Part shown: one piece after another, positions 1 through 64,000 of the stretch
How positions within the stretch are numbered: position 1 is the stretch's first letter
How the letters are laid out: every line of letters begins with the position of its first letter
From: Synechococcus elongatus PCC 11801
GTDB taxonomy: Bacteria > Cyanobacteriota > Cyanobacteriia > Synechococcales > Synechococcaceae
Direction of reading: 5' to 3'
Length of the DNA: 64,000 nt
Assembly: GCF_003846445.2 (NCBI RefSeq)
Contig: NZ_CP030139.2
Location: forward strand, 2,531,501 to 2,595,500
Position numbers and translations under genes: made by a program
Notes under the pieces: model-generated
The model's database searches: none
What the model was told of the DNA's origin: nothing
The model's input: the letters and a program-made list of their open reading frames with translations, nothing else

Positions 1-1409
1 ACCAGCTGCCTCCGTTTCCCAATGATCAAGCCTTCAAAATCATGGCGGAGGAACTGGGGCGCCCAGTCAGTCAGTGTTTTGAGGAACTCTCGCCGGAGCC
101 GATCGCAGCCGCCAGTTTAGGTCAGGTCTACAAAGGAAAACTCTTCAGCGGCGAAACGGTTGCCGTCAAAGTGCAGCGGCCGAATCTACTGCCGACGTTG
201 ACCCTCGACCTCTATCTCATTCGCTGGGGAGCCACTTGGTTTGGCTCGTTGCTCCCGCTCAATCTTGGCCATGATTTGACCCTGATTGTCGACGAGTTTG
301 GCTGCAAGCTCTTTGAAGAAATCGACTACGAAAATGAAGGGCGAAATGCGGAACGCTTTGCTGAGAACTTCCGCGATTGTCCCTATGTCAAAGCGCCAAA
401 AATTTACTGGGCATTTAGCAGCCGTCATGTCCTGACTCTGGAATGGATCGATGGTGTCAAATTGACAGCAGCGACTGAACTCGATCAGTTGGGTATCGAT
501 GCAGATGCAGTCGTTAAAACGGGTGTCATTTCCGGTCTGCAGCAGCTGTTAGAGTTTGGTTTCTTCCACGCTGATCCCCATCCGGGCAACCTGTTTGCCC
601 TGCCGTCAGAACCACGCCCTGATGGTCTGGGCTGCATGGCTTATATCGACTTTGGGATGATGGATCAGCTGGATCAGCTGACTAAAGAAACCTTAGTCGA
701 TGCGGTCGTTCACCTGATCAATCGTGATTATGTCGAGCTAGCGCAAGACTTTATTACCCTTGGCTTCCTGACACCCGATAGCGATCTCACACCGATTATT
801 CCGGCGCTGGAATCGGTGCTGGGCGACATCATGGGCGAGAAAGTTCGCGACTTCAACTTCAAGACGATTACCGATCGTTTCTCGGAGTTGATGTATGACT
901 ATCCCTTCCGTGTTCCTGCTAAGTTTGCGCTGATTATTCGATCGCTCGTCACCCAAGAAGGTTTAGCGCTGAGCGTGAATCCTGACTTCCGTATTGTTGA
1001 TGTCGCCTATCCCTACATTGCCAAGCGTCTGTTGCAGGGTGAATCCCCTCAACTGCGGCGGCGTCTGCTAGAAGTCCTGGTCAAGGATGGAAAATTCCGC
1101 TGGAGTCGTCTCGAAAATCTGATCGCGATCGCCCAGAATGATGGCGGTTTTGATTTGCTGCCCACGGCTCAAATGGGTCTGCAATATCTGTTCTCAGAAG
1201 AAGGGGCTTACCTGCGCAATCAATTGCTGTTGGCTCTGACTGAGAATGAGCGTCTACAAACGGAACCCCTGCAGCGGCTGTGGGAATTGCTGCGGCCGGA
1301 ACTGGAACCCGCCCGAGTGGCAGGCCATGCCTTCAATGCCTTTGTGGCTTTCTCCCGCGATCGCGCTGCAGCCTTCTTCCCTGCGCTGGCTCTCGAATCC
1401 AATCGCTGA
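1..1409 (+). CDS. ABC1/UbiB (ADCK-like) atypical kinase, 5' end cut by window
   Basis: The reading frame is open from base 3, so the N-terminus lies outside the window; the first in-window ATG at 42 is internal. The residues before it (LPPFPND) and after it are typical ABC1-family sequence. Visible motifs are the alanine-rich nucleotide loop AAASLGQVYKG that replaces the glycine loop of ordinary kinases, AVKVQRP with the invariant Lys, HADPHPGN (catalytic loop) and YIDFGMM (DFG-type metal site). Family members are ATP-binding membrane-associated proteins linked to quinone and prenyl-lipid metabolism; cyanobacteria carry several paralogs, so the substrate cannot be assigned. The C-terminal part of about 250 residues is helical and less conserved. 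Stop at 1407-1409. Confidence 0.93.
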   Translation, partial: QLPPFPNDQAFKIMAEELGRPVSQCFEELSPEPIAAASLGQVYKGKLFSGETVAVKVQRPNLLPTLTLDLYLIRWGATWFGSLLPLNLGHDLTLIVDEFGCKLFEEIDYENEGRNAERFAENFRDCPYVKAPKIYWAFSSRHVLTLEWIDGVKLTAATELDQLGIDADAVVKTGVISGLQQLLEFGFFHADPHPGNLFALPSEPRPDGLGCMAYIDFGMMDQLDQLTKETLVDAVVHLINRDYVELAQDFITLGFLTPDSDLTPIIPALESVLGDIMGEKVRDFNFKTITDRFSELMYDYPFRVPAKFALIIRSLVTQEGLALSVNPDFRIVDVAYPYIAKRLLQGESPQLRRRLLEVLVKDGKFRWSRLENLIAIAQNDGGFDLLPTAQMGLQYLFSEEGAYLRNQLLLALTENERLQTEPLQRLWELLRPELEPARVAGHAFNAFVAFSRDRAAAFFPALALESNR

Positions 1410-1460
1410 GTGATTTAGTTGGGCGATCGCCGTCCCTAAGCGTGTTCGAGGAGCTGGCAG

Positions 1461-1790
1461 ATGACTGAGCCAAAACGCTTTCACCTCGCGATCGCTGTGG
1501 CTGATGTCGCTGCTTCAGTGGCGGATTATTCGCAGCGACTGGGGCAAGAACCCGAAGTTGTGATCGCCGGAGCCTATGCACTCTGGCGCACGCCGCAGCT
1601 CAACTTTTCGATTCGCCAGACGGAACCAAAGCAAGCGGGTCAACTCCGCCATCTAGGCTGGGAAGATCCGCAAGCAGAAGCATTTAAATGCGATCGCGAC
1701 TGCAACGGCATCCTCTGGGAGCGATTCACCGTTGCTCAGCAAGCGACTGCAATCCTTGAGCTTTGGCCGGATACACAGTACCAGCCGTAG
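1461..1790 (+). CDS. Small VOC/glyoxalase-fold-like protein
   Basis: A 109-residue protein starting at ATG. The opening FHLAIAVADVAASVADYSQRLG has the beta-alpha signature of the vicinal-oxygen-chelate superfamily (HxAIxVxDxxxSxxFYxxxLG), and a single module of about 110 residues matches its length. The first His could be a metal ligand; the usual second half with the His/Glu ligand is weak, so enzymatic activity is uncertain. It lies 51 bases after the ABC1 kinase and its stop is 2 bases from the stop of the convergent DUF3318 gene. Function unknown. The VOC assignment rests on the N-terminal motif only. Confidence 0.7.
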   Translation: MTEPKRFHLAIAVADVAASVADYSQRLGQEPEVVIAGAYALWRTPQLNFSIRQTEPKQAGQLRHLGWEDPQAEAFKCDRDCNGILWERFTVAQQATAILELWPDTQYQP

Positions 1791-1792
1791 CT

Positions 1793-2431
1793 CTAGCCTT
1801 GTTGGTAGACGTCTTCGAAGGTTTCGGGATTCGCTGCAACTTGCTGTTGAGCCTTCGCTTTGGCTTTGGCAGCACTACGGCGCAGAGCTTGCAAACGGTT
1901 TTCGTAGAAGCTGCGCTGTTTTTTCTTGGGTGTTTGCTCAATCAGCGTTTTGATAGCGCTTCCCAAGCTCTTGTAGGCGTTGGGCAAGCTGTAGCCAAAC
2001 CGCGTCGAGAGGGCGATCGCGCGTTCATCGGCGGCGATCGCTTCTTGCAGCTTCTTCTCGCTGTTGTTTTTCAGATAGAGGCGATAGCCGGCAAAACCCG
2101 AGAGACCAAGGGCGAGCAGCAGCAACAGGCCGTCGCGTACCCACAGTTCACCGACTGCGCCGCCCAAGCCGATCGCCAAGGCTGCCATTTCCCAGCCATC
2201 ACGGGGAATCGCATCATTTTGGATGCGGCCAACTTCATGCCAAAAGAGCAGATTGCGTTGGTCAATCGCCAACTGCTCCCAGCGCAGGAGATCAATCTGG
2301 ATTTCAACTTCGTCGCGACCGATTTCTTCGCAGGTCACCAAGGGCGGATCGACGGCTGCCGACGCTTCCACAAAGACCCAACTCTGCAATTCGGGTGGCA
2401 GCAAACCCTTGAGACGCTGAAGTTCGCTCAT
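1793..2431 (-). CDS. DUF3318-type conserved cyanobacterial membrane protein
   Basis: 212 residues from the ATG at 2431. A longer frame reaches 2650 but would run into carB and its extra N-terminus looks non-coding. The protein begins MSELQRLKGLLPPELQ, has a WEQLAIDQRNLLFWHEVGRIQ segment, then two close hydrophobic stretches (around residues 90-120) separated by a short polar turn, followed by a Lys/Ala/Gln-rich helical C-terminus. This layout matches the DUF3318 family, found in cyanobacteria and of unknown role. Its HExG-like motif (FWHEVGRIQ) is zincin-like in appearance, but no full metal site is visible. It is divergent from carB with about 120 bases between the starts. Confidence 0.8.
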   Translation of the reverse strand: MSELQRLKGLLPPELQSWVFVEASAAVDPPLVTCEEIGRDEVEIQIDLLRWEQLAIDQRNLLFWHEVGRIQNDAIPRDGWEMAALAIGLGGAVGELWVRDGLLLLLALGLSGFAGYRLYLKNNSEKKLQEAIAADERAIALSTRFGYSLPNAYKSLGSAIKTLIEQTPKKKQRSFYENRLQALRRSAAKAKAKAQQQVAANPETFEDVYQQG

Positions 2432-2554
2432 AGCCGGTGGTGACGATAACCCATGCGCAATTGTCCCTAGCATACAAGCCCGACTCAGCCCTCGGTGTCG
2501 GGGAGCACCAGCGCAGATGGCAGAATAGATCGGATTTGCCGCTGTGACCGTGCC

Positions 2555-5848
<3,294 letters not shown>

Positions 5849-5867
5849 CAACAGTCATCTGCTAGTT

Positions 5868-5900
5868 GTTCACCCATCTTCTGCAAGGATTTGGGTGAAC
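5868..5900 (+). terminator. Hairpin downstream of carB
   Basis: An inverted repeat, GTTCACCCA (5868-5876) and TGGGTGAAC (5892-5900), forms a perfect 9-bp stem with a 15-base loop, starting 19 bases after the carB stop. There is no U-run, so it may act only as an mRNA 3'-end stabiliser or pause site ahead of the stronger palindrome at 5943. Confidence 0.45.
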
Positions 5901-5942
5901 TCGATTGGCTTGAAAACTTGACGCTTAACTAGCCGAAAGCAC

Positions 5943-5976
5943 AGAAAGGCGAGTAGCGATCGCTACTCGCCTTTCT
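5943..5976. terminator. 34-bp perfect palindrome centred on HIP1, between convergent genes
   Basis: AGAAAGGCGAGTAGCG followed by its exact reverse complement, with GCGATCGC (HIP1) at the centre. It lies between the stops of carB (plus) and the protease gene (minus). The stem ends in AGAAAGG/CCTTTCT, so either transcript would finish in a short U-containing side. It is a likely bidirectional transcription terminator, although a stem with no free loop is unusual. Confidence 0.6.
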
Positions 5977-5998
5977 ATCTAACTAATCCAGCAGTGGC

Positions 5999-7273
5999 TT
6001 ATTTCGATGCGGTCGCAATCTTCTGCGTTAGCACCTTCAGTGCAGATTGGAATTGAGGGTCGCTGACCGTACCAATTTGCTCCTGATTTTTACTGAGACT
6101 TTCCCGTTGTGCATCGGTCAACTCAGCAACAATGTTGGGTTCGATACCCTGCTTATTGATATCGCGACCACTGGGCGTGAGGTACTTGGCGATCGTCACT
6201 GCCAGACCAGAGCCATCCCCGAGCGGACGAACAGATTGCACAAGACCTTTGCCAAAAGTCTTAGAGCCAATCAGTACGGCTCGATTGTTGTCTTGCAGAG
6301 CACCCGAGAGGATTTCGCTGGCGCTAGCGGATCCGCCATCCACTAAGACGACGAGGGGTTTATCTGTGAGGGCTCGATTATTTGCTGAAGCCTGCTCTGA
6401 GATGCCACCCCGATCCTGCGTAGAAACAATCACCCCTTTCTGGAGCCACATCCGAGCAATGTCGATGCTGGCGTAGAGCAACCCACCCGGATTCGACCGC
6501 AGGTCAAGGACATAACCTTTGACATTTTTCGCTTCTAAATCTTTGATGGCCTGCCGCATTTCTGGCGCTGAATTGGCGCTGAACTGCCGCAGCCGGATAT
6601 AGCCCACAGGACCTGTCGGTGAGTCTTGAACTCGAGCACTGACTGAGTGAATTTCAATCCGTTCCCGCACGATTGGGAAGGCGATCGTTTCATTCTCGCG
6701 GCGAATGGTGAGAGTGACTTTACTACCTACGGGACCGCGAATCAGCTTGACGGCCTCGTCAGATGACATGCCTTGAGTGCTCTTTTGGTCGATGCGGACA
6801 ATCACATCGCGTGAGCGAATCCCAGCAGCAGCAGCGGGCGAACCTTCAATTGGTGAGACGACAATCAGTTCTTTCGTATCTGGGTCTTGACTGAGCTGAA
6901 TCCCTACCCCGGTCAATTCACCCGAGGTATCAATCTGCATGTCTTTGAATTCGTCGGGATTCATGAAGCGCGTGTAAGGATCGCCCAGCGTTTTGAGCAT
7001 CTCCTCAACAGCGGTGTAGGCTTCCTCCCGAGTCTTGTAATTGCGACTTAGGTATTCACGACGTAACTCACGCCATTTATTGCGGTTAAAGGTACCTGTG
7101 CTGTCGACATAGTTACGATCGACAACTTGCCACACTTCATCAATGATTTCTTTGGGGCTTTCTTGAAAGAGCGCTTGCCCTTTCGCCCAGTGATTTCCTG
7201 CCCCCACCACAGCTACGGTCGCGATCGCAGAGGCACAAATACCGGCGATGAGCTTGCGATTAGAAAAAGCCAT
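5999..7273 (-). CDS. Carboxyl-terminal processing protease (S41 family)
   Basis: 424 residues. An N-terminal signal/anchor (RKLIAGICASAIATVAVVGAG) directs it to the thylakoid lumen or periplasm. Next come an N-terminal helical region, a PDZ domain (about residues 115-200, with GVGIQL and SPAAAAGIRSRDVIVRID), and the S41 catalytic domain. The nucleophile Ser sits in VDGGSASASEI and the general-base Lys in SKTFGKGLVQ; VLDLRSNPGG is also present. This is the Ctp family: CtpA matures the C-terminus of photosystem II D1, while CtpB and CtpC are relatives. Sequence alone does not let me say which paralog this is. Monocistronic-looking, convergent with carB. Confidence 0.93.
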   Translation of the reverse strand: MAFSNRKLIAGICASAIATVAVVGAGNHWAKGQALFQESPKEIIDEVWQVVDRNYVDSTGTFNRNKWRELRREYLSRNYKTREEAYTAVEEMLKTLGDPYTRFMNPDEFKDMQIDTSGELTGVGIQLSQDPDTKELIVVSPIEGSPAAAAGIRSRDVIVRIDQKSTQGMSSDEAVKLIRGPVGSKVTLTIRRENETIAFPIVRERIEIHSVSARVQDSPTGPVGYIRLRQFSANSAPEMRQAIKDLEAKNVKGYVLDLRSNPGGLLYASIDIARMWLQKGVIVSTQDRGGISEQASANNRALTDKPLVVLVDGGSASASEILSGALQDNNRAVLIGSKTFGKGLVQSVRPLGDGSGLAVTIAKYLTPSGRDINKQGIEPNIVAELTDAQRESLSKNQEQIGTVSDPQFQSALKVLTQKIATASK

Positions 7274-7374
7274 TGGCGAAAACCGCCTATCAGGAAAGGA
7301 GTAGGCTCAATCTAGCACAGGCTTTCTGGAGCGACACAGTCCCGATAGACGGCTCAATTTCTGGACTTTTAGGG

Positions 7375-8598
7375 TCAGCCGATCACCTCAGGTTCAACCC
7401 AGCGACCATCGGCTTTGATCAAATTGATCAGCTCTTCAACCCCCTGTTCTTCGGGAACTCTTTTGATCTCATCCCGTCCTCGGTAAAGGGCGATCGTGCC
7501 GGGAGTTTTTCCGACATAGCCGTAGTCCGCATCCGCCATTTCACCAGGGCCATTGACGATGCAACCCATCACGGCGATGTCCAGACCGACTAGATGGCTC
7601 GTTGCTGCTCGAACCTTATGCAGTACTTCTTCAAGGTTGAAGAGCGTCCGTCCACAACTCGGACAAGCGACGTACTCGACCATCGTTTTGCGGAGGCCCA
7701 AAGCTTGCAAAATCGAGTAGCAAACGGGAATTTCTTTTTCTGGGGCTTCAGTTAAGGAAACACGAATCGTGTCGCCAATGCCTTCAGCCAGCAGGGTACC
7801 AATCCCAACTGTGGACTTAATCCGACCATAGTCACCATCGCCTGCTTCAGTCACACCTAAGTGCAATGGATAATCCATGCCGAGATCATCCATGCGTTTA
7901 GCCATCAGACGATAGGCCGCTAGCATTACGGGCGCGCGGCTGGCCTTCATGGAAATAACGAGGTTGCGGAAGTCCATTTCTTCGCAGAGCCGCAGGAATT
8001 CCAACGCCGACTCCACCATGCCTTCCGGCGTGTCGCCGTAGGTGAACAGCATCCGCTCAGCGAGAGAGCCATGGTTGACACCAATCCGCATTGCCTTATC
8101 TTGCTCGCGCAGGCTGGCGACCAATGGCTCAAGGGTGTCGCGAATCTGTTTGCCAATCCGCTCAAACTCTTCTGGTGTGTAGCCTTGCCGGTTTGGATCG
8201 GGCTTCTCGAAAACGTAGAGGCCAGGATTGATCCGCACTTTATCGACGTGCTTGGCCACTTCCAGCGCGATTTTCATGCCGTTGTGGTGGACATCAGCCA
8301 CCAAGGGCACATCGCGATAGGTATCTTGTAGTTTCTTTTTGATGTCGCCGACGGCTTTGGCATGACCGAGGCTGGGCACCGTAACACGGACAATCTCGCA
8401 GCCGATCTCATGCAGACGACGGATGGCAGCAACGGATCCATCGATGTCCAGCGTGTCTTCGTTGATCATCGACTGGACAACGACGGGGTGGCGGCTGCCA
8501 ATCCAGATATCGCCGACACGCACCGATCGCGTCGGGCGCCGGTGAATGACGGTATCAAACTCAGTAGCAGTCGCGCTGGGGTTGGAAAGGGTCTGCAT
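7375..8598 (-). CDS. ispG: 4-hydroxy-3-methylbut-2-enyl diphosphate synthase (MEP pathway)
   Basis: 407 residues from ATG 8598. A GTG at 8622 is in frame, but AAGGAG abuts it with no spacing, so the true start is not settled. The enzyme reduces MEcPP to HMBPP with a [4Fe-4S] cluster, using ferredoxin electrons in cyanobacteria. It has the TIM-barrel core ([38 protein letters not shown]) and the C-terminal cluster domain with [11 protein letters not shown] and [11 protein letters not shown], which supply the three Cys and the Glu ligand. It feeds the prenyl precursors used by the crtE product elsewhere in this window. Confidence 0.97.
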
Positions 8599-8668
8599 GG
8601 CACCGCGAGCAGTTCGGATCACTCCTTTAAGGTGCCATGGAAGCGGAACTCGACGTGTGTTTCAGTGA

Positions 8669-10372
8669 TTACGGCTGTGAATGGAACCAATCGACCAGAC
8701 CTTGGGCGATCGCTTCAACCAGTTGTTTTTGAGCGGCGGGATCAACAATCCACTCGAACTCCTGCGGGTTGATCATGAAGCCCAACTCCAGCAGCACCGA
8801 GGGCGCAACCGTGGGTCTGGTCAGTGCCAAGTTATTCCAGAAAATGCCGTAGGAGGGTCGCTGTAGAGGCGTCACCAGACTGTCATGGAGCGATCGCGCT
8901 AAGTCCTGCGACTGGTCTTGATACCAGAATGTCCCAATTCCCTGGGTTCCTTCGGCATCTCCTGCATCGGGCAGGGCGTTGTAGTGCAGGCTGAGGGCAA
9001 TATCTGGCTCCAGCGTTTGAATCTGCGCGGCCCGTTCCTGCGGCCAAATGTCTTCATCACCCTCTCGACTCATCAACACTGTTGCCCCTAACTGTTGGAG
9101 GCGATCGCGTAGCAATTTCGAGACGGTGAGGGTCACGTCTTTTTCGGGTGTGCCATCTGGCCCACGAGCACCCAAATCCTCAGCACTGCCATGCCCGGGA
9201 TCGAGATAGATCCTGAGTCCATGCAAAGGCTGCGATCGCGAGTTACTCAGTTGTGGGGGCTTGCGAATTGACAGAACTAAAGTGCTGCCGTCGTAGCGCA
9301 CGCGATAGCCCCACTGCTGTGCAGTCGCAAACTGAAATTGATAGAGAACCTCGTTTGGACGGACTTGCTCCCAGCGGAAGCGCTGCAACCATGGTTGTGT
9401 TGTCAGCCGAATCGTATCGGTTTGAGCAGTCGTTTCATAAAGGTACAAGTTGAGACGATTGCCCTGTTGCTCTAGCCGAATTGGGACAGGACGAGTTAGC
9501 GGCACCTGAAACTCTAGCCAGCGATCGCGATTCTGGAAGCGAGCGCTGCGAACCTGCGATCGCGGTGGTGCAGCACTGGTAGTTACTCGCGCTTCTGACT
9601 GACGAATCCAACCGCCGTAGGCCAGTCGTAACCAGTCGCCAGCCTGAGCCAAAACCTGAGCTTGAGTCCCCTGAGGCAGCGGGGTAAGACGGGAATGATC
9701 GGTACTGGGGCCTGTTCTGGCGATTGCCTCAGCTGCCGTTATGGTGGCGATGCGATAGGGCTGGGCGGACCAAACCGTTACCGACCCTTGAGCAGTTTGA
9801 GTCAGACGGCGATCGCCAGCTTGGATTTGGAAGATGGGACGCCCCTGAAACCCTGCTGGCAATGCAGTCGTGCATCCTTCGTAGCGCTGAACAGAAGCAG
9901 GGCGATCGGGTTGGTTTTGACCGATTAAGACGGCAGCATTACTGGGGAGTGGCGCGCCGGCTTGGGCTTGCAGTGGGACTTGTAGTGCTCCGATCTGAAC
10001 TTTTAATTGGGCTTGTGGCACCGCGATCGCAGAAAAGCAGACCAGTTCGTTGGGGCTGACTGCGATCGCCTGACTGGGCTGGAGGTTATCAAACAAGACA
10101 CCCGGAGCCAGAACGGGTTGAGTGGGTTTGCGCAGAATCGTCAGCATCAATGTTTGATTGCCCGATCGCAGCTCAAACTGATTGGGACCGAGCTGCAAAG
10201 GAAAGCTGGGGGCAAAGTAACCGGCGGGACTGCGTTGAATGACTTGGCCGTTAACGGTAACTGGTTGTTGAGGATCAGCTGTCCCAATCAGAAAAATGCG
10301 ATCGGCAGTCGTCTCGTGGCGATCGCTGGGATAGACCACTTGGAGGGCAGGCAGTTGTGCAATCCAAAACAT
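8669..10372 (-). CDS. N-acetylmuramoyl-L-alanine amidase with SH3-like region
   Basis: 567 residues. The start at 10372 is supported by AGGGAG 8 bases upstream. The C-terminal Amidase_3 domain (about residues 385-567) has its zinc ligands in YLDPGHGS (His), PEKDV (Glu), LHYNAL (His) and catalytic Glu in LLELGFMIN, so it should cleave the amide between MurNAc and the stem peptide. A bacterial SH3-like segment (about residues 205-265; TGPSTDHSRLTPLPQGT, WLRLAYGGWI) precedes it. The first 200 residues are beta-rich and unassigned. No classical signal peptide is visible (MFWIAQLPALQVVYPSDR), which is odd for a wall enzyme. Probable roles are septal splitting or peptidoglycan turnover. Confidence 0.93.
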   Translation of the reverse strand: MFWIAQLPALQVVYPSDRHETTADRIFLIGTADPQQPVTVNGQVIQRSPAGYFAPSFPLQLGPNQFELRSGNQTLMLTILRKPTQPVLAPGVLFDNLQPSQAIAVSPNELVCFSAIAVPQAQLKVQIGALQVPLQAQAGAPLPSNAAVLIGQNQPDRPASVQRYEGCTTALPAGFQGRPIFQIQAGDRRLTQTAQGSVTVWSAQPYRIATITAAEAIARTGPSTDHSRLTPLPQGTQAQVLAQAGDWLRLAYGGWIRQSEARVTTSAAPPRSQVRSARFQNRDRWLEFQVPLTRPVPIRLEQQGNRLNLYLYETTAQTDTIRLTTQPWLQRFRWEQVRPNEVLYQFQFATAQQWGYRVRYDGSTLVLSIRKPPQLSNSRSQPLHGLRIYLDPGHGSAEDLGARGPDGTPEKDVTLTVSKLLRDRLQQLGATVLMSREGDEDIWPQERAAQIQTLEPDIALSLHYNALPDAGDAEGTQGIGTFWYQDQSQDLARSLHDSLVTPLQRPSYGIFWNNLALTRPTVAPSVLLELGFMINPQEFEWIVDPAAQKQLVEAIAQGLVDWFHSQP

Positions 10373-10480
10373 TCCACGGACTCCCTAGAACCATGGCCAG
10401 ATCCAGCGTCTAGCTTGGCAGATGATACTTACCCTTGAAGAATCAATCCACGGGCGATCGCCATCATTGAAAAATCAATC

Positions 10481-10522
10481 AAAAACAAAACCCCTCTGAT
10501 TCATCAAGAATGAGAGGGGTTT
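10481..10522 (-). terminator. Intrinsic terminator of tRNA-Leu(CAG)
   Basis: On the minus strand, immediately 3' of the tRNA, a 10-bp perfect stem AAACCCCTCT/AGAGGGGTTT (10488-10497 with 10513-10522) is followed by a T-rich run (TTTTGTTTTTG). This is a classical rho-independent terminator. Confidence 0.9.
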
Positions 10523-10528
10523 GTTCAA

Positions 10529-10612
10529 TGCGGAACCCGGGACTTGAACCCGGACAGTCGTGAAACCACTAGAACCTGAATCTAGCGCGTCTACCAATTC
10601 CGCCAGTTCCGC
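10529..10612 (-). tRNA. tRNA-Leu (anticodon CAG)
   Basis: 84 nt on the minus strand. The acceptor stem is GCGGAAC/GTTCCGC with discriminator A. The D-loop has GGTAGACGC. The anticodon stem-loop CTAGA-TTCAGGT-TCTAG gives anticodon CAG (reads CUG). A long class II variable arm is followed by the TPsiC loop GTTCAAGTC. CCA is not encoded. The terminator lies just downstream. Confidence 0.97.
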
Positions 10613-10707
10613 TGGCAAGTGCGAACCGCACAATTAATTACTTTAGGCCAAGAGAAACTTTTGTCAAGTCATCTGCAGAGCCAGCAACAGAGTTGTCCAT
10701 GCCTGCC

Positions 10708-10735
10708 TAGACAGGTTGCTAGTTTCCTGTAGTAT
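10708..10735 (+). promoter_or_regulatory. Possible sigma-70-type promoter of murA
   Basis: TAGACA (10708-10713, one mismatch to TTGACA) and TAGTAT (10730-10735, two mismatches to TATAAT) are separated by 16 bases. Transcription would begin near 10742, leaving a leader of about 40 bases that contains the GAGGAGG Shine-Dalgarno ahead of the ATT start of murA. Found by eye, with no experimental support. Confidence 0.35.
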
Positions 10736-10782
10736 TAGGTCACTTTTTTGACCCCTGCACCCCACCTGAGGAGGAACGAGCC

Positions 10783-12099
10783 ATTTCCGCCCTGTCTTTA
10801 TCGGCTGCTGAGGCTGCCACCGCACCTGCATCGTTCCTCGAAATTGTTGGCAACCGCCCCCTCTCAGGGAGCGTGCACATCAGTGGCGCCAAAAACTCGG
10901 CTTTGGTCGTGATGGCTGGGGCACTCTTGTGCCCTGACCAATGCCGCATCCGAAATGTTCCGCAGTTGGCCGATGTGGGCCGCATGTTGGAAATTCTGCA
11001 GGCGCTGGGTGTCAAAACGAAACAACAAGGCGACTGTATTGACCTCGACCTCCGAGATCTCAGTAGTCCCGCCGCTCCCTACGAACTGGTCAATCAGCTC
11101 CGAGCCAGCTTCTTTGCGATCGGTCCGCTCTTAGCGCGGGTGGGTGTCGCCCGTATGCCCTTGCCGGGTGGCTGCAATATTGGGGCGCGGCCTGTCGATC
11201 TGCATGTTCGAGGCTTACGCGCACTCGGGGCTCACGTTCAGATTGAGCATGGCATTGTCAGTGCAGCGATTCCTGGCTCGCGTCGTCGCCTGCAAGGTGC
11301 CCGCATCTACCTCGATTGCCCCAGTGTGGGAGCGACCGAAACCCTGATGATGGCTGCAGTGTTGGCCGAAGGGGAAACCATTCTGGAGAATGCGGCCCAA
11401 GAACCCGAAGTGGTCGATTTAGCCAACTTCTGTCGCGCGATGGGCGCTCGCATTCGTGGGGCTGGCACTAACACTATTTCGATTCAAGGTGTAGAGCGCC
11501 TGCACACCGCTGACTATGCAATCATTCCTGATCGCATTGAAGCAGGGACTTTCCTGATCGCTGGGGCAATCACGAACTCCGTGATCAACGTAGCGCCGGT
11601 CATTCCTGATCACCTCTCAGCCACGATCGCTAAGCTCGAAGAAATGGGCTGCCCGATTGTGCAAACTGGCAGCAATGAACTGCAGACTCGCCCCCAGGGC
11701 AGCTTGCGAGGGGTAGATTTGCGGACGCTTCCCTATCCGGGCTTCCCAACTGACATGCAGGCGCAGTTTATGGCGCTGATGAGCATTTGTGAAGGCGATA
11801 GCGTCATCACTGAGACAGTGTTTGAGAACCGGATGCAGCATGTGGCTGAGCTGCAACGCATGGGGGCCGACATTCGTCTGCAAGGTAATACTGCGATCGT
11901 GCGTGGAGTTCCTCAGCTCTCAGGAGCGCCTGTCCTCGCAACGGATCTGCGAGCTTCGGCAGCACTGATCTTGGCAGCTTTGGCAGCTGAAGGGAAAACC
12001 CAAATCAGTGGTCTCCAGCACCTCGATCGCGGTTACGAAAATATTGAGGAAAAACTCCGTAAGTTGGGCGCAGATATCAAGCGCTTTAGCGCTGAGTAG
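10783..12099 (+). CDS. murA: UDP-N-acetylglucosamine 1-carboxyvinyltransferase, ATT start
   Basis: First committed step of peptidoglycan synthesis: transfer of enolpyruvate from PEP to UDP-GlcNAc. The only ordinary start codon in frame is GTG at 10873, which would delete the conserved opening strand [14 protein letters not shown] just before SGAKNSAL, which holds the substrate-binding Lys. The frame is open back to 10723 with no ATG, GTG or TTG before 10873, but ATT at 10783 lies 8 bases after a strong GAGGAGG, giving 438 residues beginning (f)[15 protein letters not shown]. The catalytic Cys is in [15 protein letters not shown]. The later EPSP-synthase-type repeat motifs ([22 protein letters not shown]) are intact. 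Confidence 0.93.
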
Positions 12100-12145
12100 T
12101 CCTTGGCAACGCTGCTGTCCTCTGGTACTGTAATGAAAGTGCCAC

Positions 12146-12229
12146 GGGCAAGTGGCGGAATTGGTAGACGCAGCAGACTCAAAATCTGCCGCTAGCGATA
12201 GTGTGTGGGTTCGAGTCCCACCTTGCCCA
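12146..12229 (+). tRNA. tRNA-Leu (anticodon CAA)
   Basis: 84 nt. The acceptor stem is GGGCAAG/CTTGCCC with discriminator A. The D-loop has GGTAGACGC. The anticodon stem-loop GCAGA-CTCAAAA-TCTGC gives CAA (reads UUG). A long variable arm is followed by the TPsiC loop GTTCGAGTC. CCA is not encoded. It starts 46 bases after the murA stop, so it may be co-transcribed or have its own promoter in that gap. Confidence 0.97.
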
Positions 12230-12240
12230 TCACTCAACTG

Positions 12241-12275
12241 AAGCCTCTCAAAGCTTGTCTGCGAGAGGCTTTTGC
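12241..12275 (+). terminator. Intrinsic terminator of tRNA-Leu(CAA)
   Basis: AAGCCTCTC (12241-12249) and GAGAGGCTT (12263-12271) form a 9-bp stem followed by TTTGCTTT. It lies 11 bases after the tRNA. The following stretch to 12526 shows no gene or clear signal. Confidence 0.88.
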
Positions 12276-12526
12276 TTTGGAATCCTGCTCCCTACCCCCA
12301 TGGACACGTGAGGACATCGGTTGAGATCCCTGAATCGAACGCGATCTGGCGAATGGTTTGAGGGCGGGAGTAGAAGCAATTGCAATTCTGTCGTTCCCAA
12401 AACTGTGAGGAAGGCAGTAAATTTCTAGGCTTGATGAAGCACTGTTGCATATGTCGTAGCGGCCAAAAGCGCGGGGCACACTGAATCTAAGAGTATTTCT
12501 ATTGCATTCTTCTGGGGGCCGGTCTG

Positions 12527-12724
12527 ATGTTCTCGCCTACTACCGGCTGGAGCCTTGCATTCCCGTGGAAGGACTATCTTTGTCAGCCACTGTTTCAACG
12601 CGATCGCAATGCCATTCTGAATCCGGTTCGTTACTGGCGTTGCTATCGGCAGCGATATCTGGAGCAGTGCTATCGCCTGCCCGCTCTCTCACCCCATCAG
12701 CCACCGACGGGTGAAGACAGCTAA
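12527..12724 (+). CDS. Possible small protein, 65 residues, unknown
   Basis: The ATG is preceded by a G-rich CTGGGGGCCGGTCTG that could serve as a ribosome site. The product is basic and aromatic-rich (three Cys; segments PVRYWRCYRQRYLEQCYR and WSLAFPWKDYL) with no membrane segment. The amino-acid composition looks more protein-like than random frames here, and it precedes the COQ4-like gene in the same orientation by 80 bases. No family recognised. It could also be non-coding leader sequence. Confidence 0.38.
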   Translation: MFSPTTGWSLAFPWKDYLCQPLFQRDRNAILNPVRYWRCYRQRYLEQCYRLPALSPHQPPTGEDS

Positions 12725-12804
12725 CACAGGATTGTCCTTAAACGGTCCAGCTGAGTGTTTTGCTCCAGCCTCAATTAATTGCAGGAAATTGCAGGAGTTT
12801 TTCG

Positions 12805-13461
12805 ATGATTGATGCCCAGCTCGAGAAGCAACTGCAAGGCTTTTCTGCGTTGCAGAGTCTGTTTGATACTGACTTTGATGTCCGTCGGCTCTTTACAGCT
12901 GAGGATGCTTTAGAAGCGGGTGAATATGGCCGCTTGACTGTTGAAGCCCTGCAAAAGGATCCTGCGGCTAACCAGTTGTTTGCTGAGCGTTGGACGTTGC
13001 CCGAGCTCAATCTGTCGACATTTCTGCAATTGCCTGAAGGAAGCTTTGGTCGAGTCTATGCCGAAATGCTCGTTGCCAATGGCTTTGACCCCGACTATGT
13101 GATCCAAATTGCGCCGGTTGAAGGGGATGACGATCTGAGTTATTTCAAACGGCTCTGGCGAACTACCCATGATTTTCATCACATCGCGACTGGCATTGGC
13201 ACCGATCCCCGTGGAGAAGTAGCGCTGCAAGCATTCCTGATGGGACAACTGCCGATTCCCTTCAGCGTTGTGGTTGTCAGCATGGGCTTGTTACGGACAT
13301 CGGTGGTGCAACCCGATCGCATTCCCGCCTTGATTGATGCCATTTCTGATGCTTTTCGTCGAGGTCGCCACTCGCCGCAATTACTTCTGGCACAGCGTTG
13401 GGATCGCTTCTGGGCGTTGCCTGTGGCCGAGGTTCGTCAGCAGCTGCAAATTGCTGATTAG
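12805..13461 (+). CDS. COQ4-family protein
   Basis: 218 residues from ATG 12805, chosen over the in-frame start at 12760 because GCAGGAG lies 7 bases upstream. It contains the COQ4 signature HDxxH-x11-E as HDFHH (122-126) and Glu138 in GTDPRGE, the metal-binding motif of the family. In mitochondria and proteobacteria COQ4 acts in ubiquinone biosynthesis. Cyanobacteria make plastoquinone instead, so the role here is an open question: it may act on a plastoquinone-type ring or something different. The whole protein reads as one COQ4 domain with no signal peptide. It is followed at 55 bases by two exported-protein genes. Confidence 0.85.
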   Translation: MIDAQLEKQLQGFSALQSLFDTDFDVRRLFTAEDALEAGEYGRLTVEALQKDPAANQLFAERWTLPELNLSTFLQLPEGSFGRVYAEMLVANGFDPDYVIQIAPVEGDDDLSYFKRLWRTTHDFHHIATGIGTDPRGEVALQAFLMGQLPIPFSVVVVSMGLLRTSVVQPDRIPALIDAISDAFRRGRHSPQLLLAQRWDRFWALPVAEVRQQLQIAD

Positions 13462-13516
13462 GGCAAAGGCGATCGCGACTTCTCAGGCAAAGTTGGTGTG
13501 AAGGGGAAAGCTCAGG

Positions 13517-14416
13517 ATGAGGTTGACTGCATGGATCGTTGCCCTGGGCTTTTGGGGCTGGAGTAGTACTGCGATCGCGCAGGCTGCCACACTGAATTTC
13601 AATTCCAGTAGTGGCCCTGGTGCACAGCAGCTAACGGTTAATTCTGTCAGTGTCAGCATCGATGTACCCCGCAGTGCCACGCCTGATGGCGATCCCCCAC
13701 CGCCAGTCGTGACCGTGCAAGTCAGTGGCAAAACCGTTTTTCGCGCGCTCCGGCCCGATCTGCCAGGCATGGAAACCTTGGTAGAGATTGCTGAGATGGA
13801 TGCCAGCAATCCTTATCCAGAGGTGATCATCTCCCATTACACCGGTGGGGCACATTGCTGCAACAAGGTAGAAGTGATTAGCAGCGATTCAACAGGAAAG
13901 CAGTGGCGATCGCTCGAGTTGGGCGCTTTTGATGGGGGACCTCATCCCTTGGAAGATGTCGATGGGGACGGGCAATTGGAGTTTGTCGATCGCGACAACC
14001 GTTTTCTCTATCAATTCAGTTCCTATGCGGGTAGCGTCCCACCCGTGCAAGTTTGGCAGTTGAAGAACGGCCAGTTTGTTGATGTTTCGCAGCAGCCTCC
14101 ATTTCGACGGTTACACGAAGAGCAAGCTGAGCAGATGTTGAAGGCGATTCAAGAGACGCCCCCGCGATCGCCGGATAGCAATGGTTTGCTGGCTGGCTAT
14201 GCTGCCACCCAAGCGATCCTGGGCAAATTCCCCGAAGCCTGGAAGTTGGTGGAATCGCGCTACGAGCCATCCGACTGGGGACTTGATGAATGCCTCGGCA
14301 CCTATGACGATCAAGGTCGCTGTAAGGGGCAAGAAGTGCGCTACAAAAACTTTCCGGAAGCGCTGCGGGCTTTTCTGCAACGCAATGGCTATTTGCCCGC
14401 TACGGCTGATCGTTAA
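13517..14416 (+). CDS. Exported protein with calcium-type DxDGDG loop, unknown function
   Basis: 299 residues. A clear signal peptide with cleavage near AIAQA (residues 18-23) predicts a periplasmic protein. The central part contains YTGGAHCCNKVEVI and then DVDGDGQLEFVDRD (about residues 148-161), which resembles the DxDxDG calcium loop of FG-GAP/VCBS-type repeats. Two further Cys (DECLG, GRCKG) near the C-terminus could form disulfides with the CC pair. I do not recognise a named family. It is 21 bases upstream of the nucleotidase gene and probably in one transcript with it. Confidence 0.8.
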   Translation: MRLTAWIVALGFWGWSSTAIAQAATLNFNSSSGPGAQQLTVNSVSVSIDVPRSATPDGDPPPPVVTVQVSGKTVFRALRPDLPGMETLVEIAEMDASNPYPEVIISHYTGGAHCCNKVEVISSDSTGKQWRSLELGAFDGGPHPLEDVDGDGQLEFVDRDNRFLYQFSSYAGSVPPVQVWQLKNGQFVDVSQQPPFRRLHEEQAEQMLKAIQETPPRSPDSNGLLAGYAATQAILGKFPEAWKLVESRYEPSDWGLDECLGTYDDQGRCKGQEVRYKNFPEALRAFLQRNGYLPATADR

Positions 14417-14437
14417 TCACACAAAGGAAGTGTAGAC

Positions 14438-15928
14438 ATGATGGGGCAACTGGGGCGATCGCTGGCGATTGGAGTGGCGCTGGGGCTGGGCTGGATGCTG
14501 CCTGCTGCTGCAGAAATCTATCGCTTCCAGATTTTGCAACTCAATGATGTCTACGAAATTACGCCGGTGCAGGGTGGTCGCAGCGGTGGTCTAGCCCGAG
14601 TCGCAACCCTGCTCAAGCAACTCAAAGCAGAGAATCCGCAGACATGGTCGATGCTGGCGGGCGATTACCTCAGCCCTTCTGCTCTAGGCACCGCTAAGGT
14701 AAATGGCGATCGCTTGGCGGGGCAGCAAATGGTCGCTGTCCTGAATGCGATGGGACTGGATTTAGCCACGTTCGGCAATCACGAATTTGATATCTCTGAA
14801 GCACAGCTGCGCCAGCGATTACAGGAGCAGAAGTTTGCTTTGGTGACGGGCAATGTGGTTGATGCTCAAGGGCAGTTATTTCCTAACACCCAAGCGGACT
14901 ATCAGTTTCAGGTGCAGGCGGCTGACTGCCAGAAGCCTGTTTGTCCACCCCTGCAAGTCTCCGTTTTAGGTGTCACGATCGACAGTAATCGAGCGCCCTA
15001 TGTGCGCTATGACGATCCCTTGACGACGCTGCAACAACAGATCCAGCAACTACAGCCTCAAACGGATTTATTCATTGGGCTGACGCACCTTAATCTGTCC
15101 CAGGATCAGCAACTAGCGCGATCGCTCCCCCCGTTGGATTTGATTCTGGGTGGGCATGAGCACGAGAATATTCAGCTGTGGGTGGGCGATGACTTCACGC
15201 CGATTTTCAAGGCGGATGCCAATGCTCGAACTGTCTATGTGCATCGCCTGACCTATGACAGCGATCGCCGTGAACTGCAGATTAATTCGCAACTGGTGCC
15301 AATTACACCAGCCATTCCCGAAGATCCGAAGACAGCAGCGGTTGTGCAGACTTGGCTGGAAAAAGGATTTGCAGGATTTCGGGCTCAGGGCTTTGACCCC
15401 AGCGCGATCGTGGGGCGTACTTCGGAACCATTAGATGGTCTCGAAAGTGCAGTGCGCAACGAATCCACAGCGCTGACACGCTTAATTGCTAAGAGCTATC
15501 GGCGAGCAGTGCCGACAGCCGAAGTTGCGATCTACAACAGTGGTGCTATCCGCATTGATGACGTGCTGCCACCGGGACCGATTAGTCAGTACGACGTGAT
15601 TCGTATGCTGCCTTTTGGAGGAGCGATCGTCTCCGCAGAAATGAAAGGGGAATTGCTGCAAAAGCTCCTTGACCAAGGGCTCAAGAATCGCGGCAGTGGC
15701 GGTTTTCTCCAAACGGATGGGGTCGATCGCAGCGATCGCGGTTGGCAGATCCAAGGTCAGCCCCTACAGCCTAATCGCTGGTATCGGGTGGCGATCGCAG
15801 ACTATCTGCTCACTGGCCAAGAGAAAGGACTCAGTTTTCTGACCGAACAGAATCCCAGTCTGCGATCGCTGCAACGGGGGCAGGACGTTCGATTCGCCGT
15901 GATTGAGCAGCTCAAGGCTCAACCCTAA
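14438..15928 (+). CDS. Periplasmic 5'-nucleotidase/metallophosphatase (UshA-like)
   Basis: 496 residues with an N-terminal signal peptide ([18 protein letters not shown]). The calcineurin-like metallophosphatase domain shows [30 protein letters not shown] and GGHEHE, the usual dinuclear-metal ligands, although the first motif has Tyr where the family usually has His. The 5_nucleotid_C substrate domain follows ([16 protein letters not shown]). Likely releases phosphate from nucleotides or other esters in the periplasm. The last 4 bases overlap the convergent GST gene. Confidence 0.92.
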
Positions 15929-17148
15929 TGAGCAGCCGCACTGGCAAAACGGGCAGGATCTTGGTCACGGCGATCGCGCATGGAGATTGGCGCTCCTTGG
16001 CGATCGCCCGCCAGTTGGGCGGTTGTTTCCAAGGCTTCCCGTAGACGCTTAGCGGCATAGATCGACATATCGCGCGGCACGCTGATGCGATCGCGGAGAT
16101 AGCGCAGGCCCAGATCAGAACCCGCCGGTGGCGGACAGGGCTGCTCGGTCATCAATGTGGTTAGGGCAGCACGCAGGGCGGAATCAAAGACTTCTGCTTC
16201 CACTGGATTCAGACGAATCAGCGTATCTTTGTGGCGCAAGACTCGTTGCAGTGCCTCTTGGCGAGCAGTCGAAGGCTCTGGATAGGTGACATCCGGCAGA
16301 CCCAACCAAGGGCCTTGGTCTACACGGGTTTGACAGACCGCTGTTTGGGGATCGGTATTGGCAAAGCAGCCACCCATTTGTGGCGGTAAGTCATGTGCGT
16401 GAGTATGAAAGTCGCTCTGGGTGCCCCGATAGGTTTCGCGAGATTCCAGCGCATCAAACCAGTCGTTCAGTCGCGGGTTGCTCTCACGCAGGGAATAGCC
16501 CTTGTAGTAGTAGAGGCTGGCGTTCATCCGCTCAACGTAGGGCGTGAAAATCACATCGGTGACGCCAAAGCGATCGAGAAAGTAGGGGCCGGACGTACTC
16601 GCTAAAGCCGCTTCGACGCGATCGACCACGGCTTGAAAGGCGGCATGGCCTTGCTGATCTTGTTGCAGCGATCGCGAGGGATAGCAAAGCCAGCCACACC
16701 AAGCCCGAAACAGTTCCCGCTCGAGTCGTCGCAATGGCAGAACGTCGCGATCGCGCAGGCTGTGGGTCAGGGGGCCAAAGGCCGCCTCCAAGGCCAGCAG
16801 GATGTCATCACTTTCCGTGATGATCCGGCCATCGAGTTCCAACGCAGGCAGCATCCCCGACGGCACTTTGCGCTTGTACCAAGCTTCTTTCTCGCCGTAG
16901 CAAAACATCGTCACCTTGGCGATGCGGTAGGGAATTTGCTTCTCCTCCAGCCAGAACCACACTTTTTGGCAGTAGGGGCACCAAGCGTGGTGGTCGCGGT
17001 AGAGGGTGACCCGTACCGCTGATTCTGGCTGCCCAAACAGTCGCAGCGTGCTCTGGGCATTGGTGGGGCCGTTGACGCGATCGGGGTTGAAGTCCGTCAA
17101 CGCAGCCAGCTCAGACCAACTGAGGGCAGAAGAACTCATAGCAGACAA
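15925..17148 (-). CDS. Long glutathione-S-transferase-family protein with CPYC motif
   Basis: 407 residues (or 404 if ATG 17139 is used). The N-terminal thioredoxin-fold domain has the redox-type [19 protein letters not shown] and the cis-Pro region [13 protein letters not shown], followed by ESDDI for glutathione binding. An all-helical GST C-domain follows to about residue 260, and then about 140 residues not found in ordinary GSTs. The CxxC at the active site resembles glutaredoxin/omega-class enzymes more than Ser/Tyr GSTs, so thiol transfer is more likely than conjugation. The substrate is unknown. It follows the CpcT paralog on the same strand after about 108 bases. Confidence 0.87.
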
Positions 17149-17256
17149 GGCAAACCGGGACAGTCCTCATTATTGTTGCGAAGTTCCCGGCTCCTGCGGT
17201 TCCTTAGCGCAAACGTTGCGCTCAATGCAGAGTCGGCATCATGCCAGGCTGAATGT

Positions 17257-17859
17257 TCAACTTGGGATGCTGTAGTCCGTAAGCTTCGTGAATTCGTAGG
17301 GACCTATCAACGCGCCCCAAATGCTGCGCCCCGTTTCAGGATCAATGCCGCGATCGAAGCTATGAAAGTGAACTGTCTGCTGATCCTGCCAAACTTCAAA
17401 GCCCAAACTGACCTGTCGTTCGACCCCATCTGTCCAAAACCGACAGCGACAGCCTGCTGGTAACTGGGCCTTGTATCCACCCCGTGGGGTGTGCTCCACC
17501 GTTAAACGACAGCTCTCGAGGAGTTGGATATCTTCTGGGGTGAGCGATCGCAGGCGATCAGGATCCGCTCCAGCTCCGAGTACGGCTGTGGCGTTCTTGA
17601 ATTGATAGAACTGAGCGGTTAGTTGACCTGAGGAGTCGGCCTCTAAGCAGAGCAGCCGTTGGCGGTAAGGGCGATCGAGTTGGAGGGCATTCGCCTGCTC
17701 TAGAAACAGACAGGGGCGATCGCGCCCAAACAACAGTAGGGGCTGTTGCCACAGGCGCAGTTGAACAAAGTGAACGGGTTCTGCGATCGCTTGTGGCTGG
17801 TTGCTGAACTCGCCACTGAGCCAAGTCCAGAGCTGTTGGAGATCATCCATGGGAACCAT
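17257..17859 (-). CDS. CpcT/CpeT-type chromophore lyase paralog
   Basis: 200 residues starting MVPMDD; ATG 17859 has AGGGG just upstream and ATG 17850 is an alternative. Colinear with the cpcT product at 45861-46454: WLSGEFSNQPQA versus WLAADFSNQAQA, PYRQR versus PYRAR, DRLRSLTPED versus DRLSKLSRDR, and the ending FDRGIDPETGRSIWG versus LDRGRHPETDEQVWG. CpcT attaches phycocyanobilin to Cys-153 of beta-phycocyanin. This copy is clearly divergent, so it may act on another phycobiliprotein or have lost lyase activity. It starts 6 bases after the GNAT gene stop, suggesting co-transcription. Confidence 0.88.
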   Translation of the reverse strand: MVPMDDLQQLWTWLSGEFSNQPQAIAEPVHFVQLRLWQQPLLLFGRDRPCLFLEQANALQLDRPYRQRLLCLEADSSGQLTAQFYQFKNATAVLGAGADPDRLRSLTPEDIQLLESCRLTVEHTPRGGYKAQLPAGCRCRFWTDGVERQVSLGFEVWQDQQTVHFHSFDRGIDPETGRSIWGALIGPYEFTKLTDYSIPS

Positions 17860-17865
17860 CTGCCC

Positions 17866-18411
17866 CTAGTTGGGATACCAAAACATGCCTTTGATGCCCT
17901 CGGGGTCCAGCACAAATCCCAAGCGCCGGTAGAAGTCGACCACATGGGGATCGGCAAACAGCGTGATGTTGGGAATATCAGCTTGCTGCAGCTGCGCGAT
18001 CACATACTCCATCAGGACACGTCCGAGACCCTGCCCTTGAAAGCTGGGATTAATCACCACATCCCAAATCGTGGCGTTGAAAGCATGGTCTGAGGTGGCG
18101 CGGGCAAAGCCAATCAGCCGCCGCTGCTGAGCGAGGTGTTCCCACATTGAAACGACGAGAAAGCTGTTATCGAGGGCGCGACGAACCTTGCGCACTGGGC
18201 GACGTGACCAGCCCACGGCATCGCATAGAGCTTCGAGTTCTTGTAGGTCAATATCGCGACGAGTGCTGAGGATCAGGCGTTGATCAGTGGCAATCGCGGG
18301 GGTAATCTCAACGGCTTCTGGACCATAGCCAGCGAGGGGATCGTCAGAAGCAGAGCTGGAAACGGTAACGGGTGACTCCAGTGCAGAGAGTAAACTCTTC
18401 CAAAACCCCAT
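17866..18411 (-). CDS. GNAT-family N-acetyltransferase (Ycf52/plastid NSI type)
   Basis: 181 residues from ATG 18411 ([11 protein letters not shown]). The longer frame to 18495 overlaps the divergent hydrolase gene and looks non-coding. The acetyl-CoA site is [21 protein letters not shown] (motif A, Q/RxxGxG/A), followed by DFYRRLGF. The segment [21 protein letters not shown] resembles the plastid-encoded Ycf52 and plant chloroplast GNAT (NSI) proteins, which acetylate Lys or N-termini of photosynthetic proteins. That link is from memory of the family and is moderate in certainty. First gene of the minus-strand run GNAT - CpcT paralog - GST. Confidence 0.87.
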
Positions 18412-18486
18412 TCCTGCTGCCACTCGCTTGGGCGCTGTGCCAGTGGCTAGTATAGCCTGCTGGCTTGGAGCCTTTATCCTAAAGGC

Positions 18487-19383
18487 ATGCCCCACCTGAA
18501 TTTACGGGGATCGTTACACGCCTACGATCAGTACGATCCGACGGATGGCGACCCTGACCTCACGCTTGTTTTTATTCACGGCTGGTTGCTGAGTCGTTCT
18601 TATTGGCAACCGCTGATCGCACAATTGCGATCGCATTGGGGGTGTCTGAGTTACGACTTACGCGGCTTTGGAGAATCGACTGCCAATCCTGATCAAGGGC
18701 ATAGCCCGGTTGACTACGCTGAGGATTTGATCGACCTTCTCACTGCCCTCAACCTCCAACGAGTCTGGCTGGTTGGTCATTCGCTCGGGGGCACGATCGC
18801 CCTTTGGGCGGCACGGCTCTGTCCCGAGCGCATCGCTGGCGTGATTGGGGTGAATGCAGGGGGTGGCATCTACATTGAGCAAGAATTTGAGCGATTTCGC
18901 GGCTTTGGTCAGCAGTTAATTCGCTGGCGTCCACAATGGTTGCGACAAATTCCCGGTGCTGAGTTGCCTTTCTGTTGGGACAGTGTGCATCGTCCTCTAC
19001 CACGACAATGGGCGCGTCGACGACTACGGGACTTTTTGGGAGCGGATGCGGCTGCAGCAACCGGTAGCTTGCTGGATTCAACAACGGCAGAACAGGTTAA
19101 TTGCCTGCCTAGTCTGGTGGCGCGGCTCACGCAGCCTGCGTACTTCTTGGCGGGCGATCGCGACACGATCATGCCGCCAGCCTATGTGCAGCATCTGGCG
19201 AGCTTCCACCCCAGCTTTGGGCTGGAAGGACATAACCTGCGACAGCTGGAAGACTGTGGGCATTTAGCCATGCTGGAACAAACTGATGCTGTGGCTGAGG
19301 CGATCCACACTTGGATCCACCAGGCGATCGCAGCCGAGCAGAGCGATCCAGCACTCGATCCCTCGCTGCAGTCTGGTCTGTGA
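18487..19383 (+). CDS. Alpha/beta-fold hydrolase
   Basis: 298 residues. It shows the oxyanion motif FIHGWLLS, the nucleophile elbow VGHSLGG (Ser near residue 98), the acid Asp in [10 protein letters not shown] and the catalytic His in [11 protein letters not shown]. This complete triad suggests an active esterase, lipase or C-C hydrolase with a small lid region (about residues 135-200, rich in Arg and Trp). The substrate cannot be read from sequence. It is divergent from the GNAT gene with 75 bases between starts and no upstream partner. Confidence 0.92.
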
Positions 19384-19437
19384 GTCATCTTTGGACAGAT
19401 GTTGCTGGATGTTGGCAAGTCTGACCCAAGCGATTAG

Positions 19438-19470
19438 AAAAAAGCGAAGTTCAGTCAGGAGCTTGCTTTT
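19438..19470. terminator. Hairpin between convergent genes
   Basis: AAAAGC-G-AAG (19440-19449) pairs with CTTGCTTTT (19462-19470), leaving one bulged G and a 12-base loop. The A-run on one side and T-run on the other suit bidirectional termination between the hydrolase (plus) and the DUF212 gene (minus). The rest of 19384-19526 shows nothing else. Confidence 0.55.
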
Positions 19471-19526
19471 GCCCCTGCGCTTGTAAGGCAATCCATCCCT
19501 TTGCAGGTTTGGTTCCGGGGCTGAAC

Positions 19527-20012
19527 TTACAGCCACTCGGAGAGTGACAAGGCCGGTTCTAAGAGCAGGGCGATCGCGACACCAAGAGCAGCACCGACTA
19601 AAACTTCCAGTCGTGTGTGTCCCAAAACTTCTTTCAAACGCTCGATCGCGTCTTCATCACTATCCTCTTGACTCGTCAAGACTTGCTCACTGATCAAGTT
19701 GAGAATGCGGGCTTGACGTCCTGCTGCCCAGCGAACGCCGGCAGCGTCATACATCACAATGATCGCGAAGACAGTGACGACTGCAAATTCGAGGCTGCCC
19801 CACCCCTGCTGGCGGCCCACTGCTGTGGCCAAGGCAGCGACAAGAGCGGAGTGAGAACTGGGCATGCCGCCGGTTTCAATCAGTACATGCCAGTTCAAAC
19901 GGCGATCGCGCACCCCTTCAACGATGAGCTTCGAGAACTGTGCAATACCACAGGCCAACAGAGCTGCAACGAGAACATCATTGGCCAGCACTTGCTGAAG
20001 AATTGCCAGCAT
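19527..20012 (-). CDS. DUF212 (divergent PAP2-like) membrane protein
   Basis: 161 residues with several hydrophobic segments (LVAALLACGIAQFSK, LEFAVVTVFAIIVMYDAAGV, VGAALGVAIALLLEPAL). It keeps GGMPSSHSALVAAL, the phosphatase-type PSxxHSA motif of the acid phosphatase/vanadium haloperoxidase-related group. Its start codon overlaps the crtE stop by one base (TGATG), so translation is coupled to crtE. This suggests, without proving it, a phosphatase acting on prenyl or lipid phosphates. Confidence 0.9.
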   Translation of the reverse strand: MLAILQQVLANDVLVAALLACGIAQFSKLIVEGVRDRRLNWHVLIETGGMPSSHSALVAALATAVGRQQGWGSLEFAVVTVFAIIVMYDAAGVRWAAGRQARILNLISEQVLTSQEDSDEDAIERLKEVLGHTRLEVLVGAALGVAIALLLEPALSLSEWL

Positions 20013-20917
20013 CAGTGTTTCCGTGCAGTGATGTAGTCTGCGATCGCCCGCAGCGGATCTGCTTCCGGCCCAAAGGCCGCGATCGCAGTTTTCGCCTCAG
20101 TAATCAGCTGATCGGCATACTCCCGAGAAGCGTCTAGGCCAAGAAGACTGGGATAGGTGGCTTTCTGCGCCGCGAGATCCTTGCCTGCCGTTTTGCCCAA
20201 TTCCTCAGCCGTGGCCGTGATGTCGAGGATGTCGTCAATCACTTGGAAGGCCAGACCTATTTTTTGGGCGTAGGTGCGCAGTTGCTTCTGCAACTCATCG
20301 CTAGCGCCGGCCAGAATTGCACCGGAAACCACCGATACCTCTAGCAACGCACCGGTCTTGTGGGTGTGGATGTAGTGCAAGGTCTCGAGATCGACGTCAT
20401 CGCGACCTTCGGACTGCAAGTCCACCACCTGACCACCGACGAGCCCTTCTGCACCGACGGCGCGAGCCAGAGCCGCAATCACCTTGAGGACGCGATCGGC
20501 GGGAACTTCGGGTGTCTGGCTAGCGATCGCTTCAAAGGCATAGGTCAGCAGCGCGTCACCAGCCAAAATGGCGATGTCTTCGCCGTAGACCTTGTGATTG
20601 GTGGGACGACCCCGCCGAAAATCATCGTTGTCCATCGACGGTAGGTCGTCGTGGATTAGCGACATAGTGTGCACCATTTCCAAGGCACAGGCCGTGGGTA
20701 GAGCGATCGCTGCCGTTCCACCCGCCAGCTCGCAACTCGCCAGGCAGAGAATCGGGCGGAGCCGCTTGCCTTCTGCCAGCAGCGAATAGCGCATGGCATC
20801 GTAGATCAACGGCGGCTCTTGGGGGGGCAAAATCGCGTTGAGAGCTGCCTCAACTTGGCGCTGCCGCTCCTTTAGATAGCTTTTGAGATCGAAGCGAAGC
20901 GATGAAGAGGCGACCAT
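20012..20917 (-). CDS. crtE: Geranylgeranyl diphosphate synthase
   Basis: 301 residues. A trans-prenyltransferase that condenses IPP with allylic diphosphates to C20 GGPP, the precursor of carotenoids, phytol and plastoquinone side chains. It has the first Asp-rich motif [15 protein letters not shown] (DDxxxxD type, as in short-chain enzymes), GKRLRP for IPP binding, and the second motif VIDDILD with [12 protein letters not shown]. Length is normal. It is the middle gene of folD-crtE-DUF212, 42 bases after folD. FPP-synthase-type specificity (IspA) cannot be excluded by eye, but in cyanobacteria one such enzyme usually makes GGPP. Confidence 0.93.
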
Positions 20918-20959
20918 AGGACTTAGCGCAATGGGAAACAGGCCACACCACTCAGCGGT

Positions 20960-21829
20960 CTAGCGCAGAAACGGCTGTTCCGAGCGGCGGCAATAGCTCA
21001 AGACCGTATTATGCAACAGCATTGCCACGGTCATTGGACCAACCCCGCCGGGAACTGGGGTGATCCAACTGGCGGTAGCGGCGGCGGCTTCGTAGTCCAC
21101 ATCCCCAACTAAACGGCCGTCTTCCAGTCGGTTAATGCCGACATCAACGACGACTGCGCCGGGCTTAATCCAGTCAACGCTCACCAGTTCGGGCCGGCCC
21201 ACGGCGGCGACTAAGATGTCGGCTTGTCGGCACACTTCCGGCAAGTTAGGAGTGCGGGAATGGGCGATCGTGACGGTGGCGTTGGCTTCGAGCAACATCA
21301 TTGCCAACGGTTTGCCGACGAGGATGCTACGACCAATCACGACTGCTTTTTTGCCGGCGGGATCGATTTGATTGGCCGCTAGCAATTCCATCACACCCGC
21401 TGGCGTGCAGCTGCGCAGACCTTCCTCGCCGCGGAGTAGCCGCCCAAGGTTCAGTGGGTGCAAACCATCCGCATCTTTCTCAGGATCGATCGCGAGGAGC
21501 AATGGCACTGCATCCAAATGGCTGGGTAAGGGCAGTTGCACCAAAATGCCATCGACGCGATCGTCAGCATTGAGCGATTCAATCAGGGCACGAATTTCCG
21601 CTTCGCTGCTGTTGCTGGGCAGATGTTTGCCAAAGGAGACAATGCCCGTCTGCTCACAGGCTTTTTCTTTGTTGCGAACATAGACGGCACTGGCAGGATT
21701 GTCACCGACCATAATCACTGCTAGTCCGGGACGACGACCCACGGCGGGAGCGATCGCTTCCACATGCGATCGCAGATTTTGTCGCCATTGTGCTGCCAAG
21801 GCCCGACCATCCAGTATTGCTGCCGCCAT
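20960..21829 (-). CDS. folD: Bifunctional methylenetetrahydrofolate dehydrogenase/cyclohydrolase
   Basis: 289 residues. Interconverts 5,10-methylene-, methenyl- and 10-formyl-THF for purine and fMet-tRNA formation. It shows the catalytic [14 protein letters not shown] (Tyr and Lys), [22 protein letters not shown], the dinucleotide motif [16 protein letters not shown], and the C-terminal [16 protein letters not shown]. Complete with no unusual features. The start lies 35 bases from the divergent hypothetical gene at 21865. Confidence 0.97.
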
Positions 21830-21864
21830 CCCGTCTATCCTTTGAGTGCTCCGCTGGTTTGCCG

Positions 21865-22314
21865 ATGTCGCATCCTGTCACTAGCTTGTCTCCTCAGACC
21901 GATCGCTGGCTAGCCCCATTGGCGATCGCACTGTATGTCTGGCAGTTTCACCACCATGGGCCGGAACCGCTTTTGCAAGCCTGGGAAGCGATCGCCACAG
22001 CCATCTGGCAACGCCAGGAACCACCTGCAGCCATCGGCATAGCTGCTCTGCCCCAGCGCTATCTCACAGCCGTACCGTTGGAATCCCCCAAGCCAACCCT
22101 GTTGCCAGAGCTGGATTTACAACTAGCGATCGCGCGGCAACAGGAGCATGAACCAGAGGCGATCGCACTGGAATTAGCCCACCTAGGCCGTCAGTTTGGA
22201 ACCGTGATCCTGCCGCTGCACTGGTGGCGATCGCTGCCACAAGATCGCCTTCAAGTCCTCAGCTGGCAACTGGGAGCTTGGCAGGCAGGCTACCGTCAGC
22301 CGCCAATGCAATAG
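21865..22314 (+). CDS. Hypothetical protein, 149 residues
   Basis: ATG 21865 is preferred; a frame open to 21790 would overlap folD. The protein is rich in Leu, Gln, His, Pro and Trp with no signal peptide or clear membrane segment. Notable stretches are [19 protein letters not shown] near the start and [21 protein letters not shown] near the end. Codon use and embedded HIP1 sites match the host, so it is an established gene. No family recognised. It precedes the HD-phosphodiesterase gene by about 130 bases on the same strand. Confidence 0.7.
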
Positions 22315-22442
22315 GGGGGTTGACCCCTGAGTATGGCTGAGCCGAAGAGGTCAACTCGCTATAATCGGCCTAATGCTTGCCGATCGCCTGTCCATGTCTC
22401 TCTTCATTGCCTGCTGGCCCTCGTGATCTGGCGTTCAATTCC

Positions 22443-24842
22443 ATGAGTTCCCTGCCCGGCTGGATCGTCCGACCCTTCATTCGTCAGCAGCCACGCTGGT
22501 GGCAGCCATCCCACGAACCGCTCTCCGTGGGAGCAGTCTGCTCAGTGATGCCTCCGAAGCGCCGTCGCTCTTACCGACGCTGTCTGGTGCTCGGAATCGT
22601 TGGCATCATTGCCATGACTGCTCTGGGTGGGCAGCGATTTTATAATCAGCCTCGCCTTGATGTGGGGATGCGTGCGGCTGTCACCATTACGGCACCCGAC
22701 TCGGCGCAGGTGGTCGATCGCCTCAGTACCGATCGCCGCCGCAGTGAAGCGCGATCGGGCACAACGTCCGTGCTGCGGATTAATGCCACGACCAATCAGC
22801 AGCTCCGTCAAACCCTGAATGCCTTTTTGGATCAAGGCGATGAAGTGCGGGAACAGCTTGGGGCGTTCCCCTATCTGCCCCTGCCTCAATTCAGTGAACA
22901 GACCCAGCTAACGCTGCGTCAGCTCCCCCCGCAACGTTGGCAGCAGCTACAGCTCGCCCTGACTCAACCCAATCAACCCCTGACCGACCCAGAGCTTCAA
23001 CAACTGCTCGACAGCCTGGAACAAGCTCGCCAGCGATCGCCCCGGACTTGGTCGCTAGTGTTGAACAGTATTCGCCAAGCCCAGCAGCGCTATAGTCGGG
23101 CACGGGCCAGCTTGGATACCCTGCAGTCGCCCGATCGCCCCTCACCGTTTCAGCCAGAATTGCTCGACCTCAGCAATCGTCAGTGGCAGCAGCTCCAGCT
23201 CTCGCTTCGCGTGGCACTCGATCGCATCTTGGCCCAAGGGCTGCCGCAAGGATTGCCTGAAGCGGTCATCCAAAACACGATTCGATCCCAACTGGGCAAT
23301 CAGCTCTCGACTTCTTCCGTCTTGGTTGGTCAAACCCTGCTGGGGCAGGTGCTCAACAACCAGAGCACCCTAGAAGTCGATCAAGAAAAAACGCGCTTTT
23401 TGGCTGAACTACGGGCCAGCGCTGTCGATGATGTGGTTGTGCCCGTGCGTAAGGGGCAGGTGATTGTTGCCTCGGGCGAAGTGATTCGCGAGCGAGAATT
23501 TGCTCTGCTGGACTACTTTGGTCTGACCCGCCGTAGCCCCAACTGGCCGGGCTTGATCGGCTTTGGCGGCATTGTGACGGCAGGCTTTGGCGTTTTTTGG
23601 TTGATGCAACGTCGCTGGCAACCTAACCTGCGCGTGGGCGATCGCCTGCTGCTGCTGATCCTCGCCTTGTCAGTGCCCTTGGGCTACAGCACCCCGCTGC
23701 ATGTCTCGACCTTGCCAGCTGTCGGTTTACTGGCGGGCAGCTTCTACGGCGCCCGTTTGGGCAGCACCTTGGTCGTCTTGCTAACGGCGATCGCCCCTTT
23801 GGGCTTGAACCTAGTACCCGTGGTCGATCTCAACTCCTTGATGGCCAGCTCTATCGCTGGGCTGGTGGGCGCAGTCCGCGCTGGATCGCTGCGATCGCGG
23901 GAAGAAGTAGCCCTGCTGGGGCTAGGGGTTGGCTTGGCTGAAGGGGTCACTTTCTTGCTCTGTAGCTTGATCAATCCCCCTGCTGGGCTGTTTGTCGCCT
24001 CTTGGATCTCCCTGCTAACCACCGTGGGCATTCATGCACTGCGGGGCATGGCTTGGAGTGTGGTAGCGCTAGGTATCAGCCCTTATCTCGAGCGGATTTT
24101 TGACCTTGTCACCCCAATCCGTTTGGCGGAGCTAGCGAATCCAAACCGACCCCTGCTGCGCCGACTGGCTGCTGAAGCACCGGGAACATTTCAGCACACC
24201 CTGTTTGTCTCCTCGCTCGCCGAAGCTGCGGCCCGAGCCTTAGGCTGCAACATGGAGCTGGTTCGCACTGGTACGCTCTATCACGATGTAGGCAAGCTCT
24301 GTGAGCCGCGCTGTTTTGTTGAAAACCAGCAGGGTTGTCAAAATCAGCACGACCAGATCAACGATCCTTGGCAAAGTGCAGCCATTATTCAACGACATGT
24401 CTCGGAAGGGGTGCAACTGGCGCGACGGGCAGGATTACCAAAGGCGGTACGGGACTTTATCCCGGAACATCAGGGCACGATGCTAATCGCCTATTTCTAT
24501 CACCAAGCAAAGGAACTGGCCCAGAAAGATCCAGAACGGTACCAAGTGAATGAACGGGATTTTCGCTATCCCGGTCCAATTCCCCAAAGCCGTGAAACCG
24601 GCATTGTAATGTTGGCAGATTCCTGTGAAGCAGCACTGCGATCGCTGGAGGATGCCACGATCGAAGATGCTCTCCGAATGGTGAAGCGTATTATTCGTGC
24701 TCGCTGGCAGGATAATCAGCTTGCTGCCTCAGGCTTAAACCGCAGGGATCTCGCCACGATCGCGGAAGTCTTTGTTCAAATTTGGCAGCAATTCCATCAC
24801 AAACGCATTGCCTATCCCAACAGCGCAACCAATTCAAACTAG
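22443..24842 (+). CDS. PgpH-type 7TM HD-domain phosphodiesterase (probable c-di-AMP hydrolase)
   Basis: 799 residues from ATG 22443; a further ATG at 22548 (MPPKRRRSYRRC) is also possible. One N-terminal membrane segment is followed by a large extracytoplasmic 7TMR-HDED region (to about residue 350), then seven membrane helices (about 360-560) and a cytoplasmic HD domain with APGTFQHTLFVSSLAEAAA, LYHDVGKL (HD near residue 615), RHVSEGVQLARR and PEHQGT. This order is that of PgpH, which degrades cyclic di-AMP; in S. elongatus c-di-AMP is linked to dark survival. Its last 9 bases overlap the convergent kinase gene. Confidence 0.92.
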   Translation: MSSLPGWIVRPFIRQQPRWWQPSHEPLSVGAVCSVMPPKRRRSYRRCLVLGIVGIIAMTALGGQRFYNQPRLDVGMRAAVTITAPDSAQVVDRLSTDRRRSEARSGTTSVLRINATTNQQLRQTLNAFLDQGDEVREQLGAFPYLPLPQFSEQTQLTLRQLPPQRWQQLQLALTQPNQPLTDPELQQLLDSLEQARQRSPRTWSLVLNSIRQAQQRYSRARASLDTLQSPDRPSPFQPELLDLSNRQWQQLQLSLRVALDRILAQGLPQGLPEAVIQNTIRSQLGNQLSTSSVLVGQTLLGQVLNNQSTLEVDQEKTRFLAELRASAVDDVVVPVRKGQVIVASGEVIREREFALLDYFGLTRRSPNWPGLIGFGGIVTAGFGVFWLMQRRWQPNLRVGDRLLLLILALSVPLGYSTPLHVSTLPAVGLLAGSFYGARLGSTLVVLLTAIAPLGLNLVPVVDLNSLMASSIAGLVGAVRAGSLRSREEVALLGLGVGLAEGVTFLLCSLINPPAGLFVASWISLLTTVGIHALRGMAWSVVALGISPYLERIFDLVTPIRLAELANPNRPLLRRLAAEAPGTFQHTLFVSSLAEAAARALGCNMELVRTGTLYHDVGKLCEPRCFVENQQGCQNQHDQINDPWQSAAIIQRHVSEGVQLARRAGLPKAVRDFIPEHQGTMLIAYFYHQAKELAQKDPERYQVNERDFRYPGPIPQSRETGIVMLADSCEAALRSLEDATIEDALRMVKRIIRARWQDNQLAASGLNRRDLATIAEVFVQIWQQFHHKRIAYPNSATNSN

Positions 24843-26207
24843 TTGCTGTAGAAATTGCTGAAGCTCAGCAGCAATCCACTCCTGCTCAATTGTCGTCAAC
24901 ATAAAGCCAAACTGATGGCGGTGAATACCTACCTGTAAAACGCAGGTGTAGAGTGGCACATCATTGATGCGAACCCCGCTATTCGCCACTTCTACCGCAT
25001 TGATGTCATCCGTCTGACCCCGCAGGGTTTTACTGATGCCTAAAGCCGTCATGTGGAGCTGAAAGCGATCGCGTCCCACCTCTAAAATCGTCTGCCCGAA
25101 GAGGGCCAAACAGAGCGGTGCCATCAGCATGATGCCGACGTACCAGAAAGGCAGCAAGAAAAGCAGAAAGAGCGGTGCACTGACAGCAAATGTCGCTGTA
25201 AAAAAAACCAGCAAGACATTCCAAAACAGCGCAAATCCGGCGAGTCCTAGAAGGGAAAGTCGAAGTCCTTGAGGCGGAATGCGAAGGCGCAGACGTTGTG
25301 GGCTGCGAATCAGTTCGACGTTGCTACCTGCCGGACGCCGCAGGCTAAGAACGGTGGTTGTTGGAGAACCGGTGAGCGTACGCTCTCGGATCACGGGTGG
25401 ATCGGGGGTCTGCAGGGCACGCAGGGCGATCGCAGCAGAAGCAAAACGCTCTTCGGGCAAAGGTGCCAAGAGTTGATCGAGCCATGTGGCTAAGCGCTCG
25501 GAGACCCTCGCATAGGGTCGAAAGTCGATGCGCAATCGCTGCCGTTGCAGTTGATCGGGCGATCGCCCCGTCAGCAGAAAAACAAGCGTTGCACCCAAAG
25601 CGTAGAGATCAGATTGCGGTGTGCTCTGACCCTGAAGTTGTTCAGGGGGCATGTAGCCGAGCGTGCCGACAAACGTGTTGCTGCCCAGCAAGGTTTCGCG
25701 GGCGATCGCCTGCACCGAGCCAAAGTCAATCAGCTGCAGCTGTCCATCGGCTTGGCGAATCAAGTTCTGCGGCTTGATGTCACGGTGAACCACTGGCGGA
25801 TAGAGACTTTGCAGGTAGACCAGAATCTCCAGCACTTGCGTCGCGATCGCAACGACTTCCTGCTCCTGAAAGCGCTGGCTTTGCTCGACTAATTGATCGA
25901 GCGGCTGACCTTCGACCAAATCCCGCACGAGGCAGAAGTAACAGTCCGTTGGTGTTTCGACCTGAAAGTAATCGCGATAGCGGGGAATACCCGGATGTTG
26001 CAGCGTCGCGAGAGTCCGGGCTTCTCGCTCAAACAGATCGAGGATCTTCCAGTCAGTGGTGCCGCTGAGCGTCAGAACTTTGATCGCCACCGTCTGTTGA
26101 CTCTGGCGATCGCGGGCACGATAGGTCGTCCCCGTTCCTCCCTGCCCGAGTGGGCGATCGAGTTCATAGCGATCGTTGAGAACCGTGCCGACAGGCAGCA
26201 TGCTCAT
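24834..26207 (-). CDS. Membrane-linked serine/threonine protein kinase
   Basis: 457 residues. The kinase domain (about residues 13-270) has all key elements: GQGGTGTTYRARD (P-loop), VAIKVL (Lys), Glu in EREARTL, VVHRDIKPQNLI (catalytic Asp), LIDFGSV (metal) and YMPPEQL. Then come a linker, two or three hydrophobic segments (about 315-375) and a C-terminal cytoplasmic region (FQLHMTALGISKTLRG, EWIAAELQQFLQQL) that looks like a small PH-like fold seen in other cyanobacterial kinases. The substrate is unknown. It is convergent with, and overlaps by 9 bases, the PgpH-type gene. Confidence 0.93.
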   Translation of the reverse strand: MSMLPVGTVLNDRYELDRPLGQGGTGTTYRARDRQSQQTVAIKVLTLSGTTDWKILDLFEREARTLATLQHPGIPRYRDYFQVETPTDCYFCLVRDLVEGQPLDQLVEQSQRFQEQEVVAIATQVLEILVYLQSLYPPVVHRDIKPQNLIRQADGQLQLIDFGSVQAIARETLLGSNTFVGTLGYMPPEQLQGQSTPQSDLYALGATLVFLLTGRSPDQLQRQRLRIDFRPYARVSERLATWLDQLLAPLPEERFASAAIALRALQTPDPPVIRERTLTGSPTTTVLSLRRPAGSNVELIRSPQRLRLRIPPQGLRLSLLGLAGFALFWNVLLVFFTATFAVSAPLFLLFLLPFWYVGIMLMAPLCLALFGQTILEVGRDRFQLHMTALGISKTLRGQTDDINAVEVANSGVRINDVPLYTCVLQVGIHRHQFGFMLTTIEQEWIAAELQQFLQQLV

Positions 26208-26252
26208 CTGTAGTTTGGAGTCCGAGCTTGCCTCTAGGGTGCCCTGAGCCCC

Positions 26253-28769
26253 CTAGTCCCGTCCAGCAGCGAGACGGGCTTCGACCTCTGCGATCGCTAG
26301 CAGCGTTTTGAGCACGGAATCGGGGTTGAGGCTGATCGAATCAATGCCCTGCTCTACCAAGAAGGCTGCAAACTCGGGATAGTCACTGGGGGCTTGGCCG
26401 CAAATACCAATCTTGCGACCGGAGGCTTTGACCGTTTGGATTGCCTGCGCCACCATTCGTTTAACCGCTAGGTTGCGTTCATCGAACAGAGCTGCCACAA
26501 GAGCCGAATCGCGATCGAGCCCCAAGGTGAGCTGAGTCAGATCATTGGAGCCAATTGAAAAGCCGTCAAACACCTCACTAAAGGCATCGGCACAGATCAC
26601 GTTGCTGGGCAGTTCGCACATTACGTAGACCTGTAGGCCGTTTTCGCCACGTTTGAGGCCATTGGCTTCCATCTCTACCAGTACCCGTCGCCCCTCTTCC
26701 GGCGTCCGACAGAAGGGCACCATCGGAATGACGTTGGTTAGCCCCATCGCCTCGCGTACTTGGTGGAATGCTTGGCATTCCAGCGCAAAAGCCTCCCGGT
26801 ACTGCGGGTCGTAATAGCGTGAGGCGCCCCGCCAGCCGATCATCGGGTTTTCTTCGCGGGGTTCAAACTGTCGCCCGCCCAAGAGATTGGCGTACTCGTT
26901 GCTCTTGAAATCCGAGAGTCGGACAATTACTGGCTTCGGCCAGAAGGCAGCAGCAATCCGGCCAATGCCCTGCGCCAACTTATCGACGAAGAAGTCAGCT
27001 TTGCGATCGTAGTTAACTGTCAGCTCCGCAATTTTGGCCTGCACCAGCAGATCATCAAGCTGCTCGAAGTGGAGCAGCGCCAGCGGGTGAGCCTGAATGT
27101 GATTGGCGATGATGAATTCCAGTCGTGCTAACCCGACGCCATCGCAGGGAATCGCCGCCAGTCCAAAGGCTTCCTCAGGATTGCCGACATTCATCAGAAT
27201 CTGAGTGCGCGGGCGGGGTAGATCGTCCAGTACCGTTTCCTGGACCTCAAAAGGCAGCAGGCCAGCATAGACACGACCTTGATCACCTTCCGCACAGGAG
27301 ACCGTGACATCAGTCCCCGTGGCGATCGCAGTAGTAGCTGTTCCGCACCCTACGATCGCAGGAATTCCCATCTCGCGGGCAATGATTGCCGCGTGGCAAG
27401 TCCGACCGCCTTGATTGGTCACGATCGCGCTGGCTTTCTTCATGATCGGTTCCCAATCTGGGTCGGTGCGATTGGTCACCAGCACTTCACCCGCTTGAAA
27501 ATCGGCGATGTGATGAACATCAAGAATGACCCGTGCCGTACCTTGGCCGATCATTTCACCGACGGCTCGCCCTTCCACCAGCACCGGGCCACTGCCTTGC
27601 AGTTGGTAGCTGCGTAACAGATTACTCGCCCGTTGAGATTGCACTGTTTCGGGGCGGGCTTGGACGATGAATAACTCGCTGCTGAGGCCATCCTTGGCCC
27701 ACTCGATATCCATCGGGGTGAAGCAGCCCCGTTTGGCAGAGTAGTGATCCTCGATGATGCACGCCCACTGAGCTAGCTGCAGCACTTCATCGTCATTGAT
27801 GGCAAACCGTTGGCGATCGCTCTCAGCCACGGAGACGTTTTTGGTCAGCTTCGATCCGCCTTCGTCATAGACCATGCGGATCTCTTTGCTGCCAAGGCGC
27901 TTGTCGAGAATTGGGCGATAGCCCTGCTGCAACGTCGGTTTGAAGACAAAAAATTCGTCAGGGTTAACTGCGCCTTGGACGACGTTTTCACCCAAGCCGT
28001 AGGCTGCTGTCACAAGGGCCGCATTGCGGAAACCCGTTTCCGTGTCGATTGAGAACATCACGCCCGAAGCAGCCAGATCAGAGCGCACCATCTTTTGCAC
28101 CCCAACTGACAAAGCCACCTCAAAGTGGTCAAAGCCCTTGATTTGTCGATAGGAAATGGCGCGATCGGTGAACAGCGACGCAAAGCAGCGATGACAGGCT
28201 TGGATGACCGCTTGTACCCCGCGCACATTCAGATAGGTTTCCTGCTGACCAGCGAAGCTAGCATCGGGCAGATCCTCTGCAGTCGCACTGGAACGAACCG
28301 CCACATCGACACTGCCGAACTGACGCTGACAGCGATCGCGATCGAGCCCGCTAAGGCGATCGCAAACAGAAGCAACAGGTTGATAGCGATCGCAAAGTTG
28401 CTGATAGGCTTCCGCGATCGCAGTTTCTAGCTCCACCGGAAAGGGCGTATTGAGGACTAAATTGCGGGCTTGCTGACCGCGTTCCCGCAGATTGGCAACA
28501 TCCTCCACATCCAAATCCGCAAACAGTTGGCGGAGCTGGGGTTCCAGGCCTGCCCCAGCAAGGAAAAAGCGGAACGCTGTCGCAGTGGTGGCAAAACCCA
28601 AGGGAACGTTGACCCCTTTGGGCAGGAGCTCGCGGATCATCTCGCCGAGGGAGGCATTCTTGCCACCGACAAGCGCGATATCGTCAATACCAACGTCTTC
28701 GAACCAGAGCACAAACTGTTGGTCTCGCGACTCATTGCCAGCGGTTGGCTGGAAGCTAGTGAGCGTCAT
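26253..28769 (-). CDS. ppsA: Phosphoenolpyruvate synthase
   Basis: 838 residues from ATG 28769, which has GAGG 7 bases upstream; the in-frame GTG at 28790 has none. Converts pyruvate and ATP to PEP, AMP and phosphate. The N-terminal ATP-grasp part shows VGGKNASLGEM and RSSATAEDLPDASFAGQQETYLN. The swivelling domain has the phosphohistidine in GGRTCHAAIIARE. The C-terminal PEP/pyruvate barrel has GWRGASRYYDPQYREAF, CELPSNVI and GSNDLTQLTLGLDRDS, and ends with the CGQAPSDYPEF motif. Complete. Expected to serve gluconeogenic flow, for example during dark to light shifts. It stands alone, with 248 bases before the ABC exporter gene. Confidence 0.96.
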   Translation of the reverse strand: MTLTSFQPTAGNESRDQQFVLWFEDVGIDDIALVGGKNASLGEMIRELLPKGVNVPLGFATTATAFRFFLAGAGLEPQLRQLFADLDVEDVANLRERGQQARNLVLNTPFPVELETAIAEAYQQLCDRYQPVASVCDRLSGLDRDRCQRQFGSVDVAVRSSATAEDLPDASFAGQQETYLNVRGVQAVIQACHRCFASLFTDRAISYRQIKGFDHFEVALSVGVQKMVRSDLAASGVMFSIDTETGFRNAALVTAAYGLGENVVQGAVNPDEFFVFKPTLQQGYRPILDKRLGSKEIRMVYDEGGSKLTKNVSVAESDRQRFAINDDEVLQLAQWACIIEDHYSAKRGCFTPMDIEWAKDGLSSELFIVQARPETVQSQRASNLLRSYQLQGSGPVLVEGRAVGEMIGQGTARVILDVHHIADFQAGEVLVTNRTDPDWEPIMKKASAIVTNQGGRTCHAAIIAREMGIPAIVGCGTATTAIATGTDVTVSCAEGDQGRVYAGLLPFEVQETVLDDLPRPRTQILMNVGNPEEAFGLAAIPCDGVGLARLEFIIANHIQAHPLALLHFEQLDDLLVQAKIAELTVNYDRKADFFVDKLAQGIGRIAAAFWPKPVIVRLSDFKSNEYANLLGGRQFEPREENPMIGWRGASRYYDPQYREAFALECQAFHQVREAMGLTNVIPMVPFCRTPEEGRRVLVEMEANGLKRGENGLQVYVMCELPSNVICADAFSEVFDGFSIGSNDLTQLTLGLDRDSALVAALFDERNLAVKRMVAQAIQTVKASGRKIGICGQAPSDYPEFAAFLVEQGIDSISLNPDSVLKTLLAIAEVEARLAAGRD

Positions 28770-29017
28770 GGCGGAGCCTCGCGATCGCACGTCCTATCTC
28801 TAGGAGGCACGAGGACTGTAGCGAAATCAACAGTTCGTTGGAAAGACTGAGGATTCGTTAGAAAACGATAGAAACTCTGTGCAATCAGCGAAGATTTACT
28901 CCCAGGGAGAGCACGATAACAGAAATAGCGATCTCAAAAAAATGCTATTTACCACCCTTTTTGGGTTGGAGATCAATACTGAGAAAGCATGCTTGGTGAC
29001 GAGGAAATCAACAGCCT

Positions 29018-30814
29018 CTAGGCCACTTCTACACCCAGTGATTGAAGGCGATAGAGACTGGTATAAAGCCCATTGCGTGCCATCAAGACATCGTGCGAAC
29101 CATCCTCAATCAGTTGCCCTTGACGAAGGACAAGGATACGATCGGCATTGCGAATCGTTGAGAGTCGGTGGGCAATGATAATTGCCGTGCGATCGCTCAG
29201 CAAATCATCCAAAGCTTCTTGCACCAAAGCTTCGGTCCCAACATCTAAATTTGCGGTTGCTTCGTCCAAAATCAAAACCTTGGGATCGCGAATCGCCACT
29301 CGCGCAAATGCCAAGAGCTGGCGTTGTCCACCCGAAAGATTTGTACCTCGCTCCCGCAGCGGCGTGGCATAGCCTTGGGGAAGGGATTCAATTAGATCAG
29401 CAACATTGGTGCGTCGAGCGGCAGTTTGTACAGCATCCGTGTCGTAGGGTTCTCCGAGCGTAATGTTGCTCTGCACATCACCAGCAAACAGAAAACCATC
29501 CTGGAGAATGACCCCTAGGTGCCGGCGTAACTCTACCTGCGGCAGATCACGGATATCAATTCCATCAATTAAAATCCGACCTTGGGTCGGTTCATAGAGG
29601 CGACAAAGCAAGCGAATAATTGTGCTCTTACCTGCACCAGTTGGCCCCACTAGTGCTACTTTTTGACCGGGCTGAATCGTGATATTGAGATTATGGATAA
29701 CTGGCTCATCCGGTTTGTAGCCAAAACAAACATTCTCAAAGCGAATTTCACCCGATTGTGAAGTGTCAAGACTCAGTTGTTGGGGCTTGGCTGCATCTCG
29801 AATTTCAATTGGCTCATTGAAAATATCAACAATCCGCTCGATCGCCGTAAAGCCAGCTTGAATTGAAGTGAATTTTTCAGCGAGTTGGCGTAGCGGATCA
29901 AACAACCGCTGGGAATAGAGAATAAAGGCGGCGAGCAGACCAAAATTCATCTGATCTTGCAGCACGAGAAAGCTGCCTAGCCAGAGCACTGCCGCGATCG
30001 CAGCCAGCGAGATCCATTCCAGCGTGGCAGAAATAGCTGAGTCGTGAAAGATGGTGCGATCGACAGCTTCTAAATAATGTTGATTGGCAACTCGAAATTG
30101 CTGGGCATTGTAGGCTTCGCGACGGAAACTCTGGACAATACCAATGCCGACCATATTTTCCTGCAGGGTAGCGTTGAGGTTTGACAGCTCTTCGCGGGCC
30201 CGGTAGTTAGCGATGCGGTAGCGCCGCTGGAAATAGAGAATGACAGCAGTGGTGGGCAGTAGTAAAACGGTCAGCAATAGTGCCAATTGCCACTGCAGCC
30301 AAAACATGGCGATCGCGATCGCCAGCAACGAAACAATGTCGCTGAGAATGCCGATTGCCCCAGTCGAAAACACCTCGCCGAGGGCTTCAACATCATTCGT
30401 CAAACGGGTGACCAGCTTGCCCACCGGTGTGCGATCAAAAAAGCGCACAGCCAACGAAGTCACGTGTTGGAACAAGTCCTGGCGAATGTCCGCCGTCACG
30501 CGCTGCCCCACTTCCTGGACGTAGTAACCCTGCACGCCCCGAAAAGCCAATCGCACAACGATGGTGACCAGCAGAGCCAGCGACAACAGGTTCAACCCAT
30601 CGCTGCGGCTCATCCCCTGCAGCACAGTCCAAGTGGGCTTGTTCTGCAGGACGGAGATAGCCTGACCCACCAACATGGGCTGAACAGCACCCGCCAAGGC
30701 CAAGGGCACCAGTAGGATTAGTGCTCCAATCAGGGGCCGCTGGTAGCGACCGAGATAGGGCAAAAGCCGCTGCAACAGTGACCAATCATCCCAACGGCGT
30801 AGCAGAGCAAGCAT
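29018..30814 (-). CDS. ABC exporter, fused membrane and ATPase domains (MsbA-like)
   Basis: 598 residues. The N-terminal six-helix ABC membrane domain (about residues 15-310) is followed by the nucleotide-binding domain with Walker A GPTGAGKST, the signature LSGGQRQ, Walker B VLILDEAT and the switch IAHRLSTI. Such half-transporters work as dimers and export lipids, peptides or drugs; the substrate cannot be read here. It starts 32 bases after hisG, so the two are probably co-transcribed though functionally unrelated. Confidence 0.94.
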   Translation of the reverse strand: MLALLRRWDDWSLLQRLLPYLGRYQRPLIGALILLVPLALAGAVQPMLVGQAISVLQNKPTWTVLQGMSRSDGLNLLSLALLVTIVVRLAFRGVQGYYVQEVGQRVTADIRQDLFQHVTSLAVRFFDRTPVGKLVTRLTNDVEALGEVFSTGAIGILSDIVSLLAIAIAMFWLQWQLALLLTVLLLPTTAVILYFQRRYRIANYRAREELSNLNATLQENMVGIGIVQSFRREAYNAQQFRVANQHYLEAVDRTIFHDSAISATLEWISLAAIAAVLWLGSFLVLQDQMNFGLLAAFILYSQRLFDPLRQLAEKFTSIQAGFTAIERIVDIFNEPIEIRDAAKPQQLSLDTSQSGEIRFENVCFGYKPDEPVIHNLNITIQPGQKVALVGPTGAGKSTIIRLLCRLYEPTQGRILIDGIDIRDLPQVELRRHLGVILQDGFLFAGDVQSNITLGEPYDTDAVQTAARRTNVADLIESLPQGYATPLRERGTNLSGGQRQLLAFARVAIRDPKVLILDEATANLDVGTEALVQEALDDLLSDRTAIIIAHRLSTIRNADRILVLRQGQLIEDGSHDVLMARNGLYTSLYRLQSLGVEVA

Positions 30815-30846
30815 GAATTAAATGACGGACTGGGTCATGCTTCACC

Positions 30847-31503
30847 CTAACAAGTTGCCGCGATCGCCTGAGCAACGGTCTGCCGGAGTTGACTAATCAG
30901 ATCGCCGATACCATCCGCATTAATTCGATAGGCCAAGGGGTTGGCAATCAGACGAGCTGTGCTTTCAAACAGGGTTTCAATCTCAACAAGCCCGTTCTCG
31001 CGCAAGGTTTGCCCCGTGGCTACCAAATCCACGATCGCTTCTGACATACCGGTAATCGGACCCAGTTCGACAGAACCGGAGAGTGGCACAATCTCCACCG
31101 GCAAATCTAAATCGTGGAAATAGTCGCGGGCACAGTGGACAAATTTGGAGGCAATGCGACAGTGCGCCGGTAAATCGAGAGCCGAACGGTAGGGACTGCT
31201 GGCCTTCACCGCGATCGACATCCGACAGCCCCCAAAACCCAGGTCGATCAGTTGAGCGACTCGGGCAGTTTTCTCGCGCAGCACGTCATAGCCGACGACT
31301 CCCAGTTGAGCCTGTCCATACTCCACGTAAACTGGCACATCGGAATTGCGCACCAGCAAAGCCTTGGCCCGACCCTGACGATCGAGAATTTGTAATTGAC
31401 GATTTCCGGGTTCCAAAAAGGCGCTAAAGTCGAGCCCTGCGGATTGCAGCAAGCGAATGCTGTCCTTGAGTAAGGCACCTTTGGGCAGGGCGATCGTCAG
31501 CAT
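30847..31503 (-). CDS. hisG: ATP phosphoribosyltransferase, short catalytic form
   Basis: 218 residues from ATG 31503 ([15 protein letters not shown]). First step of histidine synthesis: ATP plus PRPP to phosphoribosyl-ATP. It contains the [21 protein letters not shown] segment and the PRPP loop [14 protein letters not shown]. It lacks the about 80-residue C-terminal regulatory domain of long HisG, so it belongs to the short type that needs HisZ; hisZ is present in this window at 60090-61352. The extra frame up to 31563 has no family counterpart. Confidence 0.96.
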
Positions 31504-31832
31504 GGTGGCAGGCAGCAAAAGTCTTTCGATCGTATCAAAGTGCTTTACAGAGCCCGAGCGCAAACTCTTGCATCAACGATGCGCCTCAGCTGGGAATCTG
31601 TGAGGTACGCTAAACAGCGATCGCGGCTCGACACTCCTGACCTCCGCAAAGCTGCAATCTAAATCTAAAACGCTGGCTCAGCGGCTTGGGCGGTAGGGTC
31701 AGCAACGGCATTAGCTTGGACTTTTCTTGAGCTGCCCCTCAATCGACTGCTGATTGCGCTGTGAACGGCTAAGATCCCTGCACGATCGCTCGATCACTGG
31801 GCATCACTATTTCGAGGAGTTTTAACCTAGCG
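31504..31832 (+). other. Intergenic region between divergent hisG and the PBP gene
   Basis: 329 bases holding the upstream regions of both genes. I see no open frame worth calling and no strong hairpin. A TAAGAT element around 31769 could be a -10 box for the PBP gene, without a convincing -35. GAGGAG at 31815 lies 13 bases before the GTG start at 31833, a rather long spacing. Confidence 0.5.
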
Positions 31833-34229
31833 GTGTCTGGCTCTAGCAATCAACCATCGGTGGCCAAGTCTTCTGCTGTTGACCAGACGAGCGATCGCCC
31901 GGCTACTTCTCCCTCTTTTTTGGGGCGCTTAGCTTTTTGGAAAGCCCGTCCTGAGACGAACACCACCCGCACGCGAAAAAGTCGAGCGGAGCGCCGACAG
32001 GCTCATCGAGCAAAGCGGGCGGCTCATCCTCCAGGCAGACGGCGCTGGCTCCGAGCGATCGTGGCCGTTGCGATCGGTGCTGCAACTGTTGCTGGTGCAG
32101 AAGTGGGTCGGCGGCGACTGATTCAGCAGCTTCCCAATCCGCGAGAAGTCTATAGCTTTACCCGTCCCGGCACGATCACCATTCTCTCGGCAGACGATGT
32201 TGTGCTGCAGAAGATTGGGCCGGCGACCCGTGACAAGGTTCCTTTTGATCAAATTCCGCTGCAGCTACGCCAAGCATTTCTGGCCGCGGAAGATCAGCGC
32301 TTCTACGAACACAGTGGCCTTGACCTGGTAGGCATTGCCCGTGCCAGTGTCACCAATCTCCTGAGCGGTGAAGTTCAGGAAGGGGCGAGCACGATCACGC
32401 AGCAGCTGGCCCGCATTGTATTTCTCAGCCAAGAACGCAGCATTCAGCGCAAGTTCAATGAGGCGCTGATGGCTCAGAAGCTAGAGCAAGAGCTGACCAA
32501 AGACCAAATCCTTGAGCAATATCTCAATCTGGTCTACCTCGGTGCCGGTGCCTACGGGGTGGCAGATGCTGCCTGGGTCTACTTCAGTAAGCCGGTCAAG
32601 GACTTGAGCCTTGGAGAAATGGCAACCTTGGCAGGGCTTCCGCCTGCTCCGACCGCCTATTCCCCACTGGTTTCACTCAAGATTGCGCAAGAGCGACGCA
32701 ACATTGTTTTGAGCCGGATGCAGGAAGTGGGTTTTATTACGCCTGCTGAAGCAGAGGCTGCTCGCCGCGAACCGTTGGCGCTCAAACCGGCCAGCCCCAA
32801 ATACGCCCAGAGCATAGCGCCCTATTTCACCAACTATGTCCGACAGGAATTGCCACGATTTGTCTCACCAGACGTTTTGGAATACGGCGGACTCACACTC
32901 AAGACAACCTTGAACTATCGCTGGCAGAAAGCGGCAGATCAGGCGATTCAAGACTCCACCTACGGCAGCTTGCAAGGGGCACTCGTCAGTATCGATCCCC
33001 GCAGTGGAGCCATTCGCGCCATGGTCGGTGGTGTCGATTTTGATCGTAGTCAGTTCAATCGCGCGACCCAGGCTTACCGGCAGCCTGGCTCCACCTTCAA
33101 AATGTTTGTGTATGCAGCGGCGATCGCCTCGGGAATGTCGCCGTCTCAGATTTATGTGGATGCACCGCTAAACCTAGGGGGGTATAAGCCACAAAACTTT
33201 AGTCGCAGCTTTAGTGGCGCTATCAGCCTGACTCAGGCGCTGACCAACTCGGTCAATATTGTTGCGATCAAAGTGCTGCGGGATGTTGGAATTGACAACG
33301 TCATTCGGGTTGCCCGACAGATGGGGATTCGGGCCGACCTCGCACGCTACTATCCATTAGCTTTGGGAGCCTCCGATGTCACCTTGCTGGAGATCACCAG
33401 TGCTTATGGAACCTTAGCTAATCGTGGACAATATCTCACGCCCCACCCGATCGCGGAGATTATTGATCATCGTGGTCGCCGACTTTACCAAGATAAGCAG
33501 ATTGAACCTGTCCAAGCTTTGGACCCAGGCTCTGCTGCGCTAGTTACCTCTATGCTGGAACGCGTCGTAACCTCTGGAACTGGGGCCGCAGCCTATCTGC
33601 CCGATCGCCCTGTAGCAGGTAAAACAGGCACGACTGAGCAAGCCCGTGATCTCTGGTTCATTGGCTATATCCCACAGCTGGTCACGGGAGTGTGGCTGGG
33701 CTACGACAATTTTGCTCCAACTGGCAGTGGGAGTAGTGCAGCGGCGGTGGCTTGGTATCGCTTCATGGCACAGGCGATTAAGGACCTCCCGCCGGAGAAA
33801 TTCCCGCCGCTGCCCAAGCCTGAACAGCGCAAGCCCTTGTTTAAGGCGCAGTTCACGAGTGGACGCGATCTAGGTGGAATCGATCGCGGACCAGGTCGAT
33901 ATGATTACGGAGCAGGGATTGAATTAGCGGATTCCCCCAGTTTTGCCGGTAGCTTGCCCCCAGCTCCCTCCGGTGGGTCAACCCCCAATCGGCCATCACC
34001 AGATTACGAAGCTGACTTTGGTCAAGAGCCTGCGGTTGAGGAACCTCGGTACTATGAACCGCCGTCTTCCTCGGGCTCTGAGCCAGTTGATCAAGCTCCT
34101 GCTCCTGCAGGACCTGAACCGGAACCAGAAGCACCGGTTGAACCCCAAGCTCCAGCACCACCGTCTCTAGAACCGACGGCACCACCGCCACCAGTCGAAC
34201 CGACAGCACCACTCCCCCAGGCTCCCTAG
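31833..34229 (+). CDS. Class A penicillin-binding protein (glycosyltransferase + transpeptidase)
   Basis: 798 residues from GTG 31833. The N-terminal basic cytoplasmic tail ends in RRRWLRAIVAVAIGAATVAG (membrane anchor near residues 70-90). The GT51 glycosyltransferase domain has AAEDQRFYEHSGLD and STITQQLARI. The transpeptidase domain has the serine motif STFKMF, SVN in TNSVNIV, and KTGTT. Together they polymerise and cross-link peptidoglycan at the plasma membrane. The last about 110 residues (from about 690) form a Pro/Glu/Ala-rich low-complexity tail probably exposed in the periplasm. A related tail occurs on the unrelated glycosyltransferase at 55171. Complete and host-like in codon use. 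Confidence 0.95.
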   Translation: MSGSSNQPSVAKSSAVDQTSDRPATSPSFLGRLAFWKARPETNTTRTRKSRAERRQAHRAKRAAHPPGRRRWLRAIVAVAIGAATVAGAEVGRRRLIQQLPNPREVYSFTRPGTITILSADDVVLQKIGPATRDKVPFDQIPLQLRQAFLAAEDQRFYEHSGLDLVGIARASVTNLLSGEVQEGASTITQQLARIVFLSQERSIQRKFNEALMAQKLEQELTKDQILEQYLNLVYLGAGAYGVADAAWVYFSKPVKDLSLGEMATLAGLPPAPTAYSPLVSLKIAQERRNIVLSRMQEVGFITPAEAEAARREPLALKPASPKYAQSIAPYFTNYVRQELPRFVSPDVLEYGGLTLKTTLNYRWQKAADQAIQDSTYGSLQGALVSIDPRSGAIRAMVGGVDFDRSQFNRATQAYRQPGSTFKMFVYAAAIASGMSPSQIYVDAPLNLGGYKPQNFSRSFSGAISLTQALTNSVNIVAIKVLRDVGIDNVIRVARQMGIRADLARYYPLALGASDVTLLEITSAYGTLANRGQYLTPHPIAEIIDHRGRRLYQDKQIEPVQALDPGSAALVTSMLERVVTSGTGAAAYLPDRPVAGKTGTTEQARDLWFIGYIPQLVTGVWLGYDNFAPTGSGSSAAAVAWYRFMAQAIKDLPPEKFPPLPKPEQRKPLFKAQFTSGRDLGGIDRGPGRYDYGAGIELADSPSFAGSLPPAPSGGSTPNRPSPDYEADFGQEPAVEEPRYYEPPSSSGSEPVDQAPAPAGPEPEPEAPVEPQAPAPPSLEPTAPPPPVEPTAPLPQAP

Positions 34230-34395
34230 CATGCTTGAGTGTCTGATACTGGGTCGTGAGCGAGTGCCAGAAGCGATCGCGAGCGTGCTCATGGGACGAT
34301 ACTAGCGATGCGGCAAATCCTCCATCACTAAATTCTCCTCGGAGTCTAAACAGCCAATCTGCTCTCCATCTCAGATAACCGACCTCAATTGAGTC

Positions 34396-35262
34396 ATGAA
34401 GCTGTTATTTGTAGTGCCACATTATTGGAAGCCAACTGGCGGTAACTATGGCTCGCTTGGGGCAGACCCGAGTCCGCGTGTCGCGGCTCTGAGTCGTCTT
34501 ATCGCTGCTTTACATAGTCAGTTTGGCCCCCAGCAGGCTGTACTCCAAATTCGCGATCGCACATTACAGCCAGCCAATCAGCAAAAAGCAGCTGAGATCG
34601 AAATTGCCATTTTTACAACTCAAGGCTGTCACGTTTTAGAGTATCTATCCTGCCCCAAAAACTTGTATCGGCACTGTCCAGTCGAGTGCGATCCAATGTT
34701 CTTAGGCTTTGAAGCTCAAGCCTATCTTCGCGATCGCCAACAGGATTTTGATTGGTATGGGTTTCTAGAAGATGACTTGATTATTGAAGATCCACTTTTC
34801 TTCTTGAAGTTACAGTGGTTTCAAACCAATGTTGGGCCCCAAGCAGTGCTACAGCCTAATCGTTTTGAATCCTTAGTAGCAGAAGGAAAACCTCATAAGC
34901 TTTATGTCGATGGTCCGAACAGTGGTGTTGCTGTTCAGTTTTGGCCCGATCGCGAGGCCCTGCAGCTAACGGGACAATTCCTAGGGTTTCCCATGACATT
35001 CGAACGCAGTGTCAATCCTCATTCAGGCTGCTTTTTTCTCAGCCAAGCCCAAGTCCAAAAGCTGGTCACTGATCCCTGCTTTCTCGATCGGGATATCCGC
35101 TTCGTTGGCCCTCTTGAAAGTGCTGCTTCTCTTTCCTTGATGAAGGTCTTTCGAATCTATAAGCCTGCTGCACCTCAGGCATCTTTCCTCGAAATTCGTC
35201 ATCATCCAGCCAACTTCCTCAAGAACCTTCGGTTCGCGACCGGAGCCATTGCTTCAAGGTAA
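34396..35262 (+). CDS. Glycosyltransferase-like protein of unknown specificity
   Basis: 288 residues. It starts MKLLFVVPHYWKP, typical of sugar transferases, and has WYGFLEDDLIIEDPLFF, where the EDD resembles the metal/nucleotide-sugar DxD motif of GT-A enzymes, then NSGVAVQFWPDREAL and NPHSGCFFLSQAQV, the usual late acceptor-side motifs. No membrane segment or signal. I do not recognise a CAZy family, so function is inferred only from this layout. It lies 64 bases upstream of the metallophosphatase gene on the same strand. Confidence 0.7.
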   Translation: MKLLFVVPHYWKPTGGNYGSLGADPSPRVAALSRLIAALHSQFGPQQAVLQIRDRTLQPANQQKAAEIEIAIFTTQGCHVLEYLSCPKNLYRHCPVECDPMFLGFEAQAYLRDRQQDFDWYGFLEDDLIIEDPLFFLKLQWFQTNVGPQAVLQPNRFESLVAEGKPHKLYVDGPNSGVAVQFWPDREALQLTGQFLGFPMTFERSVNPHSGCFFLSQAQVQKLVTDPCFLDRDIRFVGPLESAASLSLMKVFRIYKPAAPQASFLEIRHHPANFLKNLRFATGAIASR

Positions 35263-35326
35263 GCGAGTGTGCAGCGATCGCGGGTTCTAGCGGCTAGAGT
35301 GTAGTCGTTTTGCTGAGGACTTGGGC

Positions 35327-36208
35327 ATGAAGCGCCGTGAGCTGCTGGTGTTGGGCGGACTGAGTACGATCGCCGCTGGGATGGGGCGGCAATGGCTGCA
35401 ACCCTCGCCAGCTCAAGCGATCACACCCCTGCCCGCCAGCGATCGTTCTTTGGATCTTCGCTTCATCGCCGTTGCGGACACAGGAACGGGTGCCCGTGGG
35501 CAATATTCAGTCGCTGCAGCGATGGAACGCTACCGGCGATCGAATCCCTATCGACTTGCGCTGTTAGCCGGCGACAACATCTACAACAACGGCGAAATCG
35601 AAAAAATTCAAGCAGTGTTTGAGCGTCCCTATGCACCGTTGTTGCAATCGGGCGTTAAGTTTCGGGCTGTTTTGGGCAACCACGACATCCGCACCAACAA
35701 TGGTAACGATCAGGTACGCTATCCCGGTTTCAACATGGCTGGGCGCTATTACCAATTCCAGGAAGGACCGGTTGCTTTTTTTGCGCTGGACACTAACGGC
35801 AATGCGGACTGGAACAATCAACTGACTTGGCTCGATCGCGCCCTACGGGCGAGCACTGCGCCTTGGAAGGTGGTATTTGGTCATCATCCGATCTATTCAT
35901 CTGGTTTCTATGGTGTTAACCGGACGCTGATCAGCCGCCTTGTGCCCCTGTTTAAGCGCCATGGTGTCCAGCTCTACATCAGTGGTCATGACCACAGCTA
36001 TGAACGCACTCAGCCGATTGATGGCACAACTTATCTAATTGTGGGCGCCGGAGCGGGCTTGCGACCCGTGGGCCGCTCAGCCTGGACGGCTCAGTCAGCC
36101 AGCACCCTGAGCTTTGCAGGACTCGAGGTCTATGGCAACGAACTACGAATCCAAACCTTTGATAAAGACAGTCGCCTGATCGATCAAGGTCAGATTTTTG
36201 CATCCTGA
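35327..36208 (+). CDS. Exported metallophosphoesterase (purple acid phosphatase-like)
   Basis: 293 residues from ATG 35327, preceded by GAGGAC; the in-frame TTG at 35321 would only add MG. The N-terminus MKRRELLVLGGLSTIAAGM with twin Arg suggests a Tat-type signal with cleavage near AQA. Metal-binding motifs are FIAVADTGTG (Asp), AGDNIYNNG, LGNHDIRT, FGHHPIYSSG and SGHDHSYER, giving a full dinuclear site. Likely a periplasmic phosphatase for phosphate esters. It ends 6 bases before a strong hairpin that separates it from the convergent GST. Confidence 0.93.
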   Translation: MKRRELLVLGGLSTIAAGMGRQWLQPSPAQAITPLPASDRSLDLRFIAVADTGTGARGQYSVAAAMERYRRSNPYRLALLAGDNIYNNGEIEKIQAVFERPYAPLLQSGVKFRAVLGNHDIRTNNGNDQVRYPGFNMAGRYYQFQEGPVAFFALDTNGNADWNNQLTWLDRALRASTAPWKVVFGHHPIYSSGFYGVNRTLISRLVPLFKRHGVQLYISGHDHSYERTQPIDGTTYLIVGAGAGLRPVGRSAWTAQSASTLSFAGLEVYGNELRIQTFDKDSRLIDQGQIFAS

Positions 36209-36213
36209 TCCAA

Positions 36214-36250
36214 CAGCAGGCTGAAGCAATCGGCCAACTTCAGCCTGCTG
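36214..36250. terminator. 13-bp hairpin between convergent genes
   Basis: CAGCAGGCTGAAG (36214-36226) and its exact complement CTTCAGCCTGCTG (36238-36250) with an 11-base loop. It lies between the phosphatase stop and the GST stop. There is no U-run, but the stem is long and GC-rich, suiting bidirectional termination or 3'-end protection. Confidence 0.65.
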
Positions 36251-36260
36251 GCAAATCGCG

Positions 36261-37055
36261 TTAATCGATCGCAATTTTGGTTGGCCCGTTGCCGCTGCTC
36301 GGGGGAGTGACAGCAGCACCGCGGCGAAACTCGCGATAGAGGCGATCGCGCCACTCGAAGAACACAGCATAGTCGGGGTTATCGACCAAGCCAGGAACAC
36401 CGCGCCCGCGCAGACCACTGGGAATGTCGATCGCAGCGGTTGTCGGGAATTTCAGAAAGAGGCTGTGAGCCGCGATCGCTAAATCTGCCAGAACTGGGCG
36501 ATCGCCCAATAGGTAGGGTTGATTCTGTAATCGTTGGCAGAGCGCTTTGAGGCCTTGCTCGAGGTTGAGGCGGGCGGTTCGTAGTGTTTCTGGGCTGAGG
36601 CCAACACCGCTGCCGAGGACGCTGAAGACTTCGCTAGGGACAGCGCTGACCAAGTTACGGAGTGGCCCGGGTACTTGGTTGGGCAGCGCCGCTTCTCGCA
36701 GGCTGGGATCCCAGCCTAAAGCCCCAAGGAGTACCGTGCGCACATCTGCAGCAAAGCTGCGATCGGCCCAATCTTCCAGCAAGACGTTCAGTGCTTGCTG
36801 CTGCGGATCGGCCAACGTTAGCGGCGGCTCTGGAAATTTTTGATCGAGGTACTGGGCGATCGCGGTGGAATCAGCGATCGCTTCGCTGCCATCCTTCAGC
36901 ACCGGAACTTGGCGCTGCCCCGAGAGGCGAAACACTTCAAACTGTCCAATGCCCGGAGTCACTTCCTGTTTGCGATACTCCAGACCCTTGAAGTCGAGAA
37001 TCAGGCGAACCTTTTCGCTGTAGGGTGATAACTCAAACTGGTAAAGCTCCAGCAT
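36261..37055 (-). CDS. Glutathione S-transferase family protein
   Basis: 264 residues from ATG 37055 (MLELYQFELSPYSEKVRLIL). The thioredoxin-fold N-domain has SPYSEKVR at the active site (Ser in place of Cys), the cis-Pro segment RQVPVLKDG, and ADSTAIAQYLD for glutathione contact. The helical C-domain has the capping motif PVLADLAIAAHSL. It belongs to the common cytosolic Ser-type GST group and is unlike the 407-residue CPYC GST at 15925. Detoxification or peroxide defence is likely; the substrate is unknown. Confidence 0.92.
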   Translation of the reverse strand: MLELYQFELSPYSEKVRLILDFKGLEYRKQEVTPGIGQFEVFRLSGQRQVPVLKDGSEAIADSTAIAQYLDQKFPEPPLTLADPQQQALNVLLEDWADRSFAADVRTVLLGALGWDPSLREAALPNQVPGPLRNLVSAVPSEVFSVLGSGVGLSPETLRTARLNLEQGLKALCQRLQNQPYLLGDRPVLADLAIAAHSLFLKFPTTAAIDIPSGLRGRGVPGLVDNPDYAVFFEWRDRLYREFRRGAAVTPPSSGNGPTKIAID

Positions 37056-37150
37056 TGGGGCGTTCCTTGGGTGACAGCAAGACTCTATCAAAAATCAGCG
37101 ATGAGCCGCCTTGCCCTAGATGACCAGCACCTTTCCTGCAGCTATGCTCC

Positions 37151-37444
37151 CTAAATCCCAAAGAGTTTTGAGGCTTGCTGAGGACATTGCTGAATCAGAA
37201 AACCAGCAAGCTGAGCCCCTAGAGCTTCTGCACTGTTGGGTGTTTTCAGATCTGCCTCGGTCAGACTTTGGTCGCTGATCCAACGATTGATCTGCTGACT
37301 GACCGCTGCTTCGAATTGCTGGGGACTAGGGCTATTGATGGCGCAGAGCTCTTTGGCGAAGTCTTGGAGCTGGCGATCGCTGGGGAGCGCGATCGCTGGC
37401 AGGGGCATCCAGACCATAGCCAAAATCCAAAGACGCACGCCCAT
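37151..37444 (-). CDS. Small exported protein, unknown
   Basis: 97 residues from ATG 37444. The signal peptide VRLWILAMVWMPLPAIALP leaves a mature part of about 75 residues with two Cys (ELCAIN, IQQCPQQ) that could form a disulfide. The longer frame to 37534 runs through the terminator of the RNA-binding protein gene and is unlikely. No family recognised. Confidence 0.65.
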   Translation of the reverse strand: MGVRLWILAMVWMPLPAIALPSDRQLQDFAKELCAINSPSPQQFEAAVSQQINRWISDQSLTEADLKTPNSAEALGAQLAGFLIQQCPQQASKLFGI

Positions 37445-37514
37445 GCCACTCTCCAATGCCTTGCTTTTAGGATGCCGTGGGCGGCGTAATTCGACCAGCC
37501 TCCAAGCAGGCAAC

Positions 37515-37544
37515 AAAAAACGGCTAGAAATCAATTTCTAGCCG
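37515..37544 (-). terminator. Intrinsic terminator of the RNA-binding protein gene
   Basis: On the minus strand, CGGCTAGAAAT and ATTTCTAGCCG (37534-37544 with 37521-37531) form an 11-bp stem with a minimal loop, followed by TTTTTTG. It lies about 40 bases after the rbp stop. Confidence 0.9.
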
Positions 37545-37583
37545 CCGTTCAGTCATTGATTCAGACAGTCTCGAGTCTCTGGA

Positions 37584-38006
37584 TTAGGAGACCGTTTGAG
37601 CTGCCAGCAATTCTTTGAGTTTTTCCAGCTCTTGTGCCCAGCGGGGATCGGGCTGGAAGCCTTCAGGACCGGAAGAGATGACGCGAGGTGCGCTCTTGCC
37701 GGAGCGGCGGTTGTCGGCACTGCCACTGCGACGACGGTTGTTGCCGCCGTCGTTGTCCCGCTCACGCGGCTGAGCTTTTTCGAGCTTGAGGGTGCTGCCT
37801 TGCACTTCGGTGCCGTTGAAGCGCTCGATCAAAGCATCTGCTTGCTCGTCGCTAGCGACCGTTGCAAAGGCGAAACCACGCGATTTACCGGTTTTGCGAT
37901 CGGTGACCAGTTTGGCCGAAACCTCGCCGGCCTCTGCAAAGACCGCATCCAACTCGGCTTGCTCAATGTCGCGCGGTAAATTGCCGATGTACACACGAAC
38001 TGACAT
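37584..38006 (-). CDS. rbp: RRM-type RNA-binding protein
   Basis: 140 residues from ATG 38006, with GAGAGG 8 bases upstream. A single RRM (residues 1-80) shows RNP2 VYIGNL and RNP1 KSRGFAFATV. An Arg/Asn/Gly/Ser-rich linker (about 83-110) and an acidic helical C-terminus (DPRWAQELEKLKELLA) follow. Cyanobacterial Rbp proteins bind RNA, are often cold-induced, and some help localise thylakoid-protein mRNAs near membranes. The long upstream region (to 38220) may be a regulated leader. Terminator at 37515. Confidence 0.93.
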   Translation of the reverse strand: MSVRVYIGNLPRDIEQAELDAVFAEAGEVSAKLVTDRKTGKSRGFAFATVASDEQADALIERFNGTEVQGSTLKLEKAQPRERDNDGGNNRRRSGSADNRRSGKSAPRVISSGPEGFQPDPRWAQELEKLKELLAAQTVS

Positions 38007-38220
38007 GGTCACTGACCTCTCAAACAACAAACGGGATAAAGGGACCCCGTCATGGCAAAACTGTCCGTCTTCGACGTGAAACGTAAATTCCGAGTAATCG
38101 CGGTATGACGCCCTTGGAAGACTGAAGGGATAGACCCGCAACCTTAAATCCTGATGAAAAACACCTGAAGGACTGGATAACCAAAGCGCCTTGCAGGCAC
38201 ACCTAGAACTATAGATTGCG
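38007..38220 (-). promoter_or_regulatory. Long upstream region/possible regulated leader of the rbp gene
   Basis: 214 bases between the rbp start and the terminator of the tRNA nucleotidyltransferase gene hold no other gene. Cyanobacterial rbp genes are known to have long leaders involved in cold induction and autoregulation. Whether this region is transcribed as leader cannot be told from sequence, and I found no clear promoter in it. Confidence 0.35.
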
Positions 38221-38248
38221 TAAAAAAGCCTACGCCATTGATTAGGCT
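38221..38248 (-). terminator. Intrinsic terminator of the tRNA nucleotidyltransferase gene
   Basis: On the minus strand, AGCCTA (38248-38243) pairs with TAGGCT (38232-38227) across a 10-base loop and is followed by TTTTTTA. It lies 18 bases after the gene's stop. Confidence 0.7.
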
Positions 38249-38265
38249 AACACGGCATTTGCAAG

Positions 38266-39504
38266 CTATTGGGGGAGAGAGGTTTCTTGGAGCCAACGGG
38301 CCGCAAACGCGATCGCCCCAGCCCGATCGCAAAACTGCTGCTCGGCTTGAGCCACACGGAGATCCTGCAAGAGTTGGCCGAGGTGAGGGCCGCTCCGAAT
38401 GCCCAGCGAAACCTGTAGATCAGTCCCACTGACGAGGGGCTGGAGATGGGCGATCGGGTCATTGGGCGTTTGGTAGCGCCGCAGCAACGTCTGGCGTAAG
38501 TCGCCCGCTTCGAGCTGTAGCAAGAGGGCTGGTACTAGGTCTCCCAAGGTTTGGAATAAGGCGACTTGTCCAGCCGTCGTGGCTGCCGTCCCCGCCTGGC
38601 ATTCCTGCCAATGTTGCTGCAGTTGTAACAGCGATCGCTGCTCGGCTCGACTACTTTTGAGGGCCAGTAGGACCTGTTGCGCCCGATCGCGATCGCGGGG
38701 TAGCAAGCAGGTCAGCCAAGCATAGGCTAAGTAGCTAAGCCTGCCGCCCGGTCCAATGGGCGTGAACCAGTCCGCCCAATCTGGGACTTGAGCTTGGAGT
38801 TGCCGCCAGTGATCGGCGATGGCTGCCAAACAATCCACCGAAGCCTCGGGAAACCACGGTGTGAGAAGCCCGCTGGCGATCGCCTCCACCAAAATCGGAT
38901 GGGGTGGGGGCACATTCAGCAGGCGCTGAAGTTCTGCCCAAATCCGCTCACCCGCGACTTGGGGTAATAAAGGGGCAAGCTGGGCGATCGCAGCAGCCGT
39001 CTCTGGTTCGATCTCTAGTTCTAGTTGGGCCGCTTGCCGATAGGCACGCAGCAGGCGCAGCGGGTCAGCCACTAGATTGTCGGGAGCAATCATCCGCAAC
39101 AGTCCTTGCTCCAGATCGGCTTGGCCTCCCAGCGGATCAATCAGGCGGCAGCGCTGCCAGTCGTAGGCGATCGCGTTGATTGTGAAATCGCGTCGCTGCA
39201 AGTCTTGTTCCAGGCGATCGCCTTCCTGCTGGGCAAAGTCAACGGTCATTGAAGGGAAGACGACCCGTGCGATCTGACGCTCAGCATCCAGGAGAACGAA
39301 GCCCGCTTGATGTTGACGAGCTAAAGTGCGTGCCGTTTCAACTGCACCTGTGGGAACCACCCAATCCAGATCGAGCGGTTCAGTCAGACGGCCCAGCAAC
39401 GCATCACGAACGGCCCCTCCAACCAAGCAGGCTCCCTCCGGCAAGCTCTCTGGACGAAAGGGCCAAGTCTGTGGGTTGAACAGGGCAGCGAGAGCAGTGT
39501 TCAT
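38266..39504 (-). CDS. tRNA nucleotidyltransferase/poly(A) polymerase family (CCA-adding)
   Basis: 412 residues from ATG 39504; the frame to 39564 would overlap the MFS gene. The class II nucleotidyltransferase head has LVGGAVRDALLGR, LDLDWVVP (catalytic Asp pair) and RRDFTINAIAYD. The neck has DPLRLLRAYRQAAQLEL, and the all-helical body follows. Neither tRNA gene in this window encodes CCA, in line with need for such an enzyme. Whether it adds CCA, only part of it, or poly(A) tails cannot be decided by eye. It starts 10 bases after the MFS gene stop. Confidence 0.9.
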   Translation of the reverse strand: MNTALAALFNPQTWPFRPESLPEGACLVGGAVRDALLGRLTEPLDLDWVVPTGAVETARTLARQHQAGFVLLDAERQIARVVFPSMTVDFAQQEGDRLEQDLQRRDFTINAIAYDWQRCRLIDPLGGQADLEQGLLRMIAPDNLVADPLRLLRAYRQAAQLELEIEPETAAAIAQLAPLLPQVAGERIWAELQRLLNVPPPHPILVEAIASGLLTPWFPEASVDCLAAIADHWRQLQAQVPDWADWFTPIGPGGRLSYLAYAWLTCLLPRDRDRAQQVLLALKSSRAEQRSLLQLQQHWQECQAGTAATTAGQVALFQTLGDLVPALLLQLEAGDLRQTLLRRYQTPNDPIAHLQPLVSGTDLQVSLGIRSGPHLGQLLQDLRVAQAEQQFCDRAGAIAFAARWLQETSLPQ

Positions 39505-39514
39505 ACAAGAGCGA

Positions 39515-40750
39515 TCAGCGGGCAGCGGGTTGTAGCGACTGGCGGCCATAGACCAAAGCTGCAAGAAGTCCGGCGATTCCGAGCAGCCCCATCGCGATGG
39601 ACAGTCCCAATTGTGCGATTAGACCACCAGCCAACAAACTGCTGACGCCACCGCCGCCCAAGGTAGCAATTTGGGTCAGACCAGCTACTCGACCGCGATA
39701 CTCCCAGGGGGCGAGGGCTTGGCCAATAATGTTGCCGCCCGCTAGGAGCGCAGCGGTGCCAAAGCCAATCAAGGCAGCAAGAAAGAGAGCCATGTTTTGG
39801 TTGGGCTGGAGGGCAAAACCAATTTGGGCGATCGCCGTCACGCTGGCAGCCAGAATCAGCATTTGCCGCGGACGCCCGACGACGGCTTGACTAAACCGCT
39901 GCTGCAGTAAGCCAGCCGTAATGCTCCCGATCGCAATACTGGCGGTCAGCCAACCCAAGGAGAGCGGATCTGGTCCGACATAAGCCTTAGCCAGCACCGG
40001 CACGATCGCGGGATGGAAAAAGCCAATTACCGAGGCAACCCCAGTAAATAGGGTGATGCTGCGCAATTGTGGCGTGATCCCTTGCCAGGCTTGGGTCATG
40101 GTCAGTCGATGCTGAGGCTGCTCGGCAGCCGTCAGCGATCGCGGCTGCATCACGAAATTGACAACCGCAATCGGCACCAGGTAACTGAGGGCATCCAGGC
40201 TTAAGACCCAGGAGGGATGCAAGAGCGTTAGGGCAAAGCCCCCCACCGGCGGGCCGATCAGTTTGGCGACATTAAAGATGACTGAGAACTGGGCCAGGTA
40301 GCCAGCTAGGGTTGCTTCCGCCACCACGAGGCCAACGTATTTGAGGCGCGACGTCAGCTCATAGGCGCTGGCAATGCCCACAATCAGCGTGCCGCCAATC
40401 ATCGCTGTCACTTGGCCCGCAATCCAACCGGTGCAGAGGACGTAGCCGATCGCAGAGAAAATAGCCCCCAGCAGCAGGAAATACTGCGATCGCTTCAGGA
40501 CAGGTTCTGCCCCCAGGCGATCAGTGAGCGTCCCGGCATGGGACGAGAGAAAAATGGCTGGCAAACTCAGGCAGGCAAAGTTGACTGCGAGCAGCAACGG
40601 TTGCTGGGTCATGTCTTGAATGAGCCAGCCCTTGGCGATGATTCCGGCGAAGGAGCCAATCGAGGAAACGCCCGCTGCCACCAGAAAGCATTGACGCTGG
40701 CGGCGTTGTAAAAGCGCCAACCAGCGCGACTCTGAGGTTTTAACCAGCAT
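39515..40750 (-). CDS. MFS transporter (EntS/MFS_3-like exporter)
   Basis: 411 residues from ATG 40750; an in-frame TTG at 40756 is also possible. About 12 hydrophobic helices are visible, with the loop 2-3 motif GTLTDRLGAEPVLKRSQ (motif A) and a matching GLLQQRFSQAVVGRPRQ in the second half. The APWEYRGRVAGL segment is typical of the MFS_3/enterobactin-exporter-type group. Substrate unknown; export of a small molecule or siderophore is possible. Probably co-transcribed with the downstream tRNA nucleotidyltransferase gene. Confidence 0.92.
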   Translation of the reverse strand: MLVKTSESRWLALLQRRQRQCFLVAAGVSSIGSFAGIIAKGWLIQDMTQQPLLLAVNFACLSLPAIFLSSHAGTLTDRLGAEPVLKRSQYFLLLGAIFSAIGYVLCTGWIAGQVTAMIGGTLIVGIASAYELTSRLKYVGLVVAEATLAGYLAQFSVIFNVAKLIGPPVGGFALTLLHPSWVLSLDALSYLVPIAVVNFVMQPRSLTAAEQPQHRLTMTQAWQGITPQLRSITLFTGVASVIGFFHPAIVPVLAKAYVGPDPLSLGWLTASIAIGSITAGLLQQRFSQAVVGRPRQMLILAASVTAIAQIGFALQPNQNMALFLAALIGFGTAALLAGGNIIGQALAPWEYRGRVAGLTQIATLGGGGVSSLLAGGLIAQLGLSIAMGLLGIAGLLAALVYGRQSLQPAAR

Positions 40751-40867
40751 GGGCAACGGTCCTGGGAAAATTGTGAAAAGTTACTCCCCAGTGTGACGCG
40801 ATCGGCTGGTTTGCTGGGTGGTAGGTGGGGATCGCACCGGTACTGACTACCAGCGAATCGATACCCT

Positions 40868-40901
40868 CAAAACAAAAGCAACCTGCCCAAAGACAGATTG
40901 C
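40868..40901 (-). terminator. Intrinsic terminator of vipp1
   Basis: On the minus strand, GCAATCTGTC (40901-40892) pairs with GGCAGGTTGC (40887-40878), including two G-U pairs, around the loop TTTG, and is followed by TTTTGTTTTG. It lies 33 bases after the vipp1 stop. Confidence 0.82.
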
Positions 40902-40933
40902 TGAAGTCTATATGTGTTCAAACGAGAGAACGA

Positions 40934-41707
40934 CTAGAGAGAATCGAGTTCGCGCTTCAGAGCCTCTAGCTCAGCATCGACGCTACTAGATTGCGAGACG
41001 TTGACCGGCGTTGGGTCCCCTGCGGGTAGCGCTGTTGTTGCGGTGGTTCCGCCAGCGAGCTGCGCTTTCATGGCTGCTAGCTCATCTTCAACATCACCGC
41101 CTGCTTCAAGCGCCGCAAACTGGCTTTCTAGATTTGTGCCAGCCAATTCAGCCGTGGCTTGTGCCTTGGCTTCCATTTGCAGCACTTTCTCCTCCATGCG
41201 CTCAAAAGCTGCCATCGAGCTATTGGTGCCCAAGCGCCCCACAGCTCCTTGCAGTTGCTCTTGCGCTTTGGCAGCTTGTGCCCGCGCCTTGAGCATGTCT
41301 TTCTTCGTTTTGGCTTCGGCGATTTTGCCTTCTAGTGCCACTAAGTTGCGCTTGAGTGTATCGACTTGCCCTGCTTGCTGATCGAGCTGAGTCTTGAGCG
41401 CCAGTGCTGTTTCACTGAAGGTTTTCTTGCGGCTCAGCGCTTGACGAGCCAGGTCTTCTTGACCTTTCTGCAGAGCCAATTGCGCCCGTTGCTGCCAGCT
41501 CGTGGCCTGCGTCTGCGCTTGGTTCATCTGTTGCTCAATGCGCTTTTGGCCGGCGATCGCCGTAGCCACCGCTTGCCGCAGTTGGATCAGATCCTCCTGC
41601 ATGTCCATCAGGGCTTGCTCGAGAATCTTTTCGGGATCCTCGGCCTTGCTGACCAAGTCATTCATGTTGGCTCGGACAACACGGCTAATGCGGTCGAAAA
41701 GTCCCAT
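40934..41707 (-). CDS. vipp1: Vesicle-inducing protein in plastids 1 (Vipp1/IM30, PspA family)
   Basis: 257 residues. The N-terminal amphipathic helix (MGLFDRISRVVRANMNDLV) binds membranes. A long coiled coil (residues 25-215, rich in Ala, Gln, Lys and Glu) matches PspA/ESCRT-III-like proteins. The additional C-terminal tail (from about 220, ending VDAELEALKRELDSL) distinguishes Vipp1 from bacterial PspA. It forms rings and rods that protect and remodel thylakoid and plasma membranes, and is needed for thylakoid maintenance. Monocistronic with its own terminator. The 206 bases upstream, to the next gene at 41914, show no gene. Confidence 0.95.
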   Translation of the reverse strand: MGLFDRISRVVRANMNDLVSKAEDPEKILEQALMDMQEDLIQLRQAVATAIAGQKRIEQQMNQAQTQATSWQQRAQLALQKGQEDLARQALSRKKTFSETALALKTQLDQQAGQVDTLKRNLVALEGKIAEAKTKKDMLKARAQAAKAQEQLQGAVGRLGTNSSMAAFERMEEKVLQMEAKAQATAELAGTNLESQFAALEAGGDVEDELAAMKAQLAGGTTATTALPAGDPTPVNVSQSSSVDAELEALKRELDSL

Positions 41708-41913
41708 GACGCAAACTTCCTATTCGCGTTGATGCTTCCCGCAGTCAAGACGGGGTTAGAGTCTCATCCCAAAAAGTGGGGAGAAGACGCTGCGGTTGGC
41801 GCTGAGCTTCAGTGTAGCAAGGAGGATCTGCCTGTCAGTCAAGTCCAGGATTTGACCCCTGGCTGGATTCCCGTCCTTGCCAACTTGGCTGGATTCAGCT
41901 TCCTGAGCAGGGC

Positions 41914-42528
41914 TTAGGGGGAAGTCTTTAGCTCGGTGCTATATCCCTGCTGCCGAAACTGTTGTTGGCGCTCTGTGGCGGCTTGACGATCGCGAAATTC
42001 ACCGACTAAGAGGCGATCGCCCTCCACTTGGGAGCCCGGAATCAGCGCTGCGAGCTGTTCTAAGCTCTGGCCGGGGCTAACTTGCACAAACAGTTGAAAG
42101 CGCGGGCGATCGCGGCCTTCTGGATTGATTTGGCTCAGGCGATCGAGGGTGAGGTCCGCAAATTCCCGCTGGCTGAGATCGGGGCCTTGGAACGCAACGG
42201 TAGGTGGGGCAGTCGGTGCAGGCGATCGCCGGACCAGTTGGCTAGCGATTCCCACGGCAACTACCAGCACGGCTGCCACGATAGAGAGCGCGTACAGCGG
42301 TGTGCGATCGACTGGAAGCAGCCGTCGCCAGCCTTGATGACTGGCGGCAAAGAGTGCTTCCGTCGAGTCATATTCCTGCTGAGGGGGTGGTGTCATTGGC
42401 GTGACGACCTTGTCCCAACCGGGGTTCGCCTGACTCCACTCTTGAAAACGTCGCAACTCCTGATCGAGAGTGCTGTCACTACCTTGCAGGATTCGTTGAA
42501 GTGGCTCGGGCAGAGATGAAGAAGGCAT
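41914..42528 (-). CDS. Single-pass membrane protein with SPOR-like C-terminus
   Basis: 204 residues. A cytoplasmic N-part with predicted helices (residues 1-75) is followed by one membrane segment (YALSIVAAVLVVAVGIASQLV, about 80-100), a Pro-rich linker and an extracytoplasmic domain ending RFQLFVQVSPGQSLEQL...RQAATERQQQFRQQGY. The alternating strand-helix pattern and final Q-G-Y resemble SPOR/peptidoglycan-binding domains, though conservation is weak. Function unknown; a cell-envelope role is inferred. Divergent from the DUF721 gene. Confidence 0.72.
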   Translation of the reverse strand: MPSSSLPEPLQRILQGSDSTLDQELRRFQEWSQANPGWDKVVTPMTPPPQQEYDSTEALFAASHQGWRRLLPVDRTPLYALSIVAAVLVVAVGIASQLVRRSPAPTAPPTVAFQGPDLSQREFADLTLDRLSQINPEGRDRPRFQLFVQVSPGQSLEQLAALIPGSQVEGDRLLVGEFRDRQAATERQQQFRQQGYSTELKTSP

Positions 42529-42626
42529 AACAATGGAGAGAGCCGAACGCGCTCGCTAGTGTAGCGGCTAGCTGGCCAACGCCAACCCTTGGTCTTCCTT
42601 AGCTTCCTTTGGCCCGGGTGCCTGTC

Positions 42627-43172
42627 ATGCAACCGCGATCGCTTGAACAGATCCTTCGACAGCTTCAGCAGGATCCTCGCTGGCAGCAGGATCGCACGCT
42701 GCGACAGATACAGCAGCGCTGGGCAGCGATTGTTGGGCCTGCGATCGCAGCTCAGGCAGAACCGGTGGCGATTCAGCGCCAAACCCTGCAAGTGGCTGTC
42801 AGTTCGGGCGCTTGGGCACAGACCTTAGGTTTTGAACGGCTACGGCTGCTGCAACGGCTGCGGCAAGAACTCAAAATCAGCGTGCAAGAGCTGAAAGACA
42901 TTCGCTTTTCGACCGCCTACCGCGATCGCCGCACAATTGCGACTCCCCTCGAATCCGATCGCCAACAACAGTCTTGGCAAGTGCACCCCTGCCGATTGGG
43001 GGAGACGTTCAACCCCGCGATCGCCAGTGACCCACTCCAACACCGCCGAGATCTGAGTCGTCGTCTTCCCCGCTGTCCCCGCTGCGGCATTCCTACCCCT
43101 CCCGGTGAACTCCAGCGCTGGCACTGTTGTGCGCTCTGCATTCGCCAACAGTGGGCTGATCCATCGCGGTGA
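42627..43172 (+). CDS. DUF721 (DciA-like) protein with C-terminal zinc-finger-like Cys
   Basis: 181 residues from ATG 42627; TTG 42609 and GTG 42618 are in frame and would add up to 6 residues. The N-terminal about 95 residues (LEQILRQLQQDPRWQQ, WAAIVGPAIAAQAEP, LQVAVSSGAWAQTLGFERLRLL) match DUF721, the domain of DciA that loads the replicative helicase in bacteria lacking DnaC. The C-terminal part has CPRCGIPTPPGELQRWHCCALC, a probable zinc ribbon. A DciA role is inferred from the domain, not proven. Confidence 0.85.
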   Translation: MQPRSLEQILRQLQQDPRWQQDRTLRQIQQRWAAIVGPAIAAQAEPVAIQRQTLQVAVSSGAWAQTLGFERLRLLQRLRQELKISVQELKDIRFSTAYRDRRTIATPLESDRQQQSWQVHPCRLGETFNPAIASDPLQHRRDLSRRLPRCPRCGIPTPPGELQRWHCCALCIRQQWADPSR

Positions 43173-43176
43173 AATT

Positions 43177-43204
43177 CTCAGGATTTTAATCTTGGACTCC
43201 TGAG
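43177..43204 (+). terminator. Weak hairpin after the DUF721 gene
   Basis: CTCAGGA (43177-43183) and TCCTGAG (43198-43204) form a 7-bp stem with a 14-base loop and no U-run. The rest of the gap to 43476 shows no gene; it is comparatively AT-rich and probably holds the upstream region of the next gene. Confidence 0.35.
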
Positions 43205-43476
43205 GGTTGTCCTTCTCAGCATGCTGTTCACTCATGGATTGTCTGTCATTCTTCTTGATCCCCGACCTTAAAGCCCAAAAAACTCTGCTGTTTGCGTCTA
43301 AATTGTCGGGAGATAAATTTCTAGATGTTACGAGTTCACGAAAAGATTCTTAAGCAGGCTCTCAGAAATTGCAGCCCAATAACGCCGACTGCTCCTAGCT
43401 TCTGAGGTGATCCTCGCCCCTCAAAGTTAAGAATGACTTTGGGATCATAGGGTCGTGATGCGTGGGTGCGATCGCA

Positions 43477-43725
43477 ATGGCTGATTCCGCTACAACCTGT
43501 CGGTACTGCCAGTTCTACAGAGCCGATCGCCGCTGGGCTGGTGAGTGTCAACTCCTCCAAGTCAGCGTGGGCAGTGATTGGCCTGCCTGCCGATCCAGTA
43601 GTCAACTGTTTTCCGAACCCACTGCTGCGGTTCCTGCCCTCAGTGCAGCTCCAGTCTTGTCAATGACTGAAGCAGAGTGGAGTGCTGAGGCTCAAGGCGC
43701 TTATTTCAAAGCAGGGGTCGCTTAG
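43477..43725 (+). CDS. Small four-cysteine protein, unknown
   Basis: 82 residues from ATG 43477; a GTG at 43462 is in frame. The first 40 residues hold a compact set of Cys, [22 protein letters not shown] and WPACRS, arranged CxxC-x12-C-x13-C, consistent with a structural zinc or iron-sulfur site. The C-terminal half is low-complexity (Ala, Ser, Pro). It resembles short conserved cyanobacterial proteins I cannot name. Its last 4 bases overlap the convergent ruvC stop. Confidence 0.72.
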
Positions 43726-44207
43726 CCTGCTTGCTGGAACCAAGCCGTCAAAGCTAAAGCAACCGCATCTGCTGCATCATCGGGGCGCGGAATTGCGTCC
43801 AGTTGAAGCTCGCGTTGGACAGCTTGCTGCACTGCTAACTTCGGTGCATTGCCGTAGCCAGTCAGTGCTTGTTTGACCTGAGCAGGCGTGAACTCACAGT
43901 AGGGCAAGCGGCGCTGTCGCAACACCAGCATTAGAACACCGCGAGCCTGAGCAACCGCGATCGTGTTGCCCATGCGGTAGAAAAATAGCTTCTCAACCGC
44001 GACGGCATCCGGCTGCACCAGATCGATCAGTTGATGCAAATCCTGATAGATCGTTTCGAGGCGATCGCCAATCTCCGCCCCAGCAGGCGTGGAAATGACG
44101 CCGAAGTCCAGCAGTTCCAATCCGCCTTGGCGGGAGTCGGGACAGAGCAGCGCCCCAAATCCCACGATCGCTAACCCCGGATCCAGGCCGAGAATGCGTT
44201 GCCCCAC
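43722..44207 (-). CDS. ruvC: Crossover junction endodeoxyribonuclease
   Basis: 161 residues. Resolves Holliday junctions with RuvAB. The RNase-H-like fold has the catalytic acids in LGLDPGLA (Asp), [21 protein letters not shown] (Glu) and [14 protein letters not shown] (two Asp). Length is normal. It starts 7 bases after the radical-SAM gene stop, so it is probably the last gene of cpcT - radical-SAM - ruvC. Confidence 0.96.
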
Positions 44208-44214
44208 GATCGCG

Positions 44215-45825
44215 CTAGGAAACCGAAGCCAGCGATCGCACCGGCGCTTCAGGCACTGGGGCGGTCAAGGCTTCTGCCAAAGGCGATCGCCCCAGCCGGT
44301 TTTCCAGCAACTGCATCACCTCACGACCAAAGTCGTAGGGATTGCGCTGGAAGGCTTCTAGGCAGACTTCACCGAAGAAGGAGCCCATCGGTTCCGGATT
44401 CCAGAGCAGCTTTTTCGCCGTCCAAGGCATCATGCTCATCGGGTTGTAATCCCGCTTTAGCACGCCCTGTTCAAAGGCGTAATCTTCAAGGTGCGTGTGG
44501 GGTTGGAGTCCAATGAAGAAGATCGCTGGCTCGACTTTATCCGCACCGAAAATCGCTTCTAATTCACGGTGATAGGCGATCGTTTGGCGGATCGTCTCTT
44601 CCCGCTCATCAATCACGTTGAACGAGTAGTTAACTGACACTAAGTCATTGAAGCCAGCTGCTTTGAGGGCACGACAGTTTTCCAGAACTGTGCGCAGGTT
44701 GTAGCCCATGCGCATTTTGCGAACCAGTTCTTGCGAACCGCTGGTGATGCCGATCTCGAAGTAGTTCATGCCGGTCTGAACCATCAGCTCAGCCAGCTCC
44801 GGATCGAGATTATCGGCACGAATATAAGCTGCCCAGTGAATATCGGTTAGACCCGCTGCAAGAATTTCCCGTAGCAGTACTTTGGCGTCTTCGATGTAGC
44901 GGCGCGCCGGAATAAATTGGGCGTCGGTAAACCAGAAGTTGCGCACACCGCGATCGTAGAGCTGGCGCATTTCCGCCACGACCTCCGCCGCCGGATTAAC
45001 GCGAACTTGCTTGCCTTCAACGACTGTGTAGACGCAATAGCAGCAGTTGTGCGGGCAGCCGCGTTTGGTTTGGACGCCGATGTAGAAGTCGCCATCCGCC
45101 AAGTAGTAATTGAACGCCGGCCAAATCGACTCGATGTAGTCGTAGTTGCAGGACGTTTTGATCAGCGGCGTCGGTTGCTCGTGGATCAGGCGCGATCGCG
45201 GTTTTTCGGCACCAGCAATGTAGCAGCGTTCTTGGGCGATCGATTCACCGCGTAGCAGTTTCTCCAGCAGCGTCTCACCTTCGCCCACTGAGACGATCGT
45301 GCCCTTGGCAAGTTTGTTGCCGAGCTGCTCATAGAAGACGCTGACGGCACCGCCACCCACAACCGTTCGCACATCAGGACAGTAGCGCTGCGATCGTTTC
45401 TGAGCCCGTTTGATCAGCCCCAAATTACGCCAGAGTTCCGTGTAGTAGGCGCTGACCACTTGGAAACCACCGAGGGCACCCCGCAGCCGAATCAGAGGAT
45501 TGCGACCGTAGTAGAACTCAAACGAGTTTTGGAGCGGATTACCGCCGCGTCCACCTACCGGTGCGTAGATCTGAATATCCCGCCAAGAGAAGACGAGAAG
45601 CGTCGGCCGGAACTGATCGATCGCCCGATCAAGTGCCCCTTTGTAGTCCAGCGGGGGCACGGTGCCGAGGTCAAAGATCTGCTGCTCGATCGCCGGAAAC
45701 TGCTTGTGGACATGATCTGCAAGGTAGACCACGCCGATCGGAAAGATCGGGTTGCAAGGAAGACGGACGTAAAGAATGCGATCGGCCACAGCCACAGCAC
45801 AAGACCCAAGACCTCTTTCCACCAT
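44215..45825 (-). CDS. B12-binding radical-SAM protein (BchE-like superfamily)
   Basis: 536 residues as drawn from ATG 45825; GTG 45795 or 45789 ([11 protein letters not shown]) could be the real start. The N-terminal cobalamin-binding-like Rossmann part (about residues 15-210) is followed by the radical-SAM core with the cluster motif [10 protein letters not shown] (CxxxCxxC) and [15 protein letters not shown]. It is similar to proteins often annotated as Mg-protoporphyrin monomethyl-ester cyclase (BchE), but in oxygenic cyanobacteria the aerobic AcsF/ChlM route does that job, so the true substrate is uncertain. Located between cpcT and ruvC. Confidence 0.85.
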
Positions 45826-45860
45826 AGCGAGGTCTGATCAGGACTCGGATTTAGTGGCAA

Positions 45861-46454
45861 CTAAGGAGTGGGGACTTCGTCGGCAAAACTGTGCCAGCGC
45901 AGGAAGTGAAATGGCCCCGCCACCGATCCCCACACCTGCTCATCGGTTTCAGGATGACGGCCGCGATCAAGGCTGATCATCTTCTCCTCGTCTACTTCGA
46001 ATTCACTTTCGAGGTAGGTGGACTGACCTTTGCGCTCGACAATGCAGCCTTTGCCCGGCTCCACCACACCTTTGAAGCCGTTCCCTGTCCAATGGGTGAT
46101 GAAAGTGCAGCCCGGAAGTTTTTCAAGGCGATCGCGGCTCAACTTAGACAGGCGATCGCGATCGCGGGAAGCGCCAAACAGGTCCTCGCCATTGATGACC
46201 CGGAAGTTCTCAATTTCGATGTGATCGCCAGCTGGAACGAGCTTGAGCACCCGGGCACGATAGGGCTGATTGACGTCGAGGTCGTAGGCTTGCTCCACAT
46301 AGAGACTCAAACCATCTAAAACCTCTAGCGCCAGCGGCCTCATGCAGACGCGGATATGGGCAAAAAAGGGTGGATTTTCGAAGGCTTGGGCTTGATTGCT
46401 GAAGTCGGCAGCCAGCCAGCGGGCTAGCGTCAGCACGTCGGTGGCATGGGTCAT
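45861..46454 (-). CDS. cpcT: Phycocyanobilin lyase for beta-phycocyanin Cys-153
   Basis: 197 residues from ATG 46454 (MTHATDVLTLARWLAADFSNQAQAF); the longer frame to 46553 is not coding-like. The CpcT/CpeT family is a T-type lyase with a beta-barrel fold. It keeps SLYVEQAYDLDVNQPYRARVL, GCIVERKGQSTYLESEFEVDE and SLDRGRHPETDEQVWG. It attaches phycocyanobilin to Cys-153 of the phycocyanin beta subunit. It is closer to what I recall as canonical CpcT than the copy at 17257, so the symbol is given to this one. First gene of a probable three-gene run, and divergent from sodB. Confidence 0.88.
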   Translation of the reverse strand: MTHATDVLTLARWLAADFSNQAQAFENPPFFAHIRVCMRPLALEVLDGLSLYVEQAYDLDVNQPYRARVLKLVPAGDHIEIENFRVINGEDLFGASRDRDRLSKLSRDRLEKLPGCTFITHWTGNGFKGVVEPGKGCIVERKGQSTYLESEFEVDEEKMISLDRGRHPETDEQVWGSVAGPFHFLRWHSFADEVPTP

Positions 46455-46612
46455 TGGGCTCAGCTCACAATCTGCAGGTTCAACTATCGCAGATGGCGGT
46501 GGCGCCCCAAGCGAGCTGTCGGCACCTTGTGCCCTAGAAGACGCGCCTACCAAGGAGCGGGCCGGTTTTTATTACTCTAGGTAAAGACAACCCGCTCAAG
46601 GGAACACGACTC

Positions 46613-47218
46613 ATGTCCTACGAATTGCCAGCATTGCCCTTCGACTACACCGCACTGGCGCCTTACATCACTAAGGAAACGCTGGAATTCCACCACGACA
46701 AGCACCACGCGGCCTACGTCAACAACTACAACAACGCTGTCAAAGACACCGAGCTGGACAGCCAGCCGATCGAAGCTGTGATCAAAGCGATCGCAGGCGA
46801 CGCCAGCAAAGCCGGTCTGTTCAACAACGCGGCGCAAGCTTGGAACCACTCTTTCTACTGGAACTCGATCAAACCCAACGGTGGCGGCGCTCCTACCGGT
46901 GCTTTGGCCGACAAAATCGCAGCTGACTTCGGCAGCTTCGAAAACTTCGTGGCCGAGTTCAAACAAGCAGCAGCCACCCAATTCGGCAGCGGCTGGGCAT
47001 GGTTGGTACTGGACAACGGCAGCCTGAAAATCACCAAAACGGGCAACGCTGACACCCCGATCGCCCATGGTCAAACCCCGCTGTTGACCATCGATGTCTG
47101 GGAACACGCCTATTACCTCGACTACCAAAATCGTCGTCCCGACTACATCAGCACCTTCGTTGAGAAGCTGGCTAACTGGGACTTCGCTTCAGCAAACTAC
47201 GAAGCTGCGATCGCCTAG
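46613..47218 (+). CDS. sodB: Iron superoxide dismutase
   Basis: 201 residues. Removes superoxide in the cytosol. The metal ligands are His in FHHDKHHAAYV, His in WNHSFYW, and Asp/His in DVWEHAYYLDY. The segment AAQAWNHSFYW and GWAWLV are those of Fe-type rather than Mn-type enzymes. Codon use is strongly biased to favoured codons (AAC, GGC, CTG), as expected for an abundant protein. AAGGGAA lies about 10 bases before the start. A terminator follows at 47257. Confidence 0.97.
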   Translation: MSYELPALPFDYTALAPYITKETLEFHHDKHHAAYVNNYNNAVKDTELDSQPIEAVIKAIAGDASKAGLFNNAAQAWNHSFYWNSIKPNGGGAPTGALADKIAADFGSFENFVAEFKQAAATQFGSGWAWLVLDNGSLKITKTGNADTPIAHGQTPLLTIDVWEHAYYLDYQNRRPDYISTFVEKLANWDFASANYEAAIA

Positions 47219-47256
47219 ATTGCACCTGAACTAACGCTGCTCTGACAGCGATCGCT

Positions 47257-47291
47257 AACGCTCGGCTTCGGTCGGGCGTTGCGCGTTTTAG
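47257..47291 (+). terminator. Terminator downstream of sodB
   Basis: AACGCTCG (47257-47264) pairs with CGGGCGTT (47273-47280), with one G-U pair, around GCTTCGGT, which contains the stable TTCG tetraloop core. GCGCGTTTTA follows. It begins 39 bases after the sodB stop. Confidence 0.65.
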
Positions 47292-47322
47292 GCTGAGAAA
47301 GTCGCTTTTCGCAGAAACCGCC

Positions 47323-47907
47323 GTGCCCCTCAGCGATCGCGCCCGCCAACTCTTACCCCAAGCTCGCCTGACTAACTTTCAGTCTTGGCAAGCCGAGATT
47401 TCGGCGGAGCTGCTGACGCGCTTCCAAGCGGCTGAGGATGAGCAGCGCTTTCTCAGTGATGCCGATTTAGTTGCGATCGCCTTAGCCTGCCTCCCCAATG
47501 CCAACCCAACGGCAGCCCGATTTCTGCGCGATGACGCCGAGGAATTGATCGCGATCGCCCGCGCTGATTTGCTTGAGCGTTTTCCGGGCATCACGGAACC
47601 GGGTGGGGCGCTCTACCCCGAGGTGCGATCGCAGTCTTGCTGGCGCGATTGCTGGCAGTTTTTGCGCTGCCTTAGCTACGGCGTGGCAGCAGGACGAGCC
47701 GACTATGCCACACCTGCAGGCTTTGAAGCTTTGGCGGTGGTTTACGAAGAATTAGAAGTACCGATCGCAGCGATGCAACAGGCGATCGAAACGCTACTAG
47801 GCGTTGCACTGAAGCGATTTCCACCGGAAGTGCAAGCGCAACTTCAGCCCTGTTGTGCAACACTCCAAACCGGTATTCAAGCGATCGCAATAACCCTAAG
47901 CACATAA
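47323..47907 (+). CDS. Orphan phycobilisome-domain (phycobiliprotein-fold) protein
   Basis: 194 residues from GTG 47323. The central part, LYPEVRSQSCWRDCWQFLR followed by CLSYGVAAGRADYATP, aligns with the region around the bilin-binding Cys-84 of phycocyanin and allophycocyanin (CxRDxxxxLRxxxYxxxxGD). Cys106, Arg108 and Asp109 match the Cys, Arg and Asp that hold and position the bilin. The start and end are divergent from antenna subunits and it is longer than they are. No partner subunit is next to it. It may bind a bilin or be a phycobilisome-related regulatory or chaperone protein. Last gene before the AT-rich island. Confidence 0.78.
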   Translation: MPLSDRARQLLPQARLTNFQSWQAEISAELLTRFQAAEDEQRFLSDADLVAIALACLPNANPTAARFLRDDAEELIAIARADLLERFPGITEPGGALYPEVRSQSCWRDCWQFLRCLSYGVAAGRADYATPAGFEALAVVYEELEVPIAAMQQAIETLLGVALKRFPPEVQAQLQPCCATLQTGIQAIAITLST

Positions 47908-48065
47908 AAAATTGCGATTAAGTAAGACATCAAGCCGCCAATAAGTCGAGGTTTAGCTATTAGCTAGCCCTTAAAAAATTCTTGAAATTAATTATAGAGA
48001 CAGAAGTTTTATCTGTATTTAATCCTAGATTCACTAAAAATAATCTGTAGAGACCTAAAGGTAAT

Positions 48066-48893
48066 ATGACGCCTCTATTTAATGTGGGTAGCTATGTTGA
48101 AGAGACCCGTTTTGGTGCGACTCAGCATGACTCTTATCACAATATTTCTGGACGAGGGCAAAGCCGTAGATTAAAACAGGGGCAAATTATTAAACTGACA
48201 CCCAGATTCTTTGTTTCTGGGTTTGATGCACTAATTCAATGGACTGACGGTACTAAAGACTGCAGAGTTGCAGGCCAATATCATCTCAATTTATTACCCG
48301 CTCCAAATCTAAAAAAGAGATTATTAGCTGGCAAATTCGACTGTCTTTACCACATGACTCACATACAAAATTTATCATCAATTCTGGCAAGTGGAATTCT
48401 AAGCAATGCTGAAATCAAAAGAAGAAGAGTCTCAATTGCTGATATTTCTGATTCGTCAGTACAAGCGAGAAGAGATGAGATTGAGCCAATTTACGATCGA
48501 AGTATTCATGAGTATGTTCCTTTTTACTTAAATCCTAAAAATCCAATGCTCTACAGGCGAAAAGAGATGCAAAATGAAATTGTAATCATTGCTGTTTCAA
48601 CGTCTGTTCTCAGTTCTAATTGTCATGTTTTTACTGATGGCAATGCAGCTGCCAATGCCACGCTATTTTCTGATGATGAAAGTGTCATCAACAATTCAAA
48701 AGATGTTCTATGTGCCCAGTACTGGACAGACTATGATGACGGCAAACGTCGTAGATGTGCTGAAGTCTTGGTTTATCCAAGTGTTGGAGTAAAATACATA
48801 GAAAAAATAGCATGTAACAATGAGGCTACTCGTGCACATGTTGCATCAATAACTAATATCCAATCAACCATTGAAAAAGGACTTTACTTCTAA
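48066..48893 (+). CDS. darT: DarT-type DNA ADP-ribosyltransferase toxin with N-terminal extension
   Basis: 275 residues. The DarT core (about residues 92-250, formerly DUF4433) shows LYHMTHIQNLSSILASGIL at its start with conserved His, SNAEIKRRRVSI, YVPFYLNPKNPMLYRRK (NAD-binding loop) and RRCAEVLVYPSV, whose Glu233 fits the catalytic Glu. DarT enzymes attach ADP-ribose to bases in single-stranded DNA, blocking replication, and act in phage defence and growth control. The first about 91 residues are extra relative to typical DarT (about 210 residues) and contain a beta-rich stretch (QGQIIKLTPRFFV, ALIQWTDG, CRVAG). The gene is AT-rich, unlike its neighbours. The darG start is one base after this stop. 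Confidence 0.9.
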   Translation: MTPLFNVGSYVEETRFGATQHDSYHNISGRGQSRRLKQGQIIKLTPRFFVSGFDALIQWTDGTKDCRVAGQYHLNLLPAPNLKKRLLAGKFDCLYHMTHIQNLSSILASGILSNAEIKRRRVSIADISDSSVQARRDEIEPIYDRSIHEYVPFYLNPKNPMLYRRKEMQNEIVIIAVSTSVLSSNCHVFTDGNAAANATLFSDDESVINNSKDVLCAQYWTDYDDGKRRRCAEVLVYPSVGVKYIEKIACNNEATRAHVASITNIQSTIEKGLYF

Positions 48894-48894
48894 G

Positions 48895-49605
48895 ATGCAG
48901 AGCCTGAAAATTTTGAAAGGCAATATTTTTACAACCAATTGCCAAACTCTTGTCAACACTGTCAACTGTGTAGGTGTGATGGGAGCTGGGATTGCTCTAG
49001 AATTTAAGCTTCGATATCCAGATATGGATCAAAAATATATATCTCTTTGCCAACAAGGATTGCTAGACATTGGAAAGTTGTGGATATATAAAACTACTTC
49101 GCGGTGGATTCTCAATTTTCCGACTAAAAAACATTGGAAAAATCCTAGTAAAGAGTCTTATCTACATGCAGGTTTGCAAAAATTTCTTGAAACCTATGAG
49201 GAGAAGGAAATTCACTCAATTGCTTTTCCATTGCTTGGGGCTCAACACGGAGGAATACATCCTGAGAAGTCTTTAGAAATAATGACTTCTTACCTTTCAA
49301 AATGTTCTATCTCTGTTGAGATTTATCAGCATGATCCGCATGCTTATGATGACTTATGCGAACACACTAGAGACTTGTTTTTAACAACACCCATCAACAA
49401 GCTAAAGCTGACTACTGGACTCACCCCTAGCCAGATTAATAAGCTTTCTGGGATTTTCAATGATTCATCTTTTACTCAATTGAATCATCTGACTAAGGTA
49501 AAAGGAATTAGCACTAAGACTTTAGAGAAGGTTTTTGCTTTTGCCATGAAAAACGCCGACAAAAAATATCAAGATGAACAGCAGAAGCTATCACTTCACG
49601 TATAG
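48895..49605 (+). CDS. darG: DarG-type macrodomain antitoxin (DNA ADP-ribosylglycohydrolase)
   Basis: 236 residues from ATG 48895; a TTG at 48871 lies inside darT without a ribosome site. The macrodomain (residues 1-155) has LKGNIFTTNCQTLVNTVNCV, VGVMGAGIALEFK, NFPTKKHWKNPS (Lys79 fits the catalytic Lys of DarG) and FPLLGAQHGGI, which bind and remove ADP-ribose from DNA. The tail (160-236) has GLTPSQINKLSGIF and LTKVKGISTKTLEKV, resembling helix-hairpin-helix or HTH elements, and is much shorter than the DarT-binding C-domain of longer DarG proteins. It is adjacent to darT with a one-base gap, implying co-expression. Confidence 0.9.
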   Translation: MQSLKILKGNIFTTNCQTLVNTVNCVGVMGAGIALEFKLRYPDMDQKYISLCQQGLLDIGKLWIYKTTSRWILNFPTKKHWKNPSKESYLHAGLQKFLETYEEKEIHSIAFPLLGAQHGGIHPEKSLEIMTSYLSKCSISVEIYQHDPHAYDDLCEHTRDLFLTTPINKLKLTTGLTPSQINKLSGIFNDSSFTQLNHLTKVKGISTKTLEKVFAFAMKNADKKYQDEQQKLSLHV

Positions 49606-49616
49606 CCAATCAAGAA

Positions 49617-50399
49617 TCAACTAGAAGCGCTGGTGTAAAAGCGAAGGGCAAAGCGCCAGAAGCGATTGGACAGCCAGAGCAAAGTGATCGCGAGGAAGGC
49701 TGCGCCAGAAAGCCAAAATAGCGGTCGGCGATCGAGGGCAGCTTCGGCGGGAAAGGTCGTGAGGAATGCAACGGGAACGACGAAGGTGAAAAAGATTCGG
49801 AAGCCGGCTGGATAGGCACTGATCGGATAGCGTCCCGCTTCAACCAGCCCGCGCAGCACCTCGGTGACGTTATAGATTTTGACGAACCAAATACTGAGCG
49901 AACCCATCATGAACCAGAGGCTGTAGAGAATCACCAAGCTACAGGCCAGTGGCAAGATGCCTTGCAAATAATCCAGTGGCGACAGCCCCAACTGCTGACC
50001 GGCATAGCCAATCAGCGCTAGCCCAAACAGAAAGTCGGGGATGCCCCAAGGCGACAGGCTGCGGGTTGAGAGCCAAAACTGCGAGCTGACCGGCTTGAGC
50101 AGCACGAAATCCAAGGTGCCCTGCTGCACCTGCTCAACGATTTTGTTGAGGTTAGGCACAAATAACGTGGCGGAAGCACCCTGCAGAAGCGTGAAGATAC
50201 CCAGCACCAACTGCGCCTCAGGCCAAGACCAGCCCTGAAAGCGGTAGCCCGTACGATAGAAGAGGAACAGGCCAAACAAGCTGCCCGCCAAACCGCCCAG
50301 GCTACTGAGGCTGGCGAGGAGAAAATTGAGACGGTATTCCAGTTCCGCCGCGATCGCGGTACTCCAGAACAGCGCCAGAACTTTTAGGTAGCGCCCCAT
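49617..50399 (-). CDS. ABC-2-type permease (DUF990 group)
   Basis: 260 residues with about six membrane helices. [36 protein letters not shown] and GRYPISAYP are typical of the DUF990 permease group of bacterial ABC exporters, which pair with a separate ATPase and a sister permease. No partner is adjacent here. The stop touches the AT-rich island. The start codon overlaps the pdxA start on the other strand. Substrate unknown. Confidence 0.9.
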
Positions 50400-51459
50400 G
50401 CTTTCGTCGTCACTTTCACCGCTGCAGGTGGCTATCAGCTTGGGGGATCCTGCCGGGATTGGTCCCGAAGTGGCGCTTAAAGCGCTGGCGATCGCCCAGT
50501 CCCAAGGACTTCTTCAGCATACCGAGATCACCTTGATCGGCAGTCCGCTATGCTGGCAAGCCTGCTATGAGAGCTTGCGATCGCGGGCTGATGTGGCAAA
50601 TCCCGCTGACTTTTCCCAGCGTGCGATGGCTGATCCGCAAACGCCAATTCAGACCGGTCAGGTCACCGCAGAGAGCGGCGAAGTCAGCTTTCGGGCATTA
50701 GAAGCTGCGATCGCCGGAACCCTCGCGGGTGAATTTGAAGCGATCGTTACGGCCCCGATCGCTAAAGCCGCTTGGCAACTGGCAGGGCATGGCTATCCGG
50801 GGCAGACGGAAGTGCTGGCGGAAGCAGCTCAAGTCTCGCGATCAGGGATGTTGTTTGTGGCGCGATCGCCCCAGACCGGGTGGCAGCTGCGCACTCTCTT
50901 GGCAACGACTCATATTCCGCTGCGGGACGTGCCCCATGTCCTCAGTCCCGAGCTGCTGACCCAGAAACTTAGCCTGTTAATCGACTGTCTGCGGCAGGAT
51001 TTTGGGATTGATCGACCAACGATCGTGATTGCGGGACTCAACCCTCACAGCGGTGAGCAAGGCCGACTCGGTCGCGAAGAACAGGATTGGCTGATTCCTT
51101 GGCTGGAAGCCATGCGCGATCGCTTTCCGCAGGCGCAACTCCAAGGCCCGCAACCGCCGGATACGCTCTGGCTGTCGGCGGGGCAGGCTTGGCAGCAAGC
51201 AGGGGTGCCAGCACCGGATGCTTACTTGGCGCTCTATCACGATCAAGGCTTGATTCCCGTAAAGTTGTTAGCCTTCGATCGCGCGGTCAATACGACGATT
51301 GGCTTGCCGTTTGTGCGGACTTCGCCGGATCACGGCACGGCCTTTGATATCGCGGGTCAAGGCACAGCGCGACCTGAGAGTTTTCTGGCCGCTCTGCAAC
51401 TGGCGATCGCCCTCGCGCACAATCGTCGTCAGCGTTCTCTCCAACTGGAAACGGTGTGA
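50398..51459 (+). CDS. pdxA: 4-hydroxythreonine-4-phosphate dehydrogenase
   Basis: 353 residues from ATG 50398; a GTG at 50425 ([14 protein letters not shown]) could also start the protein and would remove the overlap with the permease start. Oxidises 4-phosphohydroxy-threonine in the DXP-dependent pyridoxal-phosphate route. It has [38 protein letters not shown], the His of [28 protein letters not shown] and [13 protein letters not shown], including the metal ligands. First gene of a tightly overlapping run pdxA-MBL-rsmE. Confidence 0.95.
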
Positions 51460-52205
51460 TGGAAGTCTGTTATTACGGTGCCAACAGCTGGCTGGTGCAA
51501 TGGGCAGGTCAGCGTCTGCTGATCGATCCCTGGCTGGTCGGAGCGCTCAGTTTTGGCAATCAAGCCTGGTTTTTTGAAGCTCGCCACAAGAATCAGTGGA
51601 CGATTCCCGAGGCGATCGACGCCCTGATTTTGTCTCAAGGTCTGCCGGATCATGCCCATGTGCCAACCTTGGAGCAGCTCGATCGCCAGATTCCCGTGTT
51701 TGCTTCGCCTGCCGCAGCCAAAGTGGCACGGAAGCTGGGCTTTAGCCAAGTGACGGTGCTGAATCCGGGTGAGAGCGTCGCGATCGGCAATTTAGACCTG
51801 CAAGCCACCAAGGGCGCACCGGTGCCGCAAGTCGAAAACGGCTACCTACTGCGCGATCGCCAGTCGGGGCAAAGCCTCTACTACGAGCCGCACGGCTTCC
51901 ATGACCCGAGTGTGACTGGCCCTGTAACCGCTGCGATCGCCCCGATCGAAAGTCTGGACTTGCCGCTGGCAGGCCCAATCATTCAGGGTGCAAAAACGGC
52001 TTTGGAACTGGCGCAGCGGCTGCAACTGCAAGTCCTGCTACCAACAGCAACCGGCGGCGACATCGAGTCTAAGGGCATCCTCAACAAGATCATTCGCGGC
52101 TCCGGCAGTCAGGCGGAACTAGAAGCCCAATTCAGTACAGCAGGCTTGAAAACCGCCATCTTCAAACCCAGCTTGGGTGAGTTGCAACCACTACCAGTGG
52201 GCTAA
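51459..52205 (+). CDS. MBL-fold protein with a degenerate metal motif
   Basis: 248 residues from ATG 51459, which overlaps the pdxA stop (TGATG). The metallo-beta-lactamase-like shape is visible: YYGANSWLVQWAGQRLLIDPWLVG, then ALILSQGLPDHAHVPTLEQL, where the usual HxHxDH has become SxGxPDH, keeping only Asp and His plus another His two residues on. ATKGAPVPQVENGYLL and YYEPHGFHD follow. Related cyanobacterial proteins are annotated as Zn-dependent hydrolases. Either the metal site is altered or the protein is non-catalytic. Stop overlaps the next start (TAATG), so translation is coupled. Confidence 0.85.
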   Translation: MEVCYYGANSWLVQWAGQRLLIDPWLVGALSFGNQAWFFEARHKNQWTIPEAIDALILSQGLPDHAHVPTLEQLDRQIPVFASPAAAKVARKLGFSQVTVLNPGESVAIGNLDLQATKGAPVPQVENGYLLRDRQSGQSLYYEPHGFHDPSVTGPVTAAIAPIESLDLPLAGPIIQGAKTALELAQRLQLQVLLPTATGGDIESKGILNKIIRGSGSQAELEAQFSTAGLKTAIFKPSLGELQPLPVG

Positions 52206-52939
52206 TGGCGCGGGAACTGCGACGGCTGTGGATGCCGCCGGAACAATTGCAGGGCGATCGCTGGGTGTTGAATCCTGAGCAGCGCCATTACCTGCAGCGG
52301 GTCTTGCGGCTGAAGCCGGGCGATCGCTGTGCCGTCATCAACGGGCAGGGTGGTCTATGGACGGCAGAGTTGGGCGATCGCGATCAGTTGTTCGTTGTCG
52401 AAGCTGCACCTGTGGTTCCCCCACCCCAGCCTCGGTTGACCCTGATTCAGGGCTTACCGAAGCAAGGTTTTGATGAGGTGATTCGTCAGGCGACCGAGTT
52501 GGGCGTGACCACGATCCAGCCCGTGATCAGCGATCACAGTCAGGTGCGAGCCGAAGCCCAGAAAACCGATCGCTGGCGCAAGATTGCGATCGAAGCCAGC
52601 GAACAGTCCGAGCGTCTTTACCTGCCTCAAATCGAACCGATTCGTGCTGGGGCAGACGCGATTGCGCAGACCTCCAAGGACTCACTACGCTGTCTCTGCT
52701 TGGCGCGGCGATCGCTGCCAAACTTGCTGCCTTGGCTGCAAGCCCAACCGGCTTGGACGGATCTCGCGATCGCAATTGGTCCTGAAGGCGGCTGGAGTGA
52801 CGCCGAGATTGAGCAGGCGATCGCAGCAGGCTGGTCGCCTGTTTCTCTGGGCTCATCGATCCTGCGGGCAGTCACCGCGCCGATCGTGGCGCTGAGTCTG
52901 GCACAAGCTGTGGCCGCAACGCGATCGCTGGATAACTGA
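52205..52939 (+). CDS. rsmE: 16S rRNA (uracil-1498-N3)-methyltransferase
   Basis: 244 residues. The N-terminal PUA-like part (RRLWMPPEQLQ, QRHYLQRVLRLKPGD) recognises rRNA. The C-terminal SPOUT methyltransferase domain has KQGFDEVIRQATELGVTTIQPV, IEASEQSERLYLP, the SAM-knot motif IAIGPEGGWSDAEI and VSLGSSILRAVTAP. Modifies U1498 of 16S rRNA in the mature 30S subunit. Third gene of pdxA-MBL-rsmE; its stop is 9 bases from the convergent sps stop. Confidence 0.95.
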   Translation: MARELRRLWMPPEQLQGDRWVLNPEQRHYLQRVLRLKPGDRCAVINGQGGLWTAELGDRDQLFVVEAAPVVPPPQPRLTLIQGLPKQGFDEVIRQATELGVTTIQPVISDHSQVRAEAQKTDRWRKIAIEASEQSERLYLPQIEPIRAGADAIAQTSKDSLRCLCLARRSLPNLLPWLQAQPAWTDLAIAIGPEGGWSDAEIEQAIAAGWSPVSLGSSILRAVTAPIVALSLAQAVAATRSLDN

Positions 52940-52948
52940 CTGGAAGTG

Positions 52949-55078
52949 CTAGGCAATCGCCTCGAAAAAGCGATAGTGCTTCAGTGCTTCCAGAATGCCG
53001 TTGGCGTAGTGACCTTGGGCAAAATACACCCGTTCATAATTGCGCAGCGATTCCAATTCAGGTGAGTAGTTGCCCACCACCACACCGAGGTTATGGCCTT
53101 TGAGCATTTCCTCATCATTGCCGGAATCACCTGCCACCAAAATATTATCGAGGGGGATACGCCAACGCAGTGATAAGTGACGAATTGCATCTCCTTTTGA
53201 AGCTGCCAAGGGCAAAATATCCAGAAACTCTTGATGAGAATAAATTGACTTCAATCGCAGTCGATGCTGACGTAAATGCTGCCGGACTTCTCGCAGAACC
53301 GTGTCGTGGCGATCGCGGACAAAGAAGCTGACTTTGAACGGTGTCTGGTCCTCCTCGGGCTGGAGTTCTAGGAACGGAAGCTGCGCCATGACTGCACGAA
53401 TTCGCTGAGGATTCCAGTTGCGGTTGATGTGATTTTCCCAGCTGATATCCGGTTCAGCATCGGTGCCATAGTGAATCTCACTGCCAACCGAAGTTACCCA
53501 AAAATTGGGTGAAGGAACGCCCCACTCTTTCAAAATTTCCTGGGCAGACTCCAGACGACGACCCGTAGCAATCCCGAAGGCGAAATGATCGCGGTATTGA
53601 TCGAGATAGGTCATCAGTTCTTCAAGGCCCTGGCGATCGCCAAGCAGCGTATTGTCAATGTCACTGATGACAAGGCGTTTAGCATCAATCAAGCGTTTAC
53701 GACTCCGAACGAAACTGACAGCGCGACGACGGGGTAGAGCCACCGTTTCCATGCGCTCAAACAAGGTATTAACGTGTTGGTCCCAAGCGTAATATTGGGG
53801 TACCTTTTCAATGCCATTGTGGTGATAGCGCTGCCAGAGATCGCGATCGCTGAGCAGCGTGGCGAGGGCGGGAGCAATGTTGGCGGGTCGGCTGACATCG
53901 ACCAGCGTCCCAAAATCGCAGTTTTTGAGAATTTCTTGCGGGCCCCCATCATGGGTCGCCACCACCGGCACACCACAACTTCCCGCTTCTAAAATCGTCA
54001 GGCCAAAGGGTTCAGTCAGGGCTGGATTGACAAACACCCCGCCGGAATGAGACGCCAAGCGATAAAACTCCGGCACGTCATCGGCCTGATGCTGCTTGGG
54101 ATAGGCGACGCTGCCGTAAAGGTCGTAGCGATCGACCAGATGAAAAATCTCTTGGAAGACTTGCCGACTGCCGCGATCCATTTGGTTGATATCTTGGCGG
54201 CTGCCGAGTACCAAGACCAAGTTGGCCTTCTCTCGCAGCCAGGGATGCTCCCCAAAAGCGCGGACTAGCGCAGGCACATTTTTGCGGGGAGCCGGACGGC
54301 AGAGGCAGAGAATTTGCGGCTTGTTGGGATCGCGCAAAAACCGGGCGAGTTCCTGTTGCAGCACCGTGCCGCGATCGCCCAATGGCTGAAAGCAGAAGCG
54401 ATCGGTATCCACTCCTGGTGGAATCACGAGCATCCGCTCTGGGTTGTAGCGATCGTAGACGCGGTATTGCTCGTCTACCTCCTGCTGCGTACTGGCGACA
54501 ATCCAGTCAGCGTGGGTGAGCGTCATCTCCTCCGCGTCAATCCGCTGCTGAATATTGAACTGAGCCTCAATTTCTTCGAGTGGCCAGTCTTGCTCTAACA
54601 GCTTTTTGAGCTTGATCCGCCCCAGGGAATGTCCTGTGAAAATCAACGGCACATTCAGCCAGCGGCTGAGCAGCGATCCAACTTGGCCAGCATCGGCATA
54701 GTGGGCCTGAATCCAAGTCGGGGTTCGCTTTTGCTGCGCGAGGTATTGAAGGATGGCGTCGGCAAAGGTGTAGAGATGCGGCCACAGCAACTCTTTGCGC
54801 AGATAGCGTTTGGGGCCAAAGGGGAGGCGAACAATGCGACCTTTAGGGGCGAAGGTTTCGATCGCCTGACTGTAATCGACGCTGACACGGGGGTCAGTAA
54901 TCTGGCGAGTGATGATGTCGACTTGTTGAACTTGTGGAGATTTGGCCTGGGCTTGAGCCAGCTCCAACACGTATTTTGTCTGCCCGCCGGTGTCTGCATC
55001 TCGCCCCAATTCAAGGTTCTGTCCTCGCAACAGACCATGGGCTTGAATGTGCAGAATGTAGAGATTTTGAGCTGCCAC
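52949..55078 (-). CDS. sps: Sucrose-phosphate synthase with fused phosphatase domain
   Basis: 709 residues. The glucosyltransferase part (about 1-455) is a GT4 enzyme: HGLLRGQNLELGRDADTGGQTKYV, FTGHSLGRIKLKKLL, VIPPGVDTDRF, and the donor-site segment PALTEPFGLTILEAGSCGVPVVAT. It makes sucrose-6-phosphate from UDP-glucose or ADP-glucose and fructose-6-phosphate. The HAD-type phosphatase part (about 465-709) keeps SDIDNTLLG (nucleophile Asp473, Asp475), TSVGSEIHYG and AGDSGNDEEML, so it should hydrolyse the product itself to sucrose. Sucrose is the main osmolyte of freshwater Synechococcus under salt stress. Confidence 0.96.
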   Translation of the reverse strand: MAAQNLYILHIQAHGLLRGQNLELGRDADTGGQTKYVLELAQAQAKSPQVQQVDIITRQITDPRVSVDYSQAIETFAPKGRIVRLPFGPKRYLRKELLWPHLYTFADAILQYLAQQKRTPTWIQAHYADAGQVGSLLSRWLNVPLIFTGHSLGRIKLKKLLEQDWPLEEIEAQFNIQQRIDAEEMTLTHADWIVASTQQEVDEQYRVYDRYNPERMLVIPPGVDTDRFCFQPLGDRGTVLQQELARFLRDPNKPQILCLCRPAPRKNVPALVRAFGEHPWLREKANLVLVLGSRQDINQMDRGSRQVFQEIFHLVDRYDLYGSVAYPKQHQADDVPEFYRLASHSGGVFVNPALTEPFGLTILEAGSCGVPVVATHDGGPQEILKNCDFGTLVDVSRPANIAPALATLLSDRDLWQRYHHNGIEKVPQYYAWDQHVNTLFERMETVALPRRRAVSFVRSRKRLIDAKRLVISDIDNTLLGDRQGLEELMTYLDQYRDHFAFGIATGRRLESAQEILKEWGVPSPNFWVTSVGSEIHYGTDAEPDISWENHINRNWNPQRIRAVMAQLPFLELQPEEDQTPFKVSFFVRDRHDTVLREVRQHLRQHRLRLKSIYSHQEFLDILPLAASKGDAIRHLSLRWRIPLDNILVAGDSGNDEEMLKGHNLGVVVGNYSPELESLRNYERVYFAQGHYANGILEALKHYRFFEAIA

Positions 55079-55170
55079 GCGCTAGTCAGCCTCCTCGAAA
55101 ACGCCCCCATCCTAGTCGCCGTTCCCAAAAGGCGGGGTGATAGCGTAGGGGCGTTGCATTGCTGGTGTCG

Positions 55171-57060
55171 ATGTTTTCGAGTCGTTCACCCCTTGTTTCT
55201 GGCCCTCGTCGTCCGGCGATCGCGATCGCTTTGGGGCTATTAACGCTGGCGTTTCTGATTCTGATTGGGCTGGGATTGGGCTGGCCCAATAGCTTGATGG
55301 CGCATGACGAAGGCTACTATGCCCTGCAAGCTCGCTGGATTCTGGAAACAGGCGACTGGTGGACACCGCGTTGGTGGCAAGAGCCGGTCTATGACCGCAC
55401 GATCGGGGTGCAATGGCTGATCGCTGTTAGCTACAAGTTGTTTGGCTTCTGCAACTCGACGGCGCGACTGCCTGCCATGCTCAGCGGCTTAGCAACGCTC
55501 TGGCTAACTTTTGCGATCGGCGATCGCCTCTTGCCGCGATCGCAAGCGCTGTTGGCTGCAGGCATTTTGCTGGTGACGCCGCTTTGGTTTCAGTACGCGC
55601 AGCTAGCCACGCAAGATATGCCGTTGCTAGCTGTGGAATTGCTCGCAATTTGGGGACTTCTACAAGCTGTTTCTAGCGATCGCCGACCGAATCTCTGGGG
55701 CTTTGTCGCTGGTTTGGGGGTTGGCCTCGGCTTTTTGATCAAGGGCTTCATGATCGGCGTGCCGTTGCTGGCGATCGCCCCTTGGTTCTTTTGGCAAGCA
55801 CCGAAACTGCTCCGGAATCGTGGCCTCTGGCTCGGCCTCATTGTTGGCTGGATTCCGGTTGGAATTTGGCTCTGGGGCAGCCAGCAGCAATGGGGAAATC
55901 TAGCGATCGCGCAGCTGTTTGAGAAATTTTTCTTTCTGGCAAATGAAGACCTTTACAGCCAGCCTTGGTACTTCTATCTCTGGAACCTGCCGCTCAACGC
56001 GTTTCCTTGGCCGCTGTTTGGGCTGATCGGTTGGGTTCGCCTTTGGCTGCAGCCCGAACGCGATCGCGAATTACGACGACAGCACCAGATCCTGCTCGGC
56101 GTTTACCCGCTCCTGCTCCTCATCATTCTTTCCAGCTTTCGGACTCGCACTCCTTACTACTTATTGCAACTGTTGCCGTGGGTCGCTTTGCTGGCCGCTA
56201 TGACCTTGAGCTGGCTAGCAACAGGCCTGAAGCGATCGTCCGGTTTTAGCTTTGGTTCTCGTCAGCCCACAAATCGCTGGGTTCAATGCCTGAGCTGGGT
56301 ATTTGGTGGCTTGGGGCTACTGCTGATGATTGCTGCGATCGCCTTGCTCTCAGGTCGCGTGGCGGCTTTAGCTGATCCCAGTCTGCGACCCTATGGCTGG
56401 GTGGCTTTGGCACTGGGCTTGGGCTGGCTAACGCTGCCATGGATTTATCAGCAACGTCAGCGGCTGCCGCAGGCAAGTGTGATCTGGTGCTGTGCTTGGC
56501 TGTTGGGGCCTTGGTTGGGCTTAGCAACCGTCAATCACTGGCACCTCTTGACCGATCGCAGCCCAGCTACTCGCTACGCACTACAACAGCCAGCAGTGCA
56601 AGCCTTGTTGCAGGAGCAGGCTGTCGATTTTTGGGCGATTGATCCCGTTGATGGCCCGACGCACCAGCAGTGGATTCAACTCGCACTCAATAGTCCGCGG
56701 TTGGGGCAGCGCTTAGCAACGATCGCTGATCGCGCTCCTGGCGATCGCATTTGGGTTGCTCCCGAACAAGTCTCAGACTTGCCAGCCAATTGGCAACATC
56801 GTGCATCGATGCAGGGCTGGCTTCTAGTGGAAGCAGTGAAACCGGCACCCCAGCCACCCACCGAGGAGCGCGCGCTGGAAACACCTGAAACTGAAGCGAC
56901 GGTCAATGAACCCACACCGGCTCCTGAGCAAGCCCCAGTCACTGAGGTTGAGCCAGAACTAACGCAACCAGAGGAACCTGCCGCGATCGCACCAGAGCCT
57001 AGTCTGGAGGCAGTACCTGAAGTGATCAACTCCGAGACGACTGAGCCATCGACTCCCTAG
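55171..57060 (+). CDS. PMT/ArnT-like membrane glycosyltransferase with acidic Pro-rich tail
   Basis: 629 residues from ATG 55171; GTG 55165 and TTG 55159 are in frame. About 10-12 membrane helices. The first luminal loop carries AHDEGYYALQARWILETGDW, the DE motif of GT-C enzymes of the ArnT/PMT group, followed by WWQEPVYDRTIGVQW. These use polyprenyl-phosphate sugars to glycosylate lipids or proteins outside the membrane. From about residue 560 to the end comes a Pro/Glu/Thr/Ala-rich low-complexity tail (PTPAPEQAPVTEVEPEL). Substrate unknown. It is divergent from sps, with 92 bases between starts. Confidence 0.88.
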   Translation: MFSSRSPLVSGPRRPAIAIALGLLTLAFLILIGLGLGWPNSLMAHDEGYYALQARWILETGDWWTPRWWQEPVYDRTIGVQWLIAVSYKLFGFCNSTARLPAMLSGLATLWLTFAIGDRLLPRSQALLAAGILLVTPLWFQYAQLATQDMPLLAVELLAIWGLLQAVSSDRRPNLWGFVAGLGVGLGFLIKGFMIGVPLLAIAPWFFWQAPKLLRNRGLWLGLIVGWIPVGIWLWGSQQQWGNLAIAQLFEKFFFLANEDLYSQPWYFYLWNLPLNAFPWPLFGLIGWVRLWLQPERDRELRRQHQILLGVYPLLLLIILSSFRTRTPYYLLQLLPWVALLAAMTLSWLATGLKRSSGFSFGSRQPTNRWVQCLSWVFGGLGLLLMIAAIALLSGRVAALADPSLRPYGWVALALGLGWLTLPWIYQQRQRLPQASVIWCCAWLLGPWLGLATVNHWHLLTDRSPATRYALQQPAVQALLQEQAVDFWAIDPVDGPTHQQWIQLALNSPRLGQRLATIADRAPGDRIWVAPEQVSDLPANWQHRASMQGWLLVEAVKPAPQPPTEERALETPETEATVNEPTPAPEQAPVTEVEPELTQPEEPAAIAPEPSLEAVPEVINSETTEPSTP

Positions 57061-57099
57061 AGTGGTGGCAGTGCTTTTGTTTTCGGGCGATCGCTAACT

Positions 57100-57330
57100 A
57101 TGGCTCGTCACACCGTTGAAATTGCCGATCACCTCTTGGCCTACATCGAGGCGCAGGGACTCGATCCTGAGACGGTGATTCAAGAAGCACTAGAAACTTG
57201 GCGACGACAGCATCGACAAACTGCGATCGCCCAGCACTATGCCCCTGCTGATCAGGATCTGGGCTGGGGTTTCACAGCTGAGGATCTCGATCCACAAGCC
57301 TATGAAACCTTCCTAGATCGTTGGAACTAA
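57100..57330 (+). CDS. Small ribbon-helix-helix-like protein, orphan
   Basis: 76 residues. The first half, HTVEIADHLLAYIEAQGLDPETVIQEALETWRRQ, has the strand-helix-helix rhythm of CopG/VapB-type antitoxins. The second half is acidic and aromatic (LGWGFTAEDLD, YETFLDRW), a place where antitoxins usually contact toxins. No toxin gene follows; the next gene is an antiporter. Either an orphan regulator or a conserved small protein of another kind. Confidence 0.65.
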   Translation: MARHTVEIADHLLAYIEAQGLDPETVIQEALETWRRQHRQTAIAQHYAPADQDLGWGFTAEDLDPQAYETFLDRWN

Positions 57331-57430
57331 TGCGCGAGGAATTAGGGCTTGTTGGCTGAAAACAGCCTCAGGCTACAGGATTACGGGGCATTGGCCGAAT
57401 AATGGACGATAGCCCGCCACAGACAAACCC

Positions 57431-59014
57431 ATGAGCCTTGAAGTCCTGGCCACTGAGCCAGCACTGGAATACGGATTAGAGCGTTTCTTTCTGGCTCTGG
57501 TTGTCGCCCTCAGTGTGGCGACGCTGCCCCAAGTCTTTAGCTGGTTCCGCCAAATTCCCTACACCTTGCTCTTGGTGATCGCAGGGTTGGGGCTGGCGCT
57601 GTTTAATGTTCGCCTGATCAACCTATCGCCGGAGCTGATCCTCTCCATTTTCTTACCACCTCTGCTGTTTGAAGCAGCCTGGAATTTGAAGTGGAGCAAC
57701 CTCAAAAAAGATTGGGTTCCCATCAGTCTTTATGCAGTGATTGGGGTTGGAATTTCAATTCTTGGTATCGCCTTTGGGCTGTCACAAACAACATCCGTCC
57801 CGATTGTGATCGCTCTCTTAATTGGCGCGAGCTTAGCGACAACGGATCCAGTCTCCGTGATTGCTATGTTCCGCGAGTTGGGCGTGGCAGAGCGAACAAG
57901 AACGTTGGTCGAAGGTGAGAGCCTGTTTAACGACGGGGTGGCAGTCGTCACCCTCAGTCTCTTGCTGTCACTCCCGCTCGAAGTTCAAGGACTGGAGGCA
58001 CAGTCGCTACTCGCAGACTTGATCCGCTATCTCGGCATCGGCATTGGTTCTGGTTGCCTCATTGGTTTTGGAGTTTCTTTCCTCACGCAACGCTTGGACC
58101 TCCCGTTGCTCGAACAGTCCCTGACGTTGGTGTCAGCTTATGGCAGTTATTTACTGAGTGAGCAGCTCGGTGGTTCAGGGGTAATCGCGGTTGTACCAGT
58201 TGGCCTAATTTTGGGCAACTTTGGCTCGCGCATTGGCATGAGTCCCCGCACGCGGGTAATTGTCACAGAGTTCTGGGAGTTTCTCGCCTTTTTCGTCAAT
58301 TCAATCGTGTTTCTTTTGATTGGCGATCAGGTACCGCTTGAAAGTCTCTGGCAAAATCGCGGTGCGATCGCAATCACTGTCGTGGCGATGCTAGCGGCGC
58401 GGGCGATCGCCACTTTTGGGCTGGGCTGGCTCAGCAATCGCCTCTCCCGCTCCGATCTGTCGTGGCGCGAGCTGATTGTGGTTTGGTGGGGTGGCATTCG
58501 CGGTGCAGTTTCGATCGCCTTGGCGCTGAGTATTCCCACGGTGTTGCTGCAGCGGGATTTAATCACGGCCACAGTGTTTGGTTCAGTGCTTTTCACCCTG
58601 CTGGTGCAAGGGCTGACGATGAAACCGCTGCTGGGTGCGTTGGGGTTGCTCGGTGATCAGGCGCTACGGCAACAGTACGCGGAGGCGATCGCTCGGCAAA
58701 CTGCGCTGAAGCGAGTTCTGCAAAGACTTCAGCAAACCGAACCTCAGGCAGAAATTGATCCAGCCTTTCGTCGCGAACAAGTTCAGCTCATTGAAGCCAA
58801 GCTGCAAAGCCTCACCCAAGAACTGGCAGAACTCTGCGATCGCCAGCCCGAGTTGCAGCACTACGCCCTAGAAAGTTTGCAGGCAGAGCTGTTGGCAATC
58901 GAAGCCGATACCTATGCTGAATTTGTACGCTCCGGCCAGCTCAGCCAAGAACTCTCGCCGATCCTGCGAGAGACGCTGGCCTTTCCAACCCAGCCACCGG
59001 CGATCGCAGACTAA
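57431..59014 (+). CDS. Na+/H+ antiporter, CPA1 (NhaP/NhaS) family
   Basis: 527 residues. About 12 membrane helices in residues 15-405, with IGASLATTDPVSVIAMFRELGV and VEGESLFNDGVAVVTLSL (ion-binding Asp residues of CPA1 exchangers), and GGIRGAVSIALALSIP near the end. A soluble C-terminal tail of about 120 residues (from QQYAEAIARQTALKRVL) is mostly coiled and probably regulatory. Exchanges Na+ (or Li+) for H+ across the plasma or thylakoid membrane. Which NhaS paralog this is cannot be decided. Confidence 0.93.
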   Translation: MSLEVLATEPALEYGLERFFLALVVALSVATLPQVFSWFRQIPYTLLLVIAGLGLALFNVRLINLSPELILSIFLPPLLFEAAWNLKWSNLKKDWVPISLYAVIGVGISILGIAFGLSQTTSVPIVIALLIGASLATTDPVSVIAMFRELGVAERTRTLVEGESLFNDGVAVVTLSLLLSLPLEVQGLEAQSLLADLIRYLGIGIGSGCLIGFGVSFLTQRLDLPLLEQSLTLVSAYGSYLLSEQLGGSGVIAVVPVGLILGNFGSRIGMSPRTRVIVTEFWEFLAFFVNSIVFLLIGDQVPLESLWQNRGAIAITVVAMLAARAIATFGLGWLSNRLSRSDLSWRELIVVWWGGIRGAVSIALALSIPTVLLQRDLITATVFGSVLFTLLVQGLTMKPLLGALGLLGDQALRQQYAEAIARQTALKRVLQRLQQTEPQAEIDPAFRREQVQLIEAKLQSLTQELAELCDRQPELQHYALESLQAELLAIEADTYAEFVRSGQLSQELSPILRETLAFPTQPPAIAD

Positions 59015-59034
59015 ATTCAACAAGATTCAACAAG
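59015..59034 (+). repeat. Tandem 10-bp duplication
   Basis: ATTCAACAAG occurs twice in direct contact immediately after the antiporter stop codon. Probably a slipped-strand duplication; no function is implied. Confidence 0.9.
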
Positions 59035-59153
59035 ACTGACGGCAAGAGGACAGGATTTGGCAAGATGGTCTCGGCTCAGTGCTGGTGACTCATGGATGTG
59101 ACCGGTAGACTAAAAGACGCCGCTCCCTAGCGGTTGTACAGGAGCTTAGGCCC

Positions 59154-60065
59154 ATGGTTCTCCGCCTTGATCGGGGGCTGTTTCAGCTCGGCGACTTCAA
59201 CGACTATCACGCAATCTTGGGCGTCCCAGTCGATGCGACCCCCGAGCAAATTCGTCGTCAGTACCTCCAGATCGTGCGGCGCCTCCATCCCGATCGCTTG
59301 CAGGGCGATCGCCAACAGTTGCGCGAGACTAGCACTTTAGTACTAGCGAGGGTTGTCAATCCGGCCTATAACGTCCTGTCACAACCGCAGCGCTATCAAG
59401 ACCACTGCTTAGCCCTCCAAGCCAAAGCTCAACAGGCTCGTAATCTCCAAATTTCCATTCGGGCCATGCACGAAGCGGCCCAAAAATTAGCGGTCAGTGC
59501 TCAGATGCAGCAGGACTATCAAGCCCTGATTCAACAGCTCGCCACTGATCTTTACGGTTCTCTGTCCGAAATTGAAGATCAAGTGAATCGGCTCAGTGAG
59601 CTGAATCTTGTCTTTTTACTGCGCAGTCCCGTCGTAGTTGAATCTCCACGAGTCTCGCCAGTCAGCACAACTCCCAGCTTGTCGACAACAGTTACGGTGA
59701 CTGAACCGGCGGCAGCAACTGCGACGACTACTGCCGATCGGGTGTCGGGCTATCTCCGACGAGCCGAAGATTACGTCAGCAAGCAGGCTTTTGCCCAGGC
59801 GATCGCAGAACTGCGGGATGCTCTGCGTCTCGATGCCAACGACAGCCGCTGCCATGCCTTGATGGGGTCCATCTATCTGCAGCAAAATCAGTTGACCATG
59901 GCGCGGGTCTCGATTCGACGAGCCCTGACGCTGGACCCACAAAACGCTCAAGCCTTGGAAGCGCAGCGGCAACTCAACCAGCGCGATCCCAAGTCAGCAG
60001 CCCCAGCAGCACCGCCACAAGGCAAACGAGGGCTGCTCGGTGGTTGGTTTGGCAAGAACAAGTAG
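59154..60065 (+). CDS. J-domain and TPR protein
   Basis: 303 residues. The N-terminal J domain (residues 15-75) shows DYHAILGVPVDATPEQIRRQY and LHPDRLQ with the intact HPD that stimulates Hsp70 ATPase. A coiled middle and a Thr/Ser/Ala/Val-rich linker (about 160-195) follow, then two or three TPR units (YLRRAEDYVSKQAFAQAI, SRCHALMGSIYLQQNQL, MARVSIRRALTLDPQ). The end is basic and Gly-rich. Likely brings clients or partner proteins to DnaK; the target is unknown. It lies 24 bases ahead of hisZ. Confidence 0.9.
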   Translation: MVLRLDRGLFQLGDFNDYHAILGVPVDATPEQIRRQYLQIVRRLHPDRLQGDRQQLRETSTLVLARVVNPAYNVLSQPQRYQDHCLALQAKAQQARNLQISIRAMHEAAQKLAVSAQMQQDYQALIQQLATDLYGSLSEIEDQVNRLSELNLVFLLRSPVVVESPRVSPVSTTPSLSTTVTVTEPAAATATTTADRVSGYLRRAEDYVSKQAFAQAIAELRDALRLDANDSRCHALMGSIYLQQNQLTMARVSIRRALTLDPQNAQALEAQRQLNQRDPKSAAPAAPPQGKRGLLGGWFGKNK

Positions 60066-60089
60066 GACAGATTAGGACCCATCAAATTC

Positions 60090-61352
60090 ATGGTGCATCA
60101 GCCTCCAGCCGGTACTCGCGACCTACTGCCCCAAGACGTGACCCAAAAACGCTGGATTGAAAGCCGCCTGCAGCAGGTTTTCCAGCAATGGGGCTATCAA
60201 CGGATCATTACGCCGACCTTAGAGCGGCTAGATACTTTGGTGGCGGGAGGAGCCGTGCGCCGCTCGGCGGTGATTCAGGTGCAGTCCGACGAGGAGTCTG
60301 GCTTGGGTCTGCGCCCCGAACTGACGGCCTCGATCGCTCGTGCTGCGGTGACTCGCTTGGCAGGATCATCCTTGCCGCTGCGGTTGTACTACCTTGCCAA
60401 TGTTTTTCGTCCCGCCTTCCAAGGCGATCGCCTCCAGCAGCGTGAACTCTTTCAAGCTGGCGTAGAACTGTTGGGGGTAGGCGGCACGCTGGCAGATGCC
60501 GAAATTCTGCATGTTCTGGCAGATGCTCTCGCTGAATTAGGGTTTGGTCAGCCACCACTGGGAAGCTGGCACTTGGTGGTTGGTGAAGCCAGTCTGACGC
60601 GATCGCTGCTCCAACCCTTTCCCAAGGATTTGCGTGAGAAAGTACGGCAGGCGATCGCCCAGCTTGATTGGGTGACGCTGGAATCATTGCCCCTTGAGCC
60701 ACAACTACGCGATCGCGCTCTGTTGCTGCATGATCTTCGCGGTCAGCCAGAGCAAGTTTTTGCCAAACTTCAGCAGCTAACTCTGACACCCCTGGAACAA
60801 ACCCTGCGCGATCGCCTCGTCCAACTGGTGGAGCTTTACAACGCCAGCGCTGGTCCTCAAGACTCGCCACTCCTGCTCGACCTCAGCCTGCTGCGCAGCT
60901 TCGACTACTACACTGGCGTCGTCTTTGAAGTCGTCTACGAAACGCCCACAGGGCCGTGGGTCTTGGCTCAAGGCGGCCGCTACGATCGCCTCTTGGATGT
61001 CTACGATCCGCAGGCAGCTGGCCAGCCGGGTATTGGCTTCTCTTGCAACATCGAAAACTTGCAACAGGTATTGTTGGCAGCCAATCGCCTGCCGCAACGC
61101 CCCCCTGCGATCGATCAACTCGTCATCCCTGTTGATGCAGATGCCTACGGTGCAGCCTTAGCCGAAGTACAACGCCTGCAGCGCCAGGATCAGCTGCGAG
61201 TGGAACTCTACCTCGATCGCGATCGCCGGCCCGAAGTCGTGCAAGCCTTTGCCCAGCGGCGGCGCATTGGCCGGATTGTCTGGGTGAGCAGCGACGGTGC
61301 CCCTCGCACGGAAGCCGTAGCCATAGCTGAGCCCGCGGCCACAACTTGTTAG
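60090..61352 (+). CDS. hisZ: ATP phosphoribosyltransferase regulatory subunit
   Basis: 420 residues. A HisRS-like paralog that lacks tRNA charging activity: PAGTRDLLPQDVTQKRW, GLGLRPELTASIARAAV (motif 2 region, without the typical HisRS residues), LLDLSLLRSFDYYTGVVFEVV and GGRYDRLLDVYDPQAAG. It forms a hetero-octamer with short HisG and makes it sensitive to histidine. The partner hisG is in this window at 30847-31503. The C-terminal part (from about 330) is shorter than in HisRS and lacks a clear anticodon-binding domain. Confidence 0.95.
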   Translation: MVHQPPAGTRDLLPQDVTQKRWIESRLQQVFQQWGYQRIITPTLERLDTLVAGGAVRRSAVIQVQSDEESGLGLRPELTASIARAAVTRLAGSSLPLRLYYLANVFRPAFQGDRLQQRELFQAGVELLGVGGTLADAEILHVLADALAELGFGQPPLGSWHLVVGEASLTRSLLQPFPKDLREKVRQAIAQLDWVTLESLPLEPQLRDRALLLHDLRGQPEQVFAKLQQLTLTPLEQTLRDRLVQLVELYNASAGPQDSPLLLDLSLLRSFDYYTGVVFEVVYETPTGPWVLAQGGRYDRLLDVYDPQAAGQPGIGFSCNIENLQQVLLAANRLPQRPPAIDQLVIPVDADAYGAALAEVQRLQRQDQLRVELYLDRDRRPEVVQAFAQRRRIGRIVWVSSDGAPRTEAVAIAEPAATTC

Positions 61353-61384
61353 GCTAGGGGGCGTTCTCTCGCTGACGTGCTGTT

Positions 61385-61609
61385 GTGGCGCATACGATCG
61401 TTACCAATACCTGTGAAGGGGTTGCAGACTGCGTGGATGCCTGCCCGGTTGCCTGTATTCAAGAAGGGCCGGGACGCAACCAAAAGGGAACAACCTGGTA
61501 CTGGATTGACTTCAGCACCTGCATTGACTGCGGCATCTGTCTGCAAGTCTGTCCCGTCGAAGGCGCAATCTTGCCTGAGGAACGTCCGGAGTTACAGCAA
61601 ACGCCCTAA
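61385..61609 (+). CDS. Bacterial-type ferredoxin with two cluster motifs
   Basis: 74 residues from GTG 61385. The second motif CIDCGICLQVCP is a full CxxCxxCxxxCP for a [4Fe-4S] cluster. The first, CEGVADCVDACPVAC, has Cys10, Cys16 and Cys20 but Val13 where the middle Cys of a [4Fe-4S] motif should be, so the first cluster is probably [3Fe-4S]. This matches the 7Fe-type small ferredoxins described in cyanobacteria. Electron-transfer partner unknown. Located 32 bases after hisZ and 6 bases before the ABC ATPase gene. Confidence 0.92.
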   Translation: MAHTIVTNTCEGVADCVDACPVACIQEGPGRNQKGTTWYWIDFSTCIDCGICLQVCPVEGAILPEERPELQQTP

Positions 61610-61615
61610 AGTCTG

Positions 61616-62347
61616 ATGACTGCGCTGCCACTGCTCGAACTCGACCAAGTGTTTGCAGGCTACCTGCCTGATCTGGACATTGTCCAAGGGGTCAACCTCC
61701 AGGTGGCAGCGGGTGAGCTGTTGACGCTCCTAGGCCCAAATGGGGCAGGCAAATCCACCCTTGCGAAAACCCTGCTGGGCTTGGTGCCGGTGCGCAGTGG
61801 CAGCATCCGCTTTCGGGGACAGGAGATCAGCCGACTCAGCCCCGAAGCGATCGTGCGGTTAGGCATTGGCTATGTTCCCCAAGTCCGTAATGTCTTTGCC
61901 AGCCTGACGGTGGCTGAAAATCTGGAGATGGGGTTGTTTCAGCAGCGCCCCCAACAGCGCCAAGCCGCGATCGCCCGCATCTATGACCTGTTTCCGACCT
62001 TGGCGGATCGCCGCTCGCAACGGGCTGGCACCCTCTCAGGTGGGGAACGCCAGTTGCTGGCGATGGGGCGTGCTTTAGCAGCAGAACCACTACTTTTGGT
62101 TCTCGATGAACCCTCAGCTGCCCTCTCGCCATTGATGGTGACAACAGTGTTTGATCAAATTCGCGCGATCAACCGCAGTGGCACCACGATTATTTTGGTT
62201 GAGCAAAATACACAGCGAGCCTTGAGACTCGCCGATCGCGGTTGCATTCTTGAAAGTGGACGCGATCGCCAAACCGGCCCTGCCGAAGAACTACTCAATG
62301 ATCCACTGCTGGGCGAACTCTATTTAGGGCGATTGCAAAACCATTGA
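61616..62347 (+). CDS. ABC transporter ATPase, LivF/NatE type
   Basis: 243 residues. Walker A LGPNGAGKST, the Q-loop GYVPQVRNVFASLTVAENL, signature LSGGERQ, Walker B LLVLDEPSAAL and the H-loop region replaced by VEQNTQRAL (Glu-Gln), which is characteristic of the LivF branch. In cyanobacteria this branch serves neutral amino-acid (Nat) or urea uptake; NatE is a plausible identity. The other subunits are not in the window. Confidence 0.9.
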   Translation: MTALPLLELDQVFAGYLPDLDIVQGVNLQVAAGELLTLLGPNGAGKSTLAKTLLGLVPVRSGSIRFRGQEISRLSPEAIVRLGIGYVPQVRNVFASLTVAENLEMGLFQQRPQQRQAAIARIYDLFPTLADRRSQRAGTLSGGERQLLAMGRALAAEPLLLVLDEPSAALSPLMVTTVFDQIRAINRSGTTIILVEQNTQRALRLADRGCILESGRDRQTGPAEELLNDPLLGELYLGRLQNH

Positions 62348-62365
62348 TAGCAGTCTCTGGCTGCC

Positions 62366-64000
62366 TCACCAGTGGTCTTGCAGGAAGTTGCCATGACTGT
62401 GAATAAAGTCCGGTAGATCAGTGGCCAGTAGTGGCTTGCTGAAATAAAAGCCCTGAGCAAAATCACAGTTCCAGGCACGCAGCAGTTGCAACTGATCGAG
62501 TGTTTCAACTCCTTCTGCAGTCGTTTTGAGCCCCAGGCGTTTTGCTAGCTCAATGATGGAGCGAACCACGGCTCGCGATCGCTCATCCTCAGCAATGGGG
62601 GTAATCAAACTGCGATCGATCTTCAGCCCCTGCGCCTGGAATTGGATGAGATAGGCCATGCTCGAGTAGCCGGAACCAAAGTCGTCCAAGGCAACATCGA
62701 CGCCAATCTCTTGAAGATAGGAACTCAGCGCGATTGCGGCAGCTGGATCGGCGGCGATCGCACTTTCGGTGTACTCAATAATCAACTTCGAAGGCAGTAG
62801 CTGACTGCCCTGGAGGGCTGACTTGACAGTGGTGATCCAGCGCTCTGTCTTGAGATCGACAAAACTGCAGTTCACCGAGACTCGCAAGTGAGCCAGCACT
62901 GGTTGCTGAGACCATTCAGCGAGCTGCCGACAGGCCTCATGAACTGCCCATTCTCCGAGTGATTCAATCTGTCCAGAATCTTCGGCCAAGGGAATAAAGA
63001 GAGCCGGTGAAACGTAGCCAAACTGGGGATGATTCCAGCGCAATAGGGCTTCGAGACTGACGACCTTGCCGGTGCGGAGACTGATGATTGGCTGATAAGC
63101 CAGTTTTAATTCCTGCTCGGCGATCGCTTGCCGTAGTGCAAACTGCAGCGCTGCTTCGTGGCGAATGCTGTCATGCGAGGGCAAGTGATAGACAACAGTA
63201 CAATTACCGCCTTGACGCTTGGCGGCATACATTGCCTGATTGGCGCGATCAAGAACCATTTCTTCGCTGAGGTTCTTATCGACAAAGGCAATACCAATAC
63301 TGGCAGTTAAGCTAATGCCAGCTGCTGCTGCCAGTGAACCAGACAGGGCGATCGCCTGCCTGACTTCATCTGCCAAGGTGATTGCATCGGTTTCGCGAAA
63401 ACAGGGAGCCAGCAAAGCGGCAAATTCATCGCCCCCTAGACAGGCGAGTTCGATGCTGCTTCCCAACACCCGCCGCAAGTTGAGCGCTAGGCTGCGCAGC
63501 AAATAGTCACCAAAATGGTAGCCAGCGGCATCGTTGACGCGTTGAAAGCGATCGAGATTGATGCGAAGGAGTGCAAAAGGTTGATTTTGCTCTTCAACGA
63601 GGCTTAGGGCATGCCGAATTGTGCGATACATCCCTTTGCGATTCGGCAATCCAGTCAGAGCATCCGTTTGGAGTTGTTGCTGGGTTCGGATCTCGGCTGC
63701 GGCCTGCCAGGTCAAGTCTTGTTGAACAATGACAATGCTCTCAAGCTCACCATCATCCGTTAGGACTGGCAACAACTTTTCCTGAACCAGATAGAACTCC
63801 TTGTCCTCAGTTTGATATTCAATCTTCCCTTCGATGAGTTGCCCTTGTCGAAGTTCTTGGAGCAGCAAGTGGCGTTCAGTAGGCTGGGTCCGTAGTTGTG
63901 TAAAGTCAGTGCCGATCAGTGCGTCAATCGACTTATTTTGGCGCTCTAGCAGGGCTTGATTGGCCCAAGTGATTAAGCCTTGGCTATTACAGCGCAGCAT
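62366..64000 (-). CDS. PAS-GGDEF-EAL signalling protein, 5' end cut by window
   Basis: 544 residues are visible; the N-terminus lies beyond the right edge, and the ATG at 63998-64000 is probably internal. A PAS-like part (about residues 1-100: GLITWANQALLERQ, FYLVQEKLLPVLTDDGELESIVIV) is followed by a GGDEF domain (ALTGLPNRKGMYRTI, LACLGGDEFAALLA) with an intact catalytic motif and then an EAL domain (VVSLEALLRWNHPQFGYV, LIIEYTESAI, ALDDFGSGYSSMAYL, LKIDRSLI, AEGVETLDQL) with all metal ligands I can recognise. Both making and breaking c-di-GMP are possible. Confidence 0.95.
   Translation of the reverse strand: MLRCNSQGLITWANQALLERQNKSIDALIGTDFTQLRTQPTERHLLLQELRQGQLIEGKIEYQTEDKEFYLVQEKLLPVLTDDGELESIVIVQQDLTWQAAAEIRTQQQLQTDALTGLPNRKGMYRTIRHALSLVEEQNQPFALLRINLDRFQRVNDAAGYHFGDYLLRSLALNLRRVLGSSIELACLGGDEFAALLAPCFRETDAITLADEVRQAIALSGSLAAAAGISLTASIGIAFVDKNLSEEMVLDRANQAMYAAKRQGGNCTVVYHLPSHDSIRHEAALQFALRQAIAEQELKLAYQPIISLRTGKVVSLEALLRWNHPQFGYVSPALFIPLAEDSGQIESLGEWAVHEACRQLAEWSQQPVLAHLRVSVNCSFVDLKTERWITTVKSALQGSQLLPSKLIIEYTESAIAADPAAAIALSSYLQEIGVDVALDDFGSGYSSMAYLIQFQAQGLKIDRSLITPIAEDERSRAVVRSIIELAKRLGLKTTAEGVETLDQLQLLRAWNCDFAQGFYFSKPLLATDLPDFIHSHGNFLQDHW

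Follow-up and report, generated by a model that had tools for sequence, protein, structure and literature searches.

What is a solitary relative of the phycobilisome subunits, still equipped with a bilin-type cysteine, doing in Synechococcus elongatus PCC 11801? The gene in question occupies positions 47323 to 47907 on the forward strand of the window, by which we mean the whole stretch of 64,000 nucleotides that was analysed (positions 2,531,501 to 2,595,500 of contig NZ_CP030139.2). It is an open reading frame with a GTG start that encodes 194 amino acids. An earlier note on this DNA had taken the product for an orphan protein of phycobiliprotein fold that keeps a bilin-type cysteine at residue 106, and had offered two roles for it: a bilin-carrying sensor, or a factor in the assembly or degradation of phycobilisomes. 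In the following, the gene is called apl and its product Apl.

Family and surroundings of the gene

The fold proposed earlier holds. Residues 34-176 of Apl (47422 to 47850, forward strand) match PF00502, the phycobilisome proteins with their globin-like domain, at E=1.3e-28. Which member of this large group is it? None of the curated NCBIfam cut-offs of the named antenna subunits is passed, the best being that of ApcA with 45 bits against a required 270. Among solved structures, allophycocyanin alpha-type chains come closest (best E 5.5e-13), and at this same best value there is no near-identical chain in the PDB, though it includes 9wg7, the phycobilisome of S. elongatus PCC 7942, a structure from which unresolved or rare parts could escape. 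In the matched stretches, Apl is 24-35% identical to the remaining phycobiliproteins of the host and sister genomes, which bears out the strong divergence outside the bilin motif seen by the earlier note. When 16 Apl sequences and 28 antenna subunits are placed in one tree, the Apl proteins form one side of a branch supported at 100/100; the tree is unrooted, drawn with a midpoint, and is mute on whether Apl predates the split of alpha and beta subunits. An N-terminal extension relative to ApcA is found as well. It measures 26-29 residues in 14 of the 16 Apl rows, and 26 in S. elongatus (47323 to 47400, forward strand), while in the other two rows, which are marine-type sequences with unedited ORF starts, it reads 47 and 49.

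A search with the S. elongatus protein found Apl in 105 of 388 genomes of the class at E≤1e-15, and a profile of 30 relatives placed the same 105 genomes on top, the two sets being identical. It is to be noted that at most the best eight candidates per genome were scored in this 105-genome set, so that copies may be missed. The four next-best matches below the Apl set, when fetched, turned out to be allophycocyanin-type sequences with CLRD. Thus, the word orphan suits the position of the gene, which has no partner beside it, but not the family, which is widespread. In a picocyanobacterium-like genome, whose apl locus falls inside the same 100/100 clade, the order of genes is a 143-aa gene of no assigned function, apl, a linker, a pentapeptide protein and a linker. 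In Six et al. (2007; PMC2246261), unk4 precedes aplA, which in turn is followed by cpcGII, and the pentapeptide-repeat gene unk5 generally comes after cpcGII. The two orders agree, and by gene order, then, the clade includes sequences published as aplA. Judged from its sequence, the S. elongatus protein is a member of the known AplA, or allophycocyanin-like, family. The same authors call AplA a photosensor whose function is unknown (PMC2246261).

Upstream of apl are sodB and a CpeT/CpcT-family gene, just as noted before, and downstream is a DarT/DarG pair. PF00502 has 11 matches in the host genome, namely Apl, eight antenna subunit genes (whose names were assigned from their sequences) and two parts of apcE; the ten other than Apl are all elsewhere, far from apl. 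Neither among the neighbours nor among all PF00502 matches of the genome was an alpha or beta partner gene found beside apl, in agreement with the earlier claim. The sister S. elongatus genome, the nearest available, has a 92% identical protein with an intact frame, likewise near sodB and cpcT. Does cpcT then point to a function of its neighbour? CpcT acts on another site, and these surroundings were seen in the two S. elongatus genomes only; therefore, a functional link to cpcT was set aside. A promoter scan found nothing, a terminator scan gave no more than in shuffles, and a PHROGs search gave no match. Concerning the downstream side, apl is separated from the next gene by the DarT/DarG toxin-antitoxin pair, made of overlapping ORFs at 48066-49605 on the forward strand (PADLOC E 8.5e-46 for DarT and 6.1e-51 for DarG). 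In the sister genome, the distance from the end of apl to this next gene is 3 bases (locus L178, 9364/9367), so the pair was either gained here or lost there.

Bilin site, selection and predicted fold

Can Apl still hold a bilin? The motif SQSCWRDCWQFLR (residues 103-115; 47629 to 47667, forward strand) contains Cys106-Trp-Arg108-Asp109, and the codon of Cys106 (47638 to 47640, forward strand) aligns with Cys81 of ApcA. The CxRD motif is common to Apl and all 28 aligned antenna subunits, so that the bilin-type cysteine of the earlier note was correctly recognized. A lack of this cysteine in homologs would have spoken against the note, but the outcome is in its favour: in a profile alignment, Cys106, Arg108, Asp109, Arg115 and Tyr119 are each present in 105 of the 105 Apl-bearing genomes, and Trp107 in 104. 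Two further Apl rows are fragments that end short of the bilin site, and homologs from the contig scan described below were left out of this count because the scan patterns themselves contained the cysteine. Outside the site, six columns whose residue is kept by 80% or more of the 28 antenna rows have other residues in most of the 16 Apl rows (R36, N71, A79, G99, G111 and E114 in ApcA numbering), G99 or E114 being retained in some; these columns were picked by conservation in the antenna rows, not as known positions of alpha-beta contact.

The S. elongatus protein also departs from its own family. Residue 38 is Glu, against Asp in 99 of the 105 rows having a residue there, and residue 110 is Cys, while Phe is found in 74 of 105. 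From these two residues, the function of Apl may have shifted in S. elongatus. As for Cys110 itself, the motif CWRDC occurs in 23 of 105 genomes, being restricted to the 21 family-f2 genomes and the S. elongatus pair (loci L165-L169, L326-L343, L012 and L013), and it places another thiol next to the bilin site. A comparison of apl from the two S. elongatus genomes gives dN 0.048 and dS 0.638 by NG86 (dN/dS about 0.075), and dN 0.057 and dS 0.364 by YN00 (dN/dS 0.16). By these values, purifying selection acts on apl in S. elongatus.

An AlphaFold2 model built from a 30-row alignment has a mean pLDDT of 93.7 over the whole chain. All of the 50 matches listed by Foldseek are phycobiliprotein chains, with TM of 0.55-0.61 by query length and rmsd of 8.4-11.0 Å. 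With VIA-align, at Z about 14, 132-134 residues fit smURFP and a truncated ApcF at 2.2-2.4 Å; both are presumably devoid of the N-terminal helices, as their residue ranges also suggest. Most allophycocyanin alpha chains fit over 143-148 residues at 3.7-4.9 Å; for a designed near-infrared protein, the fit covers 158 residues at 3.5 Å. Beta chains of cryptophyte phycoerythrin fit at 2.5-2.9 Å along 146-149 residues, starting near residue 30, and hence part of the N-terminal region of Apl is not unlike known chains. As a control, ApcA of the same genome was modelled from a 26-row alignment. It lay at 1.9-2.0 Å from its own crystal structure (TM 0.93-0.94) and at 2.2-3.0 Å, over whole chains, from beta-type chains of 29-39% identity; this control is weakened because AlphaFold had probably been trained on ApcA structures. 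In the model, then, the core of Apl is a phycobiliprotein globin fold, onto which whole allophycocyanin chains fitted poorly, and for the N-terminal part a placement unlike that in allophycocyanin is predicted.

How might such a protein work? We consider it reasonably probable that AplA of S. elongatus is a bilin-carrying sensory or regulatory protein outside the antenna, a stand-alone relative of the phycobiliproteins. The host genome has one bilin reductase, so phycocyanobilin is presumably the sole bilin made, and a bilin lyase would attach it to Cys106 through a thioether bond. The four CpeS-family genes of the host could, by their sequences, supply that enzyme; it would probably be one of these four CpeS/CpcS-family proteins or a HEAT-type lyase. 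Arg108 and Asp109 would hold the bilin as they do in antenna proteins. With antenna-conserved positions lost and a different arrangement predicted for its N-terminal part, Apl would not form the standard alpha-beta dimer; it would carry its bilin apart from the phycobilisome and serve there in sensing or regulation. The first of the two roles offered by the earlier note agrees with the description of the family as a non-antenna photosensor in the accessible text of Six et al. (PMC2246261); its second role, to which we return below, is unsupported in S. elongatus.

Phycoerythrin, HEAT-repeat neighbours and rival explanations

In which organisms is Apl found? CpeB of phycoerythrin (NF058508) is present in 115 of the 388 genomes at E≤1e-70. 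Apl and CpeB occur together in 94 genomes, Apl alone in 11, CpeB alone in 21 and neither in 262 (Fisher p 6e-56, for genomes that are not independent of each other). Within 21 genera, compiled by hand and comprising 106 genomes, the corresponding numbers are 51, 5, 5 and 45 (Cochran-Mantel-Haenszel p=1.2e-12). Thus, Apl tracks phycoerythrin throughout the class and also inside genera. The two genes are on one contig in 64 genomes, and are at most 25 kb apart in 55 of these. In the accessible parts of the literature, all PEII-containing marine strains are said to carry aplA (Six et al., 2007, PMC2246261), and aplA occurs in some types of picocyanobacterial pigment cluster (PMC6363710); the later literature found has aplA, in the parts seen, only as a label on picocyanobacterial gene maps. 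No report of a class-wide association with phycoerythrin, of the HEAT neighbour described below or of Apl in S. elongatus was found in a search that covered mainly freely available papers.

The exceptions also deserve a look. Of the 11 genomes with Apl but no CpeB, six show between two and four matches to bilin reductase, some of them partial, and the absence of cpeB from these may come from assembly gaps. The other five (the two S. elongatus genomes, G082, G120 and G272) have one bilin reductase and, as far as their gene content tells, probably make phycocyanobilin alone. Family f2 accounts for eleven of the 21 genomes with CpeB alone, and eight of these eleven are 1.7-1.9 Mb in size. S. elongatus, with Apl and without phycoerythrin, is an exception to the co-occurrence, and together with Glu38 and Cys110 this suggests either a general role that outlived the loss of phycoerythrin or a shifted one.

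The surroundings of apl were compared by a contig scan, in which the best 80 of 229 Apl relatives were used as loci, with stretches of up to 5 kb on each side. A first clustering of neighbours lumped all phycobiliproteins into one cluster. Another phycobilisome-related gene is in the stretch in 50 of these best 80 loci; by type, a bilin reductase is seen in 34, a linker in 31 and CpeT in 16. A pentapeptide-repeat protein is encoded in 30 of the same 80 (L056, L061, L072 and L100, for example), and may correspond to the unk5 described by Six et al. The commonest neighbour is an NblB-like HEAT-repeat protein of about 220 aa. At an identity of at least 45%, it is found in 47 of 79 loci, on the opposite strand in all 47, upstream in 43 and downstream in 4; the eightieth, L114, was dropped from these neighbour counts by the motif filter, though it does encode an Apl, with CWRDFWHFTR. 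Across genomes, a HEAT gene lies within 4 kb of apl in 52 of 105, again always on the opposite strand (52/52). The link between Apl and HEAT rests on this physical linkage: 77 of 84 Apl genomes outside family f2 have the HEAT family, but this count overstates the link, as the threshold of E≤1e-36 admits a second paralog. HEAT matches at the same threshold turn up in 27 genomes that have no Apl. In G108, G251 and G284, no Apl was found beside a HEAT protein (partial in G284) that shares 60-78% identity with an Apl-linked HEAT, which means either assembly gaps or a role of HEAT without Apl. A candidate partner in S. elongatus itself, the HEAT protein G000:C1:1448309, is 47% identical to a linked HEAT, and was rejected because the tree, whose backbone is weakly supported, groups it with unlinked paralogs.

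The usual context of the family is therefore phycobilisome genes and an NblB-like HEAT gene, and apl of S. elongatus lacks this context, which counts against our explanation of the S. elongatus protein. Could Apl rather serve the handling of bilin for phycoerythrin? It would take, carry or report bilin during phycoerythrin maturation, the NblB-like HEAT protein would load or unload it, and the S. elongatus copy would be a survivor from a phycoerythrin-bearing ancestor that now works with phycocyanobilin. We regard this as possible, though clearly less probable than a sensor. The co-occurrence and the physical proximity of apl to cpeB speak for it, and so does the opposite-strand HEAT gene in half of the Apl genomes; the HEAT family is, however, found at E≤1e-36 in none of the 21 Apl genomes of family f2, the best relative in S. 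elongatus groups with unlinked paralogs as mentioned, and a sensor of light colour would yield the same co-occurrence. Stated for the whole family, and equally tentatively, Apl would be a phycoerythrin-coupled sensor or carrier of bilin that has, in many lineages, its own NblB-like HEAT lyase or detachase and is gained and lost with phycoerythrin, S. elongatus keeping a phycoerythrin-free version.

The assembly or degradation of phycobilisomes, the second role in the earlier note, is unlikely, and nothing found in S. elongatus points to it. Apl would bind antenna subunits or linkers and help to build or dismantle the antenna, which would fit the phycobilisome-related genes around apl in those 50 loci and the resemblance of the HEAT neighbour to NblB, a degradation protein. 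According to the accessible text of a review, NblB mediates pigment degradation via chromophore segregation (PMC10254012), and another paper describes it as a CpcE homologue that, as far as the authors know, attaches no chromophores (PMC2327270). But the two Apl-linked HEAT proteins tested reach 87 and 94 bits against an NblB cut-off of 300, which a separate S. elongatus protein passes with 314 bits. Moreover, 262 of 273 CpeB-less genomes have no Apl, yet a phycobiliprotein match is present in 346 of 388 genomes. Finally, that Apl is a degenerate relic of a phycobiliprotein with no present function, as its strong divergence from antenna subunits and the loss of the usual context in S. elongatus might suggest, is very improbable in view of dN far below dS (0.048 against 0.638, NG86), a bilin site kept in all 105 genomes and a frame intact in both S. 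elongatus genomes.

Comparison with known systems

The AplA described by Montgomery et al. in 2004 reportedly has a 28-residue N-terminal extension, kept chromophore residues and changed subunit contacts, and is said to carry a covalent chromophore while being absent from phycobilisomes. The S. elongatus protein is similar in being allophycocyanin-like, in its extension of about that length, in its kept chromophore residues, in changes at positions conserved among antenna subunits, and in its stand-alone gene. It is unlike the AplA family in that its host is without phycoerythrin, in Glu38 and Cys110, and in lying beside sodB and cpcT, not among phycobilisome genes.

S. elongatus offers a tractable, phycoerythrin-free species in which the question of AplA function is testable; if the phycoerythrin-coupled reading is true, S. 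elongatus becomes a simple genetic system for finding the function of the Apl family. Further leads on that function come from the association with phycoerythrin across the class and from the neighbouring HEAT gene. With aplA of marine Synechococcus, as the accessible text of PMC2246261 presents it, the protein shares the 100/100 clade, and Cys110 is common to it and the 21 family-f2 sequences; identity to the marine proteins is only about 30-41%, and the marine genes lie beside rod-region linker and pentapeptide genes. With ApcA and AP-B (ApcD), it shares the core fold and the CxRD bilin site, while its identity to the closest of them is 24-30%, and it differs in having no partner, changed conserved positions, an N-terminal extension and a poorer fit of the whole chain. 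NblB and the HEAT proteins of CpcE/F type resemble not Apl itself but the gene most often beside apl elsewhere, and this Apl-linked HEAT is in turn distinct from NblB, scoring well short of the NblB cut-off and branching apart from NblB in the tree.
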